The notes under the pieces are model-generated. The model saw only the letters and a list, made by a program, of their open reading frames with translations. It searched no databases and was not told the DNA's origin. A program made the translations under genes and the position numbers. From NCBI GenBank assembly GCA_019753125.1, contig JAIELH010000011.1, forward strand, positions 62,001-126,000: a DNA stretch of 64,000 nucleotides, given 5' to 3'. Origin of the DNA: Gallionellaceae bacterium. GTDB lineage: Bacteria > Pseudomonadota > Gammaproteobacteria > Burkholderiales > Gallionellaceae. Every line of letters begins with the position of its first letter. The first letter of the stretch is position 1. This document shows, piece by piece, positions 1 to 64,000 of the stretch.

Positions 1-1
1 A

Positions 2-430
2 GGCACGATCGAGAAATATGTCGCGCTGGCCACGCTGATGCCGATCGTCACCGGGATTGCAGGCAACTCGGCAAATCAGACCACCACGATCGTTATCCGC
101 TCGCTGGCGCTGGGGCAAATCACACAAGGCAATGCGCGCCGGCTGATGCACAAGGAATTGGCGATCGGCGGATTCAACGGCCTGCTATGGGGCGGTATCG
201 CAGGGCTGTTCGCTTATTTTCTGTACCGCAGCGTGGCGCTGGGTATCGTAATGACCGGCGCGATGCTGCTCAATCTGCTGGTGGGCGCAACCGTCGGCAT
301 GACTATCCCGCTCGTGATGCAGAAGCTGGGGCGTGACCCTGCCATCGGCTCCAGCGTGATGATTACCGCCATTACCGACAGCGGAGGGTTCTTTATCTTT
401 CTGGGATTGGCGACAATCTTTCTGGTCTAA
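2..430 (+). CDS. mgtE: Magnesium transporter MgtE, C-terminal part (5' end outside window)
   Basis: Only the last 142 residues are present; the frame is open to the left edge. They match the membrane domain of MgtE, the homodimeric inner-membrane Mg2+ channel: the family signature G-I-A-G-N-S-A-N-Q-T-T-T followed by I-R-S-L-A is at the start, then about four hydrophobic segments with small glycine-rich helices, and the typical ending I-T-D-S-G-G-F-F-I-F-L-G-L-A. The cytoplasmic N-domain and CBS pair that gate the channel must lie upstream. A hairpin follows the stop codon. Family assignment is secure; regulation cannot be judged. Confidence 0.9.
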   Translation, partial: GTIEKYVALATLMPIVTGIAGNSANQTTTIVIRSLALGQITQGNARRLMHKELAIGGFNGLLWGGIAGLFAYFLYRSVALGIVMTGAMLLNLLVGATVGMTIPLVMQKLGRDPAIGSSVMITAITDSGGFFIFLGLATIFLV

Positions 431-438
431 GAACATGA

Positions 439-461
439 AGCCAGCCGCGCCTGGCTGGCTT
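439..461 (+). terminator. Hairpin after mgtE
   Basis: AGCCAGCC and GGCTGGCT form a perfect 8-bp stem with a 6-nt loop 9 nt after the mgtE stop. The following sequence (ttgatctgt) is only weakly T-rich, so termination may be inefficient. Confidence 0.5.
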
Positions 462-540
462 GATCTGTATTGCCGTTTGCCAATTGGCTATACACACTAC
501 GCCGAGGCACGGGTAATGTGGAAGCCTGTTGTCCGAAAAA

Positions 541-571
541 ATCAAAAAAGGGCGGAAGAAGCAAACCGCCC
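541..571 (-). terminator. Rho-independent terminator of the histone H1-like gene
   Basis: Read on the minus strand: GGGCGG, a 10-nt loop, CCGCCC, then TTTTTTGATTTTTT. This is a textbook intrinsic terminator placed 14 nt beyond the stop codon of the H1-like gene. Confidence 0.8.
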
Positions 572-584
572 CCGCGAGGCAAAA

Positions 585-1001
585 TTACGCTTTTAGAATG
601 CCGCCTGCTGGCTTGGCTGCCGGTTTTTTGGCAACTGCTTTTTTAGCTGCTGGCTTGGCTGCAACTTTTTTGGCTGCCGGTTTTTTGGCAACTACTTTTT
701 TAGCTGCTGGCTTGGCTGCAACTTTTTTCGCTGCCGGTTTTTTGGCAACTACTTTTTTGGCTGCTGGCTTGGCTGCAACTTTTTTGGCTACCGGTTTCTT
801 GGCAACTACTTTTTTGGCTGCTGGCTTGGCTGCAACTTTTTTCGCTGCCGGTTTCTTGGCAACTACTTTTTTGGCTGCTGGCTTGGCTGCAACTTTTTTC
901 GCTGCCGGTTTCTTGGCAACTGCTTTTTTCGCTGCGGGTTTTTTGGCTGCTGGCTTAGCTGCGGGTTTTTTGGCTGCGGGTGCTTTTGCTGATGTTGCCA
1001 T
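585..1001 (-). CDS. Histone H1-like DNA-binding protein (AAKK-P repeats)
   Basis: 138-residue, extremely basic protein. After a short head ([12 protein letters not shown]) it consists almost wholly of a degenerate repeat built from A-A-K-K, V-A-K-K-P and K-V-A-A-K-P-A units, ending G-G-I-L-K-A. Such PAKKA-type proteins resemble the C-terminal tail of eukaryotic H1 and the AlgP/Hc1-like nucleoid proteins of proteobacteria; the role is probably non-specific DNA compaction or regulation. The ATG at 1001 is chosen because GGAG lies 7 nt upstream; an in-frame ATG two codons earlier would leave no spacer. The underlying DNA is a tandem repeat, so copy number is expected to vary between strains. The long frame on the other strand is its repeat shadow. 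Confidence 0.85.
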
Positions 1002-1093
1002 TTTCATTCTCCATAAGAATTTAGAACATTCACTACGACTCACTGCACACCCAAACGCCCTGTCTTTAAGTGAAAGACGCTTGCGGCATCGGT

Positions 1094-1122
1094 ACTCTAT
1101 CTACGTTTAAAAAAACCTGCAA
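1094..1122 (-). promoter_or_regulatory. Candidate sigma-70 promoter for the H1-like gene
   Basis: On the minus strand TTGCAG (1117-1122) and TAGAGT (1094-1099) are separated by 17 nt. Transcription would begin near 1087 and leave a leader of about 85 nt. Matches to consensus are partial. Confidence 0.4.
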
Positions 1123-1159
1123 CAAATTTCGTGAAAAAAGTTTGTGTGAATTACAACAA

Positions 1160-2407
1160 TCACAAAATAACTTTCTCTCCGGCATACAACTGCTTAACCG
1201 CCTCGCGTTCGCGCACCAGATGCACCGCCTTGCCGTCCACGATCACTTCGGCAGCACGCGGACGCGTGTTGTAATTCGAGCTCATGCTCATCCCGTAAGC
1301 GCCGGCGGAAAGCACGGCCAGCAACGATTGTGGCGCGATCGCCAGGTTGCGCGCATGGCCGATGAAATCGCCCGTTTCGCAAATTGGCCCGACTACTTCA
1401 TAGCTTTGCGCGGCATGATTTTCACGCAGCACCGGCACAATCCCGTGGTAAGCATCGTACAAAGCCGGGCGCATCAGGTCGTTCATCGCGGCGTCGACGA
1501 TCGCAAAATTCTTTTCTTCGCCATGCTTGAGATATTCCACGCGGGTCAGCAGCACGCCGGCGTTGCCGACCAGCACGCGCCCCGGCTCGATGATCAGCTT
1601 CTCGCTGCGCCCGCACAACGCGCCCAACAGTGCGGCCACATAATCCGCGATCGCGGGCGGCGTCTCGTCGCTGTAGCAAATACCCAGTCCGCCACCCAGA
1701 TCGAGATGCTCCAGACGGATGCCTTCGCTGGCCAACCTGTCCACCAGCGCCAGTATTTTCTCCGCCGCCGCAATGAACGGGCTGGTGTCGGTAAGCTGCG
1801 AGCCGATGTGGCAATCGATGCCGGTGATGCGCAGATTAGGCAGCGTGCGCGCCTTGCGGTACAGCGCAACGGCCTCGGTATAAGCTACGCCGAATTTGTT
1901 TTGCTTCAGTCCGGTCGAGATATACGGGTGCGTCTTCGCGTCCACGTCGGGGTTCACGCGCAAGCTGATTGCCGCAACCTTGCCGATGCTGCCGGCCACC
2001 TGGTCGAGCCGCTCCAGCTCGGCAGCCGACTCGACGTTGAAACACAGAATGCCGGCCTCCAGCGCCATGCGCATCTCCGCGATACTCTTGCCCACGCCGG
2101 AAAACACCACCTTGCCGGCATCGCCGCCCGCCGCCAGCACCCGCTGCAATTCGCCGCCGGACACGATGTCGAAGCCCGCCCCCAGACGCGCAAACACGTT
2201 CAGGATCGCCAGATTGGAATTGGCTTTAACCGCGTAGCAGATCAGGTGCTCGCGCCCCCGCAACGCGTTGCTGAACTGGCGAAAGCCATCGGTCAGCGCG
2301 GCGCGCGAATACACATAACAGGGTGTGCCGAATTGCGCGGCAATATCCGCCAACGGCACCTGCTCGGCGTGCAGCGCATCGCCCTGATAATGAAAATAGT
2401 CGTTCAT
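1160..2407 (-). CDS. lysA: Diaminopimelate decarboxylase
   Basis: 415-residue PLP enzyme of the alanine-racemase fold that converts meso-diaminopimelate to L-lysine, the last step of lysine synthesis. The PLP lysine is in Y-A-V-K-A-N (Lys61); H-I-G-S-Q, the phosphate-binding glycine loop, E-P-G-R, the catalytic-cysteine motif C-E-T-G-D-F and the C-terminal G-A-Y-G-M motif are all present. The start at 2407 gives the usual family N-terminus; upstream in-frame codons belong to the overlapping lptM region. It follows lptM by 2 nt, the conserved lptM-lysA arrangement of proteobacteria. Confidence 0.97.
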   Translation of the reverse strand: MNDYFHYQGDALHAEQVPLADIAAQFGTPCYVYSRAALTDGFRQFSNALRGREHLICYAVKANSNLAILNVFARLGAGFDIVSGGELQRVLAAGGDAGKVVFSGVGKSIAEMRMALEAGILCFNVESAAELERLDQVAGSIGKVAAISLRVNPDVDAKTHPYISTGLKQNKFGVAYTEAVALYRKARTLPNLRITGIDCHIGSQLTDTSPFIAAAEKILALVDRLASEGIRLEHLDLGGGLGICYSDETPPAIADYVAALLGALCGRSEKLIIEPGRVLVGNAGVLLTRVEYLKHGEEKNFAIVDAAMNDLMRPALYDAYHGIVPVLRENHAAQSYEVVGPICETGDFIGHARNLAIAPQSLLAVLSAGAYGMSMSSNYNTRPRAAEVIVDGKAVHLVREREAVKQLYAGEKVIL

Positions 2408-2409
2408 GG

Positions 2410-2532
2410 TTATTTGCCCGATTGCGTGGAAGTGTCTTTGCCCGATGGAAGTGTAAGCGGACCTTTGTGCCCGCAGCCTTGCAGCAGCGCGGCCAAAACC
2501 ACGATAATGCCCAATGCAACGCCGACACGCAT
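2410..2532 (-). CDS. lptM: LPS-assembly lipoprotein LptM (YifL family)
   Basis: 40-residue lipoprotein. Residues 1-19 form a lipoprotein signal ending in the lipobox L-L-Q-G-C with Cys20 as lipidation site, followed by the family hallmark G-H-K-G-P-L. In E. coli LptM binds the LptD/LptE translocon and helps it mature. GGAG lies 7 nt before the ATG. Immediately upstream of lysA in one transcription unit, divergent from cyaY, exactly as in many gamma- and betaproteobacteria. Confidence 0.9.
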   Translation of the reverse strand: MRVGVALGIIVVLAALLQGCGHKGPLTLPSGKDTSTQSGK

Positions 2533-2560
2533 GATGACACTCCCTCAAACAGATTTACGG

Positions 2561-2566
2561 ATTATA
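2561..2566 (-). promoter_or_regulatory. -10 element for lptM-lysA
   Basis: A perfect TATAAT on the minus strand in the 41-nt gap between lptM and cyaY. No convincing -35 box is seen; its position falls inside the cyaY start. Confidence 0.4.
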
Positions 2567-2573
2567 AAGGCTG

Positions 2574-2888
2574 ATGATGAACGAAAGCGAATTCAACCAA
2601 CTGGCCGATGCCGCGCTGGCGCGCATCGAAACCTCGATTGACGATCACGGCGGCGATGTCGAATGCAACCGCAGCGGCAACGTGCTTGAAGTGGATTTCG
2701 ACAACGGACAGAAGATCATCATCAACCGCCACGATGTGAATCAGGAAATCTGGGTCGCCGCCAAATCCGGCGGTTTCCATTATGCCTGGCAGGATGGCGC
2801 GTGGCGCAGCCGGCGCGATGGCAGCGAGCTATTTGCCAAACTCACCGCGCTGTTTGCCGAACAGAACGAGCCTATCGCGTTCGGTTGA
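2574..2888 (+). CDS. cyaY: Frataxin-like iron-sulfur assembly protein CyaY
   Basis: 104 residues, the usual CyaY length. The acidic first helix (F-N-Q-L-A-D-A-A-L, I-E-T-S-I-D-D), the strand L-E-V-D-F-D-N-G-Q-K-I-I-I-N and Q-E-I-W-V-A-A-K-S-G-G-F-H-Y are characteristic. CyaY binds iron and IscS and tunes Fe-S cluster assembly. ATG at 2574 or 2577 is possible. Divergent from lptM-lysA, a common neighbourhood. Confidence 0.95.
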   Translation: MMNESEFNQLADAALARIETSIDDHGGDVECNRSGNVLEVDFDNGQKIIINRHDVNQEIWVAAKSGGFHYAWQDGAWRSRRDGSELFAKLTALFAEQNEPIAFG

Positions 2889-2904
2889 GTATTTCAGAAC
2901 GGGG

Positions 2905-3924
2905 CTATTCGGGGCGGATCGACAAGACAATCTTCCCGATCATGCCGCCCGCTTCGATCATCCGGTGCGCCTCGGCAGCCTGCTCCAGCGGCAACTTATG
3001 CGATACCAGCACACCGAGTTTGCCTGCTTCGATCAGCGCCGTGCACTGCTCCAGTATCCTGCGCTGGCGCACCCGCTCGTCGTGCAGCTTCAATAGTTGC
3101 GGCGTGAGCATCAGGTCAAAACATAGCGACAGATTGCGCATCCGCGCCAGTTGCACGTCGGCTGCGGCCAGCGGCGTAGCCAATATGCTGACCAACCTGC
3201 CCCCGATACGCACGGCATTCAATGAGCGCAAGAAGGTTTCATTACCCACCGTATCGAATACGACATCCGCACCCGCACCCCCCGTCCAGACCAGCGTTTC
3301 GGCAACAAAATCCTGCTCGTTGTAACGGATGATCTTTTCCGCGCCGAGCCCATGCGCCAGGCCAGCCTGCTTGTCGTCGGCGACCGTGACGGCAATGCGC
3401 GCGCCGAGATGCTGAGCCAATTGCAACGCGACATGCCCGACACCGCCAGCAGCGCCGTGGATCAGAATGGTCTGCCCGGTTTGCAAGTTGGCGCGCTCCA
3501 CCAATGACTCCCAGGCGGTGAGCAACACCAGCGGCAACGCGGCACTGTCATGCAAACTCAGGTTAGCCGGTTTGGTCGTGCAGTAATCTTCATGCAGCGT
3601 CGTGTATTCCGCATAGCAACCCGGCTCGCCGCCGAGGTTTCCGCCCAGCCCGCCATTGCAGAAATACACCGCATCCCCGCTCTTGAAGCGCGTCACCGCA
3701 CTGCCGGTTTCTTCGACGATACCCGCGCCGTCGCAGCCGAGTATCGCGGGCAGCTTGTCCGGGTAAAAGGACGGCTTGGCGCGCAGCTTGGCGTCGAGCG
3801 GGTTGACGCCGGCAGCGGCGAGCGCGACGCGCAGGTGATGCGGCGACGGCAATTCGGGTTTCGGTATATCGCGCAGTTGCAGCACCTCGGTGCCGCCCGC
3901 GGCGGTGGCGAGTATCGCTTTCAT
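2905..3924 (-). CDS. Zinc-independent MDR-family quinone/alcohol oxidoreductase
   Basis: 339 residues. An N-terminal GroES-like domain (about 1-125) is followed by a Rossmann domain with H-G-A-A-G-G-V-G at 156-163, typical of NADPH-dependent medium-chain reductases. No structural zinc cysteine cluster is seen, placing it with quinone oxidoreductase or enoyl reductase-like members. The substrate cannot be predicted. It converges on cyaY with only 16 nt between stops and is probably monocistronic; a REP doublet lies upstream of its start. Confidence 0.8.
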   Translation of the reverse strand: MKAILATAAGGTEVLQLRDIPKPELPSPHHLRVALAAAGVNPLDAKLRAKPSFYPDKLPAILGCDGAGIVEETGSAVTRFKSGDAVYFCNGGLGGNLGGEPGCYAEYTTLHEDYCTTKPANLSLHDSAALPLVLLTAWESLVERANLQTGQTILIHGAAGGVGHVALQLAQHLGARIAVTVADDKQAGLAHGLGAEKIIRYNEQDFVAETLVWTGGAGADVVFDTVGNETFLRSLNAVRIGGRLVSILATPLAAADVQLARMRNLSLCFDLMLTPQLLKLHDERVRQRRILEQCTALIEAGKLGVLVSHKLPLEQAAEAHRMIEAGGMIGKIVLSIRPE

Positions 3925-3941
3925 CTAAAATCCTCAGCACT

Positions 3942-4058
3942 CGTCATTCCCGCGAAGGCGGGAATCCAGTTGTATAAAACATTCTCCGCAACGCGGAAAT
4001 AAAACCCCAAATGCATTTTGAATAGAATCGCTGGATTCCCGCCTTCGCGGGAATGACG
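3942..4058. repeat. REP doublet / REPIN-like element (dRS3-type hairpins)
   Basis: Two perfect inverted copies of a 28-bp unit (3942-3969 and 4031-4058) flank 61 bp. Each unit is itself a hairpin: ATTCCCGC, GAAG loop, GCGGGAAT, matching the ATTCCC-N8-GGGAAT pattern of neisserial dRS3-like repeats. Lies between the divergently placed oxidoreductase and aroC genes. Confidence 0.8.
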
Positions 4059-4113
4059 TTTATGGGAATGTCGCTATGTTAAACTTCATGCATATTTTTT
4101 GCGAGATAACATC

Positions 4114-5202
4114 ATGTCTGGAAATACCTTCGGCACCCTGTTCACCGTCACTTCGTTCGGCGAATCGCACGGCGCGGCGATCGGCTGCATCGTCGATGGC
4201 TGCCCACCCGGCATGGCCTTGTGCGAGGCCGACATCCAGCATGACCTCAACCGGCGCAAGCCCGGCACCTCGCGCCATGTCACGCAGCGCAAGGAATCGG
4301 ATACCGTCGAAATCCTGTCCGGCATATTCGAAGGCAAGACCACCGGCACGCCGATCGCGCTGCTGATCCGCAACGAAGACCAGCGCAGCAAGGACTACGG
4401 CAGCATCGCCGAGACCTTCCGCCCCGGCCACGCCGACTACACCTACTGGCAGAAATACGGTATCCGCGACTATCGCGGCGGTGGGCGCGCGTCGGCGCGC
4501 GAGACGGCCGGGCGCGTCGCGGCCGGTGCGATCGCGAAGAAATGGCTGAACGAACGCTACGGCGTCACGGTGCGCGGCTATCTCGCACAACTCGGCGAGA
4601 TCGCAATCCCGTTCAAGAGCTGGGACGACGTGAGCAACAACCCGTTCTTCGCGCCGGATGCCAGCGTCGTGCCATCACTGGAAGACTACATGGACGCGCT
4701 GCGCAAATCCGGCGACTCGATCGGCGCGAAGCTCGCGGTCGTCGCGCACAACGTCCCGGTCGGTTGGGGCGAGCCGGTATTCGACCGCCTCGATGCCGAC
4801 ATCGCCTACGCGCTGATGGGCATCAACGCGGTCAAGGGCGTCGAGATCGGCGCGGGTTTTAATTGCGTGACGCAGAAAGGCAGCGAACACGGCGACGAAC
4901 TGACCCCGCAGGGCTTCGTCGGCAACAATGCGGGAGGCATCCTCGGCGGCATCTCCACCGGGCAGGACATCGTCGCGCACTACGCGATCAAGCCCACCTC
5001 CAGCATCCGCACCGAACGCAACTCGATCGACAAATCCGGCAACCCGGCCAAAGTCTCCACCGAAGGCCGCCACGACCCCTGCGTCGGTATCCGCGCCACG
5101 CCGATCGCCGAGGCGATGCTGGCGCTGGTGCTGATCGACCATGCGTTGCGGCATCGCGGGCAGAATGGAGATGTGGTTTGCGCGACGCCTAAGTTACGTT
5201 AG
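4114..5202 (+). CDS. aroC: Chorismate synthase
   Basis: 362-residue FMN-dependent enzyme converting 5-enolpyruvylshikimate-3-phosphate to chorismate, the branch point to aromatic amino acids and folate. Signatures are F-G-E-S-H-G near the N-terminus, [20 protein letters not shown] and [14 protein letters not shown]. The ATG at 4114 gives the standard start M-S-G-N-T-F-G; the upstream TTG at 4099 is less likely. The ribosome site is weak. Probably monocistronic. Confidence 0.97.
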
Positions 5203-5218
5203 GTGCAAGAAACATTCC

Positions 5219-5320
5219 ATGCGAACCTTGGCCATAATTCTTTTGCTCGTTGCCTTGCCATTAGTCGCATGTGCAGGCACTGACTGCAAAGACCAGCGTG
5301 CGCATCGGAAGCAAGCATAG
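5219..5320 (+). CDS. Possible 33-residue small lipoprotein
   Basis: A short frame with a charged start (M-R-T), a hydrophobic stretch and L-P-L-V-A-C, a plausible lipobox with Cys18, followed by a short polar tail A-G-T-D-C-K-D-Q. It resembles tiny entericidin-like lipoproteins in layout only; I do not recognise the family. No clear Shine-Dalgarno sequence. It fills the gap between aroC and the cytochrome gene. Confidence 0.35.
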   Translation: MRTLAIILLLVALPLVACAGTDCKDQRAHRKQA

Positions 5321-5380
5321 GATGGATTGAGCGCGGCAATGCCAATTGACCTTTGCTTATTTAACGGTTACGGAGAAAAC

Positions 5381-6013
5381 ATGCCCCGAACTTGCCTTAA
5401 TTTCACAATTACTTTGATCGTTTTGCTGTTTTCTGCCACGACTGCGTTCGCCGCTAAAAATGCGCCGCACGCCGCGCATATTAACGGAGGTGATCCGGTT
5501 GCTGGCAAGGATAAATCCATGTTGTGCCAAAGTTGCCACGGAGAGGACGGCAACAGCCCAAGCACGGAAATCCCCAAACTTTCCGGGCAATATGCAACTT
5601 ATATCCAGAAACAAATCCGTGACTTTCAGTCAGGCTTCCGTAAAGACCCGGTGGTGTCCGAGATGGCAGCGACCCTACCCAACAATCAGGATATGCTCGA
5701 TATTTCAGCGTATTTCGCAAGCCAGCAGCCCATGAAAGCGGATGAACCGGTGATCAATCAAGCCGGGCAGGATCGGTTCATGAAAGACGGGAATGGCTGC
5801 GTAACATGCCATGAATTGGGCGGTAAAGGCGCGGGGGCCGGGAGCCCTTTGGCGCCGCTGATCGGCGGCCAGCATAAGGATTATCTGGTTAAACAGCTCA
5901 AGGCTTTCAAAAAAGGCGAGCGCAGAGAAGTAAAAGGCATGATGAACATGATCCTCGGCTTTATGTCCGATCAGGATATTGAGGATGTGGCTAGCTATGT
6001 CTCCGGGTTGTAA
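5381..6013 (+). CDS. Diheme cytochrome c4-type protein
   Basis: 210 residues with a signal peptide (about 1-24, cleavage after T-T-A-F-A) and two class I cytochrome c domains, each with a CxxCH haem site (C-Q-S-C-H and C-V-T-C-H) and later methionines for axial ligation (e.g. M-M-N-M-I-L-G-F-M). Domain two retains G-Q-H-x-D-Y-L-V-K-Q-L, typical of cytochrome c4/c553-like proteins that shuttle periplasmic electrons to terminal oxidases. The ATG at 5381 is chosen from GGAG 6 nt upstream and the signal peptide. Confidence 0.88.
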   Translation: MPRTCLNFTITLIVLLFSATTAFAAKNAPHAAHINGGDPVAGKDKSMLCQSCHGEDGNSPSTEIPKLSGQYATYIQKQIRDFQSGFRKDPVVSEMAATLPNNQDMLDISAYFASQQPMKADEPVINQAGQDRFMKDGNGCVTCHELGGKGAGAGSPLAPLIGGQHKDYLVKQLKAFKKGERREVKGMMNMILGFMSDQDIEDVASYVSGL

Positions 6014-6078
6014 ATAAAAAAGGGTTGGTTTAATTGCAGCCCCCATTTATTTTTCAAGGCGGCACACAATTGCAAGCG

Positions 6079-7443
6079 CTATTTTGCGGTTAGCCGCCAC
6101 AGCGATGTAAGTTCTGCTGCCCGGGCAGCATGGAGCGTACCACTGGTGCCGGAGACACGGGGATGATGTGGTTTCACATCCATTTTCCCCAAGACCTTCA
6201 AGCCTGCCTTGTTAATCGCGGCAAGCAACTCGGCGCGTGTGCGCAGCCCCATATGTTCGGCAAGATCGGAGAGTACCAACCAGCCTTCGCCACCTGCTTC
6301 CAGATGCGCGGACAGGCCATCAAGAAAACCCAGCAACATCCGGCTATCCGGATCAAACACCGCGTGTTCAAGCGGTGAGCTTGGCCGCGCGGGAACCCAT
6401 GGCGGGTTGCATACCACCAGTGCGGCACGCCCTTCTGGAAACAAATCGGCCTGCACTACGTCAACCTGTGCAGCGATACCCAGCCGCATCAAATTTTCGC
6501 GCGCACAAGTTAGCGCACGCTGATCCTGATCGGTGGCGACAACATGTTTGATACCACGACGTGCCAATACGGCGGCCAGCACGCCCGTGCCTGTGCCGAT
6601 ATCGAACGCCACGGAATGCGTTTCGGTCAGTTCAGGCAACGGCGTCTCGGCCACCAACCCGATGTATTCGCCGCGTGTCGGCGCGAATACGCCATAATGC
6701 GGATGAATGCGGGCGCCCAGCGCCGGAATTTCCACGCCGTTCTTGCGCCACTCATGGGCGCCGATTAGTCCCTGTAGCCCGCGCAGCGATGCGATGTAAG
6801 GTTGGGTTTCCGTTTCGGGGCCATAGGCTTCCAGGCAAGCCTGACGTGCATCGGGGGCACGGCGCAACGGGATGCTGTGATCGGCATTGAACGGTATCAG
6901 CAACATGTTCAGGATGCGGGCGCGCTGCGATTGAGCCATGCGATGCAAATGAAAGACTTCGTTAAAGTGAAGTTCGCATAGCGATTCGTTTGCCCTTTCT
7001 CCCGCAGGAATTAACAATTGTTTTTCTCGTTCGCTTCCTCGCCCGCTTGCGGGATAACCAGCCACTTGGACACCGTTTGTTGGTGGCCTAGTGGAATGGC
7101 TAGTGGTTCCATCAGAGGATTGAGGTGAGGGCATTGGGGGAAAGTTGGATAGGGGGAAACGGGTATGCCCTGTGGGTGTGGCCGGAGTTTTTTTATTTTT
7201 GTGTGCACCTGGTTTCTCATTCGCGCGCCGCATCATCGCTTGCAGCAATTGGCGCGCATTCTGAAAATCACCGCGCCACAGCAGCGCGGTGCCCTCACAG
7301 GCAAAACGGTAGGCGGCGTCGGCAGTCATCCGATCGTCAGCGATCACAACGCGCTTGGGCGGCGGCGTGCCGCTCTCCGAACGCCAACGGGCGGATCGCT
7401 CTTCGCCCGCTTCATTCCAGCGGATCACAGCAAGATCATTCAC
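6079..7443 (-). CDS. Class I SAM-dependent methyltransferase with a repeat-derived linker
   Basis: 454 residues, starting at GTG. An N-terminal helical part (1-75) leads to a low-complexity segment (about 75-165), then a Rossmann methyltransferase core with the SAM loop D-I-G-T-G-T-G-V-L and the catalytic-type motif N-P-P-W, which in the small-domain/HemK/RsmC group contacts a planar amide or base. Target unknown; rRNA or protein glutamine are options. The 75-165 segment is encoded by short repeats (see 7023-7131) and is probably dispensable. The GTG overlaps the RIO kinase stop by one base (TAGTG), implying translational coupling in the GTPase-RIO-methyltransferase operon. Confidence 0.75.
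   Translation of the reverse strand: MNDLAVIRWNEAGEERSARWRSESGTPPPKRVVIADDRMTADAAYRFACEGTALLWRGDFQNARQLLQAMMRRANEKPGAHKNKKTPATPTGHTRFPLSNFPPMPSPQSSDGTTSHSTRPPTNGVQVAGYPASGRGSEREKQLLIPAGERANESLCELHFNEVFHLHRMAQSQRARILNMLLIPFNADHSIPLRRAPDARQACLEAYGPETETQPYIASLRGLQGLIGAHEWRKNGVEIPALGARIHPHYGVFAPTRGEYIGLVAETPLPELTETHSVAFDIGTGTGVLAAVLARRGIKHVVATDQDQRALTCARENLMRLGIAAQVDVVQADLFPEGRAALVVCNPPWVPARPSSPLEHAVFDPDSRMLLGFLDGLSAHLEAGGEGWLVLSDLAEHMGLRTRAELLAAINKAGLKVLGKMDVKPHHPRVSGTSGTLHAARAAELTSLWRLTAK
7023..7131 (-). repeat. In-frame palindromic repeat inside the methyltransferase gene
   Basis: Two blocks (7023-7053, 31 nt; 7114-7131, 18 nt) are shared with metG (60904-60934 identical over 31 nt; 60886-60903 matching 17 of 18). 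The core is the palindrome CCCGCAAGCGGG. Here the blocks are split by exactly 60 nt (7054-7113). Both genes read the repeat in the same frame, giving S-P-Q-S-S and A-S-G-R-G-S-E-R-E. Confidence 0.8.
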
Positions 7444-8303
7444 TAGCGCCCTTCTTCGCGTTTGAGCTGCTGGTAGCGCAGCTTGGCTGCATGATCGTCG
7501 CGTGCGGAGGTTATTTCACGCATCACGGAATGTACGTCGGCTTTTCTTTCGCTTTGCTTGAAACGGCCAGTCAGGGGCGTGCCGGGAAACAGTTCGCCGC
7601 GCTGATAAAGCGCCCATATTTCCTTGCCATACTGGGTGGCTTGCAGTTCGGGGGCAAACTGACCGAAGTAGTTGGCCAGATTTTCGATATCCCGCTCCAG
7701 CATGCGGCTGGCATTGTTGTTGGCGGCGGCGTCCACCGCCTGCGGCAAATCGATGATGACCGGCCCTTGGCTATCGACGAGAACATTGAATTCGGACAGA
7801 TCGCCGTGGACGATGCCCGCGCACAGCATCAGCACCACCTGCCTGATCAGCATCGCGTGAAATTCCCGCGCCTGTTGCTCCGTGAGTTCCAGATCGTTGA
7901 GTCTGGGAGCAGGCTCGCCATGCTCGTCCGACACCAGTTCCATCAGCAGCACACCCTCGTAAAAATTATAGGGTTGCGGCACGCGCACGCCGGCGGCGGC
8001 GAGTTTGTACAAGGCGTCAACCTCGGCGCGTTGCCAGGCGGCTTCCTGTTCCTTGCGCCCATAGCGCGAGCCTTTTTCCATCGCGCGAGCTTGGCGGCTG
8101 TTTTTTATCTGGCGTCCTTCGGTGTAGTGAACCGCCTGATGGAAACCGCGCTGGTTGGCTTCCTTGTAAATTTTTGCGCAACGAATTTCGTCTCCGCACT
8201 GGACGACATAGACCGTCGCTTCTTTTCCGCTCTTGAGTTGGCGCAAGACCTTGTCTACAAGGCCGTCTTCGATCAGCGGTTCAATTCTTTTCGGGATTTT
8301 CAT
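7443..8303 (-). CDS. RIO1-family atypical serine protein kinase
   Basis: 286 residues. The RIO kinase core is complete: the nucleotide loop G-K-E-A-T-V-Y, the ATP-anchoring lysine in A-K-I-Y-K, the catalytic loop V-H-G-D-L-S-E-F-N-V-L-V and the metal-binding I-I-D-L-P-Q. In archaea and eukaryotes RIO kinases mature the small ribosomal subunit; bacterial members are poorly characterised. It sits 3 nt after the GTPase stop and overlaps the methyltransferase start, which supports a joint role in ribosome or translation maintenance. Confidence 0.9.
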   Translation of the reverse strand: MKIPKRIEPLIEDGLVDKVLRQLKSGKEATVYVVQCGDEIRCAKIYKEANQRGFHQAVHYTEGRQIKNSRQARAMEKGSRYGRKEQEAAWQRAEVDALYKLAAAGVRVPQPYNFYEGVLLMELVSDEHGEPAPRLNDLELTEQQAREFHAMLIRQVVLMLCAGIVHGDLSEFNVLVDSQGPVIIDLPQAVDAAANNNASRMLERDIENLANYFGQFAPELQATQYGKEIWALYQRGELFPGTPLTGRFKQSERKADVHSVMREITSARDDHAAKLRYQQLKREEGR

Positions 8304-8306
8304 CGG

Positions 8307-9266
8307 CTATAACATGTCATCCGTAGGGTGGGCTATGCCCACCATGCCGGGCATAGCCCGGCCTACATCCGGCTTCGCGCCATTCTGCTTGGACGCATCC
8401 GGCGTCTGCTTGAGCATCGCTGCGCGCGACTCGGGCGTTTCCAGGCTGATGCGCCCCAGCTTCCCGGCGCGATATTCCGTCAGCAATATCATTGCCGCCT
8501 TTTCCATGTCGGGTTCGCCGCCCCGGCCTTTCAGCAGGCAGCCGCGCTTTCTGGCGATGGCTTCGACCACGCCGATGCCATCCATCACAGTTGCATCCAG
8601 GCCGAAACGTTCGGCGAGCTGCGCGGAGTAGCGTGCCAGCAGGATGTTGGCGAGATGTTCGGCGATCTCCTCCTCGATGACGGCATTGCGGCCGATCGCG
8701 TGAATCGCGGCCAGCATCAGGCCGTCCTCGGGATGCTCGATCTTCGGCCACATCAGGCCCGGAGAATCGGTCAGCGTCATGCGCTCGTTCAGGTTGTGGC
8801 ACTGCTGCGACTTGGTCACGGCGGGCTCATCGCCGACATTTGCGACGCGACGTTTGAGCAGCATGTTCATCAGCGTCGATTTGCCGACGTTGGGGATACC
8901 CATGATCATCATGCGCAGCGGTTTGAAGTTGCTGTCACGATGCGGCGCCAACGTCTGGCATAGCTTGGGCACTTTGGCCGCATCGCTGGCGCTCTTGCAG
9001 CTCAACGCCACGGCCTTGACGCCTTGCTGCCTGTTGTAGAAATCCAGCCAAGCCTGGGTGACGGCAGGATCGGCCAAGTCGGCCTTATTGAGTATCTTCA
9101 GGCAGGGGCGCTGACGATGTTCGCGCAATTCCCGGATCATTGGGTTGCAACTGGCCTCCGGCGCACGCGCATCCAGCACTTCGATGACGACATCGATGCT
9201 TGCCATCGTCTCGGCCGCTTTCTTGCGTGCCGAGGTCATATGACCGGGAAACCACTGGATAGACAT
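8307..9266 (-). CDS. Circularly permuted GTPase, RbgA/YlqF family
   Basis: 319 residues with permuted G motifs in the order G4 (N-K-A-D), G5 (S-C-K-S-A), G1 (G-I-P-N-V-G-K-S-T), G3 (D-S-P-G-L). RbgA-like GTPases assist late assembly of the large ribosomal subunit. The ATG at 9266 gives the family start M-S-I-Q-W-F-P-G-H-M. Its AGAGG ribosome site lies in the end of a MITE-like repeat (9269-9455), 7 nt before the ATG. The last 18 or so residues are encoded by a GTAGGGTGGG-family hairpin and look like an acquired tail. Confidence 0.9.
   Translation of the reverse strand: MSIQWFPGHMTSARKKAAETMASIDVVIEVLDARAPEASCNPMIRELREHRQRPCLKILNKADLADPAVTQAWLDFYNRQQGVKAVALSCKSASDAAKVPKLCQTLAPHRDSNFKPLRMMIMGIPNVGKSTLMNMLLKRRVANVGDEPAVTKSQQCHNLNERMTLTDSPGLMWPKIEHPEDGLMLAAIHAIGRNAVIEEEIAEHLANILLARYSAQLAERFGLDATVMDGIGVVEAIARKRGCLLKGRGGEPDMEKAAMILLTEYRAGKLGRISLETPESRAAMLKQTPDASKQNGAKPDVGRAMPGMVGIAHPTDDML
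8323..8366. repeat. GTAGGGTGGG-family hairpin forming the 3' end of the GTPase gene
   Basis: GTAGGGTGGGCTATGCCC is followed after 8 nt by its near-perfect inverse (16 of 18 paired). Other family members are at 13027, 19583, 35325 and 52811. Here the repeat lies inside the GTPase reading frame and encodes its C-terminus. Confidence 0.7.
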
Positions 9267-9268
9267 TT

Positions 9269-9455
9269 GGGAGCCTCTAAAAATCCACATTTCATCCCAA
9301 CTGCTACGTTGCGGAAGAAATTTCTTGCTTACATATCAAAATATATGCGGCGCGGCAAAACGAAGTTTCAGTGTAGGGTAACCTTCAGGTTAGCCGGAAC
9401 TAAAATTTCTTCCGCGCCTTGCATTTGGGCGAACTCTGAATTTTTAGAGGCTCCC
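9269..9455. mobile_element. MITE-like element with 16-bp perfect terminal inverted repeats
   Basis: 187 bp bounded by GGGAGCCTCTAAAAAT (9269-9284) and its exact inverse (9440-9455), flanked on both sides by ATTT, a possible 4-bp target duplication. The interior holds a second inverted pair around aagaaatttctt/aaatttctt and no reading frame. It lies 2 nt before the GTPase start codon, and its end supplies AGAGG at the right distance for translation initiation. Related copies are at 11533-11800 and, partially, 61297-61329. Confidence 0.75.
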
Positions 9456-9533
9456 ATTTGGCATGTTTTTCTGATTAAAGGCGGATTTTACTCCGTACGG
9501 CTCGCCATCACCTGATAAAAACTTGCAGGTGTG

Positions 9534-10250
9534 TCAGTCAGGCTTCAGCAGCGCCAGTTGTGCCGCGTCGAGATAACACCATGCGCCCCCGGCAAGCCCC
9601 AACTCGTCGAGTTTCAATCTGCCGATCTGCGCACGGTGCAGCGCTGCGCAGTGGTTGCCGGCGGCGGCCAGCATGCGTTTGACCTGATGGTATTTGCCTT
9701 GCTCCAGCACGATCTCGATCCGGTGTGTATCGACGATGCGGCAGCTCACCGCCGCCAGCGGCGCAGGCTCGTCATGCAGTTTCACCCCGGCCAGCAATCG
9801 TGCGGCCAGCTCCGGCGTGGCGGCTTCAGCAGTCGTGGCGACATAAACTTTCGGCACATGGTGTTTGGGCGAGGATTGTTTGTGGATGAACGGCCCGTCG
9901 TCCGACATCAGCAGCAGGCCGGTGGTGTCGTGGTCGAGGCGTCCGACCGGCTGCACGTCGCGCCGCGCAAATTGTTCCGGCAGGATAGTTAGCACACCGG
10001 GATGGTGGCTGGCCTTGCGCGAGCATTCGAAACCGGCCGGTTTGTTCAGTGCGATATAGACATGCTTGCGGTATGTCCACGGCTCGCCGAAGATTGTGAA
10101 TTCAAGGTTGCCGGTCTCGATGGCGGCGCGGCTGTCCCGAATGACATTGCCGGCGATGCTCACTTCCCCGCCGGCAACCAATTCGCTGCACCACTTGCGC
10201 GTGCCAAAGCCCTGCGATTGCAGGATACGATCCAGAGTTAGCTTGCTCAT
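9534..10250 (-). CDS. RsuA/RluB-type pseudouridine synthase
   Basis: 238 residues. An N-terminal S4-like RNA-binding domain (R-I-L-Q-S-Q-G-F-G-T-R-K, about 5-60) precedes the synthase domain with the catalytic aspartate motif G-R-L-D-H-D-T-T-G-L-L-L. Later G-K-Y-H-Q-V-K-R-M-L-A-A-A-G-N is the conserved closing motif. It isomerises a uridine in rRNA, probably 16S as in RsuA. The ATG at 10250 is the domain start; longer upstream frame is non-coding. Confidence 0.88.
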   Translation of the reverse strand: MSKLTLDRILQSQGFGTRKWCSELVAGGEVSIAGNVIRDSRAAIETGNLEFTIFGEPWTYRKHVYIALNKPAGFECSRKASHHPGVLTILPEQFARRDVQPVGRLDHDTTGLLLMSDDGPFIHKQSSPKHHVPKVYVATTAEAATPELAARLLAGVKLHDEPAPLAAVSCRIVDTHRIEIVLEQGKYHQVKRMLAAAGNHCAALHRAQIGRLKLDELGLAGGAWCYLDAAQLALLKPD

Positions 10251-10382
10251 GGCGTGACTGTAGCAGAAACGCCGTAATTTTCTGGCATAGTGCAGCAACA
10301 GCGTTGCGTAAAACATGCTGGCTAAGCGCTTCATGCGGATATAGACTACGCATATCCTTAACCGTAAGAAAGACGCGGCACT

Positions 10383-11486
10383 ATGACAAACATTCAGGCT
10401 TTGACCTACCCGGTTATACATGACCGCGAGGCGTTGTGCGAATTTGCCGATGTATTGCTGGACCGCGCGCCGGAGATCGAAAAAAACATGGCCAAACTGA
10501 GCCATGATTCTTCCAACCGTGTGGTGGTTGCGGATATTTTCCGCGCGCTGCACAACATCAAGGGTGATGCCGCACTGTGCAAAGTCGAAATAGCGGGCCT
10601 GATCGCGCACCCGATCGAATCGCTGTTGACCCGTTTGCGCTCTGGCGAAGTACGTTACACCCAGCTGTTGGGCGAAGTGATATTGCTTGCTGTGGACCGG
10701 CTTGAGCTGGCGATCGAAGCGCTGGTAGCGGACAGGCCGGTGGCGCACCTGAAACTGGTAGCGCTGGTGGATGGTCTGGAGCAGATGGGCCAGGCGCCCC
10801 AAGCCAGTCTTGATGCTGCGGCTGCCAAGGTAATCAAATCGGTCACAGGATTTCAGCCACAGGCGACGCTACGAAGTTCAATCGACAAGCTGCCCGATCC
10901 GGGAAAATCAAAGAACAGCATGGCGGCCGATCTGCTGTTCTTTCGTTCTCTTGCCTTGCAGTTTGAAACGCATTCACCAATGTTCAAAGGGCGCGCCGCG
11001 CGCATCCATCAACTGGCCCTGGACACCAATCGTGAGGCAAATTCTCCGGTGGATGCGACGCAACTGGAGGCGGCGGTCTATATGCACGATGTGGGCATGA
11101 TGTTTTTGTCAGAATCCATATGGCTTAAAGTGGGTAACATCAGCGATGAGGAGCGCAGTATCCTCCACACACATTCCGGACTCGGCGCCGGTTTGCTGGA
11201 GCGTATGGATGGCTGGAAGGGAGCGGCGGAAATGGTGCATCAGCACCACGAAATGTGGAATGGGGCAGGTTATCCGGATGGTTTGCAAGGCGACAAAATT
11301 TGTCCGGGCGCAAAGATTCTTGCGATCGTGGACGCCTTTGAGGCAGTCACGCTCAAACACAGTACGCGCGGGCATAATCGCTCCGTACTGCGCGCTATTG
11401 CCGAAGTCAATGCCTGTGATAGCCAGTTTGCACCGGAATGGATCGAGCCGTTCAATGCCGTTATCCGGCGCATGATCGAACATTAG
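10383..11486 (+). CDS. HPt-HD-GYP fusion signalling protein
   Basis: 367 residues, two domains. Residues about 15-115 form a histidine phosphotransfer four-helix bundle with the phospho-accepting His57 in H-N-I-K-G-D-A. Residues about 185-360 are an HD-GYP domain: H209, H235-D236, H264, H288-H289-E290, G-A-G-Y-P-D-G (294-300) and D317. HD-GYP proteins degrade cyclic di-GMP; here the usual D-I-G-K is D-V-G-M, so activity is uncertain. The arrangement suggests phosphorelay control of c-di-GMP turnover. No signal peptide or membrane segment. Apparently monocistronic, next to a MITE. Confidence 0.85.
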   Translation: MTNIQALTYPVIHDREALCEFADVLLDRAPEIEKNMAKLSHDSSNRVVVADIFRALHNIKGDAALCKVEIAGLIAHPIESLLTRLRSGEVRYTQLLGEVILLAVDRLELAIEALVADRPVAHLKLVALVDGLEQMGQAPQASLDAAAAKVIKSVTGFQPQATLRSSIDKLPDPGKSKNSMAADLLFFRSLALQFETHSPMFKGRAARIHQLALDTNREANSPVDATQLEAAVYMHDVGMMFLSESIWLKVGNISDEERSILHTHSGLGAGLLERMDGWKGAAEMVHQHHEMWNGAGYPDGLQGDKICPGAKILAIVDAFEAVTLKHSTRGHNRSVLRAIAEVNACDSQFAPEWIEPFNAVIRRMIEH

Positions 11487-11532
11487 GGGTATGCTGCGCC
11501 GTTCCCCGTTATTACAGGATCCAGGATCGTGA

Positions 11533-11800
11533 GAGCCTCCAAAAATTTACTTTTGCGTGATGAAGCGCAAGGAGCCGCGCAGCGAATGACGAGACAACAT
11601 ACCGCATAGCGGCTTGTTGCGGCAAAAACTGATCTTCAGGTTATGTTGAAGCCACATATCAAATCGATAGACGGGGAATGAGCGACAACGAAGTTGCGGT
11701 GAAGGCTCATATCGGCGCAGCTGATGTGAAACTGCGAAGCAGTGGCCGGAACCAACACGCGACACAGCGATTCGCCCGGAAAATAAATTTATAGAGGCCC
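11533..11800. mobile_element. Second copy of the GAGCCTC-end MITE-like element
   Basis: This fills most of the 318-nt gap between the HD-GYP and MobB-like genes. The left end GAGCCTCCAAAAATTT (11533-11548) and right end AAATTTATAGAGGCCC (11785-11800) pair at 13 of 16 positions. The interior differs in length from the 9269 copy and shows no convincing gene. The right end carries AGAGG exactly 7 nt before the GTG start of the next gene. Confidence 0.6.
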
Positions 11801-11804
11801 ATTC

Positions 11805-12305
11805 GTGAAAATATTTCGTATTTGCGGTTACGGCAGCGGGCGTAGCGTTCTGGTGTCAAGGCTGGCCGAAGAATTCAGCTTTCGCCAACTTGAAATCGCG
11901 GTAATCAAGCATGCGCACAAGCCGTTCGACCTGGACAAACAGGGCTCGGATACTTACAACCTGCGCCAGAGCGGATGCCGGCAGACCCTGATCGCCAACC
12001 GCGACCGCTGGGGGTTGTTGTGCGAAACACCCGAGCGACCGGAGCCAGACCCGATTCTGTTAGCCAGGCATCTCGCCGAGTGCGACCTGGTGCTTGCGGT
12101 CGGATTCGATAGTGCGCCGCTGCCCGGTCTCGAAGTGATTCGCTCCAACAATCAGACAGCACCGTTATACCAGCACGATGCGCATATCCAGACCGTCGTC
12201 ATTGATGGTGCGCCACCACCCAATGTGCCCTATGCCTTTGCGCATGATGAGATCGAAAATATCGCGACCCATATAACGGAGCAGGCGATAGTGCTTGTGG
12301 TGTAA
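11805..12305 (+). CDS. MobB-like molybdopterin-guanine dinucleotide adapter with degenerate P-loop
   Basis: 166 residues, GTG start. It follows E. coli MobB closely over its length: I-K-H-A-H-K-P-F-D-L-D-K-Q-G-S-D-T-Y-N-L-R-Q-S-G, R-W-G-L-L-C-E-T-P and a central D-L-V-L-A-V-G-F. MobB is a GTP-binding helper of MobA in guanylating molybdopterin. The Walker A is G-Y-G-S-G-R-S-V instead of G-x-x-G-x-G-K-T: the phosphate-binding lysine is arginine and the following Thr/Ser pattern is altered. It may bind nucleotide poorly or act as a structural partner. moaA lies 2.1 kb downstream. The ribosome site comes from the adjoining MITE end. Confidence 0.75.
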   Translation: MKIFRICGYGSGRSVLVSRLAEEFSFRQLEIAVIKHAHKPFDLDKQGSDTYNLRQSGCRQTLIANRDRWGLLCETPERPEPDPILLARHLAECDLVLAVGFDSAPLPGLEVIRSNNQTAPLYQHDAHIQTVVIDGAPPPNVPYAFAHDEIENIATHITEQAIVLVV

Positions 12306-12333
12306 ACGGCTTAGTTGTTTTCGAGGAACAGGA

Positions 12334-12741
12334 TTACCTTTTTTCCGCGCGCAACAAGGCATGAACGATCTCGCACACTATCGCCTTGTGCCTGGGCGCC
12401 AAACGCTGAAAATCTTCCGGCAGCGTTTTGAGGGCATCCTCTCCATAGGCGCTACGTTCTTCCTCCACTTTCAGCGCCACCACGCTTTTCTCGTTCTCAC
12501 CATAGTGCAGCCAATAGGGAGACGCCTTCAGCCATTTTGCCAGGGTGCGGATTTTATCTCCTGCGGGAATAGCTTCCCCGTTGAGCCACTTGCGCACGGC
12601 TTGAGTGGTAACCGGTTTACCCAGATAACGCCGGTTGAATTCGCGTGCCACGCCGGTAGGGCTGGCAATGCCGATCCCAGCATCGTTGAACAAGCGCGTC
12701 AACCGCTTGCCGAAAGCTTCCTTCTCGTTCATCAGACTCAT
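12334..12741 (-). CDS. Small helix-turn-helix regulator (phage-repressor/XRE-like)
   Basis: 135 residues. The N-terminal half contains a lambda-repressor-like HTH (A-R-E-F-N-R-R-Y-L-G-K-P-V-T-T-Q-A-V-R-K-W-L-N-G) followed by K-I-R-T-L-A-K-W-L, a pattern common in one-component regulators without a ligand domain. The C-terminal part is charged and helical. The ATG at 12741 is preferred to a TTG at 12747. A palindrome immediately upstream (12751-12768) is a likely autoregulatory operator. Targets unknown. Confidence 0.75.
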   Translation of the reverse strand: MSLMNEKEAFGKRLTRLFNDAGIGIASPTGVAREFNRRYLGKPVTTQAVRKWLNGEAIPAGDKIRTLAKWLKASPYWLHYGENEKSVVALKVEEERSAYGEDALKTLPEDFQRLAPRHKAIVCEIVHALLRAEKR

Positions 12742-12750
12742 GTACAAAAG

Positions 12751-12768
12751 TTACCATTCTGTTGGTAA
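12751..12768. promoter_or_regulatory. Candidate operator of the HTH regulator
   Basis: TTACCATTCTGTTGGTAA: perfect 6-bp arms (TTACCA/TGGTAA) around a 6-nt centre, 9 nt upstream of the regulator's ATG. A further GGGTAACC palindrome is at 12786-12793. Confidence 0.5.
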
Positions 12769-12939
12769 TTATCAGTTGCTTTTATGGGTAACCGGAAATA
12801 AACTACAAAAAACTTGGCAAGCACCCTCTGCAATATTGGTTGCCGTAAATCAGGCAAATGTGCGGAGAAGGCGACGCGCAGCCAGTTACAAAAAAGGCCG
12901 GGAAACGGCTGAGCATGCAACCCGAGGAGTGAAAAACAA

Positions 12940-13020
12940 ATGGCAACCAAACAAACAAAAAAGGGAGAAGCTTTTGTTTTCGTCATCACTTTCGGTATGC
13001 GCCATCAGCGCAATTGTTAG
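12940..13020 (+). CDS. Possible 26-residue small ORF
   Basis: M-A-T-K-Q-T-K-K-G-E-A-F then a hydrophobic F-V-F-V-I-T-F; AGGAG lies 10 nt upstream of the ATG. No family recognised. It could equally be the remnant of the original 5' region of the following DUF1566 gene, cut off by the repeat at 13027. Confidence 0.2.
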   Translation: MATKQTKKGEAFVFVITFGMRHQRNC

Positions 13021-13026
13021 AGCATA

Positions 13027-13095
13027 CGTAGGGTGGGCACATCATTGCGCCCACGCAGTTCCAATATCGCGTGTGCAGATAAAACCTCTGCCCAC
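13027..13095. repeat. GTAGGGTGGG-family repeat at the 5' end of DUF1566 copy 1
   Basis: It begins CGTAGGGTGGGCACATC, contains an inner inverse GCGCCCACGC, and a second inverse TGCCCACCC near 13087-13095. It replaces the upstream sequence that copy 2 still has. The 331-nt gap 12742-13072 thus holds the operator, the doubtful 26-codon ORF and this repeat. Confidence 0.55.
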
Positions 13096-13564
13096 CCAAA
13101 AACTATTATTCACTTGCCTGCTGGGCGTTCTGCCTGTCGCAGTATCTGCACAGCCCTATGTGATTTCCGCCGACGGCACCGAGGTCACCGACCAGAAAAC
13201 GGGGCTGATCTGGCGGCGCTGCGCCGAAGGCATGGTTTTCAGCGCTGGCACTTGCACGGGAAAAGCCCGTGCGTTTGCATATGAGGCTGCCTTGCAGCAT
13301 GCTGCAACCCAAGCCAGAAGCACCGGTATCGCCTGGCGTTTGCCGAATATAAAAGAGCTTTCCAGTATTGCCAATAAAAGCCGCAGCAGCCCGGCGATTG
13401 ATCCTGCGGCTTTCCCGGCTACGCCAGCAAGCTGGTTTTGGTCTGCCTCGCCCGAGGTTGGCAGCTCCAGCTACGCCTTGTGCACCAGCTTCAACAGTGG
13501 CAGCGTTTACAGCTACTACCGCAACAGCAATGGTTATGTGCGGTTAGTGCGTGCCGGTCATTGA
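13073..13564 (+). CDS. Secreted DUF1566 (Lcl C-terminal-type) protein, copy 1
   Basis: 163 residues from the GTG at 13073, which yields a workable signal peptide (K-L-L-F-T-C-L-L-G-V-L-P-V-A-V-S-A) before A-Q-P-Y-V. The mature protein is a DUF1566 domain (V-T-D-Q-K-T-G-L-I-W-R-R-C, W-R-L-P-N-I-K-E-L, W-F-W-S-A-S and V-R-L-V-R), a C-type-lectin-like fold. Nucleotides 13162-13452 are about 98% identical to copy 2, but the last 30 codons before V-R-L-V-R-A-G-H differ strongly. The original start seems lost to a repeat, so expression is uncertain. Function unknown; probably an envelope or secreted binding protein. Confidence 0.7.
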   Translation: MQIKPLPTQKLLFTCLLGVLPVAVSAQPYVISADGTEVTDQKTGLIWRRCAEGMVFSAGTCTGKARAFAYEAALQHAATQARSTGIAWRLPNIKELSSIANKSRSSPAIDPAAFPATPASWFWSASPEVGSSSYALCTSFNSGSVYSYYRNSNGYVRLVRAGH

Positions 13565-13747
13565 TTTGGCCGCATAACAGCTTTGGTTGGTATTGCGTTT
13601 TGCTGGATGGATATTGGACATGCGTAAGGTGGTCAGAGGCTTTATATTTGTACGCCCTACAAAAACTTCGGCACGGCGACCGTTCCCCGGATTCCGCTTC
13701 GTTTCATCCGGGCTATAAGCCAACCATTAATGATGGAGGGAGCCATA

Positions 13748-14230
13748 ATGAAAACAGCACAACTTGCCATACTGTTATTTATTTGTCTGTTGGGCATTCT
13801 GCCTGTCGCAGCCTCTGCCCAGCCCTATCTGATTTCCGCCGACGGCACCGAGGTCACCGACCAGAAAACGGGGCTGATCTGGCGGCGCTGCGCCGAAGGC
13901 ATGGTTTTCAGCGCTGGCACTTGCACGGGAAAAGCCCGTGCGTTTGCATATGAGGCTGCCTTGCAGCATGCTGCAACCCAAGCCAGAAGCACCGGTATCG
14001 CCTGGCGCTTGCCGGATATAAAAGAGCTTTCCAGTATTGCCGATAAAAGCCGCAGCAGCCCGGCGATTGATCCCACGGCTTTTCCGGCTACGCCGGCAAG
14101 CTGGTTTTGGTCTGCCTCGCCCTTCGCTGGCAAATCCAATCTCGCCTGGGGCGTCTATTTCTACAATGGCGATGTCAGCTACTACCGCCTCAATAATTAC
14201 CATGTGCGGTTAGTGCGTGCCGGCCATTGA
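13748..14230 (+). CDS. Secreted DUF1566 (Lcl C-terminal-type) protein, copy 2
   Basis: 160 residues. Good start: GGAGG 8 nt before the ATG, then M-K-T-A-Q-L-A-I-L-L-F-I-C-L-L signal peptide with cleavage near A-A-S-A. The body equals copy 1, including the C-E and C-T cysteines, and ends with the variable stretch (14124-14202) and conserved V-R-L-V-R-A-G-H. The downstream flanks of both copies are also related, so this is a tandem duplication of about 680 bp. Variable codons are mostly NNY, as in targets of diversity-generating retroelements. No reverse transcriptase is in the window. Confidence 0.8.
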   Translation: MKTAQLAILLFICLLGILPVAASAQPYLISADGTEVTDQKTGLIWRRCAEGMVFSAGTCTGKARAFAYEAALQHAATQARSTGIAWRLPDIKELSSIADKSRSSPAIDPTAFPATPASWFWSASPFAGKSNLAWGVYFYNGDVSYYRLNNYHVRLVRAGH

Positions 14231-14446
14231 TTGGGCCGCGCAACCGTTTTGGGTATTGTATTTCGCCGTGAGCAATGGCGGAAACAAGCTGGCGCGCGCT
14301 GTGTGCATGATCGATGGCTGTATAAACGAGAGCGGGTAGCCCGGACAAAAACCTTTTCCGGATCATGTTGCTTTGACCAAATCCTGCCGCTGGCGCAAAA
14401 TTTCAAACTCGCAACGACCAATCTTGTTTTCACTTAACCGGCAGCC

Positions 14447-15559
14447 ATGTCAGAAGTATTCAAAATCACCCCGGCTTCACTCTCCGTAAACCTTGCCATT
14501 CAGGACTATCGCACACTGGATGTGCCGCGTGATTACGGCACATCGATCAGCGACACGCTGCTGCGGCCAATGCGCGATTTGCGCATTTCCGTCACGGATC
14601 GCTGCAACCTGCGCTGCACTTATTGCATGCCGCGCGAAGTTTTCGATGAAAGCCATAATTTTTTGCCACGAGCCGAATTGCTCAGCTTCGAGGAAATCGA
14701 GCGTTTGGCCAGATTGTTCATTCAATTGGGCGTGCAAAAAATCCGCCTGACCGGCGGCGAGCCGTTGTTGCGACGCGGCATCGAGCAACTCATCGAAAGC
14801 CTGTCCAAATTACATACCGCACAAGGCAAACCTGTGGAAGTCGCGCTGACCACCAATGCGGTATTGCTGGCACAGAAAGCGCAATCGCTCAGGAATGCCG
14901 GCTTGTCGCGCGTAACGGTCAGCCTGGATGGGCTGAGCGAAGAGGTTTTTCAGCGCATGAGCGATTCGGATGTGCCGGTCAAAACCGTGCTGGACGGCAT
15001 TGCCGCCGCGCAACAGGCCGGGTTCGCGCCGGTCAAAGTCAATGTGGTGGTGAAGCGCGGCATGAACGACGGTGAAATCATTCCGCTGGCCAGGCATTTT
15101 CGCAACAGCGGCGTCGTGCTGCGCTTCATCGAGTTCATGGATGTCGGCACGACCAACGGCTGGCGCATGGATGATGTTGTTCCGGCGCAGGAAATACTGC
15201 GCCAGATCGCCGGCCACTATCCGATCCGCCAGATCGATCCCAACTATAGCGGCGAAGTGGCGGAGCGCTGGAGCTATCTGGACGGCGGCGGCGAAATTGG
15301 TGTTATTTCTTCCGTCACGCAGGCGTTCTGCCACGAATGCACCCGCGTCCGGCTTTCCACCGATGGCAAACTGTACAATTGTCTGTTCGCCGCCAGTGGC
15401 GCCGATCTGCGCACCCCGTTACGGATGTGCGAAAGCGACCGGGTGTTGACCAACCTGATCGCCGGCCACTGGATGCAGCGCAATGACCGTTATTCGCAAC
15501 TGCGCCACGCGGCAACCGTTCCGATGCAGAAGATCGAAATGTCTTATATCGGCGGGTGA
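14447..15559 (+). CDS. moaA: GTP 3',8-cyclase MoaA
   Basis: 370-residue radical-SAM enzyme catalysing the first step of molybdenum cofactor synthesis. The SAM-cluster motif C-N-L-R-C-T-Y-C is near residue 55, the G-G-E-P motif follows, the C-terminal second cluster is formed by F-C-H-E-C-T-R and a later cysteine (Y-N-C-L-F), and the protein ends with the essential G-G. The N-terminus is about 40 residues longer than in many homologues; the ATG at 14447 is the first in frame after a stop. Isolated from other moa genes here. Confidence 0.96.
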
Positions 15560-15572
15560 CAACATCAAGTGT

Positions 15573-15581
15573 TGGTATAAT
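15573..15581 (+). promoter_or_regulatory. Extended -10 promoter of metK
   Basis: TGGTATAAT, a perfect extended -10, begins 13 nt after the moaA stop and gives a leader of about 32 nt for metK. The -35 region is poor, as expected for extended -10 promoters. Confidence 0.6.
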
Positions 15582-15620
15582 GCCTGCCCTTTAATTCATT
15601 GAGAGCTTGAGCGGAGAACC

Positions 15621-16784
15621 ATGAGCGAATTTTTGTTTACTTCCGAATCTGTGTCCGAGGGCCACCCCGACAAGGTATCTGATCAAATTTCCGATGCGAT
15701 CCTGGATGCGATCCTGGCGCAAGACCCTTACGCGCGGGTAGCGGCGGAAACGCTGACCAACACCGGCTTGGTGGTATTGGCGGGCGAAATCACCACCACC
15801 GCCAATGTCGACTACATCCACGTGGCGCGCAATACACTCAAGCGCATCGGCTACGACAACACCGAATACGGCATCGACTACAAGGGCTGTGCGGTGCTGG
15901 TGGCTTACGACAAGCAAAGCCCGGACATCGCGCAGGGCGTGGATCGCGCTTCCGACGACTTCATGAATCAGGGGGCCGGCGATCAGGGCCTGATGTTCGG
16001 CTATGCCTGTAACGAATCGCCGACGCTGATGCCGCTGCCGATTCACATGGCGCACCGCATCGTGGAACGCCAGGCGGAACTGCGTCACGATGGCCGTCTG
16101 CCGTGGCTGCGCCCGGACGCCAAATCGCAGGTGACGATCCGCTATGTGGACGGCAAGCCGCATGCCATCGATACCGTGGTGTTGTCCACTCAACACGCGC
16201 CGGAAATGACGCTGCCGCAAATTCGCGAGGCGGCGATCGAAGAGATCATCAAACCGATGCTGCCGAAAGAGCTGGTCAAGGGCAACATCAATTACCTGAT
16301 CAACCCGACCGGGCGTTTCGTCGTCGGCGGCCCGCAAGGCGATTGCGGCCTGACCGGGCGCAAGATCATCGTCGATACCTACGGCGGCTCGGCCCCGCAC
16401 GGCGGCGGCGCATTTTCCGGCAAGGATCCTTCCAAGGTGGATCGCTCTGCGGCTTACGCCGGCCGTTATGTCGCCAAGAATATCGTGGCGGCAGGGTTGG
16501 CCAGCAAATGCCTGGTGCAGGTCTCCTATGCGATCGGCGTAGCCAAGCCAACCAGTGTGATGGTGGATACTTTCGGTACCGGCAAGGTTTCCAACGAGAA
16601 AATGACAGAGTTGGTGCTGCGTCATTTCGACCTGCGCCCCAAGGGTATCGTACAGATGCTCGATCTGTTACGCCCCATTTATGAGAATACCGCCGCTTAC
16701 GGCCACTTTGGCCGCGAAGAACCGGGCTTCACCTGGGAAAACACCGACAAAGCAGACTCTCTGCGGGAGGATGCGGCAAAATAA
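15621..16784 (+). CDS. metK: S-adenosylmethionine synthetase
   Basis: 387 residues, full length. It joins methionine and ATP to form SAM. Signatures [10 protein letters not shown] near the N-terminus, [12 protein letters not shown] and the P-loop-like [16 protein letters not shown] are intact. Own promoter; no SAM riboswitch is seen in the short leader. The product feeds the methyltransferase, MoaA and other SAM enzymes of the window. Confidence 0.98.
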
Positions 16785-16890
16785 TGTTTCTCAGCTTAAT
16801 AAATTAGGGCGCATACAAAAATTTGCAAAAACCCGGATGAGCCACTAGAATGCGCGCCTTTCCGTTGTACCGAATTTTCAAGGAGTAGTC

Positions 16891-17154
16891 ATGGCAAATA
16901 GCGCACAAGCCCGCAAGCGTGCACGTCAGGCAGTTAAACAGAATGCTCATAACAGCAGTCTGCGCTCGGAATTGCGCACTGCGGTCAAGAAGGTCATCAA
17001 GGCAATCGAAGCAGGTGACAAGGCTGCCGCTCAAGCCGTTTACAAAGATTCCGTCAGCACTGTGGACAGCATCGCCGACAAGAAGATCATCCACAAGAAC
17101 AAGGCTGCCCGCCACAAGAGCCGCCTGTCTGCGGCAATCAAGGCGATGGCGTAA
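16891..17154 (+). CDS. rpsT: Small ribosomal subunit protein bS20
   Basis: 87 residues, starting [13 protein letters not shown], lysine-rich helical, typical length. AAGGAG 7 nt before the ATG is a strong ribosome site. Monocistronic, followed by an intrinsic terminator. In E. coli the gene uses a weak UUG start for autoregulation; here the start is ATG. Confidence 0.97.
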
Positions 17155-17180
17155 CACCGCTGCGTTTTGATTCACCGCAA

Positions 17181-17213
17181 GCAAGCCGGCAGCGATGTCG
17201 GCTTGTTTGCTTT
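17181..17213 (+). terminator. Terminator of rpsT
   Basis: CAAGCCG, a 10-nt loop, CGGCTTG, then TTTGCTTT; 27 nt after the stop codon. Confidence 0.65.
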
Positions 17214-17292
17214 GAGAGACTGTTTGGCTCGATAATACACACTTGATTTTGCTAACGGCGGCTTGTCCGCCGTCTTTGTTTAGGAATTTCGT

Positions 17293-18465
17293 ATGTCGCA
17301 TGTAATGAACACATATGCCCGCCTCCCTGTCTCTTTTGTGCGCGGAGAAGGCGCATGGCTATGGGACGCCGAGGGCAAACGCTATCTGGACGGCTTGTCC
17401 GGCATCGCCGTGAATACGCTGGGGCATGCGCACCCGCGTTTCACCGCCGCGCTGAATGGGCAGATCGGAAAATTGATCCACTGTTCAAACCTCTATCAGG
17501 TGGGCGAACAGGAACTGCTGGCCGACAAACTGTGCAGTCTGTCTGACATGCAGGAAGTATTTTTCTGCAACTCCGGCTGCGAGGCGAACGAGGCCGCGAT
17601 CAAGCTGGCGCGCCTGTACGGCCATCAGCAGGACATCGAATCCCCGGCGATCATCGTGATGGAAAAAGCCTTCCACGGGCGCACGCTGGCAACCCTTTCC
17701 GCGACCGGCAACCGCAAGGTGCAGGCCGGTTTCGAGCCGCTGGTCAGTGGTTTTGTGCGGGTGCCCTACAACGATCTGGAGGCGATCCGCCATGTTGCCC
17801 AGCACAACAGCAACGTGGTCGCGGTGCTGGTCGAGCCGATCCAGGGCGAAGGCGGCATCCGCACGCTGGATATCGCTTACCTGCAACAACTGCGCCAGAT
17901 TTGCGACGAGCAGAACTGGCTGCTGATGCTGGATGAGGTGCAATGCGGTATCGGGCGCACCGGCAAATGGTTTGCCTTCCAGCACGCCGGCATCCAGCCC
18001 GACGTGATGACGCTGGCCAAGGGGCTGGGCTCCGGCGTGCCGATCGGGGCATGCCTGACCGCCGGCAAGGCGGCCGGCCTGTTCAAGCCGGGCAATCACG
18101 GCTCCACGTTCGGCGGCAATCCGCTGGCGTGTACCGCAGGCCTGACGACGCTGAACATCGTCGAGCAGGACAAGCTGCTGGCTCACGCCGAAAGCCTCGG
18201 CCAATTCATCCGCGAAGGCATCGCCACCGCGTTGCAGGGAGTGAGTGGCGTCAAGGAGATTCGCGGTCAGGGGCTGATGATCGGCGTCGAACTCGACAAG
18301 CCTTGCGGAGACTTGGTCAAGAATGCTCTCGCCAAAGGGTTGTTGATCAATGTGACCGCCGACAACGTGATCAGGTTGTTGCCGCCGCTGGTGATGTCGC
18401 AAGACGAGGCGCGGCAACTGCTGGATATCCTGTGTCCGCTGATGAAAGAATTTTTGCAATCCTGA
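17293..18465 (+). CDS. argD: Acetylornithine/succinyldiaminopimelate aminotransferase
   Basis: 390-residue class III PLP transaminase of arginine synthesis (N-acetylglutamate semialdehyde to N-acetylornithine). The cofactor lysine lies in T-L-A-K-G-L-G-S-G, the aspartate in L-D-E-V-Q-C-G-I-G-R-T-G, and N-S-G-C-E-A-N-E-A and H-G-R-T are conserved. Followed after 13 nt by argF, so argD-argF form an operon. Confidence 0.94.
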   Translation: MSHVMNTYARLPVSFVRGEGAWLWDAEGKRYLDGLSGIAVNTLGHAHPRFTAALNGQIGKLIHCSNLYQVGEQELLADKLCSLSDMQEVFFCNSGCEANEAAIKLARLYGHQQDIESPAIIVMEKAFHGRTLATLSATGNRKVQAGFEPLVSGFVRVPYNDLEAIRHVAQHNSNVVAVLVEPIQGEGGIRTLDIAYLQQLRQICDEQNWLLMLDEVQCGIGRTGKWFAFQHAGIQPDVMTLAKGLGSGVPIGACLTAGKAAGLFKPGNHGSTFGGNPLACTAGLTTLNIVEQDKLLAHAESLGQFIREGIATALQGVSGVKEIRGQGLMIGVELDKPCGDLVKNALAKGLLINVTADNVIRLLPPLVMSQDEARQLLDILCPLMKEFLQS

Positions 18466-18478
18466 TTGGTGATGACCC

Positions 18479-19429
18479 ATGTCAGCCCAGCCCATGTCAA
18501 TAAAGCAACCCGTGCCGGTAAAACATTTTTTGCAGTTCAAGGACTTCACCCGCGAGGAGTTTGAGTACCTGTTCGAGCGCACCCGCGTCATCAAGCAGAA
18601 ATTCAAGGCCTACCAGCAATACTGGCCGCTGCAGGATCGCACGCTGGTGATGATCTTCGAGAAGGCCAGCACCCGCACGCGCCTGTCGTTCGAGGCCGGG
18701 ATGCAGCAACTGGGCGGCTCGGCGATCTACCTGAACACGCGCGACTCGCAACTGGGGCGCGGCGAGCCGGTGGAAGACGCCGGGCAGGTGATTTCGCGGA
18801 TGAGCGACATCGTGATGATCCGCACTTTCGAGCAATCCATCATCGAGCGCTTCGCCGCGCATTCGCGTGTGCCGGTGATCAACGGCCTGACCAACGAATA
18901 CCATCCGTGCCAGGTGCTCGCCGATATCTACACTTACGTTGAACAGCGCGGCAGCATCAAGGGCAAGACTGTGGCGTGGATCGGCGACTCCAATAACATG
19001 TGCAACACCTGGCTGCAAGCGGCGGAAATACTGGATTTCAACGTGCATGTCTCGACACCGCCCGGCTATGAGGTCGAACCGGAGCGCGCCGGGACGTTCG
19101 GCGAAGATCACTACGAAGAATTCGCCGACCCGATGGAAGCGGCGCGCGGTGCCGATCTGGTAACCACCGACGTATGGACCAGCATGGGTTTCGAAGCGGA
19201 GAACGAAGAGCGCATGAAAGATTTTGCCGACTGGCAGGTCGATGCAGACATGATGCGCGTTGCTGCGCCAGACGCACTGTTCATGCACTGCCTGCCCGCG
19301 CACCGCGGCGAGGAAGTCTCCGCCGAAGTCATCGACGGCCCGCAAAGCGTGGTGTGGGACGAGGCGGAAAATCGTTTGCATGTGCAAAAAGCTCTTATGG
19401 AATACCTATTGCTGGGAAAAGTGAATTGA
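18479..19429 (+). CDS. argF: Ornithine carbamoyltransferase
   Basis: 316 residues. Carbamoyl-phosphate loop F-E-K-A-S-T-R-T-R, H-P-C-Q, ornithine-side D-V-W-T-S-M-G and H-C-L-P-A-H-R-G are all present. It makes citrulline for argG, the next gene. A start at 18494 (second Met) is possible. The 3' end is unusual: a divergent second copy of the last 19 or so codons follows 85 nt downstream (19515-19574), suggesting the gene's native tail was displaced by an insertion that recreated the end. Confidence 0.96.
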   Translation: MSAQPMSIKQPVPVKHFLQFKDFTREEFEYLFERTRVIKQKFKAYQQYWPLQDRTLVMIFEKASTRTRLSFEAGMQQLGGSAIYLNTRDSQLGRGEPVEDAGQVISRMSDIVMIRTFEQSIIERFAAHSRVPVINGLTNEYHPCQVLADIYTYVEQRGSIKGKTVAWIGDSNNMCNTWLQAAEILDFNVHVSTPPGYEVEPERAGTFGEDHYEEFADPMEAARGADLVTTDVWTSMGFEAENEERMKDFADWQVDADMMRVAAPDALFMHCLPAHRGEEVSAEVIDGPQSVVWDEAENRLHVQKALMEYLLLGKVN

Positions 19430-19514
19430 AACGCGTATCCCAATTGCAAACGATTTCGGCGTAGGCTAACTTGCGCAGCAAGTTAAACCGCATAGCGGTG
19501 GCCGAAGCCAAAAC

Positions 19515-19574
19515 AGGTTGCATGTGCAAAAAGCGCTGATGGAATATCTGTTGCTGGGCAAGATAAACGGTTAG
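19515..19574 (+). pseudogene. Orphan second copy of the argF 3' end
   Basis: It encodes [19 protein letters not shown]-stop, against [18 protein letters not shown]-stop in argF. Protein is almost identical but synonymous positions differ, so it is not a fresh duplication. The intervening 19430-19514 contains a repeat-like stretch with the hairpin AACTTGCGCAGCAAGTT. Confidence 0.7.
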
Positions 19575-19582
19575 CAAAAAAT

Positions 19583-19662
19583 GTAGGGTGGGTTAGGCCG
19601 CAGGCCGTAACCCGCCATTCGAAACCGGTGGGTTACGCCGCGATGCGGCTAACCCACCCTAC
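19583..19662. repeat. GTAGGGTGGG-family repeat before argG
   Basis: 80 bp with perfect 14-bp ends GTAGGGTGGGTTAG and CTAACCCACCCTAC; the interior holds further GGTTA/TAACC pairs. Lies 19 nt before the argG ATG. Confidence 0.8.
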
Positions 19663-19681
19663 GATGGAGAAGCAAAGAAAC

Positions 19682-20908
19682 ATGAGCGACATCAAAAAAG
19701 CCGTCCTCGCCTACTCCGGCGGACTCGATACTTCGGTCATCCTGAAATGGTTGCAGGATACCTATCAATGTGAAGTCGTGACCTTCACGGCAGACCTTGG
19801 GCAGGGCGAAGAGCTGGAGCCGGCGCGCCAGAAGGCGTTGAAGTTCGGCATCAAGCCGGAGCAGATATTCATCGATGACCTGCGCGAGGAGTTCGTGCGT
19901 GATTTCGTATTTCCGATGTTCCGCGCCAATACCGTTTACGAAGGCGAGTATCTGCTCGGCACCTCGATTGCACGCCCGCTGATCGCCAAGCGCCTGATCG
20001 AGATCGCGGCGCTGACGAAGGCCGATGCGGTGTCGCACGGTGCAACCGGCAAGGGTAATGACCAAGTGCGTTTCGAGCTGGGTGCCTATGCGTTGAATCC
20101 GAACATCAAGATCATTGCGCCATGGCGCGAGTGGGATCTGTTGTCACGTGAAAAGCTGATGGCGTATGCGGAAAAGCACGGCATTCCGGTGGACATGAAG
20201 CACAAGCAGGGTGGTTCGCCTTACTCGATGGATGCCAATCTGCTGCACATTTCTTTCGAAGGCCGTCATCTGGAAGACCCGGCTGCCGAAGCCGAAGAGA
20301 GCATGTGGCGCTGGACGGTATCGCCGGAGAAGGCGCCGGATGCCGCCGAATATCTGGACATCGAATTCGCCAACGGCGACATCGTCGCGCTGAACGGTAC
20401 GAAAATGACACCGGCGCAAACGCTCGCGAAGCTCAATGAGCTGGGCGGCAAGCACGGTATCGGCCGTCTCGATCTGGTGGAGAACCGCTACGTCGGCATG
20501 AAGTCGCGCGGCTGCTACGAAACACCCGGCGGCACGATCATGCTCAAGGCGCACCGTGCGATCGAGTCGATCACGCTGGACCGTGAAGTGGCTCACCTGA
20601 AAGATGACCTGATGCCGCGCTACGCCAGCATGATTTACAACGGTTACTGGTGGTCGCCGGAACGCAAGGCGCTGCAAACCCTGATCGACCATACACAAAG
20701 CTGCGTAAACGGCTGGGTGCGCGTCAAACTGTACAAGGGCAACGTGATCGTCGTCGGACGCGACTCGAAGACCGATTCGCTGTTCGATTCGAGTATCGCC
20801 ACGTTCGAGGACGACAAGGGCGCCTACGACCAGAAAGATGCGGCGGGCTTCATCAAGCTGAACGCTTTGCGCATGCGCATCGCGGCCAACCTGAAAAAAC
20901 GCAAATAA
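19682..20908 (+). CDS. argG: Argininosuccinate synthase
   Basis: 408 residues, usual length for this type. The ATP pyrophosphatase motif A-Y-S-G-G-L-D-T-S is at about residue 9. It condenses citrulline and aspartate. Later motifs [13 protein letters not shown] and the S-P-Y-S-M-D-x-N substrate loop are intact. The ATG at 19682 begins M-S-D-I-K-K-A-V. With argD and argF upstream and argB at 61.6 kb, most of the arginine route is represented in the window. Confidence 0.97.
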
Positions 20909-20924
20909 TCTAACAGGAGAAATT

Positions 20925-21416
20925 ATGATCCACGAACTGACTGGCGATATCCTGTTAAGCGGTGCAAAAGCCATTGTGCAAGGCGTGGCGCCCAATGACG
21001 ATTTCCATCAGGGGCTGGCGCTGCAACTGCGCGAGCGCATGCCGGCGTTATACAAGGATTTCCGCCATTTCTGCCAGACACAGCATCCCAAGTCCGGCGG
21101 ATTGTGGACATGGATGAGCGCCGACGGTCACTATATCGTCAACCTGTTCACCCAAGATGCCGCTTATGAACACGGCAGTAAGCCCGGAAATGCCAGCCTG
21201 AGTCAGGTGAACCATACGCTGCATGCGCTGCGCACCTTTGCCCAGAAAGAAAAGCTGGCCAGCCTCGCGTTGCCGCGTCTGGCTTGTGGTGTGGGCGGGC
21301 TGAATTGGGATGACGTCAGGCCGCTGATCGAAAAACAACTCGGTGATCTCGATATCCCGGTGTATGTGTACGCCAACTACCAGAAGGGCGTAAAAGCCAA
21401 CGAACCCCCGAAATAA
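20925..21416 (+). CDS. Macro-domain protein (ADP-ribose binding/hydrolysis)
   Basis: 163 residues. The macro-domain pattern is clear: H-E-L-T-G-D-I-L-L at the start, I-V-Q-G-V-A-P (normally V-N-G-V/A-N), G-L-A-L-Q-L and the C-terminal A-L-P-R-L-A-C-G-V-G-G-L-N-W-D-D-V. Related proteins remove ADP-ribose from proteins or nucleic acids (TARG1/DarG type). No toxin partner is adjacent, and asparagine at the usual catalytic position appears changed, so binding without hydrolysis is possible. AGGAG precedes the start; 16 nt after argG, likely co-transcribed with argG and ppnP. Confidence 0.75.
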   Translation: MIHELTGDILLSGAKAIVQGVAPNDDFHQGLALQLRERMPALYKDFRHFCQTQHPKSGGLWTWMSADGHYIVNLFTQDAAYEHGSKPGNASLSQVNHTLHALRTFAQKEKLASLALPRLACGVGGLNWDDVRPLIEKQLGDLDIPVYVYANYQKGVKANEPPK

Positions 21417-21445
21417 TCAAATAACCAACAAAGGAAAGCAGCGCC

Positions 21446-21769
21446 ATGTCAGACAGATTCGATAACGTCAGCGTAGGCAAAAAGGCCAACGTATTCTTCG
21501 ACGGCAAATGCGTATCGCATTCGGTATTTTTCCCGGACGGCACACGCAAGACCTGCGGCGTCATCATGCCGGGCAGCCAGTTGACCTTCAATGTCGGCGC
21601 GCCGGAACTGATGGAGATCACCAGCGGCACATGCGAAGTGAAGATCGCCGGTGAAGCTGCGTTCAAAAACTACACCGCAGGCAGCAGCTTCAAGGTGGCG
21701 GAGAACGGCAGCTTCGAAATCCACGCCAGGGATGAAGTGAACTACGTCTGTAGCTTTGGCTCCGACTAA
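21446..21769 (+). CDS. ppnP: Pyrimidine/purine nucleoside phosphorylase PpnP
   Basis: 107 residues, small cupin of the YaiE/DUF1255 family that phosphorolyses several nucleosides. Diagnostic are K-A-N-V-F-F-D-G-K-C-V-S-H-S-V, G-V-I-M-P-G and the ending V-N-Y-V-C-S-F. GGAAAGCAGC upstream of the ATG contains the ribosome site. Nucleoside salvage next to a macro domain is suggestive of ADP-ribose/nucleoside recycling, but this is only context. Confidence 0.9.
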   Translation: MSDRFDNVSVGKKANVFFDGKCVSHSVFFPDGTRKTCGVIMPGSQLTFNVGAPELMEITSGTCEVKIAGEAAFKNYTAGSSFKVAENGSFEIHARDEVNYVCSFGSD

Positions 21770-21841
21770 CCTGAAGGTAAGCCTACGCCGCAACAAGCCG
21801 CTACGCGGCGTGTTGTGGCCAATCGTTCAAGGAGATACTTA

Positions 21842-22330
21842 ATGCCATCTTTCGACATCGTTTCCGAAGTAGACAAGACCGAGGTGAAGAACGCGGTCGA
21901 GCAGACCAACAAGGAAGTCGGCACCCGTTTCGACTTCAAGGGCTCCGATGCGCGCGTCGAGCAGGCCGAGCTCAAGCTTACCGTATGGGCCGACAACGAA
22001 TTCCAGCTCGGCCAGGTGCAGGATATCCTGAACGGCAAATTGACCAAGCGCGGGGTGGACATCAAGTGCCTGGAGATCAGCGACAAGATCGAGAAGGTCA
22101 GCGGCAACAAGGTCAAGCGCAGCTGTGAAGTGAAGGTCGGCGTCGAGATCGAACTGGCGAAAAAGATTGTCCGGTTGCTCAAGGACAGCAAGATCAAAGC
22201 GCAAGCCAGCATCCAGGGCGACACGGTGCGCGTCAGCGGCAAGAACCGCGATGACCTGCAAGACGCTATCGCCTTCGTCAAGAAGTCCGTCACCGATTTC
22301 CCGCTGCAATACCAGAACTTCAGGGATTGA
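21842..22330 (+). CDS. YajQ family nucleotide-binding protein
   Basis: 162 residues: [11 protein letters not shown] and [16 protein letters not shown] are the family hallmark. Two ferredoxin-like halves. Homologues bind cyclic di-GMP and partner with a LysR regulator in Xanthomonas, and others bind GTP/ATP. AAGGAG 7 nt before the ATG fixes the start. The leader (21780-21830) holds a repeat-like palindrome around CCGCTACGCGG. Confidence 0.92.
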
Positions 22331-22413
22331 CCTCCAGCCTGCCCCGTATCGGCTTAAAATAGGGGCATGCAAATTTCCAGGCGCCTATCCATGTTGATGG
22401 AGACCACGGTGAC

Positions 22414-23421
22414 ATGATCAGGACAGACATTATGCTTGCCTTGGCCGCAGTCGCCCTGATCATCCTGGGCGCCATCAGCCTGCGGCTGATTCAGCTCACA
22501 GGCCAGTTACGCGAAAGCGAAGAACGCTGGAAATTTGCCCTCGAAGGCGCCGGTGATGGCGTCTGGGACTGGAATGTGCCTGACGATACGGTCGTCTTTT
22601 CGCAGCGCTACAAGGCGATGGTTGGCTATACCGACGAAGATATCGCCCGTAATGAGGAAGCCTGGCGCAACCGTATCCACCCGGATGACCGTGCCCAGGT
22701 AGATCACGACATTCGCGCCTACCTGGAGGGCCGCACCCAAACCTATTGCAATGAACACCGTGTGTTGTGCCGGGACGGCAGCGTCAAATGGGTGCTGGCG
22801 CGCGGCATGATTGTCAGCCGCGCACCTGATGGCAAGCCGCTGCGGATGATCGGCACCCATGCCGACATCACCGAACGCAAGGCAATGGAAGAGCGCATGC
22901 GCCATATGGCGCATTACGATCCGCTTACCGAACTGCCCAACCGCGCGCTGATCGCCGACCGCCTGCAACAGGCGGTGATCAAGGCGCGGCGCGACAAAAC
23001 GTATATGGCGGTGATGTTCATCGATCTGGACAGATTCAAACCCGTCAACGACAACTTGGGGCATGACATCGGCGATCTGCTGTTGAAACAGGTCGCGCAC
23101 CGGATGCTGTCCGGTGTGCGCGCATCCGACACCGTAGCGCGGATCGGCGGTGATGAGTTTGTCGTGTTGCTTCCCTCCATCGAGCAAGAGGCGGATGCTA
23201 CCGTCGTTGCCGAAAAGATCCTGCGTGCGTTGAAGCAGCCTTTCGGTGTGGCAGGGCATGAAATAAGCATTTCCGGCAGCATCGGCATTGCTGCCTATCC
23301 CGAGCATGGGGACGACGAGAAGTTGCTGTTGATCAACGCCGATATCGCGATGTATCACGCCAAGAAGGATGGACGTAACGGTTATCGCTTTTATGCGGGA
23401 AGTATGCAGGGCGAGCAGTAG
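22414..23421 (+). CDS. Membrane-anchored PAS-GGDEF diguanylate cyclase
   Basis: 335 residues. One N-terminal membrane helix (about 5-25) with no large periplasmic part, a PAS domain (about 38-155; D-G-V-W-D-W-N ... D-I-T-E-R-K) and a GGDEF domain (about 165-330). The active site G-G-D-E-F is canonical and preceded at 5 residues by R-A-S-D, the RxxD inhibitory site, so product feedback is expected. It synthesises cyclic di-GMP and should oppose the HD-GYP protein at 10.4 kb. Confidence 0.93.
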   Translation: MIRTDIMLALAAVALIILGAISLRLIQLTGQLRESEERWKFALEGAGDGVWDWNVPDDTVVFSQRYKAMVGYTDEDIARNEEAWRNRIHPDDRAQVDHDIRAYLEGRTQTYCNEHRVLCRDGSVKWVLARGMIVSRAPDGKPLRMIGTHADITERKAMEERMRHMAHYDPLTELPNRALIADRLQQAVIKARRDKTYMAVMFIDLDRFKPVNDNLGHDIGDLLLKQVAHRMLSGVRASDTVARIGGDEFVVLLPSIEQEADATVVAEKILRALKQPFGVAGHEISISGSIGIAAYPEHGDDEKLLLINADIAMYHAKKDGRNGYRFYAGSMQGEQ

Positions 23422-23508
23422 TCATCAGAGCACGGTGTTTAACGGCTATTTCTAGAGCAATTGCCTGAAGCAGCAAATCAGAAACAGAATGTTTTCAGTC
23501 AATGCTGC

Positions 23509-24237
23509 TTAGTCTGTAATAGTTTCCCACGTTATACCGCAACTGTCGCAGCGTAGCGCCGACCCCTGCCGATGCCAATCACCCAGCACCCAGCGCTCAC
23601 AGCGGCGGCCGTCTATTTGATATTCATGGCAGTTCTGGCGGTGCGTGTGGCCGTGGATCAGGCGCGGATAATGATATTCGCGCAGTAGTGCGGTGACCGC
23701 CGCATCGTTCACATCCATGATCGAAGTATCTTTAGATTGCTTCTCTGCCATGCTGCGGTTACGCAATTGCGCGATGTACGCTTTGCGCTCCGTCAGCGGT
23801 TTGGCGAGGAACTGTCGCTGAAACTCAGCATCATGCACGGTTGCGCGATAACGTTGGTATTCGGTGTCGTCGGTGCACAGCGTATCGCCGTGGCTGAGCA
23901 AGGTGGGCGTGCCGTATAAATCTATCAGCGAGGGATCGTCGAGCAGCGTGGCGTGGCACGCCTCGGCCAGCGCTTCACCGATCAGCAGGTCACGGTTGCC
24001 GCGCAGCAGGTAGAGTCTGGTGCCATGTGCTGCGAGGCTGCGCAGGGTCGTCGTGACTTCGGCGTGGAACGGGTCATCGAGGTCATCGTCGCCGGCCCAG
24101 TATTCGAACAGGTCGCCGAGGATATAAAGCGCCTCGGCTTGCGGCGCCATATTGCTGATGAAACGCTTGAATGCCGCCATACTGTGCGGCTGGTCGGCGC
24201 TCAGGTGCAGGTCTGAAATGAACAGGGTGTGAGGCAT
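23509..24237 (-). CDS. lpxH: UDP-2,3-diacylglucosamine diphosphatase
   Basis: 242-residue calcineurin-like metallophosphatase of lipid A synthesis (makes lipid X at the inner membrane surface). Metal ligands: S-D-L-H-L, G-D-L-F-E-Y-W, G-N-R-D, S-H-G-D and H-G-H-T-H. The C-terminus has an extra R-C-D-S-C-G tail with a CxxC pair. Divided from the cyclophilin gene by a 79-nt hairpin-rich spacer; probably the last gene of that minus-strand operon. Confidence 0.94.
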   Translation of the reverse strand: MPHTLFISDLHLSADQPHSMAAFKRFISNMAPQAEALYILGDLFEYWAGDDDLDDPFHAEVTTTLRSLAAHGTRLYLLRGNRDLLIGEALAEACHATLLDDPSLIDLYGTPTLLSHGDTLCTDDTEYQRYRATVHDAEFQRQFLAKPLTERKAYIAQLRNRSMAEKQSKDTSIMDVNDAAVTALLREYHYPRLIHGHTHRQNCHEYQIDGRRCERWVLGDWHRQGSALRCDSCGITWETITD

Positions 24238-24240
24238 TGC

Positions 24241-24313
24241 AGGATCGGGAAGCGAGGATCGAGGATCGAGCGGTGCAGCGGTTTTACCTCGCTCCTCGAT
24301 CCCCGCTCCTCAA
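24241..24313. repeat. Hairpin repeat between lpxH and the cyclophilin gene
   Basis: GAGGATCGAGGATCGAG faces CTCGCTCCTCGATCC and CGCTCCTCAATCC; an imperfect long hairpin filling the spacer. Confidence 0.5.
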
Positions 24314-24316
24314 TCC

Positions 24317-24892
24317 TTATTTCAACACTTCGACCTTGGTGATGACGACATCTTCCACCGGGACATCCTGGTGCCCGCTGCGCGATCCGGTTTTTACCTT
24401 GCCTATTGCGTCCACTACTTCGGTTCCTTCAATCACCTTGCCAAACACGCAATATCCCCAGCCATCCTGCCCGGGATAATCGAGAAAGCCGTTATCTCTG
24501 GTGTTGATGAAAAATTGTGCGGTGGCGGAGTGCGGGTCTGAGGTGCGCGCCATCGCGATCGTGTATTTCTCGTTCTGCAAGCCGTTGGCGGCTTCGTTCT
24601 TGACCGGTGCACCGGCTTTCTTTTGCTTCAATCCGGATTCGAAGCCGCCGCCCTGAATCATGAAGTTGTCGATCACGCGATGGAAGATCGTGTTTTCGTA
24701 GAAGCCGCTATTCACGTATTCCAGAAAGTTTTTGACGGTAAGCGGTGCTTTCTCGGCATCGAGTTTCAGGGTGATAGTGCCGAGATTGGTGTGCAGTTTG
24801 ACCATGGTTGGTTTTCCTTGGGTTGAAGAATGGGATGATTGCATCGTGCAGCACAGCAGCAGCGCGAACAGCGCGGTGAAAAGTTGTTTCAT
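24317..24892 (-). CDS. Periplasmic peptidyl-prolyl cis-trans isomerase (cyclophilin)
   Basis: 191 residues: a signal peptide (1 to about 22, [13 protein letters not shown]) followed by a full cyclophilin domain with [17 protein letters not shown] (catalytic-site region) and S-A-T-A-Q-F-F-I-N. It corresponds to PpiA-like foldases of the periplasm. One base separates it from the LD-transpeptidase gene upstream, so the three envelope genes are one operon. Confidence 0.92.
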
Positions 24893-24893
24893 G

Positions 24894-26063
24894 TTATGCG
24901 GCTCCTTCGTAAATGATCTGCCAGCGGTTGTTTTGCTTGATCCAGTATTGGCGTTTGAGCATGCGGTTGGAGAGGTTGCTGCTATTGTAGTCTTGCTCGA
25001 AATTGACTACTGCCATGTTGGGCTGTTCGGGGTAGGTGAATACGCTGACCCTGGAAAGGTTGACCTTGATCCATGATTTTGCGCTATTTACCGTTTGCTT
25101 CTGCTTCGACCATGCGGCGATATTCATATTGTCGCTGGAGAAGCTGCGTGCATAATGTTTAAGGTAGGCGCCGGTGTCCAGGCTCGACCAATCTTTGCGC
25201 CATTGCTCGATCTCATGCAGCAACGCATCGCGCTCGCCCTGATCATGCTCATTGCTCCAGTCCATCTGGTTGGTGATGATGACCGGTGTGATGCCGACTT
25301 GCAGATAGGGGGCAAGTTTATTCAGATCGTCATTTGCCAACACTACGCAACCGTTGCTGGCGCGCGGCGGGCGGCTGTAGGTATCGGAAGGCGTGCCATG
25401 CAGCCAGATGCCGTTGCCGCTGCGGCCATTTTTGCGATCCCATTCATTCGGGTAGCTGATCGGATAGGCGCCGCTGCCGTACATGTCGGCAAGCTTGTTT
25501 TTTGGCAGCTCGGCCTTGACGAAATATACGCCGATCGGGGTACGCTGGTCGCCCTTGGAAACTTTTTCCGAACCGAGTTTGCCGATCGTAACGTAAAAGT
25601 CTGTTACGTAATGCGGCTCGCCATTTACGTTTTCATAAACGAATAACGTGGCGCGGCTGGTGTCCACGACCAGCGCATATTTTTGCCGCGCGTCAAGTTT
25701 CCATAAAAAGCGCGGCACCAGCTTGGTGTCCGGCTGCGACAGGACGCGTTGCAAACGCATCCGCGCCTCGTCGCGCAGGTCATCGATCTTGGCGCGCGGC
25801 GCATTCGATCCGCCGCCGATGTCATTGAGCTTGCCGGCATGCGCCATCAGTAGATCGCCCTTGACCAGTTGCGCCAGCTTGAATTTCGGGTTGACGCGCA
25901 GCAGGCTGTCCACTTCGTTGAGCGCGATATCGAGGCGGTTGTTCTTGATGGCCTGCAGGCTTTTGACCAGTTGCGCTTCGGTATTGTACGAATCGGGGGC
26001 GGCATATACCGCGCCTGCCAGCAGGCTGCACAGCAATGAAGAAATCAGTGCGCGGTATGCCAT
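24894..26063 (-). CDS. L,D-transpeptidase with C-terminal NTF2-like domain
   Basis: 389 residues. Signal peptide 1-21; helical repeat-like N-domain (about 25-110); YkuD catalytic domain (about 125-260) with H-G-T-P and the active-site S-N-G-C-V-V-L; C-terminal domain (about 290-389) of the NTF2-like kind found in Cds6-type transpeptidases, ending [12 protein letters not shown]. Such enzymes form 3-3 crosslinks or attach proteins to peptidoglycan. Overlaps the TPR gene's stop by one base (TAATG). The neighbour carries a similar C-terminal domain. Confidence 0.9.
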
Positions 26064-27109
26064 TATTTGGTGCGCTCTTCCTGTATCAGCCAGCTATCGC
26101 CGGATCTCACCATCAACAGGGTTTTATTGCCGGAAGTTTTCATGTGGCTGGCGCGGTAGGACTGGCGGAACTTGACGGTGGCATGGGTGCTGTCGCTGAA
26201 ATTCACGGTAGCGTTGCCGATACTGACGTGGATGGATTTCGGTTTGCTGATGCGCTCTTTACGGCTTGCCGCCCATGCCGCGCGGCTTTCGCCGCCCGGC
26301 GTATGGAAGTCATCGGCATAGAAAGACAGATATTTCTGCACATTTTTGGAAGCCCACGCGGCGGCCCAAGCGTTGACCGTTTTCAGCACTTCGTCGCTGT
26401 TATTCGTGGCGGTTTTGCTTCCTTCTTTGGCGGGCTTGGTCGAGCGATTAGCGGTTGCATCAGAATGCTCTGTACTTTTTTCAGCAGCGGCAAGTTTGGA
26501 AGCAGACGGCTCAGGCTTGACGGCTTCGGGGGGGGGTGCCGATGGTGCGGCATTGCTGCGCGTTGAAGCGGGAGTTTTGCTGCGCGTGTTGCCGGCAAAT
26601 AAATCCTGGATCATCGCCAGTTTTGTTTGCGTTGCAGTGTTGCCGCGATCCAGTTGCAGCGCGCGATCATATGCCTGGCTGGCCATCTTGGCATAAATAT
26701 CGCCTAGGTTCTCGTGCGCCGTGGCATAGCTTGGGTGGGTGCGTATCGCCATTTCCAGCGACTGCTTGGCTTTGTCGTACTGGCCCTGGCTGGCATACAG
26801 CACGGCCAGGTTGTTATAGGGTTCGGGCAGTTCCGGATAATCTTCGGTCAATGCCGAAAATACCTTGATCGCCTCGGCGGATTTGTTTTGTTCGGTGAGT
26901 ATCAGGCCTTTCAAGAAACGCGCCTGCGCGTCTTTGGGCTTGCCGGCGAGATAGGCATCTACCTTGGACATGGCCTGGGCGTGCTGTCCTTGTTTGAACA
27001 GCTTGTTGGCATCCTGAATGTCGTCGGCATGCGCCATAAGGCTGGTGCCCAGCAACAGTGCGCCGGCAAACAGCGCGGCATGACGGCAGAAACAGCTAAG
27101 CATATTCAT
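26063..27109 (-). CDS. Periplasmic TPR protein with NTF2-like C-terminal domain
   Basis: 348 residues. Signal peptide (1 to about 28, ending M-A-H-A); three to four TPRs (about 30-165; e.g. P-E-P-Y-N-N-L-A-V-L-Y-A-S-Q-G-Q-Y); a Ser/Ala/Pro-rich linker (about 175-235); and a C-terminal domain (about 240-348) whose pattern, ending G-D-S-W-L-I-Q-E-E, matches the tail of the adjacent LD-transpeptidase. Probably a scaffold for peptidoglycan remodelling. First gene of the operon. Confidence 0.82.
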   Translation of the reverse strand: MNMLSCFCRHAALFAGALLLGTSLMAHADDIQDANKLFKQGQHAQAMSKVDAYLAGKPKDAQARFLKGLILTEQNKSAEAIKVFSALTEDYPELPEPYNNLAVLYASQGQYDKAKQSLEMAIRTHPSYATAHENLGDIYAKMASQAYDRALQLDRGNTATQTKLAMIQDLFAGNTRSKTPASTRSNAAPSAPPPEAVKPEPSASKLAAAEKSTEHSDATANRSTKPAKEGSKTATNNSDEVLKTVNAWAAAWASKNVQKYLSFYADDFHTPGGESRAAWAASRKERISKPKSIHVSIGNATVNFSDSTHATVKFRQSYRASHMKTSGNKTLLMVRSGDSWLIQEERTK

Positions 27110-27275
27110 CGTGTTATCCGGTTCCTTTGGTGTGCAGTTTCAAAGCATTGGTTAATTCTACCAAAAAATGCGCGTGTTTTCACGGCTTGTGTTTGTTAAT
27201 GAGGCGGATACGTTAATGTTTTCAGGTAAAATCCGCTATGCATTTTGCCTCTTAAACCGGAATCGGGAATTCAGC

Positions 27276-28946
27276 ATGAGCAGCACATCAGCCCCTGCAC
27301 CTTCAAATTTTATCCGAAGCATCATCGATGCCGACCTTGCCAGCGGCAAGCACCGCAATATCGTGACCCGCTTCCCGCCCGAACCTAACGGCTACCTGCA
27401 CGTCGGCCACGCCAAGTCGATCTGCCTGAATTTCGGGCTGGCGCAGGACTACCAAGGCAAGTGCAACCTGCGCTTCGACGACACCAATCCGGAAAAGGAA
27501 AGCGAGGAATACGCGCAATCGATCCAGGACGACGTGCGCTGGCTGGGCTTCCAGTGGGATGGCGAGGTGCGCTGGGCGTCCGATTATTTCGATGCGCTGT
27601 ACGGTTTTGCGCTGGAACTGATCAACAAGGGGCTGGCCTATGTCGACGACCTGACGCCGGAGCAGATGCGCGAGTACCGCGGCACACTGACCCAGCCCGG
27701 CAAAGACAGCCCGAACCGCGACCGGCCCATTGCCGAGAACCTCGACCTGTTTGCGCGCATGAAGGCCGGCGAGTTCGCGGATGGCGCGATGGTGTTGCGC
27801 GCGAAGATCGACATGGCCTCGCCCAACATGAACATGCGCGACCCGGCGATCTACCGCATCCGCCGCGCGCATCACATCCGCACCGGAGACAAGTGGTGCA
27901 TCTACCCGATGTACGACTACACGCACTGCATCTCCGACGCGCTGGAGGGCATCACACATTCGATCTGCACGCTGGAATTCGAGGATCACCGCCCGCTGTA
28001 CGACTGGGTGCTGGATAACATCACGATTCCGTGCCATCCGCGCCAGTATGAGTTCTCGCGGCTGGAGCTGCACTACACGATCACCAGCAAGCGCAAGCTG
28101 CTGCAACTGGTGAACGAGAAACATGTCAGCGGCTGGGACGACCCGCGCATGCCGACGATCAGCGGCATGCGCAGGCGCGGCTACACACCGGAAGGCATAC
28201 GCGAATTTGCGAAACGCATCGGCGTTTCCAAGAGCGAGAACAGCGTCGACATGGCAATCATGGAAGGCGCGATCCGCGAAGATTTGGAACTGCGCGCACC
28301 GCGTGTGATGGCGATTATCAACCCGCTCAAAGTCACGATCACGAACGCCGATGGCGCGCAGGCGCGCGAGGCGGACTTCCACCCCAATATGCCTGAACTC
28401 GGCAAGCGCATCGTGCCGTTCGGCAAGGAGTTGTTCATCGAAGCCGACGACTTCGCCGAAGTGCCACCCGCAGGCTGGAAGCGCCTCACGCTCGGCGGCG
28501 AGATACGTTTGCGCCACAGCTACGTGATGCGCTGCGATGAGGCGGTGAAAGATGTGGCCGGTAAAGTCATCGAGTTGCGGTGCAGTATCGACCACAACAC
28601 GCTGGGCAAAAATCCGGAAGGGCGCAAGGTGAAGGGCGTGATCCATTTCCTGTCCTGCGAACATGCACTGCCTGCCGAAATCCGCCTGTATGACCGCCTG
28701 TTCACGGTGCCGGAGCCAGATGGCGACAGGGAGGTGGATTTCTGTACACACCTGAACCCGGCTTCGCTAACTGTAGTGCAGGGCTGGGTCGAAGCTGCTG
28801 TGCGCGATGCCGCGCCGGAAACGCGCTACCAGTTCGAGCGCCTCGGTTATTTCGTGACCGACCGCCGCGACCATCGGCCCGGTGGCAAGTTGGTGTTCAA
28901 CCGTACCGTGACGCTGAAGGATTCCTGGGCGAAGGAGCAGCCATGA
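27276..28946 (+). CDS. glnS: Glutaminyl-tRNA synthetase
   Basis: 556 residues, class I. The HIGH motif appears as [12 protein letters not shown] and the KMSKS loop as T-S-K-R-K-L, as in E. coli GlnS. C-terminal anticodon beta-barrels are complete. The ATG at 27276 gives M-S-S-T-S-A; an earlier in-frame start would add a non-conserved stretch. Its stop overlaps the next start (ATGA). Confidence 0.97.
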
Positions 28947-29293
28947 GCGATGAGATCGTCGTGCCGAGCGAGGCGCAAATGAAGTCGTTGCGGAGTCTCA
29001 CGCAGGTGGTGTACGTGCTGTACGCACTGTCTTATTTTGCCGGCATCACGGCTATCGTCGGCATCATTATCAATTATGTAAAAAAGGAAGAGGTCGCCGG
29101 AACCTGGCTGGAGAGCCACTTCCGCTGGCAGATACGCACCTTCTGGTTCGGCTTGCTATGGGCCGTCATCGGCATTGCAACGGTTTTTATCCTGATCGGG
29201 TTCGCGGTGTTGTTTGCGAATTTCTGCTGGATCATCTACCGCATCGTCAAGGGGTGGCTCAACCTGAACGATAACAAACCCATGATATTTTGA
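28943..29293 (+). CDS. Small membrane protein (DUF4870-like)
   Basis: 116 residues, with hydrophobic segments at about 22-45, 65-82 and 84-100. The motif [12 protein letters not shown] between helices is typical of DUF4870-like proteins. Function unknown. Coupled to glnS by ATGA and 7 nt before cysS. Confidence 0.8.
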
Positions 29294-29300
29294 ACGCATC

Positions 29301-30749
29301 ATGCTGAAGATATATAACACCCTCACCCGCGACAAGCAGAATTTCAAACCGATCGAACCGAACAAGGTGCGCATGTACGTATGCGGCATGACGGTGTACG
29401 ACTACTGCCATTTGGGACATGCACGGGTCATGGTGGTGTTCGACATGGTGTACTGCTGGCTGAAGGCTTCCGGTTATGACGTGACCTACGTGCGCAACAT
29501 CACCGATATCGATGACAAGATCATCAAGCGCGCGGCGGAGAACAACGAGTCTATCCACATGCTGACACAGCGTTTCATCGATGCGATGCACGAGGATGCC
29601 GATGCGCTTGGTGTACAGCGCCCCGATCATGAACCGCGCGCCACGCAATATGTGCCGCAGATGCTTGCGATGATCGCGCAACTGGAAAAGAACGGCTTGG
29701 CCTACCGGGCGGCGGATGGCGACGTGAACTATGCGGTGCGCAAGTTCGACGGCTACGGCAAACTTTCCGGCAAATCGCTCGAAGACTTGCGTGCCGGCGA
29801 ACGCGTGGATGTCATTGATAGCAAGAACGATCCGCTCGACTTCGTGTTGTGGAAACACGCCAAGGACAGCGAAGCGGACGAAGTGAAATGGGAGTCGCCG
29901 TGGGGCAAGGGGCGCCCGGGATGGCATATCGAATGTTCGGCGATGGGCTCCGAATTACTCGGAAAACATTTCGACATCCACGGCGGTGGCGCGGACTTGC
30001 AGTTCCCGCACCATGAGAACGAGATTGCGCAAAGCGAGGGTGCGCACCGGTGTCAATATGTGAATTACTGGATGCACAACGGCTTCGTGCGCGTGGACGA
30101 GGAAAAAATGTCCAAGTCGCTCGGCAACTTCTTCACGATCCGCGAGGTGCTGAAAAAATACGATGCCGAAGTAGTGCGTTTCTTCATTCTGCGTGCCCAT
30201 TACCGCAGCCCGCTGAATTATTCCGACGCGCATCTCGATGATGCAAAAGGTGCACTGACGCGGCTTTATACGGCGCTGAAAAATGTTCCGTTACCGCTCG
30301 AAGGTGAGGGGGCGGTTGACTGGAACGAGCAACATGCCCAACGTTTCAAGGCTGCAATGGACGACGATTTCAATACGCCGGAAGCGATGGCGGTGCTATT
30401 CGAACTGGCAAACGAAACGAACCGCAGCCAGTCACCGGAAACCGCAAGGCAACTCAAGGCCTTGGCTGGCGTGTTCGGGTTGTTGCAACGTGATCCGATG
30501 GCGTTTCTGCAAGGTCGTGACATTGCAATTCAGTCGACTGGGGTTTTTGCAAAAGCCGAGGTAGATTCTTTGATGCCAGAGGTTACTCCGCCAGGCATGA
30601 CTAAAAGTATTCAGTCGCTCATCGCAGAGCGAGCTGCCGCCAAGCAAGCCAAAAACTATGCCGAGGCAGACCGTATCCGCAAAGAGCTGCTCGATGCGGG
30701 GATCGTGCTGGAAGACAGCGCTAAGGGTACAATCTGGCGGCACACCTAA
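29301..30749 (+). CDS. cysS: Cysteinyl-tRNA synthetase
   Basis: 482 residues, class I. Zinc-site and HIGH motifs are in V-C-G-M-T-V-Y-D and H-L-G-H-A-R; the second zinc site is G-W-H-I-E-C-S-A-M with F-P-H-H-E-N-E; KMSKS is K-M-S-K-S-L-G-N. The segment P-L-P-L-E-G-E-G before the anticodon domain looks like a small linker insertion. Third gene of glnS-membrane protein-cysS; thiD follows after 23 nt. Confidence 0.97.
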
Positions 30750-30772
30750 CTTCAATTCTTCACTTAAACATC

Positions 30773-31612
30773 ATGTCCGAATCCTTCCCTTTAGTAATGA
30801 CGTTTGCCGCTACCGATCCGAGCGGCGGAGCCGGTTTGCAGGCCGACTTGCTGACCATTTCCAGCATGGGTTGTCATCCGTTGTCGGTGGTGACGGCGGT
30901 TACCGTGCAGGATACCAGCGGTGTGGATGACGTCCTGCCGATAGAGCCGGAATGGGTGGTGGATCAGGCGCGTGCGATGCTCGAGGATGTGCCGGTGGCG
31001 GCATTCAAGATTGGCTTGCTCGGCAGTGTCGAGAATATCGCGGCAATCGCCGAGGTGTTAGCGGACTATCCCGATATTCCGCTGGTGTTCGATCCGGTTT
31101 TATCCTCAGGGCGCGGCGATGAGTTGGTGAATGACGACATGCTGGATGCGATGCGCGAATTGCTGATTCCGCAGACCACGATCATCACGCCGAACAGCAT
31201 TGAGGCGCGCCGTCTGGCGCTCGACGAAGACAATGAAGAGGACGATCCGACGCTCGAAGAATGCGCCAAGCGGATACTGGGCCTGGGTTGCGAGTATGTG
31301 CTGATTACCGGCACGCACGAACAAACCGCCAAGGTCGTCAACACCCTGTACAGCGAGCGTGGCGTGGTAAGCAGCGATAGCTGGGCACGCCTGCCGGGAA
31401 TTTATCACGGCTCCGGCTGCACGCTGGCCTCGGCGATTGCAGCACTGTTGGCGCAGGGGGTGGATGTGCCGGATGCGGTCAAAGAGGCGCAGGAATACAC
31501 CTGGCAAACCCTGAATGCGGGTTTCCGGCCCGGCATGGGACAGCATATTCCGGATCGTTTATTCTGGGCGCGCGGCGAAGAGGATGAGCAGCAACCTGAA
31601 CGTCCGAATTAA
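30773..31612 (+). CDS. thiD: Hydroxymethylpyrimidine/phosphomethylpyrimidine kinase
   Basis: 279 residues of the ribokinase-like fold. D-P-S-G-G-A-G-L-Q-A-D near the N-terminus binds HMP and G-S-G-C-T-L-A-S-A is the anion-hole/catalytic motif. It phosphorylates HMP twice for thiamine synthesis. No TPP riboswitch fits in the 23-nt gap before it. Directly followed by thiE. Confidence 0.95.
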   Translation: MSESFPLVMTFAATDPSGGAGLQADLLTISSMGCHPLSVVTAVTVQDTSGVDDVLPIEPEWVVDQARAMLEDVPVAAFKIGLLGSVENIAAIAEVLADYPDIPLVFDPVLSSGRGDELVNDDMLDAMRELLIPQTTIITPNSIEARRLALDEDNEEDDPTLEECAKRILGLGCEYVLITGTHEQTAKVVNTLYSERGVVSSDSWARLPGIYHGSGCTLASAIAALLAQGVDVPDAVKEAQEYTWQTLNAGFRPGMGQHIPDRLFWARGEEDEQQPERPN

Positions 31613-31613
31613 T

Positions 31614-32237
31614 ATGGTTAGAGGGTTGTATGCGATTACGCCGGATGAGCCCGACACGGCGGAGTTGCTGCGCAAGGTGCGTCTGGCATTGCTGGGCGGT
31701 GCGCGGGTGGTGCAATATCGCAACAAGGTTGCCGGTGCTGCATTGCGTCTTGAGCAAGCGATCGCATTGTGCGGATTGACGCGCGAATTTGCCGTGCCGC
31801 TGATCGTCAATGACGATGCCGACTTGGCGCAACATGCAGGCGCTGATGGTGTGCATCTGGGTGGCACGGATGGCAGCGTCGCGGATGCGCGCGCTTTGCT
31901 GGGCAACAGCAAACTTATCGGAGTGTCTTGCTATAATCGCCTCGAACTGGCGCATGAGGCAGTGCGGCAGGGCGCAGATTATGTGGCGTTTGGAAGCTTC
32001 TTTGCCTCCGGGGTAAAACCTGATGCGGTAGCGGCCACATTGGATTTGTTGCAGCAGGCACGCCGCGAACTGACGGTGCCAATTGTCGCGATCGGCGGTA
32101 TCACGCCGCAAAACAGTACACAGTTGCTTGAGCCGGGAGCAAACGCGCTGGCGGTGATCTCGGCAGTATTTGCCGCGACAGATATTCAAGAAGCGGCGCG
32201 ACAGTTCTCGGCTTTGGACTACCCACAAATTTTTTAG
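31614..32237 (+). CDS. thiE: Thiamine-phosphate synthase
   Basis: 207-residue TIM barrel joining HMP-PP and thiazole phosphate. Motifs: Y-A-I-T-P, Q-Y-R-N-K, L-I-V-N-D-D, G-V-H-L-G and A-I-G-G-I-T. The start is uncertain: ATG at 31614 begins at the domain but has no clear ribosome site; an in-frame ATG at 31584 overlaps thiD with GAAGAGG directly against it. Translation coupling with thiD is likely. Confidence 0.93.
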
Positions 32238-32251
32238 CAGAAAGACTCTAT

Positions 32252-33532
32252 ATGACTTCGCACAATCAACAGCTATTCGATCAATCCCAAAAGGTCATTC
32301 CGGGTGGCGTGAATTCGCCGGTACGCGCATTCCGTTCGGTCGGTGGCACGCCGCTGTTCTTCGAGCGTGGTCAGGGCGCTTGCGTATGGGACGCGGACGG
32401 CAAAAAATATATCGATTACGTCGGCTCATGGGGGCCGATGATCGTCGGGCATTGCCATCCGGAAGTGGTCAAGGCGGTGCAGGATGCTGCGGCGCAGGGC
32501 TTGGGTTTCGGTGCACCGACCGCAGCCGAACTTGAACTGGCCAACCTGCTGTGCAAGTTGTTGCCGAGCCTGGAAATGGTGCGCTTGGTAAGTTCCGGCA
32601 CCGAGGCGACGATGAGTGCGATCCGTCTGGCGCGCGGCTTTACCGGACGTTCGCGCATCATCAAATTCGAGGGCTGTTATCACGGGCATTCGGACGGCTT
32701 GCTGGTCAAGGCCGGTTCCGGCGCGCTGACTTTCGGCCAGCCGAGTTCCTCCGGCGTGCCTGCCGAAATCGCGGCATTGACCACAGTGCTGGACTACAAC
32801 GATGCCGCCGGGCTGGAAAAAACCTTCGCCGCGATGGGTAACGAGATTGCGGCGGTGATCGTCGAGGTGGTGGCAGGCAACATGAATCTGGTCGCGCCGA
32901 AGCGCGAATTTCTGGATGCAATGCGCAATCTTTGTACCAAACATGGCGCGGTGTTGATCCTCGACGAAGTGATGACCGGCTTCCGCGTCGGACTGCAAGG
33001 TGCGCAGGGCTACTATGGCATCAAACCCGATCTGGTCACGCTGGGCAAGGTGATGGGCGGCGGCCTGCCTGCTGCGGCTTTTGGCGGGCGGCGCGACATC
33101 ATGCAGTGCCTGGCTCCGCTCGGCGCGGTGTATCAGGCCGGCACGTTGTCCGGCAATCCGGTCGCGGTCGCAGCCGGGCTGTCCACGCTGAAACTGGTGC
33201 AGGCTCCCGGCTTTTATAAGCAGCTCGCGCAACTGGCAAAACAACTCACCGCAGGCTTGACCGCAGCGGCGCAGAAACACGGCATTCCATTCTGCGCGCA
33301 ATCCGTCGGCGGCATGTTTGGCCTGTATTTCAGCAGCACGTTGCCGACCAGTTATGCCGAAGTGATGCGTTGCGACAAGGAAGCGTTCAATCGCTTTTTC
33401 CACGCGATGCTGGATGAGGGCGTGTACTTGGCGCCGTCGGCGTTCGAAGCAGGTTTCGTTTCCGCCGCGCACAGCGAGGCCGATATCGCCGCGACCATCG
33501 CCGCAGCCGATAAAATCTTCGCTAACTGGTAA
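32252..33532 (+). CDS. hemL: Glutamate-1-semialdehyde 2,1-aminomutase
   Basis: 426-residue class III PLP enzyme producing 5-aminolevulinate in the C5 haem pathway. PLP lysine in [20 protein letters not shown] at the N-terminus; S-G-T-E-A-T-M-S-A. The stop overlaps the engB start (TAATG). hemB, the next haem step, follows at 34.3 kb. Confidence 0.97.
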
Positions 33533-34125
33533 TGAGTTTATTTTCACAGGCGGCGTTCTTTACCACCGTCAATCACATCAAGGATTTGCCGCAGCACGGT
33601 GGCAAGGAAGTGGCGTTTGTCGGGCGCTCCAATGCCGGCAAGTCGAGCGCGATCAATACGCTGGCAAACCATGTGCGCCTTGCTTACACCAGCAAAACTC
33701 CGGGCCGCACCCAGCACCTCAACTATTTTACGCTGGGCAACGGCAATTTCATCGTGGATCTGCCCGGTTACGGTTACGCCAAGGTGCCGCCCGAGAGCAA
33801 GCGGCATTGGGAAAGCCTGTTGGGTGAGTACTTGCAAACCCGCGAAGAGCTGGCGGGATTGGTCGTGATCATGGACGCGCGCCACCCGCTCACGCCGCTC
33901 GATGAAAACATGCTGGACTGGTTCGCGCCGACCGGCAAACCGGTGCATATCCTATTGACCAAATCCGACAAGCTCAGCCGCCAGCAAGCCACTTTGACGC
34001 TGAATCGCGTAAAATTGTATTTGGCTGAGCACTTTTCGCAACGCAGCGTGCAACTGTTTTCCAGCCTGAAAAAAATCGGCATGGAAGAGGCGGAAGCCGT
34101 GATTGCGGGTTGGTTGAAGAGCTGA
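33532..34125 (+). CDS. engB: Ribosome-assembly GTPase EngB/YsxC
   Basis: 197 residues. G1 [10 protein letters not shown]3 D-L-P-G-Y-G-Y, G4 T-K-S-D; the [11 protein letters not shown] switch region is typical. Essential in 50S assembly and linked to division. Coupled to hemL by TAATG. Confidence 0.96.
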
Positions 34126-34143
34126 GGGCTCGCTCTAACAGAC

Positions 34144-34248
34144 AAAAAAATGCCCCTGGACCAAAGGGGGAAGGCCAGGGGCAAAGCCTTAATTGGATTA
34201 AGGCACACGCTCAGGGAGGAGAAACGTGGAACGATTCATCATCATTCA
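34144..34248 (-). ncRNA. Predicted small RNA with anti-Shine-Dalgarno sequence
   Basis: About 105 nt on the minus strand. Promoter: TTGGAA, 17 nt, TATCTT (34283-34255); start near 34248. Downstream come a CU-rich stretch TTTCTCCTCCCTG (34224-34212) complementary to ribosome binding sites and resembling the 16S 3' end, a perfect hairpin GCCTTAAT-loop-ATTAAGGC (34204-34186), then a terminator hairpin TGCCCCTGG/CCAGGGGCA (34183-34151) followed by seven T. It has no coding capacity. The layout recalls the betaproteobacterial toxic small RNA family; I could not test the match. Confidence 0.75.
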
Positions 34249-34254
34249 CGCAAT

Positions 34255-35312
<1,058 letters not shown>

Positions 35313-35324
35313 GATTGAGCAAAC

Positions 35325-35358
35325 GTAGGTTGGGTTAGCGGCTTTTGCGTAACCCAAC
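35325..35358. repeat. GTAGGTTGGG-type repeat after hemB
   Basis: A diverged member of the GTAGGGTGGG family; GTTGGGTTA and TAACCCAAC form a 9-bp stem. Confidence 0.65.
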
Positions 35359-35380
35359 ATCAAATGCAAAACCAAAATCA

Positions 35381-35407
35381 AAACCGCCGGGCTACCCCCG
35401 GCGGTTT
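35381..35407. terminator. Strong bidirectional terminator, hemB/pirin
   Basis: AAACCGCCGGG, 5-nt loop, CCCGGCGGTTT, extended by TTGGTTTTG on one side and CAAAACCAAAATCAA on the other. It can stop hemB (plus) and the pirin gene (minus) transcription. Confidence 0.85.
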
Positions 35408-35492
35408 TGGTTTTGTTACAAGCCATTCATGGTTCGATACATCACCACGAACGGCCATAGTAAGTGCAGATGGAACGAAACGCGGTTCCGCT

Positions 35493-36191
35493 CTACGCCA
35501 AATCAAACAGCAACACCTCAGCATTGCTCCCCGACGCGAGGCTGACGCGCACTTCATCGACATACATCAGTGCATCCCCCGCATTTAGCTCATGCCCGTT
35601 GGCCTGCAAACTGCCGCGCGCGACGTGCAGGTAGGCTTTGCGCCTGGCGGCGATCGGATAGTCCAACGTCTCGGCATCGTCCAGCAGTGCCGCTGACAGC
35701 CACGCGTCCTGATGGATGTGTAATGAACCATCTGCCGCATCAGGCGACACCAGCAGGCACCAGCGCCCACGTTTCGCTTCATCAGGAAATGTTTTTTGCC
35801 AGTACCCTGGGGCAAGCTTTTGCTGATCCGGCATGATCCAGATTTGCAGCAGGTGCACCGCTTCATCGTCCGACGGGTTGAATTCGCTGTGCTGTACGCC
35901 GCTGCCGGCACGCATCAGTTGTATTTCACCGGTATGGATGTCTTCGCCGTTGCCCATGCTGTCGCGGTGGCGCAATTTGCCTGACAGGATATAGGTGACG
36001 ATTTCCATGTCGCGGTGACTGTGCGTGCCGAAGCCGGTCCCGGGTTGCACGATATCTTCGTTAATCACGCGCAGCGCACCGAAGTGCATATGCGCGGGGT
36101 CGTGATAGTCGGCGAAGGAGAAGCTGTGCCAGCTTTCCAGCCAGCCGTGATTTGCGTAGCCGCGCGAATTTGCCTTGCGTAACGTGATCAT
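35493..36191 (-). CDS. Pirin family protein (YhhW-like bicupin)
   Basis: 232 residues. N-cupin metal ligands in F-G-T-H-S-H-R-D-M-E-I-V-T-Y and the later Q-H-S-E-F-N. Homologues cleave quercetin in vitro or act as redox-sensing regulators. Y-A-N-H-G-W-L-E-S-W-H-S-F-S-F-A-D-Y near the N-terminus is diagnostic. GGAGG 4 nt before the ATG. Monocistronic; the 202-nt leader shows no riboswitch I recognise. Confidence 0.92.
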   Translation of the reverse strand: MITLRKANSRGYANHGWLESWHSFSFADYHDPAHMHFGALRVINEDIVQPGTGFGTHSHRDMEIVTYILSGKLRHRDSMGNGEDIHTGEIQLMRAGSGVQHSEFNPSDDEAVHLLQIWIMPDQQKLAPGYWQKTFPDEAKRGRWCLLVSPDAADGSLHIHQDAWLSAALLDDAETLDYPIAARRKAYLHVARGSLQANGHELNAGDALMYVDEVRVSLASGSNAEVLLFDLA

Positions 36192-36393
36192 GAAACCTCC
36201 AGGAATCTGCCAAGCATAAACGGAGCGGATTATTTTTCGGTTTGCCTCGTGGGTGGTAGCTATACGGGCGTTCCCAGGCAGAAAGATGGTGCGTCTGGAT
36301 GCCGGATTTGCCGGTCAGTGGTAACACGGCACACTTTCTTTCTGTCCGCGCAAACATATTTCGCATGTGCGGTGTGGCTGGTAAATATGCAGG

Positions 36394-38184
36394 CTAGTTG
36401 GCTTTTACCACACGATTTTTGCCGGTATGTTTGGCCTTGTACATTGCCGCATCAGCACGTCCTATGACATCTTCCTGGTTTTCATTCGGCGCACGCAACG
36501 CCACGCCGGCGCTGAACGTGATCAGAAGGCGTTCATTTTCATGCAGGAATAACTTCTTGGTAAGTGTGCGCTGCAAGCGTTCCATAGCCGTCATGGCTTC
36601 GTCCAAGCCAATGTCGGGCAGCAGAATGACAAACTCCTCGCCGCCGTAGCGCGCCACGGAATCGCTGGGGCGCAGCGTTTCCTTGATGATGTCGCTCAAG
36701 TGAATCAATGCCTGATCGCCGGCCTGATGCCCGAGGGTATCGTTCAGGCGTTTGAAATTATCGATGTCCAGCAGCGCCACGCATAGCTTTGAGCCGTGAC
36801 GGTCGGCACGTGTGGCTTCGTTTTCAAAGGCGGCATCCATGCCGCGCCGGTTGAGCGCTCCGGTAAGCTGGTCTTCGCGCACCAGTTCGCTGACCTCATT
36901 CAACTGTTGCTCCAGCTGTTTGATCTTGTTTTCGGCCTGATGCACCTGTTTGCGTGCATCGACCAATTCTTCATGTGAACGCAATGCGCTGGCCTGAATG
37001 ATGCGGGTATCCTGCATGATGTCCTGCAGCAGGTGGCTCAGTTCGGTGATGTTGCTGGATTTGCTGATTTTTTGGCTATATCCCTCGATTTTATGGTGGT
37101 ATTCGCCGGTGCTTTCGGTGATTTCGCCAAGCCGGTCAATGAAGGTGGTCATCAGGTTCTTGAGCGTGACTTTGGCTTCGGTAAGACTTTGCTTAAGCAG
37201 GCTTTGTTTGATGATCGCATCGCGCAGGCCGCGCTCCGCATCGGCGATGGCATGCCGGTCAACCGGCTTGGCAATGATTTCCTGCAGAATCGCGATCTGT
37301 CCGTGCAACCAGTCTTCATCCTCAATCATTTCACCGATATTTTCCACCAACAGGCGCAATAGCCGTAGCAGCCCTTCGTGAATCTTGGTGTTGTCTATTG
37401 CCTGCAATTCGGCCTTGATCAGGAATTGGTGCAGCTGCCTGGTCAATGCGGCGAGTTGCTCCTGGCTTTTGCTGTTACGCACTTGTTGAACGAGCACGCG
37501 CAAATCTTGCGCCAGTTGCGGTTGCGAACTGAGCATGACTTCCAGGGTTTGCACCAGCAGCTCAGAAAGTTTGCCGGACAGTTCGGTATCGCTGGCGGGT
37601 GTTTGTGTTTTGGCAGCCTGCACGCCGGGAGCAACGGTGGCCGTTGCATGGGCCGCACCACTTTCGCCAAGCGCCTCCGGAAGCGCCGCCTCGGCCGCAA
37701 CAACCGGCGATCCGGACCATGAACGCATCAGCCCGGTCAGCTTTTCAAACAACGCCTCCGGATTTCCCGCAAAACGTTTTAATACGGTTTCCAGTCCTTC
37801 TTTTTTGCGCGTGACGGTCAAACCCTTGTGCGTGGTTTCCAGTTGGCGCAACAAATCACGAATCAGGTTCGCCCAAGGCTGTGCATCGCCGTCACCTTGC
37901 CTGGGCAGGACTTTTTCGATCTCTTTCAGGCATTCTGCCCAGTTGCCCGCACTAATGGTTTTTTTTAATGCGGCGCCCGCAGGTGCAGAGAGTGGCGTTT
38001 GTGAGAGGCGCTCTGCGATGCCGTACAAAACTTTTTCTGCGCCATTGTTTTCTTCAGTTGTGGTGCCGCTGATTTCAGCATAAATTTTGGCATAGCTGTC
38101 CGGTGTCGGCGGAATTTTGCGCGTTGCAAGTGTTTTCAATGTTTCGCGGGCAAGCTCGGAAGGGTTGTTCGATTTCTTATTCAT
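36394..38184 (-). CDS. Large cytoplasmic GGDEF diguanylate cyclase
   Basis: 596 residues. A long helical N-terminal region (about 1-400) with an Ala/Pro-rich break near 170-200 and a coiled coil at about 380-425 (Q-A-E-N-K-I-K-Q-L-E-Q-Q-L-N-E-V) feeds a C-terminal GGDEF domain (about 430-596). The active site is G-G-E-E-F; R-P-S-D 5 residues upstream is an intact inhibitory site. No membrane segment or known sensor is recognised. Transcribed in the same direction as the two-component pair, 61 nt after the response regulator. Confidence 0.9.
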   Translation of the reverse strand: MNKKSNNPSELARETLKTLATRKIPPTPDSYAKIYAEISGTTTEENNGAEKVLYGIAERLSQTPLSAPAGAALKKTISAGNWAECLKEIEKVLPRQGDGDAQPWANLIRDLLRQLETTHKGLTVTRKKEGLETVLKRFAGNPEALFEKLTGLMRSWSGSPVVAAEAALPEALGESGAAHATATVAPGVQAAKTQTPASDTELSGKLSELLVQTLEVMLSSQPQLAQDLRVLVQQVRNSKSQEQLAALTRQLHQFLIKAELQAIDNTKIHEGLLRLLRLLVENIGEMIEDEDWLHGQIAILQEIIAKPVDRHAIADAERGLRDAIIKQSLLKQSLTEAKVTLKNLMTTFIDRLGEITESTGEYHHKIEGYSQKISKSSNITELSHLLQDIMQDTRIIQASALRSHEELVDARKQVHQAENKIKQLEQQLNEVSELVREDQLTGALNRRGMDAAFENEATRADRHGSKLCVALLDIDNFKRLNDTLGHQAGDQALIHLSDIIKETLRPSDSVARYGGEEFVILLPDIGLDEAMTAMERLQRTLTKKLFLHENERLLITFSAGVALRAPNENQEDVIGRADAAMYKAKHTGKNRVVKAN

Positions 38185-38245
38185 GGCTTAATGCTCATAA
38201 AAATTGCAATGGTTGAATACAGAATTTTCCGCGAATAACCCTGTT

Positions 38246-38887
38246 TCAATTCTTGGCATCCACCAGATCATGTGCAATGGCATAGTGAACCGCCTCGGCG
38301 TTATTCTTGAAACCCATTTTCTCCATCATCCGCGCACGGTAAACGCTGACCGTCTTGGGGCTGAGCACCATGATTTCGGATATCTCTGTCAGCGATTTTC
38401 CGGAAGCCATCAGACACAGGGTCTGGTATTCGCGGTTGGATAAATTCTGGTGCATCAATTCCTGCGATTCGCCGATCAGGTTGCTCAGCAACTGTTCGGC
38501 CAGCGGCGCGCTGATATATTTTTTTCCGTCGATGACCTGTTGAATTGCGCCGACCAGTTTTTCCGGTGCGCTTTGCTTGTTGATATAGCCCATCGCACCG
38601 GCTTTCAGCGCACGTACGCCATATTGCTCTTCAGGGTACATGCTCAGCACGATGATCTTGATGTCGGGGTGCTCGGACTTGAGCTGCTTCAGCACATCTA
38701 TGCCGTGTTTGTCCGACAGGGAAATATCCAGCAACACCAGGTCGAAGCTCTGTTCGCGCACCATATCGATGGCCTGCATGCCGGTTTCGGCCTCGCCTTT
38801 GACGTGGACATCCGGGCTTTCTTCAAGCAGCATTTTCAGACCCTTGCGGATCAGCGCGTGATCATCTACGACGAGGACGTTAATCAT
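38246..38887 (-). CDS. NarL/FixJ-type response regulator
   Basis: 213 residues. Receiver with acidic pair D8-D9 and phospho-acceptor D54 (V-L-L-D-I-S-L), then a LuxR-type HTH at about 145-205 (S-N-R-E-Y-Q-T-L-C-L-M-A-S-G-K-S, S-P-K-T-V-S-V-Y-R-A). It overlaps the upstream kinase gene by 4 nt (ATGA), so the pair is a cognate system. Confidence 0.95.
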   Translation of the reverse strand: MINVLVVDDHALIRKGLKMLLEESPDVHVKGEAETGMQAIDMVREQSFDLVLLDISLSDKHGIDVLKQLKSEHPDIKIIVLSMYPEEQYGVRALKAGAMGYINKQSAPEKLVGAIQQVIDGKKYISAPLAEQLLSNLIGESQELMHQNLSNREYQTLCLMASGKSLTEISEIMVLSPKTVSVYRARMMEKMGFKNNAEAVHYAIAHDLVDAKN

Positions 38888-40008
38888 ATTGATGTTTCAC
38901 CAAACAATGCCTGCTGCGGCGTTTCTTCCTTGAGCGGAACGAATATCGCGATTTGCGTTCCTTTACCCAGCGTGCTGGCAATTTTAACCGTGCCGCCGAG
39001 ATGCGCGACACGTTCATGGATGCCGCGCAATCCGAATGAGCGTGGCTTGTTGCGCGCAGTATCGCTGATCCCGACACCGTCGTCGGAAATAATCAGTTCG
39101 AGGTGGTCAGTGCCTTTGACGATCTCGATCTGGATATGCTTCGCATGGGCGTGCTTCAGGATGTTGTTCAGGGTTTCCTGGCAAATGCGGAACAGCGTGA
39201 TCGAATAAGCTTCAGGCAGGTCGATGCTTTCCTGGGATTTGATGATGGTGCAGGAAATGCCGCTGCGTTTGCTGAACTCCTGCGCCTCGATCTCGATTGC
39301 GGCGATGATGCCGAAGCAGTCCAGGAAGCCGGGGCGCAAACTGTGCGCCAGATCGCTCGCGGAAGTGATGGCGCGGTTCACCAGTTCTTCTATGGTTTTT
39401 GCCTTGTCGACAAGCTTGTTGTTGTCCTTGGGCAGACGTTGCATCATCCACGACAAGTCCATCTTGATCGCGGTGAGCAGGCTGCCGATTTCATCGTGAA
39501 CTTCGCGGGCGATGCGCAACCGTTCCTGCTCCTTGGCATCCTGGATATGCGATGACAACTCCAGCAATTGCTGCTGGGCGCGCTTGACTTCCATCTCGCC
39601 CAGCTTGCTTTGCGTGGTGTTGAGCATGATGCCTTCCCAGCGCAACATGCCGTTTTGCGTATCCTGCGGGGTGGCGCCAAGACTGATCCATTCGGTTGCA
39701 CCATCCGGCAATGTAATGCGCCCTTCCCAATTCCAGAAGCAGCGCATCTGTGCAGATCGTTTCAGAGTCTCCAAAAACGATGGGGCGTCACCGGGCTGAA
39801 CCAGATTAAAAAAGCATGACGCGTCATGCTGCAATTCATCGGGAGTAACGCCAAGCAGTTTGATGCAGCCTTCGCTGACATAAGGGAAAGTGATGGAGCC
39901 GTCTTCCTGAAGTTCGATTTGACAAGCCATCCCGGGCAGGCTGGCGATAAACCCCTGCAATTTGTCCGGCTGTGTGTTGCCCGTCTGGGTGAGCGAATTT
40001 TCTGGCAT
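38884..40008 (-). CDS. PAS-containing HisKA_3 sensor histidine kinase
   Basis: 374 residues from the ATG at 40008 (a TTG at 40044 is possible). PAS-like domain at about 15-140, dimerisation/phosphoacceptor helix with R-E-V-H-D-E-I-G (the H is phosphorylated), and HATPase with S-D-D-G-V-G-I and F-G-L-R-G-I-H-E-R-V. NarX/DegS class; no transmembrane helix, so a cytoplasmic signal is sensed. Divergent from the acyl-carrier-protein operon with 195 nt between starts, making that operon a plausible target. Confidence 0.92.
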   Translation of the reverse strand: MPENSLTQTGNTQPDKLQGFIASLPGMACQIELQEDGSITFPYVSEGCIKLLGVTPDELQHDASCFFNLVQPGDAPSFLETLKRSAQMRCFWNWEGRITLPDGATEWISLGATPQDTQNGMLRWEGIMLNTTQSKLGEMEVKRAQQQLLELSSHIQDAKEQERLRIAREVHDEIGSLLTAIKMDLSWMMQRLPKDNNKLVDKAKTIEELVNRAITSASDLAHSLRPGFLDCFGIIAAIEIEAQEFSKRSGISCTIIKSQESIDLPEAYSITLFRICQETLNNILKHAHAKHIQIEIVKGTDHLELIISDDGVGISDTARNKPRSFGLRGIHERVAHLGGTVKIASTLGKGTQIAIFVPLKEETPQQALFGETSI

Positions 40009-40174
40009 CAGATGGAAAGCCGCTTGGTTTTTCAATGTAGGCAAATTGCTACGCCAAAGGTTCGTGAGATTACTACATCAGCGCAAATTCCGGCAACTTT
40101 TCGGAGTTGGCGGCTTGGTTTTTTGGTTTGTTTGGCACGCCCCATTTGCATGCCGCGAATTGAAGTTTTGTTTC

Positions 40175-40183
40175 TGTTACAAT
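40175..40183 (+). promoter_or_regulatory. Extended -10 promoter of the acyl-carrier-protein operon
   Basis: TGTTACAAT, an extended -10, 21 nt before the ATG at 40204. No clear -35 box. Confidence 0.45.
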
Positions 40184-40203
40184 CCCCGCTCCATTTATCC
40201 CGA

Positions 40204-40464
40204 ATGCAAGCAACGATGGGTTCCCTGCAAACCATACAGAACATGATGTCCAGTCAATTTGACCTCAAACTGGAGGATCTGGCGCCCGATGCCACCCTGG
40301 AAAGCTTGGGGCTGGACTCGCTATCGGTGATCGAGTTCATGTTCAATCTTGAAGATGAATTGAAGATCAAGCTGCCTGAGGAACGGGTCGAGATTAAAAC
40401 CATCCGGGATGTGGCGAACCTTGTGGACAAAATCGTTGCCGGACAAAAAGGCGGGGTGCAATAG
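40204..40464 (+). CDS. Acyl carrier protein of an uncharacterised lipid-like cluster
   Basis: 86 residues (82 if the second ATG at 40216 is used). Four-helix ACP with the phosphopantetheine serine in L-G-L-D-S-L (Ser39), acidic helix II and E-R-V-E-I-K-T-I-R-D-V. It is not the housekeeping fab cluster ACP; it lies 7 nt before a dedicated ketosynthase. It should carry acyl intermediates for the cluster 40.2-46.9 kb. Confidence 0.92.
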   Translation: MQATMGSLQTIQNMMSSQFDLKLEDLAPDATLESLGLDSLSVIEFMFNLEDELKIKLPEERVEIKTIRDVANLVDKIVAGQKGGVQ

Positions 40465-40471
40465 GCTGCGT

Positions 40472-41710
40472 ATGGGACGCCGCGTAGTCATTACCGGGCT
40501 GGGCATTATTTCTCCGGTTGGCAAAACCCTTGGGGAATTTTTCAGCAACCTGATGGCGGGGCATTCCGGCATCAAGCGCCTGCAAACCGGTTTCGTCGAA
40601 AAGCTCTCGATTCGCATCGGCGCGCCGGTAGATAACTTCAACCCCGGCGATTACTTCAGCAAAATACAGCTTACCGGCATCGAGCGCTTCAGCCAGTTCG
40701 CGCTGGTTGCCGCAGAACAGGCCGTACAAGATGCGCAACTGGCATTAAGCGAAGCGGGGCAACCGCGCGCCGGGATATGCATGGGTTCATGCATGGGTGG
40801 AGCGGGCGCACTGGAAGAAGCCTACGTGGAATTGCTCAAGCATGACAATTTGCGCATCAAACCGCTCACTGTGCTGCTTAACATGAACAACGCGGCAGCT
40901 TCGCACATATCCATCAAGTATCACCTGCAAGGCCCGAACATGACTTATGCGTCGGCCTGTTCCTCTTCGGCAATTGCCATTGGCGAGGCTTATCGCCAGA
41001 TCAAGCATGGCTACGCAGACGTGATGCTGGCGGGAGGTTCCGAGGCGATGCTTACATATGGCGCGATGAAGGCATGGGAATCCTTGCGCACACTCGCGCA
41101 GGAAGACCAAAACGACGCCGGCGCGTCCTGCAAACCTTTTGCAAAAAACCGCAGCGGGCTGGTGCTCGGCGAAGGCGCGGCGGTATTGGTGCTGGAAGAT
41201 GCCGAGCACGCCGTCAAGCGCGGCGCAAGGATTTATGCGGAACTGGCCGGCTACAATTGCTCGTCCGACTCCAGCCATATCACCAAGCCCCACGCTGCCG
41301 GACAGGCAAGCACGATGCGCAACGCACTGCATGAGGCTCAATTACAACCGCAGGATATCGGCTACATCAATGCGCACGGCACGGCCACATTGGCGGGCGA
41401 CATCGAAGAAACACATGCGATCAAGCAGGTGTTTGGCGCGCAAGCTGCCAACATTCCGGTCAGCTCGACAAAATCCATGCACGGGCACCTGATGGGCGCA
41501 GCCGGTGCAGTTGAATTCATCGCGGCAGTATTGGCTTTACAACACCACGCGATACCACCTACCATCAACCTGCATGAGCCTGACCCGGAATGCGATCTGG
41601 ATTACGTGCCCAACCAAGGGCGAACGGACGTTAAACTGAACGCGGTCATGTCCAACTCGTTTGCGTTCGGGGGCGGTAATGCCGTGTTGATTGCGAAGCG
41701 TTTTTCATAA
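40472..41710 (+). CDS. FabF-like beta-ketoacyl-ACP synthase
   Basis: 412 residues, thiolase fold. The triad is intact: Cys163 (S-A-C-S-S-S), His302 (A-H-G-T-A-T) and His337 (S-M-H-G-H), with Lys334, so it should be a condensing enzyme rather than a chain-length factor. C-terminal N-S-F-A-F-G-G-G-N is standard. It extends or primes an acyl chain on the adjacent ACP. The next genes suggest the chain goes to a membrane amine or amino lipid rather than to ordinary fatty acid. Confidence 0.92.
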   Translation: MGRRVVITGLGIISPVGKTLGEFFSNLMAGHSGIKRLQTGFVEKLSIRIGAPVDNFNPGDYFSKIQLTGIERFSQFALVAAEQAVQDAQLALSEAGQPRAGICMGSCMGGAGALEEAYVELLKHDNLRIKPLTVLLNMNNAAASHISIKYHLQGPNMTYASACSSSAIAIGEAYRQIKHGYADVMLAGGSEAMLTYGAMKAWESLRTLAQEDQNDAGASCKPFAKNRSGLVLGEGAAVLVLEDAEHAVKRGARIYAELAGYNCSSDSSHITKPHAAGQASTMRNALHEAQLQPQDIGYINAHGTATLAGDIEETHAIKQVFGAQAANIPVSSTKSMHGHLMGAAGAVEFIAAVLALQHHAIPPTINLHEPDPECDLDYVPNQGRTDVKLNAVMSNSFAFGGGNAVLIAKRFS

Positions 41711-41797
41711 CCTGCCTTCGTTTCATCCGCACGAGAAACTGCCGCCCGGAATTGCAGGGTCGGACTACCGCAAATACAACAAACCAGAATCGAACAG

Positions 41798-42223
41798 ATG
41801 CCCGACCCAACACCACATACCCACGGACTGACACGCGGGCTTGCCTTCGGGCTGGCACTCGCGGTTATTCTGGATACTGCCGGGCAGTTGCTGTGGAAAT
41901 TTGCCGTCGAGCGCCTTCCGGATACGCCTGCCTTTTGGCCAACCATCGAAGCGGTGGCGCAACAGCCCTGGTTCCTGGCTGTGATAGCCGTATTCCTCTG
42001 CCAGCTTTTCGTTTGGTTGAAGGTGCTTGAAAATGCCGATCTGAGCTTTGCCCAACCCATTACCTCGTTGAGTTACCTCACTGTTTGCGGTTTTTCCTGG
42101 ATGCTGTTCGACGATCATATCGGCCCGCTAAAGGGCGTAGGCATTTTGTGTGTGCTGGCGGGAGTGTTGCTCATCAGCCGGGGCAAACGGCAAACACACG
42201 CCGACCCGGACGCACAAGCATGA
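41798..42223 (+). CDS. Half-size DMT/SMR-like membrane protein (ArnE/F-like), subunit 1
   Basis: 141 residues with four hydrophobic segments (about 15-35, 55-75, 80-100, 108-128). The first helix holds D26 (V-I-L-D-T-A-G-Q-L-L-W-K-F), matching the acidic substrate residue of SMR transporters. ArnE/ArnF of this type flip undecaprenyl-linked aminoarabinose; others export small cations. Overlaps subunit 2 by ATGA, so they probably form an obligate heterodimer. Confidence 0.8.
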   Translation: MPDPTPHTHGLTRGLAFGLALAVILDTAGQLLWKFAVERLPDTPAFWPTIEAVAQQPWFLAVIAVFLCQLFVWLKVLENADLSFAQPITSLSYLTVCGFSWMLFDDHIGPLKGVGILCVLAGVLLISRGKRQTHADPDAQA

Positions 42224-42552
42224 GTCAGGCGCTGCTTGGCATCGCTCTGGTTATCCTGAATTCGGTTATTGAAGGTTTCGCTCAGGTATGCCTCAAAAAA
42301 TCGACGATTGAACCGCTGCGCAAGCTGTTCTGGGTAGGGGTGGGGATCATGTTTTTCATCATCGAAGCGCTCCTGTACACGGCCGCCCTCCAATGGTTGC
42401 AACTCAGCACCGCGTATACCTTGGGCGCCCTCAGCTTTGTTGCCGTCACGACCTTCTCTCACTTCATGCTGAGCGAGAAAATCGACCTGGAGCGCTGGGC
42501 CGGCTTAGCCCTGATACTTTTCGGATGCACACTGATTGCAATACAAAAATGA
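42220..42552 (+). CDS. Half-size DMT/SMR-like membrane protein (ArnE/F-like), subunit 2
   Basis: 110 residues, four helices; the acidic residue is E18 in N-S-V-I-E-G-F-A-Q-V-C-L-K-K. Length and helix pattern match SMR family members. Coupled by ATGA to both neighbours (subunit 1 upstream and the FemAB-like gene downstream). Confidence 0.82.
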   Translation: MSQALLGIALVILNSVIEGFAQVCLKKSTIEPLRKLFWVGVGIMFFIIEALLYTAALQWLQLSTAYTLGALSFVAVTTFSHFMLSEKIDLERWAGLALILFGCTLIAIQK

Positions 42553-43721
42553 GCGAACCGGTTTTTGCCGTTGAGTGGGTTAACTCCGAGGCTGATATAC
42601 CCCAAACCATGTGGGATGCTTGCTTCCCTCCCCCGCTCGAAGGTCGCTGGTGGTACCGGGCGCTTGAACGTTGCGGCATCGAAGAGCAGTTCCAGTTCAT
42701 GTACGGGGTGGTGCGCATGCGGGATCAACCCGTGGCGATCGCGCCCGTCTTCGTGATGGACGTTCCGATCATGCTGGTTCTTCCCCCTTGGCTGCTTCCG
42801 TTTGCCAGATTGGTTGGCCGGGTTGCGCCTTCGCTACTTCACCAGCGGACGCTGTTTGTGGGTTCGCCGTGCTCGGACGAAGGCACGGTCGGGATAGTTC
42901 CCGGCACGGATCGCTTCGCCATTCTGCAATGCGTGCAGCAGGCGCTTCATGCACAAGCCCGCCAGCTCAATGCGCCGATGCTGGTGTGGAAGGATTTCCC
43001 CGCCTCCGGCAACAAGGTGATGGAAGCGTTATCACGCTCGGCTGGCATGTTCCGGATAACCAGTTTTCCCGGCACGATTATCGACCTTCCCGGCATGGCA
43101 ACGGAAAATTATTTTGCCGCACTGAAGGCATCGCGTCGCCATTTGCTGAGGAAAAAACTGCGGCGCAGTGCGGAAAATGTGGCCGTGGATATCGATATCA
43201 AACAGCAACCGGACGCAGCAAGCATGGACGAGATATTCGGCTTGTTCTGGCAGACCTATAAAAAAGCCGCCACCAAGTTCGAGCGCCTCAACCGCCGGTT
43301 TTTCGATTTGATTGCGCGTGAGCCACAGTCGTATTTCATCATTTTGCGCGAACACGCCACGGGAGAATTGATCGCATTCATGCTCTGTTTCGCATTTCGC
43401 GACCGCGTTATCAACAAGTTTATCGGTATCGATTACCGGCGCCCGAAAGAATGGTATTTGTATTTCCGGCTGTGGAAAGCCGTGCTGGAATGGTCATATT
43501 CACGTGGGGCGCGATCGATACAAAGCGGGCAAACCGGGTACGCCCCCAAAATCGAACTGGGGCATAAGCTCGTGCCGCTGACCAATTATTGCGCCCACCG
43601 CAATCCGCTGGTTCACCGGATATACGCGGCAGTCGCCCGCACCGTATCCTGGCAAACGCTGGATGCGGATCTCGCCCGGCATATCGCGGCACACCCTGAG
43701 GACATGCCGGAAAACATGTAA
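42549..43721 (+). CDS. FemAB/GNAT-like acyltransferase
   Basis: 390 residues. Resembles the peptidoglycan-type FemAB/COG3146 acyltransferases: duplicated GNAT folds, a basic helical segment with S-R-R-H-L-L-R-K-K-L-R-R, and C-terminal F-I-G-I-D-Y-R-R-P-K-E-W-Y-L-Y-F-R-L-W-K followed by Q-S-G-Q-T-G-Y-A-P-K. Such enzymes transfer amino-acyl or acyl groups to an amine. In this cluster it could couple the ACP-bound chain to an amine. Coupled to subunit 2 by ATGA; last gene of the first sub-operon. Confidence 0.75.
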   Translation: MSEPVFAVEWVNSEADIPQTMWDACFPPPLEGRWWYRALERCGIEEQFQFMYGVVRMRDQPVAIAPVFVMDVPIMLVLPPWLLPFARLVGRVAPSLLHQRTLFVGSPCSDEGTVGIVPGTDRFAILQCVQQALHAQARQLNAPMLVWKDFPASGNKVMEALSRSAGMFRITSFPGTIIDLPGMATENYFAALKASRRHLLRKKLRRSAENVAVDIDIKQQPDAASMDEIFGLFWQTYKKAATKFERLNRRFFDLIAREPQSYFIILREHATGELIAFMLCFAFRDRVINKFIGIDYRRPKEWYLYFRLWKAVLEWSYSRGARSIQSGQTGYAPKIELGHKLVPLTNYCAHRNPLVHRIYAAVARTVSWQTLDADLARHIAAHPEDMPENM

Positions 43722-43919
43722 GGCGCAGGTCTCATTTTTGAACCAGATGACCACTCCGCAAGCAAAACTTTTACTTTGCCTGAACTTATTTACCAGACAA
43801 CCGCCTAATTGTTCCAGCTTACTCATTTTATCTGTACAATTACAGCCTGATACGCCTTCAATGTGCGGCACTTCGCCGTATTTAGCGGCAATTCATAACG
43901 CAAAAAGATCAAGAATTTT

Positions 43920-44588
43920 ATGCTGTTTGTAATCGATTTCGACGGAACCCTCGCCCGGAAAGATACGGTTGACGCGATGCTTGAAAAGTTCGCGCCCGCC
44001 GACTGGGAAGATATCGAACAGGAGTGGCTGGCTGGCCGTATAACAGCGGTGGAATGCATGCAGCAGCAGATTCGCATGGTCAAGGCCGACCATATCGCGA
44101 TCGAGAATTTTTTTCGCGCCATTGAACTGGACGATGCTTTTCTGCCGTTTTACCGGCATGTAAGCGCCTTTGCCAAGGTGGCCATTGTCAGCGACGGACT
44201 GGACCATGCGATCCATGTCGCCACAAAACACGCCGGCTTGCCCGAGATTCCGGCCTATGCCAACCGCCTGCATTTCGTGCCCGAAGGCATCGATATTTCC
44301 TTCCCTCATATCAATCCGCAATGCAATGCCGGCAACGGCGTATGCAAATGCGCCGTGGCGCGTGATCTGTCCGGAATGCAAGACATGCCGGTAGTGCTGG
44401 TCGGTGATGGAAAATCGGATGCCTGTCTGGCGCGCAGTGCCGATGTTGTTTTTGCCAAGAGTTCGCTGCTCAGGCATTGCTGTGAACAAGGCATCGCTCA
44501 CATTCCTTTCGATACCTTCGACGACGTGCTAACCACCGTAAAAACATGGAACACATCTTTACCGCAGCAGGCTGTTAATCTGGCTTGA
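43920..44588 (+). CDS. HAD-IB phosphatase (MtnX/SerB-like)
   Basis: 222 residues. HAD motif I D-F-D-G-T (D6, D8), motif II V-S-D-G, motif IV G-D-G-K-S-D. The cap and the C-N-A-G-N-G-V-C-K-C segment, rich in Cys, resemble MtnX and phosphoserine-phosphatase relatives. Substrate unknown; it may remove a phosphate from a cluster intermediate. The 198-nt AT-rich gap before it holds TACAAT at about 43839 and may carry its own promoter. Confidence 0.82.
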   Translation: MLFVIDFDGTLARKDTVDAMLEKFAPADWEDIEQEWLAGRITAVECMQQQIRMVKADHIAIENFFRAIELDDAFLPFYRHVSAFAKVAIVSDGLDHAIHVATKHAGLPEIPAYANRLHFVPEGIDISFPHINPQCNAGNGVCKCAVARDLSGMQDMPVVLVGDGKSDACLARSADVVFAKSSLLRHCCEQGIAHIPFDTFDDVLTTVKTWNTSLPQQAVNLA

Positions 44589-44624
44589 GCGCTTTCCCCG
44601 ATATTTCACAGTAAACAGACCATC

Positions 44625-45998
44625 ATGGATCAGAAAATCATCACGCTGCTCGAAAAAGACGCCCGCTATTGTTCCTACGGCGATACGGTGCACTATGCCG
44701 ATCCGCCCAAGGTGTTTGCTTCCTGCGACGGCAGCTACCTGTACGACGATGACAACACGCCGTATCTCGACCTACAAATGTGGTATTCGGCGGTCAATTT
44801 CGGCTACAAGAACCGCCGCCTGAACGATGTGCTGAAGCGCCAGATCGACACGCTGCCGCAGCTGGCCTGCCAGTATTTGCACCGCGAAAAAGTCGAACTG
44901 GCCGAGACGATCTGCGCCTACATCGAGAAAAAATACGGCGTAAAGGGGCGCGTGCATTTCAATGTCGGCGGCACGGCGGCGGTCGATGATTCGCTGAAGA
45001 TCGTGCGCAACCATACCGGCAAGACGCAGCAATTCGCCTTCATGGGCGGCTATCACGGCCGCTCGCTGGGCGCCTCGGCGATCACTTCCAGCTACCGCTA
45101 CCGCCGCCGTTACGGCCACTTCTCCGACCGCGCGCATTTTGTGCCGTTCCCCTACTGCTTCCGCTGCCCGTATGGCATGAAAAAGGAATCCTGCGGCATG
45201 TATTGCCACCACGAGTTCGAGCGTCTGTTCGAGACCGAGTACAACTCGTTCTGGGACGACAAGGTGGGCAAATGCGAATTCGGCGCGTTCTACATCGAGA
45301 CGATCCAGGGCACCGGCGGCTACGTCGTGCCGCCCGAAGGCTACATGCAGAAGCTGGCGCAGACGCTCAGGGAGCGCGGCATCCTGCTGGTCGTCGACGA
45401 GATTCAGATGGGGGTGTACCGCACCGGCAAGCTGTGGTCGTGGGAAAACTTCGGCATCGTTCCGGATGTGTTCACGTTCGGCAAGGCGATCACGAACGGC
45501 CTGAACCCGATTTCCGGCATCTGGGCGCGCGAAGAACTGATTTCCCCGGAGAAATTCCCGCCCGGCTCCACCCATTCGACGTTCGCCTCCAATCCGCTCG
45601 GCACGGCCTGCGCGCTGGAAGTGCTGCGCATGACCCAGGAGCATGACTTCGAGCCCGGCATCCGCGCCCGGGGCGCCTATTTCCTGAAGAAGCTCGAAGA
45701 GCTCAAGAGCCGCTGGAAAGTGGTCGGCGATGTCAGCGGCATGGGGCTCGCGCTGCGTATCGAACTGTGCGAAACAGACGGATTCACCCCGAGCCGTAAA
45801 CTGGCAGACCGTGTCTTCAATGAAGGACTCAAGGGCGACCTGCCGGTCGGCGACAAGAAATACGGGCTGGTGCTGGATATCGGTGGCTACTATAAGAACG
45901 TCATCACGCTGGCGCCGTCGTTGCTGATTTCAGAGGAAGAGATTGATCTCGGCATCCAGTTGTTCGAAATGTTGCTGCGCCGCTGCGGAGCAGAGTAA
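44625..45998 (+). CDS. Class III aminotransferase with a four-cysteine motif
   Basis: 457 residues. PLP Lys287 (T-F-G-K-A-I-T-N-G), Asp258 (V-V-D-E-I-Q-M-G-V) and the G-G-T cofactor loop at 115-117 make it catalytically complete. A cysteine set Cys178-x2-Cys181, Cys190 and Cys194 (P-Y-C-F-R-C-P ... C-G-M-Y-C) occurs where GABA transaminases can bind an interface [2Fe-2S] cluster or zinc. Amino donor and acceptor unknown; in context it may create the amine of the cluster product. Ordinary argD-type function is unlikely because argD is present elsewhere. Confidence 0.85.
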   Translation: MDQKIITLLEKDARYCSYGDTVHYADPPKVFASCDGSYLYDDDNTPYLDLQMWYSAVNFGYKNRRLNDVLKRQIDTLPQLACQYLHREKVELAETICAYIEKKYGVKGRVHFNVGGTAAVDDSLKIVRNHTGKTQQFAFMGGYHGRSLGASAITSSYRYRRRYGHFSDRAHFVPFPYCFRCPYGMKKESCGMYCHHEFERLFETEYNSFWDDKVGKCEFGAFYIETIQGTGGYVVPPEGYMQKLAQTLRERGILLVVDEIQMGVYRTGKLWSWENFGIVPDVFTFGKAITNGLNPISGIWAREELISPEKFPPGSTHSTFASNPLGTACALEVLRMTQEHDFEPGIRARGAYFLKKLEELKSRWKVVGDVSGMGLALRIELCETDGFTPSRKLADRVFNEGLKGDLPVGDKKYGLVLDIGGYYKNVITLAPSLLISEEEIDLGIQLFEMLLRRCGAE

Positions 45999-46009
45999 AG
46001 CGCATAGTC

Positions 46010-46867
46010 ATGGATTCGGCGATTCGGCAGTGTCTGGGGCCTAACGGCTTCTTCCTGAAGGGCGGCGAAGACGCCGTGCTGTTGGTGCATGGCTTGACCG
46101 GAACCCCAGCGGAGATGCGCGCGATCGCCAACCAGCTCGCCAAGGACGGATTCACAGTCATGTGCCCGAGGTTATCCGGGCATTGCGGCAGCGTCGGGGA
46201 ACTGAAACGCTCGAAGTGGCAGGACTGGTACGGCTCCATCGAACAGGCCTTCGAGGCGCTCAAGCGGGAGCATCCGCGCGTTTATGTGGCCGGTTTGTCG
46301 ATGGGCGCGCTGATCGCGCTCAAGCTGGCGGAAGAAAAAGGGCAACGGGTAAACGGGTTGGGGCTGCTATCCACCACCTTCTTCTACGATGGCTGGAACA
46401 TACCGCATCACCGGCAAAAATTCCTGCTGCCCATCGTGCTGTACAGCCCGCTGCGCTACTTCATGTCATGGCACGAACTTCCGCCCTACGGCATCAAATG
46501 CGAGCGCACGCGCGCCTTCGTACATTCCGTGCTGACGCAACGTGATGCGTTGTCCGCCGAAAAAGTCGGAATTTTCCGTACCCCTGCGGTGACCATCCAT
46601 GAAAGTTTCAAACTGGTCCGCACGGTAAAAAAACTGCTGCCCAGCGTTCATTCACCGACGTTGATCGTGCATTCCACCGAAGATGACATGGCCAGTATAA
46701 AAAATGCGCACTACGTAGCCAGGCACATCTCCTCAGACAAGGTGGAAACCTATTTCGTCGATGACACCTACCACGTGCTGACGCTGGACAAACGCAAGAA
46801 CGATATTGCGCAGCGGCTGGGCGCCTTTTTCAAAAGCTGCGCCACGAGGGAAGCTGCGGCCGTTTGA
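46010..46867 (+). CDS. Alpha/beta hydrolase (carboxylesterase/acyltransferase-like)
   Basis: 285 residues. Oxyanion motif H-G-L-T-G-T-P, nucleophile elbow G-L-S-M-G (Ser97), acid in H-S-T-E-D-D and histidine in D-T-Y-H-V-L-T. Closest in plan to Est30/monoacylglycerol-lipase-like enzymes. It follows the aminotransferase by 11 nt and may release or transfer the acyl chain. Last gene of the presumed cluster. Confidence 0.85.
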   Translation: MDSAIRQCLGPNGFFLKGGEDAVLLVHGLTGTPAEMRAIANQLAKDGFTVMCPRLSGHCGSVGELKRSKWQDWYGSIEQAFEALKREHPRVYVAGLSMGALIALKLAEEKGQRVNGLGLLSTTFFYDGWNIPHHRQKFLLPIVLYSPLRYFMSWHELPPYGIKCERTRAFVHSVLTQRDALSAEKVGIFRTPAVTIHESFKLVRTVKKLLPSVHSPTLIVHSTEDDMASIKNAHYVARHISSDKVETYFVDDTYHVLTLDKRKNDIAQRLGAFFKSCATREAAAV

Positions 46868-46948
46868 TGTGCTTACACGGAATTGCGCCAACGCTATAAC
46901 GCTTGCTACATGTTGTGATCGAGGTTTAGCGGTGCCCTTTAACCGCAA

Positions 46949-48487
46949 ATGCCGCTCCGGGCATTATCGGTTATTCTCTATGTGCCTCAAGCATTGTTTA
47001 GCCTGATATTCAAATTGCAGAAATCACACATTCTCGCGTTGGCCGCAGGGCTGTCCTGCGTATTCGGTTTTGCGCCGTTTGGAATATTTCCGATTCCGGT
47101 GTTAGCGCTCGCTTTGCTGTTTGCGCTGTGGGCAAACGCCGCTACGCCGCGTACTGCGGCATGGGCGGGTTTTGCCTTTGGTTTGGGCCTGTTCAGCGCA
47201 GGCATCGGCTGGATCTATGTCGCGCTGCACGATTATGGCGACATGCCGCTGCTGCTGGCGTTGCCTGCCACACTGTTGTTTGCCGCGTTTCTTGCGCTGT
47301 TCCCGGCGTTGGCCGGCTATGCGCAGGCGCGTCTTGCCGGTGCGCAGCGGCTGCGCACCGTGCTGGCGATGCCGGCAGCCTGGGTGCTGATCGAATGGGT
47401 GCGCGGCACGATCTTTACCGGCTTCCCGTGGCTGACCTTCGGCTATGCGCACAGCGACAGCCCGTTGGCCGGCTACGCGCCGCTGTTCGGTGCGTATGGC
47501 GTATCGCTGGTAGCGGCGATCAGCTCGGGTTTGCTCGCGATGCTCTGGCATCAGCGCTGGAGCAGGCATGGGGGGGCGGCGTTGGCGATGCTTGCCGTGT
47601 TATGGGTCGGCGGCGCGCTGCTGCATACGGTGCCATGGACGCAGCCGCAGGGTGAGCCGTTCAGCGTGGCGCTGGTGCAGGGTAACATCGCGCAGGAAAT
47701 CAAGTTCAATGAGGGCGCGTTGGCCGGCACGCTGGAGACCCACCGGCGCCTCGCAATGCAACACGACGCGCACCTGACCGTGCTGCCGGAGACCGCGCTG
47801 CCGCTGTTGCGCCACCAGATACCGCCGCAGTTGTTCGAACAACTGCGCGATCACGCCAGAAAAAACGGCGGCGACATGCTGATCGGCTCGTTCGAGCGCA
47901 ACAACGGCAGCTACTACAACAGTGTGCTGACACTGGGCACGGCGGACGAGCAGCACTATCGCAAGCAGCATCTGGTGCCGTTCGGCGAATTCATCCCGTT
48001 GCGCACGCTGCTCGGCTGGCTGATCAACGGCGTGCTCAACATCCCGATGGGCGACCTGGCGCGTGGCGATGCGCGGCAAGCGCCGCTCGCTGTCGCCGGG
48101 CAGCGTGTCGCGGCGAACATCTGCTACGAGGACGTATTCGGCGAAGAGATCATCCGTGCGCTGCCGCAGGCCACACTGCTGGTCAACTTCACCAACGATG
48201 CCTGGTACGGCTATTCCCACGCGGCGGCGCAGCACAACCAGATTTCGCAACTGCGCGCGCTGGAGAGCGGGCGCATGATGCTGCGCGCCACCAATACCGG
48301 CGTGACGTCGATTATCGGTGCGGACGGCAGTATCTTGCAGCAGTTGCCGCAACATCAGGAAGGCGTGCTGCAAGGGCAGGCGCAAGGCTATGAAGGTATC
48401 ACCCCCTATGTGCGCTGGGGCAATACTGCGGTGATGGCGCTGATCGCGTTGATGCTGGCCGGTGCATGGAGAACGGCCAGACGATGA
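46949..48487 (+). CDS. lnt: Apolipoprotein N-acyltransferase
   Basis: 512 residues. Six or so membrane helices precede a nitrilase-like periplasmic domain with the Glu-Lys-Cys triad: L-P-E-T-A-L-P, Y-R-K-Q-H-L-V-P-F-G-E-F and N-I-C-Y-E-D-V-F. It N-acylates lipoproteins such as LptM. The ATG at 46949 gives a normal N-terminus. Overlaps the GIY-YIG gene (ATGA). Upstream gap of 81 nt from the hydrolase; whether it belongs to the lipid cluster operon is open. Confidence 0.95.
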   Translation: MPLRALSVILYVPQALFSLIFKLQKSHILALAAGLSCVFGFAPFGIFPIPVLALALLFALWANAATPRTAAWAGFAFGLGLFSAGIGWIYVALHDYGDMPLLLALPATLLFAAFLALFPALAGYAQARLAGAQRLRTVLAMPAAWVLIEWVRGTIFTGFPWLTFGYAHSDSPLAGYAPLFGAYGVSLVAAISSGLLAMLWHQRWSRHGGAALAMLAVLWVGGALLHTVPWTQPQGEPFSVALVQGNIAQEIKFNEGALAGTLETHRRLAMQHDAHLTVLPETALPLLRHQIPPQLFEQLRDHARKNGGDMLIGSFERNNGSYYNSVLTLGTADEQHYRKQHLVPFGEFIPLRTLLGWLINGVLNIPMGDLARGDARQAPLAVAGQRVAANICYEDVFGEEIIRALPQATLLVNFTNDAWYGYSHAAAQHNQISQLRALESGRMMLRATNTGVTSIIGADGSILQQLPQHQEGVLQGQAQGYEGITPYVRWGNTAVMALIALMLAGAWRTARR

Positions 48488-48735
48488 CCTGGTTGTGCTA
48501 CCTGCTGCGCTGTGCCGACGACACGCTGTATTGCGGCATCACCAACGATCTGGAGAAGCGTCTCGCGGCGCACAATGCCGGCACGGCGGCCAAATACACG
48601 CATGCGCGCGGCCCGGTGGAACTGGTATTTGCCGAGCCTTGCGCCGACAGGTCCGCCGCATCGAAACGCGAGATGGAGATCAAAGCCCTGACGCGCGCAA
48701 AGAAGCTGGCATTGATCCACTCAAGCTTGAAATGA
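48484..48735 (+). CDS. GIY-YIG domain protein (UPF0213/YhbQ-like)
   Basis: 83 residues covering a minimal GIY-YIG nuclease fold: W-L-C-Y-L-L-R-C-A-D-D-T-L-Y-C-G-I-T-N-D (GIY replaced by CYL, YIG by YCG), arginine in L-E-K-R-L and the later E. Homologues are putative nucleases of unknown role. Start at 48484 overlaps the lnt stop; a longer start at 48466 also exists. Confidence 0.9.
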   Translation: MTWLCYLLRCADDTLYCGITNDLEKRLAAHNAGTAAKYTHARGPVELVFAEPCADRSAASKREMEIKALTRAKKLALIHSSLK

Positions 48736-48789
48736 TTTTGCTATTCGCTTGCCTTTCAAGCGTGGCGGCATGGCGCCACATATATGGCA

Positions 48790-49254
48790 TCAGACATCTA
48801 TATCGAGGCTGTGGGGCGTGACTTTTTCATCGTAAGGGGCTTGCCCGGATTCGAACAGATGCATCTGCCGCTCACGGTGGCCTTCACCGGAAGGCGCAGG
48901 ACGCTCCGTCGCCCTCCGCTCCATCGGATGCTCGCCTGGAGCCGCCTGCGGAAGCAGGAACTCGCGAAGTGTAGTCCACTTTACTTCGCCATGCGGCAAC
49001 GCATTAAACAGGCCGATAGCCGCTTCCTGCGTCAATATATGAGTATGAATGCCTTCCACGACAAATACCTCGCATATGAATTCGCCGCCATGCGCTTCGA
49101 GGATTTCCACCCGGTCATGATGGGTAAGCAATGCATTGTGCAGACCCAGCCTGGTGGGTGGATGGATCGAATAATCGACCAAGCGCGGCGAACCGTCCGC
49201 CTTGCGGTATTCCTTAGGCAGGAGCGATGACCAGTAGCGGACTATGAATCGCAT
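48790..49254 (-). CDS. Hypothetical protein
   Basis: 154 residues, no recognised domain. The stretch H-G-G-E-F-I-C-E-V-F-V-V-E-G-I-H-T-H-I-L-T and E-V-K-W-T-T-L-R-E-F-L looks like folded protein and the composition is less arginine-biased than the opposite-strand frame (48784-49230), so the minus frame is preferred. The C-terminal 40 residues are polar and possibly disordered. No clear ribosome site. Convergent with the GIY-YIG gene. Confidence 0.45.
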   Translation of the reverse strand: MRFIVRYWSSLLPKEYRKADGSPRLVDYSIHPPTRLGLHNALLTHHDRVEILEAHGGEFICEVFVVEGIHTHILTQEAAIGLFNALPHGEVKWTTLREFLLPQAAPGEHPMERRATERPAPSGEGHRERQMHLFESGQAPYDEKVTPHSLDIDV

Positions 49255-49581
49255 TGTGATGGTTTTATTGCATGGTGAAAGGGTGCCATGTATGTGTTCA
49301 TGCTTCCGTTGAAATTGTCATATACCTGCACGAAGATCGCGCCAAAAATGGCTCTCTCTTCCTGCCGGTTTGCCGGCCTTCTTCGCCGGCAAGGCCCTGT
49401 CCTCACTTCAGACCATGCCACTGCGCTCCGTGTTCCTTGACGCACTCATTATGCAGTATCACGCAATTGCGCCGCAAACTGGTTTGGCCACGCCATAAAT
49501 CAGGCGGCCGGTTAAACACATCCCTACACAACGCCAGAAAACCAGTAAAATGCGCCACTTTGCAACCGCATGAAATAACCG
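49255..49581. other. Gap upstream of glyQ
   Basis: 327 nt without a supported gene. It contains a perfect hairpin TTGCCGGC/GCCGGCAA (49370-49392, 7-nt loop, no T-tract) and TAAAAT at 49546-49551, a weak -10 candidate for glyQ. Short frames here lack ribosome sites. Confidence 0.5.
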
Positions 49582-50541
49582 ATGCTTAACTCTGGTTCCA
49601 ACATGCTGAGCCAAGGGCTCAGCTTTCAGCAAATTATTTTGACGCTCCAGAATTATTGGGACAAGCAGGGCTGCGCGCTGTTGCAGCCTTATGATATGGA
49701 AGTCGGGGCGGGCACTTCGCACACCGCCACGTTCCTGCGCGCGCTCGGCCCGGAACCCTGGAAGGCCGCTTACGTGCAGCCGTCGCGCCGCCCCAAGGAC
49801 GGGCGCTACGGCGAGAATCCGAACCGTTTGCAGCATTACTACCAGTTCCAGGTGGTGTTGAAGCCATCGCCTGCCAATATTCTCGATTTGTATCTCGGCT
49901 CGCTGGAGGCGCTCGGCTTCGATCTCAAACAAAACGATATCCGCTTCGTCGAGGATGACTGGGAGAACCCGACACTTGGTGCATGGGGCCTGGGCTGGGA
50001 AGTGTGGCTGAACGGCATGGAAGTGACGCAGTTCACCTATTTCCAGCAGGTCGGCGGCATCGACTGCAAGCCGATCACCGGCGAGATCACTTATGGACTG
50101 GAGCGGCTGGCGATGTACCTGCAAGGCGTCGAAAACGTATTCGACCTGACCTGGACGCCGGGCGTCAGCTACCGCGATGTGTACCACCAGAACGAGGTCG
50201 AGCAATCGGCTTACAATTTCGAGCACAGCGATGTGGAATTTCTGCTCGGCGCATTCGGCAGCCACGAGAAACAGGCCAAACACCTGATGGAGCAGCAGCT
50301 CGCACTGCCCGCCTACGAACAAGTACTAAAAGCCGCGCACACCTTTAACCTGCTGGATGCGCGCGGCGCGATTTCCGTCACCGAGCGGGCCGCCTACATT
50401 GGGCGCATCCGCAACCTGGCACGCAGCGTCGCGAGGAGCTACAAGGAGAGCCGCAGGCGGCTTGATCCGCCGTTTCCGATGGCGCCGCGCGAATGGGCCA
50501 ACGAAGCGATTGCGCAGATGGATATGGAGGCTGCCAAATGA
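49582..50541 (+). CDS. glyQ: Glycyl-tRNA synthetase alpha subunit
   Basis: 319 residues. Class II core with [32 protein letters not shown] and F-T-Y-F-Q-Q-V-G-G. Forms an alpha2beta2 enzyme with GlyS. A start at 49603 (M-L-S-Q) is also possible. ATGA overlap with glyS. Confidence 0.97.
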
Positions 50542-52757
50542 CGGCCAGCAAAAACCTGCTTGTAGAACTGCATGTCGAGGAATTGCCGCCGAAGTCGCTG
50601 AAGAAACTGGGCGACAGTTTTGCCGAGGTGCTGGCGGCAAGCCTCAAGAATCAAGGGTTGGCAGCAAGCGATGCGAGAGTGACGGCATATGCCTCGCCGC
50701 GCCGCCTCGCGGTGCATCTCACCAGCGTCGCGGCGCAAGCGGCCGACAAATCCGTAGCGCAAAAACTGATGCCTGTGTCCGTGGGGCTGGATGCGCATGG
50801 CCAACCCACTCCTGCCTTGCTCAAGAAACTTGCCAGTCTCGGGGTTAATGTAACAGCGGGCGCAGATGCCTCGGTCGTATCCAACCTGAAGCGCGCGCCG
50901 GATGGCAAAACTGAAGCACTGTTTTTCGACAGCGTGGTCAAGGGTGCAACGCTGGCAGAGGGTTTGCAGAAAGCACTCGATGAAACACTGGCGAAGCTGC
51001 CGATTGCCAAGGTGATGACCTATCAGCGCTACCCCGCCGCCAATAAAATTCAATGGACAAATGATAAAGGCGTAGCGATAAACTGGGCAAATGATTCCGG
51101 CAAGCCCATATCATGGGTTACTGAGACGGTACATTTTGTTCGCCCAGCACATAATCTAATAGCGTTATACGGCACAGAGATTGTCCCAGTTTCAGCGCTC
51201 AGCTTGACCGCCGGGCGCGCGACGCAAGGCCATCGCTTCGAAGCGGCAAGCGCAATGCTGGAAATCCGTGATGCCGACAGCTACGAAGCGCAGATGGAAA
51301 GCGAAGGCGCGGTGATTCCCGGTTTTGAAAAACGCCGCGCCGAGATCGCCGGACAGCTTGCCGCAGCCGCTGCCCGGGAAGGTTTGCAGCCGATTAACGA
51401 CGACGCGCTGCTCGACGAGGTGACCGCGCTGGTCGAACGCCCCAATGTGCTGCTCGGAAAATTCGAATCCGAGTTTCTCGCCGTGCCGCAGGAATGCCTG
51501 ATCCTGACGATGAAGGCGAACCAGAAATATTTCCCGCTGTTGGACAAGAACGGCAAACTTACGAACAAATTTCTGATCGTGTCGAACATACGTCCGGCGG
51601 ATGCCAGCCTGGTGATCGGCGGCAACGAACGGGTGGTGCGCCCGCGCCTGGCCGATGCAAAATTTTTCTTCGACCAGGATCGCAAGAAGCCGCTGGATTC
51701 CCGCGTGCACGGTCTGGACAAGGTGGTGTACCACAACAAGCTTGGCAGCCAGGGTGATCGCGTAAATCGCGTGCAGACCATTGCCCGCGCCATCGGCCAG
51801 CAGTTGGGCAGCGAGACGCTCGCCTTGCAGGCCGATCAGGCCGCGTTGCTGTCCAAGGCCGACCTGCTGACCGATATGGTCGGCGAGTTCCCCGAGTTGC
51901 AGGGCATCATGGGGCGCTATTATGCGCAGCACGACAGACTGAGCGACGATATCGCGTATGCGATCGAAGACCATTACAAGCCGCGCTTTGCCGGCGACGA
52001 GTTGCCGCGCAACAGGGTCGGTATCTGCGTCGCGCTGGCCGACAAGCTCGAAACGCTGGTCGGCATGTTCGGCATCGGGCAGATTCCGACCGGCGACAAA
52101 GACCCGTTCGCGTTGCGCCGCCATGCGCTGGGTGTCATCCGCATAATGACTGAGGTGGATTGTGATATAAAACTCTCTGAATTGGTCAGCCTCGCAAGAG
52201 ATACATTTTCAGTTGTATCAGATTTCGATGGTGCAAGAATCCATCATGATGTTATGCATTTCATTTATGATCGTTACTCTGGAATGCTAAAAGAACTAGA
52301 ATTCACTCCACAAGAAATTGAGGCTGTTCTTTCCATACGACCCCAACCAAATCCGTCCCAGGTTATCAAACGCATCCATGCAGTGCGCGCTTTCGCCGCC
52401 TTGCCGGAAGCCGCCGCACTGGCCGCCGCGAACAAACGTGTAAGCAATATCCTCAAAAAATCCGAAAATAATGCGAGCGGCGAGGTCGATGCCGCTTTGC
52501 TGCAAGAGCCTGCCGAACAGGCGCTGCATCGGGCGTTGAGCCAGATTGCACCCAAGGCCGATGCCGCATTTGCGGCGGGTGACTATACCGCTTCGTTGCA
52601 GGCGCTGGCCGCATTGCGCGTGCCGGTGGACGCATTCTTCGACAGCGTCATGGTGAATGTCGAAGATGCCGCGTTGCGCGCCAACCGCCTCGCGTTGCTC
52701 GCGCAGTTGCAGCAGGCGATGAACCGCGTCGCGGATATTTCCAAACTGGCGGCATGA
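50538..52757 (+). CDS. glyS: Glycyl-tRNA synthetase beta subunit (enlarged, mosaic)
   Basis: 739 residues against about 690 in E. coli. [14 protein letters not shown] at the start, V-F-R-P-type tRNA region and C-terminal DALR-like domain are standard. Two stretches have AT-rich, neighbour-unlike codon use: 51031-51190, which also carries about 20 extra residues (K-I-Q-W-T-N-D-K ... P-I-S-W-V-T), and 52141-52370. The extra segment lies before H-F-V-R-P-A-H. The protein is intact and must be functional as the only GlyS seen. Confidence 0.95.
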
Positions 52758-52810
52758 GAGGAAAAATAATTATGGGGTGCGCAGACATGTCTCCGCTTTT
52801 AAGAAGCAGC

Positions 52811-52879
52811 CGTAGGGTGGGCACGGTTTTCGTGCCCACCGTTCATCCGCGTGGGCACGAAAACCGTGCCCACCCTACG
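52811..52879. repeat. GTAGGGTGGG-family perfect hairpin before gmhB
   Basis: Two perfect 29-bp arms (52811-52839 and 52851-52879) around 11 nt. Its end is 2 nt before the gmhB ATG, so no ordinary ribosome site exists. Confidence 0.9.
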
Positions 52880-52881
52880 TT

Positions 52882-53415
52882 ATGAAACTCATCATTCTCG
52901 ACCGTGACGGCGTGATCAATTACGACTCGGACCAGTTCATCAAGAATCCGGAAGAGTGGAGGCCGATTCCCGGCAGTCTCGAAGCGATCGCGCAATTGAA
53001 CCAGAGCGGCTATCGCGTCGTGGTGGCGACCAACCAGTCCGGAATCGGGCGCGGATTGTTCGATATGGCAATGTTGAATGCGATCCACGACAAGATGCAC
53101 AAAGCTTGCGCCCTGGCCGGCGCGCGCATCGATGCGGTGTTTTTCTGCCCGCACGCCGCAGAGGCCGATTGCCATTGCCGCAAACCAAAGATTGGCATGC
53201 TGGAAGAAATTGCGGCGCGCTACAATTTCGGCAAGCTGATCGGTGTGCCGGTAGTGGGCGATTCGCTGCGCGATCTGCAATCTGCGGTGGCGCTGGGTGC
53301 GCAGCCTTATCTGGTATTGACCGGCAAAGGAATGAAAACACAGTCAGCGGGCGGCCTGCCGGAAAAGACTATCATCCTGCCCGATCTCGCGGCAGTCGCG
53401 GCAAAACTGCTGTAG
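52882..53415 (+). CDS. gmhB: D-glycero-beta-D-manno-heptose 1,7-bisphosphate 7-phosphatase
   Basis: 177-residue HAD phosphatase of ADP-heptose synthesis for LPS core. Motif I D-R-D-G-V-I-N, P-G-S-L-E-A-I, N-Q-S-G-I-G-R-G, zinc loop C-P-H-A-A-E-A-D-C-H-C-R-K-P and G-D-S-L-R-D-L. The ATG directly follows a long hairpin; translation could depend on that structure opening or on an unusual initiation. Followed by plsC, both serving outer-membrane lipid synthesis. Confidence 0.94.
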   Translation: MKLIILDRDGVINYDSDQFIKNPEEWRPIPGSLEAIAQLNQSGYRVVVATNQSGIGRGLFDMAMLNAIHDKMHKACALAGARIDAVFFCPHAAEADCHCRKPKIGMLEEIAARYNFGKLIGVPVVGDSLRDLQSAVALGAQPYLVLTGKGMKTQSAGGLPEKTIILPDLAAVAAKLL

Positions 53416-53452
53416 CGCCGCCCGATGAATCGCCTCTGCCATCCGGATTGAT

Positions 53453-54160
53453 ATGCTGGTTATACGCTCGCTGCTCTTCATGGTGTTGCAGATCATACTT
53501 ACACCGGTTTTTTCCACACTGGCGTTGCTGACTTTCCCTTTTCCGCCGTTGCTGCGCTACCGGCTGATTTCCAGCTATGCGCACACAATGTTGTGTCTGT
53601 TGCGCGTTGTATGCAACATTCGCCACGAGGTGCGCGGCGCGGAAAACATCCCGAAAGAACCGTGCATTATATTGTGCAAACACCAGTCCGCCTGGGAAAC
53701 GCTTGCGCTGCAGGTGGTTTTCCCGCCGCAGGTGTGGGTGCTGAAACGCGAACTGTTGTGGCTGCCTTTTTTCGGCTGGGGACTGGCGATGACCAGCCCG
53801 GTCGCGATCGACCGTGGCGACGGCAGGGGAGCGATGAAGCAATTGCTCAAACAGGGTAAAGACCGGCTTGCGCAAGGTTTCTGTGTCGTGATTTTCCCGG
53901 AGGGTACGCGTGTGCCGTTCGGCCAGCGCGGCAAATACAAGGTCGGCGGCGCGTTGCTGGCGGCAAGCAGCGGCGTACCGGTAGTGCCGGTGGCGCATAA
54001 TGCCGGGCGGTTATGGGGGCGCAATGCATTCAGCAAGCACCCCGGTTTGATCACGATGAGCATCGGCACGCCTATCGAAACGAAAGGCTTGAAGGCCGAA
54101 GAGATCAACCAGCGTGTCGAGGCCTGGATCGAGAATGAAATTCAGCAACTGCCGCACTAA
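53453..54160 (+). CDS. plsC: 1-acyl-sn-glycerol-3-phosphate acyltransferase
   Basis: 235 residues. One N-terminal membrane segment (about 5-30). The acyltransferase box reads K-H-Q-S-A-W-E, i.e. H-x4-E rather than H-x4-D, a variant I associate with beta-proteobacterial PlsC; the F-P-E-G-T-R box and V-P-V-V-P-V are normal. Makes phosphatidic acid at the inner membrane. Confidence 0.93.
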   Translation: MLVIRSLLFMVLQIILTPVFSTLALLTFPFPPLLRYRLISSYAHTMLCLLRVVCNIRHEVRGAENIPKEPCIILCKHQSAWETLALQVVFPPQVWVLKRELLWLPFFGWGLAMTSPVAIDRGDGRGAMKQLLKQGKDRLAQGFCVVIFPEGTRVPFGQRGKYKVGGALLAASSGVPVVPVAHNAGRLWGRNAFSKHPGLITMSIGTPIETKGLKAEEINQRVEAWIENEIQQLPH

Positions 54161-54180
54161 ATAAACCACATATTTCGCAC

Positions 54181-54984
54181 ATGCTGAGACGCCTGCGCAA
54201 TCTCATCACTCCCGCCAACGTGTCCACAAGGGGCAAGGCCGGAGCGTCCCCGTTGCTTCGCAATGACCCTCCCGCCGTTGAGCAGCGCGCCATCAACCTT
54301 GCCGGAAAAGATATTGCCTACACGCTGAAGCGTAGCGGCAAACGGCGCAGCATCGGCCTGCGCATCGACGACCGCGGCCTCACCGTCAGCATACCGAAGC
54401 GCGCCTCGGAGCGCTGGCTGCACAGCGTATTGCAGGACAAGGCGCATTGGGTGGTGGAGAAGCTGGATGGCTGGCAGCAGCGCAAGCCGCCGGAGACGCG
54501 CTGGGCGGACGGCGCGAACATCGCGTTCCTGGGCGAACAAATCACATTGCGGATACGGCAAGGCCTGTTTGCCACGCCTGCGCAGCAACGCGGCAACGAG
54601 TTGTGGCTGTTCGTTGTCGATGACAACGACACTACGCATATCGGGCGGGCGGTGTCGCACTGGTACCGCCATGCAGCCGAACAGTTATTTGCCCGGCGCG
54701 GCGCGCATTACGCGGCCTTGCTGGGCGTTGCGCCGCGCGCGATAAAGCTCTCGACGGCAAGAACACAGTGGGGTTGCTGCACCGCGCGCGGCACGGTGCG
54801 GCTGAATTTGCAGCTGATCAAGCTGCCGCTACCGTTGATTGATTATGTGGTGGCGCATGAGCTGGCGCACCTGCGCGAAATGAATCATTCGGCGGCATTC
54901 TGGCAGATAGTGGAAAGCGTTTGCCCGGAGCATGTGAAGCTGCGCCGCGAGCTCAAAGCAGTCGCGCTGCAACACCTGCTATAA
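54181..54984 (+). CDS. M48-like metallopeptidase domain protein (YgjP/DUF45)
   Basis: 267 residues. Zinc motif H-E-L-A-H-L-R-E-M-N-H (HExxH and second H) near residue 226; the domain from about 40 onward matches YgjP/WLM-type proteins. Residues about 12-35 (R-G-K-A-G-A-S-P-L-L-R-N-D) are encoded by a GTCATTGCGAAGCAAC-type repeat in inverse orientation and probably are an acquired N-terminus. Substrate unknown. Confidence 0.85.
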   Translation: MLRRLRNLITPANVSTRGKAGASPLLRNDPPAVEQRAINLAGKDIAYTLKRSGKRRSIGLRIDDRGLTVSIPKRASERWLHSVLQDKAHWVVEKLDGWQQRKPPETRWADGANIAFLGEQITLRIRQGLFATPAQQRGNELWLFVVDDNDTTHIGRAVSHWYRHAAEQLFARRGAHYAALLGVAPRAIKLSTARTQWGCCTARGTVRLNLQLIKLPLPLIDYVVAHELAHLREMNHSAAFWQIVESVCPEHVKLRRELKAVALQHLL

Positions 54985-55022
54985 TCTACTGCGCGAACCG
55001 GCATCGGGGCCGCGCAGTAGAT
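54984..55022 (+). terminator. Hairpin after the DUF45 gene
   Basis: ATCTACTGCGCG, 15-nt loop, CGCGCAGTAGAT, directly at the stop codon; followed by only two T, so a weak terminator. Confidence 0.5.
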
Positions 55023-55053
55023 TTATCGCTATGTATAACTTCCCGTTTGCCAC

Positions 55054-55079
55054 AAAAAGGCAGCGCACCTGCGCTGCCT
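55054..55079 (-). terminator. Terminator of the decarboxylase gene
   Basis: On the minus strand AGGCAGCGCA, 2 nt, TGCGCTGCCT, then TTTTT; 26 nt after the stop codon. Confidence 0.85.
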
Positions 55080-55104
55080 CTTCATTGCTGCGCCTCAATA
55101 ACGC

Positions 55105-57348
55105 CTATCGCACGCAATCCACGTAATACAGCGTCTCACCGTTCACTTCCGCGACCAGCCCGTGGATGTCGCTCTCGAAGCCGGGGAATTTCTTGTTAAA
55201 GTCGCGCGCGAACTTGAGATAGTCCACGATGGTCTTGTTGAAGCGTTCGCCGGGGATCAGCAGCGGGATGCCGGGCGGGTAGGGCGTCAACAGCACGGCG
55301 GTGATGCGCCCTTCCAGCTCGTCGATCGGCACACGGTCGATTTCGTCGTGCGCCATTCTGGCGAACGCGTCGGAGGGCTTCATCGCAGGTTGCATGTCGG
55401 AGAGGTACATCTCGGTCGTCATCTTCGCGACGTTGTTTGTCTTGTAGGTGTCGTGAATCTGCTGGCACAGGTCGCGCAGTCCGACGCGCTCGTAAAGCGG
55501 ATGCTTGGCCGCGAACTCCGGCAGGATGCGCCAGATCGGCTGGTTCTTGTCGTAGTCGTCCTTGAACTGCTGCAACGCGGTGAGCAGCGTGTTCCAGCGG
55601 CCTTTGGTGATGCCGATCGTGAACATGATGAAGAACGAATACAGGCCGCATTTTTCGACGATCACGCCATGCTCGGCGAGATACTTGGTGACCATCGCGG
55701 CAGGGATGCCGGTCTCGTCGAAGTTGCCGTTGAGGTTGAGTCCCGGCGTGATGATCGTGGCCTTGATCGGGTCGAGCATGTTGAAGCCGGCAACCTGTTT
55801 GCCGAAACCGTGCCATTTGTCGCCGGTCTTCAGTATCCAGTCTTCGCGCGAGCCGATGCCTTCTGCGGCGATCTTCTCGGGGCCCCACACCTTGAACCAC
55901 CAGTCCTTGCCGAATTCGTCGTCCACCTTGCGCATCGCGCGGCGGAAGTCCATCGCCTCGGCGATGGATTCCTCCACCAGCGCCGTTCCGCCGGGCGGCT
56001 CCATCATCGCGGCCGCCACGTCGCATGAGGCGATGATGGAATATTGCGGGCTGGTCGAGGTGTGCATCAGGTAGGCTTCATTGAATACGTGGTGGTTCAA
56101 CTTGCGCGTCTCCGGTTCGCGCACCAGTATCTGCGAGGCTTGCGACAGTCCGGCCAACAGCTTGTGCGTGGACTGCGTGGAGAAGATCATCGACTCTTTG
56201 GCGCGCGGGCGGTATTTTCCGATCGCGTGCATGTCCTTGTAGAACTCGTGGAAGGCCGCATGCGGCAACCAGGCTTCGTCGAAATGCAGCGTATCGATGC
56301 GCCCGTCCAGCATCTCTTTCAGCATCTCCACGTTGTACACGATGCCGTCGTAGGTGCTCTGGGTGATCGTCAGGATGCGCGGTTTGACGGACTTGTCCTT
56401 GATGAACGGATTCGCGTCGATTTTCTTCTGGATGTTTTCCGGCTCGAACTCTGATTTCGGGATCGGCCCGATGATGCCGTAGTGGTTGCGCGTCGGCGTC
56501 AGGAACACCGGCACCGCGCCGGTCATCATAATCGCGTGCAGGATGGATTTGTGGCAGTTGCGGTCCACGACGACGATGTCGTCCGGCGCAACGGTCGAGT
56601 GCCACACGATCTTGTTCGAAGTGGACGTGCCGTTCGTGACGAAGAACAAGTGGTCGGCATTGAAGATACGCGCCGCGTTGCGCTCCGAGGCGGCTACCGG
56701 CCCGGTGTGGTCGAGCAGTTGCCCCAGTTCGTCCACCGAATTGCACACGTCGGCGCGCAGCATGTTTTCGCCGAAGAACTGGTGGAACATCTGGCCGACC
56801 GGAGATTTCAGGAACGCCACGCCGCCCGAATGCCCCGGGCAATGCCAGGAATAGGAACCGTCCTGCGCGTAATGCAGCAACGCGCGGAAAAACGGCGGCG
56901 CCAGAGAATCCAGATAAGACTTTGCTTCGCGGATGATATGGCGCGCGACGAACTCGGGCGTATCCTCGTGCATGTGGATGAAGCCGTGCAACTCGCGCAG
57001 TACGTCATTGGGGATGTGGCGCGAGGTGCGCGTCTCGCCGTACAGGTAGATCGGAATGTCGGCATTCTTGAAACGGATCTCCTCGACGAAGGCGCGCAAT
57101 GATTTCAGCGCAACCTCGGTTTCTTCCTGGCTGCCAGCGCCGAATTCCTCGTCGTCGATCGACAGCAGGAACGCCGAAGCGCGGCTCTGCTGCTGCGCGA
57201 ACGAGGTCAGGTCGCCGTAACTGGTGACACCGAGCACTTCCATGCCTTCTTTTTCAATCGCATCGGCCAGCGCGCGTATGCCCAATCCGCTGGCATTCTC
57301 GGAACGGAAATCTTCATCGATGATGACGATTGGGAATCTGAATTTCAT
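55105..57348 (-). CDS. Orn/Lys/Arg decarboxylase (inducible-type, wing domain)
   Basis: 747 residues with the three-domain plan of AdiA/LdcC/SpeF: N-terminal receiver-like wing (about 1-130), PLP core with T-N-G-T-S-T-S-N-K, H-F-D-E-A-W and the PLP lysine in S-T-H-K-L-L-A-G-L-S-Q, and C-terminal domain ending G-E-T-L-Y-Y-V-D-C. Decarboxylates arginine, lysine or ornithine to the polyamine/diamine; which one cannot be told from sequence by eye. Length fits the beta-proteobacterial arginine/lysine group. Well-defined terminator. Confidence 0.93.
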   Translation of the reverse strand: MKFRFPIVIIDEDFRSENASGLGIRALADAIEKEGMEVLGVTSYGDLTSFAQQQSRASAFLLSIDDEEFGAGSQEETEVALKSLRAFVEEIRFKNADIPIYLYGETRTSRHIPNDVLRELHGFIHMHEDTPEFVARHIIREAKSYLDSLAPPFFRALLHYAQDGSYSWHCPGHSGGVAFLKSPVGQMFHQFFGENMLRADVCNSVDELGQLLDHTGPVAASERNAARIFNADHLFFVTNGTSTSNKIVWHSTVAPDDIVVVDRNCHKSILHAIMMTGAVPVFLTPTRNHYGIIGPIPKSEFEPENIQKKIDANPFIKDKSVKPRILTITQSTYDGIVYNVEMLKEMLDGRIDTLHFDEAWLPHAAFHEFYKDMHAIGKYRPRAKESMIFSTQSTHKLLAGLSQASQILVREPETRKLNHHVFNEAYLMHTSTSPQYSIIASCDVAAAMMEPPGGTALVEESIAEAMDFRRAMRKVDDEFGKDWWFKVWGPEKIAAEGIGSREDWILKTGDKWHGFGKQVAGFNMLDPIKATIITPGLNLNGNFDETGIPAAMVTKYLAEHGVIVEKCGLYSFFIMFTIGITKGRWNTLLTALQQFKDDYDKNQPIWRILPEFAAKHPLYERVGLRDLCQQIHDTYKTNNVAKMTTEMYLSDMQPAMKPSDAFARMAHDEIDRVPIDELEGRITAVLLTPYPPGIPLLIPGERFNKTIVDYLKFARDFNKKFPGFESDIHGLVAEVNGETLYYVDCVR

Positions 57349-57418
57349 GGCACTCCCCTGATGGGATAACGGAATGGCGCGGATTGTCGCAGATTTACCA
57401 AAAATTTGGCGGCTGTCG

Positions 57419-57640
57419 TTACTGTTGCGGCGGATACGGGTTGACCAGCTCGCCGATCAACTCTGCCAGCACGACCCGGAACTGCTGTTCGTCGCAACCC
57501 ATCAGCACCGCATCTTCCAGTGCGTCCTGGCAAATCTGCCGGATCTCGTCAAGGTTTTCGCGCAGCACCTTGTTTTTTTCCACGCAGGCGATGATCTCAC
57601 CGTTTGGAGAGTACCAGATGATTTGGTCGTCGCGTGGCAT
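57419..57640 (-). CDS. Small conserved-looking hypothetical protein
   Basis: 73 residues: I-I-W-Y-S-P-N-G-E-I-I-A-C-V-E-K-N-K-V-L-R-E-N-L-D-E-I-R-Q-I-C-Q-D-A-L-E-D-A, then helical, ending N-P-Y-P-P-Q-Q. The amphipathic pattern and position between apbC and the decarboxylase support a real gene; function unknown, perhaps an accessory to the decarboxylase. Confidence 0.65.
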   Translation of the reverse strand: MPRDDQIIWYSPNGEIIACVEKNKVLRENLDEIRQICQDALEDAVLMGCDEQQFRVVLAELIGELVNPYPPQQ

Positions 57641-57662
57641 GTGTCAGATATTGGTGGAGTGG

Positions 57663-57728
57663 AAAGCGGGAAGTGGAAAAACAGCGTGCTGCTTTACACT
57701 TCCTTCTCCTGCTTCCCCTTCCCGCTTT
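57663..57728. repeat. Hairpin repeat after apbC
   Basis: AAAGCGGGAAG and CTTCCCGCTTT (11 bp, perfect) enclose a nested GGAAGTG/CACTTCC pair. It begins 4 nt beyond the apbC stop and may act as its transcript end. Confidence 0.55.
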
Positions 57729-57731
57729 TCA

Positions 57732-58823
57732 TTAAGTGTTTTGCACGACAATTTTCGGGAACGTCATGCTGTGGCTTTGCGCCATTTCCGCAACCTTGAC
57801 CGCTATACGGCGCGCGATCTGTTTGTATTCCCTGGCGATCTTTCCGTCCGGGTCGGCCACTACCGTAGGCTTGCCGGAATCAGTCTGCTCGCGGATGCTG
57901 ATATCCAGCGGCAGCGAGCCGAGGAATTCGACGTTGTAGTCTTTGCACATTTTTTCGCCGCCGCCGGCGCCGAAGATGTGTTCTTCATGGCCGCATTTTG
58001 AACAGATGTGTGTGCTCATGTTTTCGACGATGCCCAGAATTTTGATGCCGACTTTTTCGAACATCTTGAGTCCCTTGCGTGCATCCATCAGCGCGATGTC
58101 CTGTGGCGTCGTGACGATCAATGCGCCGGTGACGGGCACTTTCTGCGCCAGCGTGAGCTGGATGTCGCCGGTGCCAGGCGGCAGGTCTACGACCAGATAG
58201 TCCAGATTGTCCCATTTGGTCTGATTCAGCAGTTGCTCAAGCGCCTGGTTCACCATCGGGCCGCGCCACACCATCGGTGTGTCGTCACTGATCATGAAGC
58301 CGATCGACATGACTTGCAGGCCATGGCTGCTCAACGGATCCATCGATTTGCCGTCGCTGGAGGTCGGGCTGCCCGAGACGCCGAGCATGGTTGGTTGCGA
58401 TGGGCCATAGATGTCGGCGTCCATGATGCCGACGCGCGCGCCTTCGGCGGACAGCGCCAGCGCGAGGTTGACCGCCGTCGTGGATTTGCCGACGCCGCCC
58501 TTGCCGCTCGCCACCGCGATGATATTTTTTACGCCGTCCACCAGTTTCACGCCGCGCTGCACCGCATGAGGCACCACTTTGCTCGAAACATTGGCGCTGA
58601 CCTTGCCGGCGCCGGGCAACGCTGTCTTGAGGTGCGTTTCCACCATTGTGCGAATTTCGTTCCATACGCTCTTGGCCGGGTAGCCGAGCATAATGTCCAG
58701 CGTCACGTCGGAGCCTGAAACCACGATATTTTTCACCGATTTTCCGCTGACAAAGTCTTTCTGGGTATTCGGATCAATCAGATTCTTCAACGCACCTTGT
58801 ACGTCAGCTTCGCTAAAACTCAT
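57732..58823 (-). CDS. apbC: Iron-sulfur carrier P-loop ATPase ApbC/Mrp
   Basis: 363 residues. An N-terminal MIP18/DUF59 domain (about 1-85), then the ParA/MinD-like ATPase with G-K-G-G-V-G-K-S-T and the cluster-binding C-S-K-C near residue 280. Carries Fe-S clusters to apoproteins. The ATG at 58823 (M-S-F-S-E-A-D-V) is the family start. Divergent from metG with 109 nt between starts, a widely conserved pair. Confidence 0.95.
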
Positions 58824-58932
58824 CACTACCTCGCTAGTTTCTAGAAAAAAGAAGCGTGATTTTAACCAATTCGCCGCCATTGCGCGCAGATTTGCTAAAA
58901 TCCGTGCCTTACCGCATTCCGGCACGGTCATA

Positions 58933-61293
58933 ATGTCCAACAGAAAAATCCTTGTCACCTCCGCGTTGCCCTATGCCAATGGCAGCATCCACCTCGGTCA
59001 CTTGGTCGAATACATCCAGACCGACATCTGGGTGCGCTTCCAGAAGATGCAGGGCAACACATGCCACTACGTGTGCGCCGACGACACCCATGGCACGCCG
59101 ATCATGCTGCGCGCCGAGAAGGAAGGCATCACGCCGGAACAACTGATCGACCGCGTCTGGCATGAACACAAGGCGGACTTCGACGGTTTTCATGTCGAGT
59201 TCGATCATTACGGCAGCACCAACAGCGCCGAGACCAAAGAATATGCACAGGACATTTATCGCAAGCTCAAGGCCGACGGTCTGATCGAGGTGCGCTCGAT
59301 CGAGCAGTTCTATGATCCGCTCAAGAACATGTTTTTGCCGGACCGCTTCATCAAGGGCGAATGCCCGAAGTGCCACGCAAAGGATCAATACGGCGACAAC
59401 TGCGAGGCCTGCGGCGCCACCTACGCGCCGACCGAGCTGATCAACCCGTATTCGGCCGTATCCGGCGCGCAACCGGAACGGCGCAATTCCGACCATTACT
59501 TCTTCAAGCTCTCCGCCGACACCTGCCAGCAGTTCCTGCGCGAATGGACGCGCAGTGGCACGCTGCAACCCGAGGCGGCAAACAAGATGCAGGAATGGCT
59601 CGGCGCTGAAAACGAGAACAAATTATCCGATTGGGACATTTCGCGCGATGCGCCGTATTTCGGCTTCGAGATTCCCGATGCGCCGGGCAAATATTTCTAT
59701 GTGTGGCTGGATGCGCCGGTGGGCTACATGGGCAGCTTCCGGCAGTTTTGCGATAAGGCTGGGATCAATTTTGACGAATACTGGCTACCACAGTCGCAGC
59801 CAGAATCGGGGATGGATGCTAGGAGACAAGAAGGCGGCGACGCTGACATACCTGCAGGTAGGCTAGGAGCAGCCGACGCAGCCGACAACGCAGACGCCCC
59901 GAGTATGGCTGCGACCGAGCTGTACCATTTCATCGGCAAGGACATCCTCTACTTCCACGCGCTATTCTGGCCGGCGATGCTGCAACACGCCGGTTTCCGC
60001 ACGCCGACCAAACTGTTCGCGCACGGTTTCCTGACCGTCAACGGCGAAAAGATGAGCAAATCGCGCGGCACATTCATCACCGCCGACAGCTACCTGAAGC
60101 AGGGGCTCAACCCGGAATATCTGCGCTACTACTATGCCGCGAAACTGAACGGCACGATGGAAGACCTTGACCTGAACCTGGAGGATTTCGTCGCTAAGGT
60201 GAACAGCGACCTGGTTGGCAAGTACGTCAATATTGCGAGCCGCTGTGCTGGGTTTATCAGCAAGAAGTTTGACGGCAAGTTGGCTGCGGAGTTGGTAGAT
60301 AAATGGCTTCCCGGCCAGCTTGATAAAGCGGCGGACAGTGCAATCTCAAACTTTAATGCAAGCATGGGAGATAAGGCTAACGCCAACAAAGTAATAAGAT
60401 TGTCGGACGAATTAGCGCTAGTTGATTTGCTGCCAGAAATACAAGGTCATGCTCTTCAAATTGCCGAGCTTTATGAGCAAAGGGACTTTGCCAGAGCAAT
60501 TAGGCAAATTATGGAGCTAACCGACATGTGCAATACCTATGTGGATAGGTTGGCACCGTGGGCTTTAGCAAAGAACTTTGAAGCCAATGAGGAAAGAATT
60601 CATATCGGCTGCTCAATTGCCCTAAATGCGTTCCGCTTACTCACCCTGTATTTGAAGCCTGTTTTGCCTGAATTGGCAAAAGAAGTAGCAAAATTCCTCA
60701 ACATTCCGTCGCTCCAATGGAGCGATGCTCAAACATTACTACCCAGTGGACACTCTATTAATGATTACGCGCACCTGATGACCCGTGTCGACCAAAAACA
60801 AATAGAAGCGATGATAGAAGCCAACAAAGAAACCCTTGTACCGCCGCCTTCGCCTGTACGCCATGCCGAGGCACAGCAACACCAGCCCTCGCCTCAATCC
60901 TCTCCCGCAAGCGGGCGAGGAAGCGAACGAGAAAGTCAATCTTCAATTCCTGCGCCGATCGCCGAAACCATCTCGATTGACGACTTCAGCAAGGTCGATC
61001 TGCGCGTCGCGAGAATCGTCAACGCCGAGCATGTCGAAGGCGCGGAGAAACTGCTGAAACTGACGCTGGACATCGGCGAGGAAAAACCGCGCACGGTGTT
61101 TGCCGGAATTAAATCCGCCTACGATCCGGAGAAACTCAAGGGGCGCATGACCGTGATGGTCGCCAACCTGGCGCCGCGCAAAATGAAGTTCGGACTGTCG
61201 GAAGGCATGGTGCTGGCAGCTTCCGGTGATGCGCCCGGTTTGTTCATATTGTCTCCAGATGAGGGCGCGCAACCGGGAATGCGCATCAGGTAA
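58933..61293 (+). CDS. metG: Methionyl-tRNA synthetase with in-frame repeat insertions
   Basis: 786 residues against about 677 in E. coli. Catalytic core: [11 protein letters not shown], zinc knuckle C-P-K-C ... C-E-A-C, K-M-S-K-S-R-G. C-terminal tRNA-binding OB domain K-V-D-L-R-V-A-R-I. Three expansions: a 41-codon element (59793-59915) between D-E-Y-W and E-L-Y-H-F in the catalytic domain; an AT-rich anticodon-domain stretch (about 60241-60780) with unusual codons and extra residues; and a palindromic repeat in the linker (60886-60934). All keep frame, so the enzyme is presumably active. Confidence 0.95.
59793..59915 (+). mobile_element. 123-bp in-frame palindromic element in metG
   Basis: Ends GTCGCAGCCAGAATCGGGG (59793-59811) and CCCCGAGTATGGCTGCGAC (59897-59915) are inverted repeats matching 17 of 19. 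Length 123 bp equals 41 codons with no stop. It lies between conserved MetRS motifs where homologues are contiguous. Confidence 0.75.
60886..60934 (+). repeat. In-frame palindromic repeat in the metG linker
   Basis: Shares 48 of 49 nt (17/18 plus 31/31) with the methyltransferase gene repeat at 7023-7131 and is read in the same frame (S-P-Q-S-S ... A-S-G-R-G-S-E-R-E). It contains the CCCGCAAGCGGG palindrome. Confidence 0.8.
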
Positions 61294-63122
<1,829 letters not shown>

Positions 63123-63134
63123 TAGGGGTGAAAA

Positions 63135-63722
63135 ATGGCAAGCAAACCGGGCGAGAGAAAATTGCAAATCCTGCAAACTGTGGCGCAGATGCTGGAGCAA
63201 CCCAAGGGCGAGAAGATCACCACGGCGGCGCTGGCGGCGAAACTGGAATTTTCCGAGGCGGCGCTATACCGCCACTTCGCCAGTAAGGCGCAGATATTCG
63301 AAGGCTTGATCGAGTTCATCGAGCAGACGGTGTTCGGCCTGATCAACAAGATTACCCAGGAAGAAAAGAGCGGTTTGAAACAGGCCGAGGCGGTCATGTC
63401 GATGTTGCTCGGGTTCGCGCAGAAGAATCGCGGCATGACGCGCGTACTGGCCGGCGATGCGCTGGTGAACGAAAATGAGCGTTTGCAGCAGCGCATCAAC
63501 CAACTGCTGGACCGCATCGAAGCGACCCTGAAGCAGTCGTTGCGCATCGCCGCCACACAGGGTGAAATGGGTACGGCGGTAGATGTGGGCGCCTATGCCA
63601 ACGTGTTGCTGTGTTATGTGATTGGCCGCTGGCAGCAATTCGCCAAAAGCGGTTTTGCACGCGATCCGCTGGCGCAGTGGCCGGCACAGGCGGCGATTTT
63701 ATTGGGCAAGGAACAAAGATGA
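63135..63722 (+). CDS. slmA: Nucleoid occlusion factor SlmA
   Basis: 195 residues, TetR fold. HTH at about 25-50 (T-T-A-A-L-A-A-K-L-E-F-S-E-A-A-L-Y-R-H-F-A-S-K-A-Q). SlmA binds DNA and blocks FtsZ ring formation over the nucleoid. Length and C-terminal Y-V-I-G-R-W-Q-Q-F match. ATGA overlap with the downstream gene. Confidence 0.93.
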   Translation: MASKPGERKLQILQTVAQMLEQPKGEKITTAALAAKLEFSEAALYRHFASKAQIFEGLIEFIEQTVFGLINKITQEEKSGLKQAEAVMSMLLGFAQKNRGMTRVLAGDALVNENERLQQRINQLLDRIEATLKQSLRIAATQGEMGTAVDVGAYANVLLCYVIGRWQQFAKSGFARDPLAQWPAQAAILLGKEQR

Positions 63723-64000
63723 TATTGATACTGAGCTCCAACGTCAGCGAACAAACCGAGGAATACCGGCAGTTGCTGGCGCATCTGGCGACGCTGCAAG
63801 GCATCCAGACCCGCGTGCATGTCGAGCGCGGCAGCGAAAAGAACCTGACCGAGATATACCTGATCGGCAACACCAAATCGCTGGATATCGAGGACATGCA
63901 GAGCCTGCCGTGCGTCGAGCGCGTGGTGCGTGTCTCGGAGGAATACCGCATTCTCGGGCGGCACAAGGACGAGCGGCGCGACACCCATTTCGACTACAAC
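63719..64000 (+). CDS. 3-deoxy-7-phosphoheptulonate synthase, N-terminal part (3' end outside window)
   Basis: First 94 residues. The ferredoxin-like regulatory domain of type I-beta DAHP synthases is recognisable (M-I-L-I-L-S-S, V-H-V-E-R-G, L-P-C-V-E-R-V-V-R-V-S-E-E-Y). The barrel lies beyond the window. With aroC at 4.1 kb it represents the shikimate route. Type assignment is less sure because the catalytic domain is missing. Confidence 0.75.
   Translation, partial: MILILSSNVSEQTEEYRQLLAHLATLQGIQTRVHVERGSEKNLTEIYLIGNTKSLDIEDMQSLPCVERVVRVSEEYRILGRHKDERRDTHFDYN

Follow-up and report, generated by a model that had tools for sequence, protein, structure and literature searches.

An eight-gene cluster in the window, by which we mean the whole 64,000-nucleotide stretch of Gallionellaceae DNA analysed here, probably makes and moves an acylated amine or amino-lipid, judging from the protein families encoded. 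The window holds one version of an enzyme set that is found again in distant proteobacteria, in part on plasmids of root bacteria. We read the cluster as the form taken in Gallionella by a conserved pathway that moves horizontally and would make, N-acylate and flip an amino-alcohol-based lipid, and give this reading a probability of roughly one half (about 0.48). Gene content, sequence motifs and the co-occurrence of aminotransferase, phosphatase and FemAB-like transferase are observed, and from these we infer every substrate, product and the order of steps.

Organization of the gene cluster

Eight genes lie on the forward strand at positions 40204-46867, and reading frames and domain searches agree on the families that an earlier note, made from the DNA letters, had named. 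The first gene (40204..40464, +) encodes an ACP of 86 aa with the phosphopantetheine serine in LGLDSL (PF00550, E=4e-14) and is followed after 7 nt by a FabF-like beta-ketoacyl-ACP synthase (KS; 40472..41710, +; 412 aa; PF00109/PF02801) bearing the signature KSMHGH / NSFAFGGGN. After a gap of 87 nt come two half-size EamA/SMR membrane proteins, the ArnF-like SMR1 (41798..42223, +; 141 aa; PF00892, 34.9 bits) and the ArnE-like SMR2 (42220..42552, +; 110 aa; PF00892, 37.2 bits), and Fem, a FemAB-like/GNAT predicted N-acyl- or aminoacyl-transferase (42549..43721, +; 390 aa; PF04339, PF13480), with 4-nt overlaps (ATGA) between SMR1 and SMR2 and between SMR2 and Fem. The last three genes encode an MtnX-like HAD-IB phosphatase (HAD; 43920..44588, +; 222 aa; PF12710, TIGR01488; DFDGT...SDG...GVCKC...GDGKSD), a class III aminotransferase (AT; 44625..45998, +; 457 aa; PF00202, E=5e-70) assigned to the Cys4 subclade by alignment and tree, and an alpha/beta hydrolase related to monoacylglycerol lipase (46010..46867, +; 285 aa; PF12146; nucleophile in GLSMG). 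The gaps here are 198 nt between Fem and HAD, 36 nt between HAD and AT and 11 nt between AT and hydrolase. The earlier description of five genes joined by 7-nt to ATGA junctions with one 87-nt gap is accurate for genes 1 to 5 and has to be supplemented by the 198 nt before the last three. A promoter and terminator scan found no more sites than in shuffled sequences; what lifts the gene set above chance is that the same genes are found together across classes of the phylum.

Two further genes are divergent from the cluster and were identified by domain search, a PAS histidine kinase (38884..40044, -), probably outside the conserved system, and a response regulator with a LuxR/GerE-type output domain (38246..38887, -); 159 nt separate the kinase frame, which starts at 40044, from the ACP start at 40204. 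The earlier note had placed this two-component system at the cluster promoter. Its divergent position is confirmed, but the pair is not conserved with the cluster, and regulation of the cluster by it was rejected for this reason: in genome G016 the orthologue of the kinase (82%), though on the contig that carries the cluster, is about 253 kb away from it, and a rhizobial kinase gave no BLAST match to the window kinase at E<=0.01. The pair looks like a local neighbour.

Co-occurrence of the genes across the phylum

The neighbourhood check proposed in the earlier note was borne out, as the same set was seen in distant genomes across classes of the phylum and on plasmids. Of 398 genomes sampled from the phylum, 26 encode the AT (the window's own genome counted), with an identity of about 53-67% outside the genus, and it also occurs on 34 plasmid records. 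Of 52 genomes tested, 24 have the AT and 28 lack it; the HAD family is present in 23 of the former and 0 of the latter, and the Fem family at E<=1e-80 in 22/24 and 0/28, respectively. The Fem count depends on the threshold, since G482 matches at 2.5e-90 and E<=1e-90 gives 21/24, and a weaker Fem relative is found in two of the 28 AT-negative genomes. The hydrolase was detected in 23/24 AT-positive and also in 8/28 AT-negative genomes, in four of which the match comes through a unit termed Hyd'-ACP-KS. AT, HAD and Fem track each other genome-wide, even where Fem lies on another contig; exceptions are G130, with an AT but no HAD, Fem or hydrolase, and G103, in which no Fem match was obtained.

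Inspection of 32 AT loci gave HAD in 28, the hydrolase in 29 and Fem in 23, two of these 23 holding only a Fem-like half fused to the hydrolase. In L158 and L159, both of one genus, the hydrolase reading frame runs on into a Fem-like N-terminal half; fused in this way, the functions of the two proteins are tied together. SMR genes are present in 21 of the 32 loci, as a pair in 19, while the other two are cut by contig ends; SMR and KS/ACP genes are wanting in many AT loci. ABC genes were found in 16 loci and an arginase-like protein in 19; the latter lies near 18 of 21 non-Cys4 ATs, is absent from the window genome and has no role in the scheme proposed below. Lipid-modifying or envelope neighbours comprise a desaturase (4 of 32 loci), CFA synthase (4) and MipA (8), and MipA is also present in L120. 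On a Xanthomonas sacchari plasmid, all eight kinds of gene stand together with the arginase-like protein and ABC/HlyD/TolC genes. In L160 and L164, the exporter genes match DevA, DevB and DevC models, all under cut-off, and LolD and RND-adaptor models score equal to or above these.

Characteristics of the encoded proteins

The HAD contains the DxDGT motif and passes TIGR01488 for the HAD-IB subfamily (60.4 bits, cut-off 45). A role in methionine salvage was rejected, because its score of 99.7 of 303.2 bits is far under the cut-off of the MtnX model TIGR03333; solved kin of the HAD family are small phosphate monoester enzymes (MtnX, phosphoserine phosphatase). The AT carries PYCFRCPYGMKKESCGMYC in the alignment, belongs to the Cys4 subclade in the tree and represents a tight family for which the best 25 of 69 NCBIfam models include no equivalog and none whose cut-off is reached, the top one giving 270.1 of 552 bits. 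The nearest solved structures of the hydrolase are monoacylglycerol lipases.

The only Pfam matches of Fem are PF04339 (FemAB_like; 32.7 bits, gathering cut-off 27) and PF13480 (33.1 bits, cut-off 22). Its suggestive matches to solved structures are solely aminoacyl-tRNA-dependent peptide synthases (E=0.013 and 0.023), and the ability of FemAB-like enzymes to use aminoacyl-tRNA speaks against the acyl-donor reading. Identity with ceramide synthase (CerS/YghO) was rejected, as Fem showed no similarity to YghO (BLASTP E=3.4, HHalign probability 2.8); for this comparison regions of E. coli BL21(DE3) were used, in which gene order suggests that YghO is ECD_02850 and the E. coli counterpart of ceramide N-acyltransferase.

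SMR1 and SMR2 score best against the ArnF (52.3 bits, cut-off 99) and ArnE (34.4 bits, cut-off 92) models, respectively. The ArnE/ArnF flippase for undecaprenyl-phosphate-Ara4N is likewise encoded by two adjacent half-size SMR/EamA genes, and its models are the top NCBIfam models; the cluster proteins, however, are far under both curated cut-offs and were rejected as true ArnE/ArnF, and there is no further Arn-type gene among the eight.

The KS retains C163, H302, K334 and H339 in the alignment, which we take to be the catalytic residues, and thereby the conserved Cys, His, Lys and His of housekeeping FabF (KAS II). It passes the broader subfamily model PRK07314 and narrowly misses the cut-off of the FabF equivalog TIGR03150 (487.4 of 493.75 bits). 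A quick tree puts it in one clade with further cluster-linked KS (support 93), separate from the majority of the FabF rows sampled, three rows labelled FabF grouping with the cluster-linked clade. On the basis of this clade and the TIGR03150 score, it was not assigned to housekeeping FabF.

Proposed pathway and related systems

We propose a core of AT, HAD phosphatase, FemAB-like transferase and alpha/beta hydrolase, often joined by the ArnE/ArnF-like half-transporter pair. The AT would aminate a small, probably phosphorylated carbonyl compound, from which HAD would strip the phosphate to leave an amino alcohol; Fem may then N-acylate (or N-aminoacylate) the amine, and the hydrolase, with its Ser or Cys nucleophile, may transfer or trim a second acyl group. 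Flipping of the product would fall to the SMR heterodimer, an ABC/HlyD/TolC exporter might carry it onward in some genomes, and ACP and KS, where found, could provide a special acyl chain. The earlier proposal that an acylated amine or amino-modified lipid is made and translocated fits the families and their recurrence, the product being deduced; its ACP-KS part proved accessory. A described reaction pair leads from DHAP via serinol phosphate to serinol (RtxA; excerpts of PMC3222319), and the RtxA aminotransferase domain aminates a phosphorylated ketone that is then dephosphorylated, which resembles our proposal for AT and HAD in the kind of reactions. It is conceivable, but improbable, that the product is a new class of aminolipid on a transaminated C3 backbone of the serinol/aminopropanediol type (triose phosphate processed by AT and HAD), N-acylated by the FemAB-like enzyme, flipped by the SMR heterodimer and disseminated on plasmids in root bacteria and further Pseudomonadota.

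Ornithine and aminolipid synthesis (OlsBA, OlsI) would be similar in its working, provided that Fem is an amine N-acyltransferase and the alpha/beta protein attaches an acyl group; the OlsI model, however, scores only 18.9 of 385 bits, and the Pfam matches of Fem lie elsewhere. Exosortase/PEP-CTERM clusters also combine FemAB-type and alpha/beta hydrolase genes. Among the eight window genes there is no exosortase, and the hydrolase reaches 32.5 of 202.75 bits against the exosortase-type hydrolase 2 model; this reading was rejected on these weak scores, and the paper on a FemAB gene in Rubrivivax deals, in its excerpts, with polysaccharide clusters (PMC3684757). For bacterial sphingolipid clusters (spt/acpR/aasR/CerR/CerS), excerpts of PMC9386255 and PMC11324152 describe a dedicated ACP, an N-acyltransferase and a potential flippase, comparable to functions predicted for the window cluster, which in contrast lacks a serine palmitoyltransferase, has a Fem unrelated to YghO and encodes a class III AT and HAD instead.

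Alternative explanations

Since the patchy, partly plasmid-borne spread (17 of 34 plasmid records predicted conjugative) would also suit a toxin, antimetabolite or signal, we considered whether the product may be a small secreted amine rather than a membrane lipid, namely an amide formed by AT, HAD and a FemAB enzyme using aminoacyl-tRNA or acyl-ACP and exported by SMR/EamA and ABC/HlyD/TolC proteins. The weak match of Fem to aminoacyl-tRNA-dependent peptide synthases and the lack of KS/ACP in most AT loci are in line with this. On the other hand, the resemblance of the hydrolase to monoacylglycerol lipase points toward a lipid, as do the adjacent desaturase, CFA synthase and MipA genes, each seen at 4 to 8 of the 32 loci, and we regard a secreted amine as rather unlikely. 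An Arn-analogous system that adds an amino sugar or amino alcohol to lipid A or undecaprenyl phosphate as the envelope glycolipid, in which the SMR pair would act as ArnE/ArnF-like flippase, appears quite improbable: the top models of the pair and a DegT-family aminotransferase in 6 of 32 loci would agree with it, but the SMR scores are low, nine plasmid loci show no annotated glycosyltransferase within the set (L184 has two upstream of the set), and KS, ACP and hydrolase would be left unexplained.

It is also doubtful, to a similarly high degree, that ACP-KS and SMR-SMR-Fem-HAD-AT-hydrolase are unrelated modules which came to lie together in the window by chance. ACP-KS in the Gallionella loci examined pairs with Hyd' and stands without other cluster genes, the KS of the window branches within those of this unit, and in G016 the two modules are on different contigs. 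Against this, other families also have ACP, KS, HAD and AT at a single locus (L120, L153, L155, L156, L160, L165 and L181), the KS of these seven loci being from a different subclade except in L120. Moreover, the window genome, at 88% completeness, yielded no Hyd', so that the cluster hydrolase is the sole member of this family found there. The ACP and KS that the earlier note had counted into the set are present but accessory (KS in 9 of 32 AT loci) and best read as an optional acyl-supply module of the proposed amino-lipid pathway.

Significance

No paper describing this gene set, and no product of it, was among the matches listed in a non-exhaustive search of full-text literature. The co-occurring set spans Gallionella relatives to plasmids of Rhizobium, Agrobacterium, Bartonella and Xanthomonas, half of the plasmids being predicted as conjugative. 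The gene set is therefore a good target for lipidomics, which could bring to light a new lipid of the envelope, or a secreted amine, in plant-associated bacteria.

Two modules and a two-component system at the cluster

The earlier note had described eight genes on one strand, which both the sequence and Pfam bear out for 40204..46867 on the plus strand, where consecutive junctions measure 7, 87, -4, -4, 198, 36 and 11 nt. Pfam assigns the products as an acyl carrier protein (ACP; PF00550), a FabF-like ketosynthase (KS; PF00109/PF02801), two EamA/SMR half proteins (SMR1 and SMR2; PF00892), a FemAB-like transferase (Fem; FemAB_like/Acetyltransf_6), a HAD-IB phosphatase (HAD), a class III aminotransferase (AT; 44625-45998; PF00202, E=5e-70) and an S33-type alpha/beta hydrolase. 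Among the matches listed, none of the eight proteins reached an NCBIfam equivalog cut-off; subfamily models were passed by KS (PRK07314) and HAD (TIGR01488). The genome itself comprises 2,473,084 bases on 97 contigs and is 88% complete.

The AT was detected in 3 of 101 genomes (its own, G016 and G059; E<=1e-60) and is therefore rare among close relatives. In G016, ACP and KS lie with a hydrolase relative (Hyd'-ACP-KS) on one contig and SMR1-SMR2-Fem-HAD-AT-hydrolase on a different one, whereas the window joins both modules. Identities between the two genomes are 89% for HAD, 86% for SMR1, 85% for the hydrolase, 83% for Fem and 76% for SMR2; the AT (44625-45998, compared with L122) stands at 96% vs 76-89% for its neighbours. 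KS proteins at 77-84% identity were found on eight named contigs (Gallionella 5, Sideroxydans 1, uncultured Nitrosomonadales 2). The closest KS (76-84%) belong to the three-gene Hyd'-ACP-KS unit, with the other cluster genes absent, in 13 same-genus genomes (4.2 kb per locus) and across the 13 to 21 kb of sequence read from each of the eight named contigs. Some of these contigs stem from genomes that are also among the 13. Stand-alone units of this kind in Gallionella relatives, with no adjoining AT cluster, include L127:9638-12154 and loci L002-L014, L021-L027 and L066.

Of the KS rows in our tree, the 36 that are cluster-linked, stand-alone or related all carry the motif KxxHGH, as do 2 of 24 FabF-labelled rows (L039, L047); most FabF-labelled rows carry KSMTGH. 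In this quick tree, from which L018 was omitted as a copy of L120, these 36 KS separate from the majority of FabF rows with support 93, and three FabF-labelled rows (L032, L039, L199) group with them. The cluster-linked KS do not form one clade, as those of the window and L120 fall with Gallionella KS and the other seven separately.

A divergent kinase (38884..40044, minus strand) and response regulator (38246..38887, minus strand) had been placed at the cluster promoter. In G016, about 253 kb separate the cluster from the kinase orthologue (82%; C1:339909). Among 10 other genomes searched, the kinase was matched in seven, either on a contig other than that of KS or, in G028 (36%), about 41 kb away; three KS-bearing genomes (G018, G022, G029) gave no match at E<=1e-60. 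The rhizobial kinase had no BLAST match to that of the window at E<=0.01. The two-component system is hence probably an accidental neighbour, although it may still regulate the cluster locally. The rhizobial response regulator resembles that of the window in the receiver part only (25%).

Aminotransferase loci across the phylum

Recurrence in distant genomes, which the earlier note had named as support, was found across the sampled phylum and on plasmids. At E<=1e-110 the AT is present in 26 of 398 genomes drawn across the phylum, its own included, and on 34 plasmid records (Rhizobium 16, Agrobacterium 10, Bartonella 5, and one each from Sinorhizobium, Phyllobacterium and Xanthomonas). We compared 32 loci: those of the window, G016 and G059, 20 from the 25 other AT genomes (several on short contigs) and nine from the 34 plasmid records. 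The counts (tblastn, E<=1e-4) are lower bounds owing to contig ends and include rhizobial plasmid loci that are close kin and hence non-independent: hydrolase 29, HAD 28, Fem 23 (two of these, in L158 and L159, being Fem-like N-terminal halves that follow the hydrolase within one reading frame), SMR 21, KS 9 and ACP 8, accompanied by arginase-like 19, ABC 16, MipA 8, HlyD-type 7, TolC 6, DegT 6, desaturase 4 and CFA synthase 4. A Xanthomonas sacchari plasmid carries all eight kinds together with arginase-like, DegT and ABC/HlyD/TolC genes; on that of Bartonella sp. HY406, only AT, Fem and the arginase-like gene were found within the 25 kb examined.

Within the AT family, 188 of the 457 positions of the window's protein are conserved in 25 or more of the 26 sequences aligned. 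Four cysteines (Cys4) are present in 11 of 32 ATs, for which one change on the tree suffices (split support 100/98), and an arginase-like gene lies near 1 of these 11 vs 18 of the 21 others. Examples of this arginase-superfamily protein are L173:13340-14293, L181:16148-17026 and L174:14541-15422. Six aligned members, L181 not among them, share GSGD[FY]HH, DNHPD, CGxW and [TS]NWDQG and show very weak similarity to solved agmatinases.

The hydrolase nucleophile is serine in 20 of 29 sequences and cysteine in nine, those of L158, L159 and the seven loci from Rhizobium, Agrobacterium, Sinorhizobium and Phyllobacterium; the single aligned Hyd' from Gallionella also has cysteine (GLCIG). Cysteine nucleophiles occur among acyl-transferring alpha/beta hydrolases. 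The fused frames of L158 (7364-8965) and L159, from one genus, run for 538 and 502 codons between stops, the hydrolase coming first and continuing in frame into a FemAB-like N-terminal half (31-32% over 142 aa); the genome of L158 (G161) additionally encodes a full-length Fem on a separate contig. The HAD frame at L157:10936-12894 reads 652 aa but contains an ATG from which a HAD protein of 228 aa begins, so the longer start is probably over-long.

Genome-wide co-occurrence and the proposed product

Co-occurrence was assessed in 24 of the 27 AT-positive genomes besides the window's own and in 28 AT-negative genomes chosen from those listed; G244, G248 and G263 were left out as fragmentary or incomplete, the G244 and G248 loci nonetheless holding HAD. 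HAD profiles matched 23/24 AT-positive vs 0/28 AT-negative genomes (E<=1e-10; Fisher P = 7e-14, relatedness ignored). Fem matched 22/24 vs 0/28 at E<=1e-80 and 22/24 vs 2/28 at E<=1e-10, and the hydrolase 23/24 vs 8/28 (E<=1e-30). Among the other members of the window's genus that were tested, G016 carries AT and HAD and the remaining eight carry neither; in genus g44 both occur in G293 and both are missing from G182. The best Fem match lies on a contig other than that of AT in six genomes (G165, G189, G216, G161, G261, G291), and the AT-Fem link is therefore more than adjacency. The genome-wide search matched no Fem in G103, and none of HAD, Fem and hydrolase in G130, which has the most divergent AT (53%; L170, 9412-10791; Cys4 type). 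That the window brings together two unrelated modules by accident appears improbable.

The pairing of a FemAB/GNAT enzyme with an aminotransferase points to amide formation on an amine that the pathway has just produced, and a phosphatase family shared by 23 of 24 AT-positive genomes points to an intermediate that carries phosphate. The solved-structure kin of HAD are MtnX and phosphoserine phosphatase, and those of the hydrolase are monoacylglycerol lipases; in one genus the hydrolase is fused to half of a Fem-like protein, which ties its function to the transferase. SMR genes are paired in 19 of 21 SMR loci, suggesting a heterodimer as in ArnE/ArnF. Beyond this likeness, an Arn-like glycolipid modification seems unlikely. 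Neighbouring genes for a desaturase, CFA synthase, MipA and ABC/HlyD/TolC, none of them at more than half of the loci, suggest an envelope-bound lipid; glycolipids are a cargo of DevABC-type exporters. A secreted amine instead of a lipid is less probable, though likelier than the other two alternatives. Taken together, the AT with Fem, the phosphatase, the hydrolase kin and fusion, the SMR pairs and the lipid and envelope neighbours lead us to favour, tentatively (probability roughly 0.48), an acylated amino-alcohol lipid over these three alternatives, with all substrates inferred. Its backbone might be serinol, solely by analogy with RtxA (PMC3222319).
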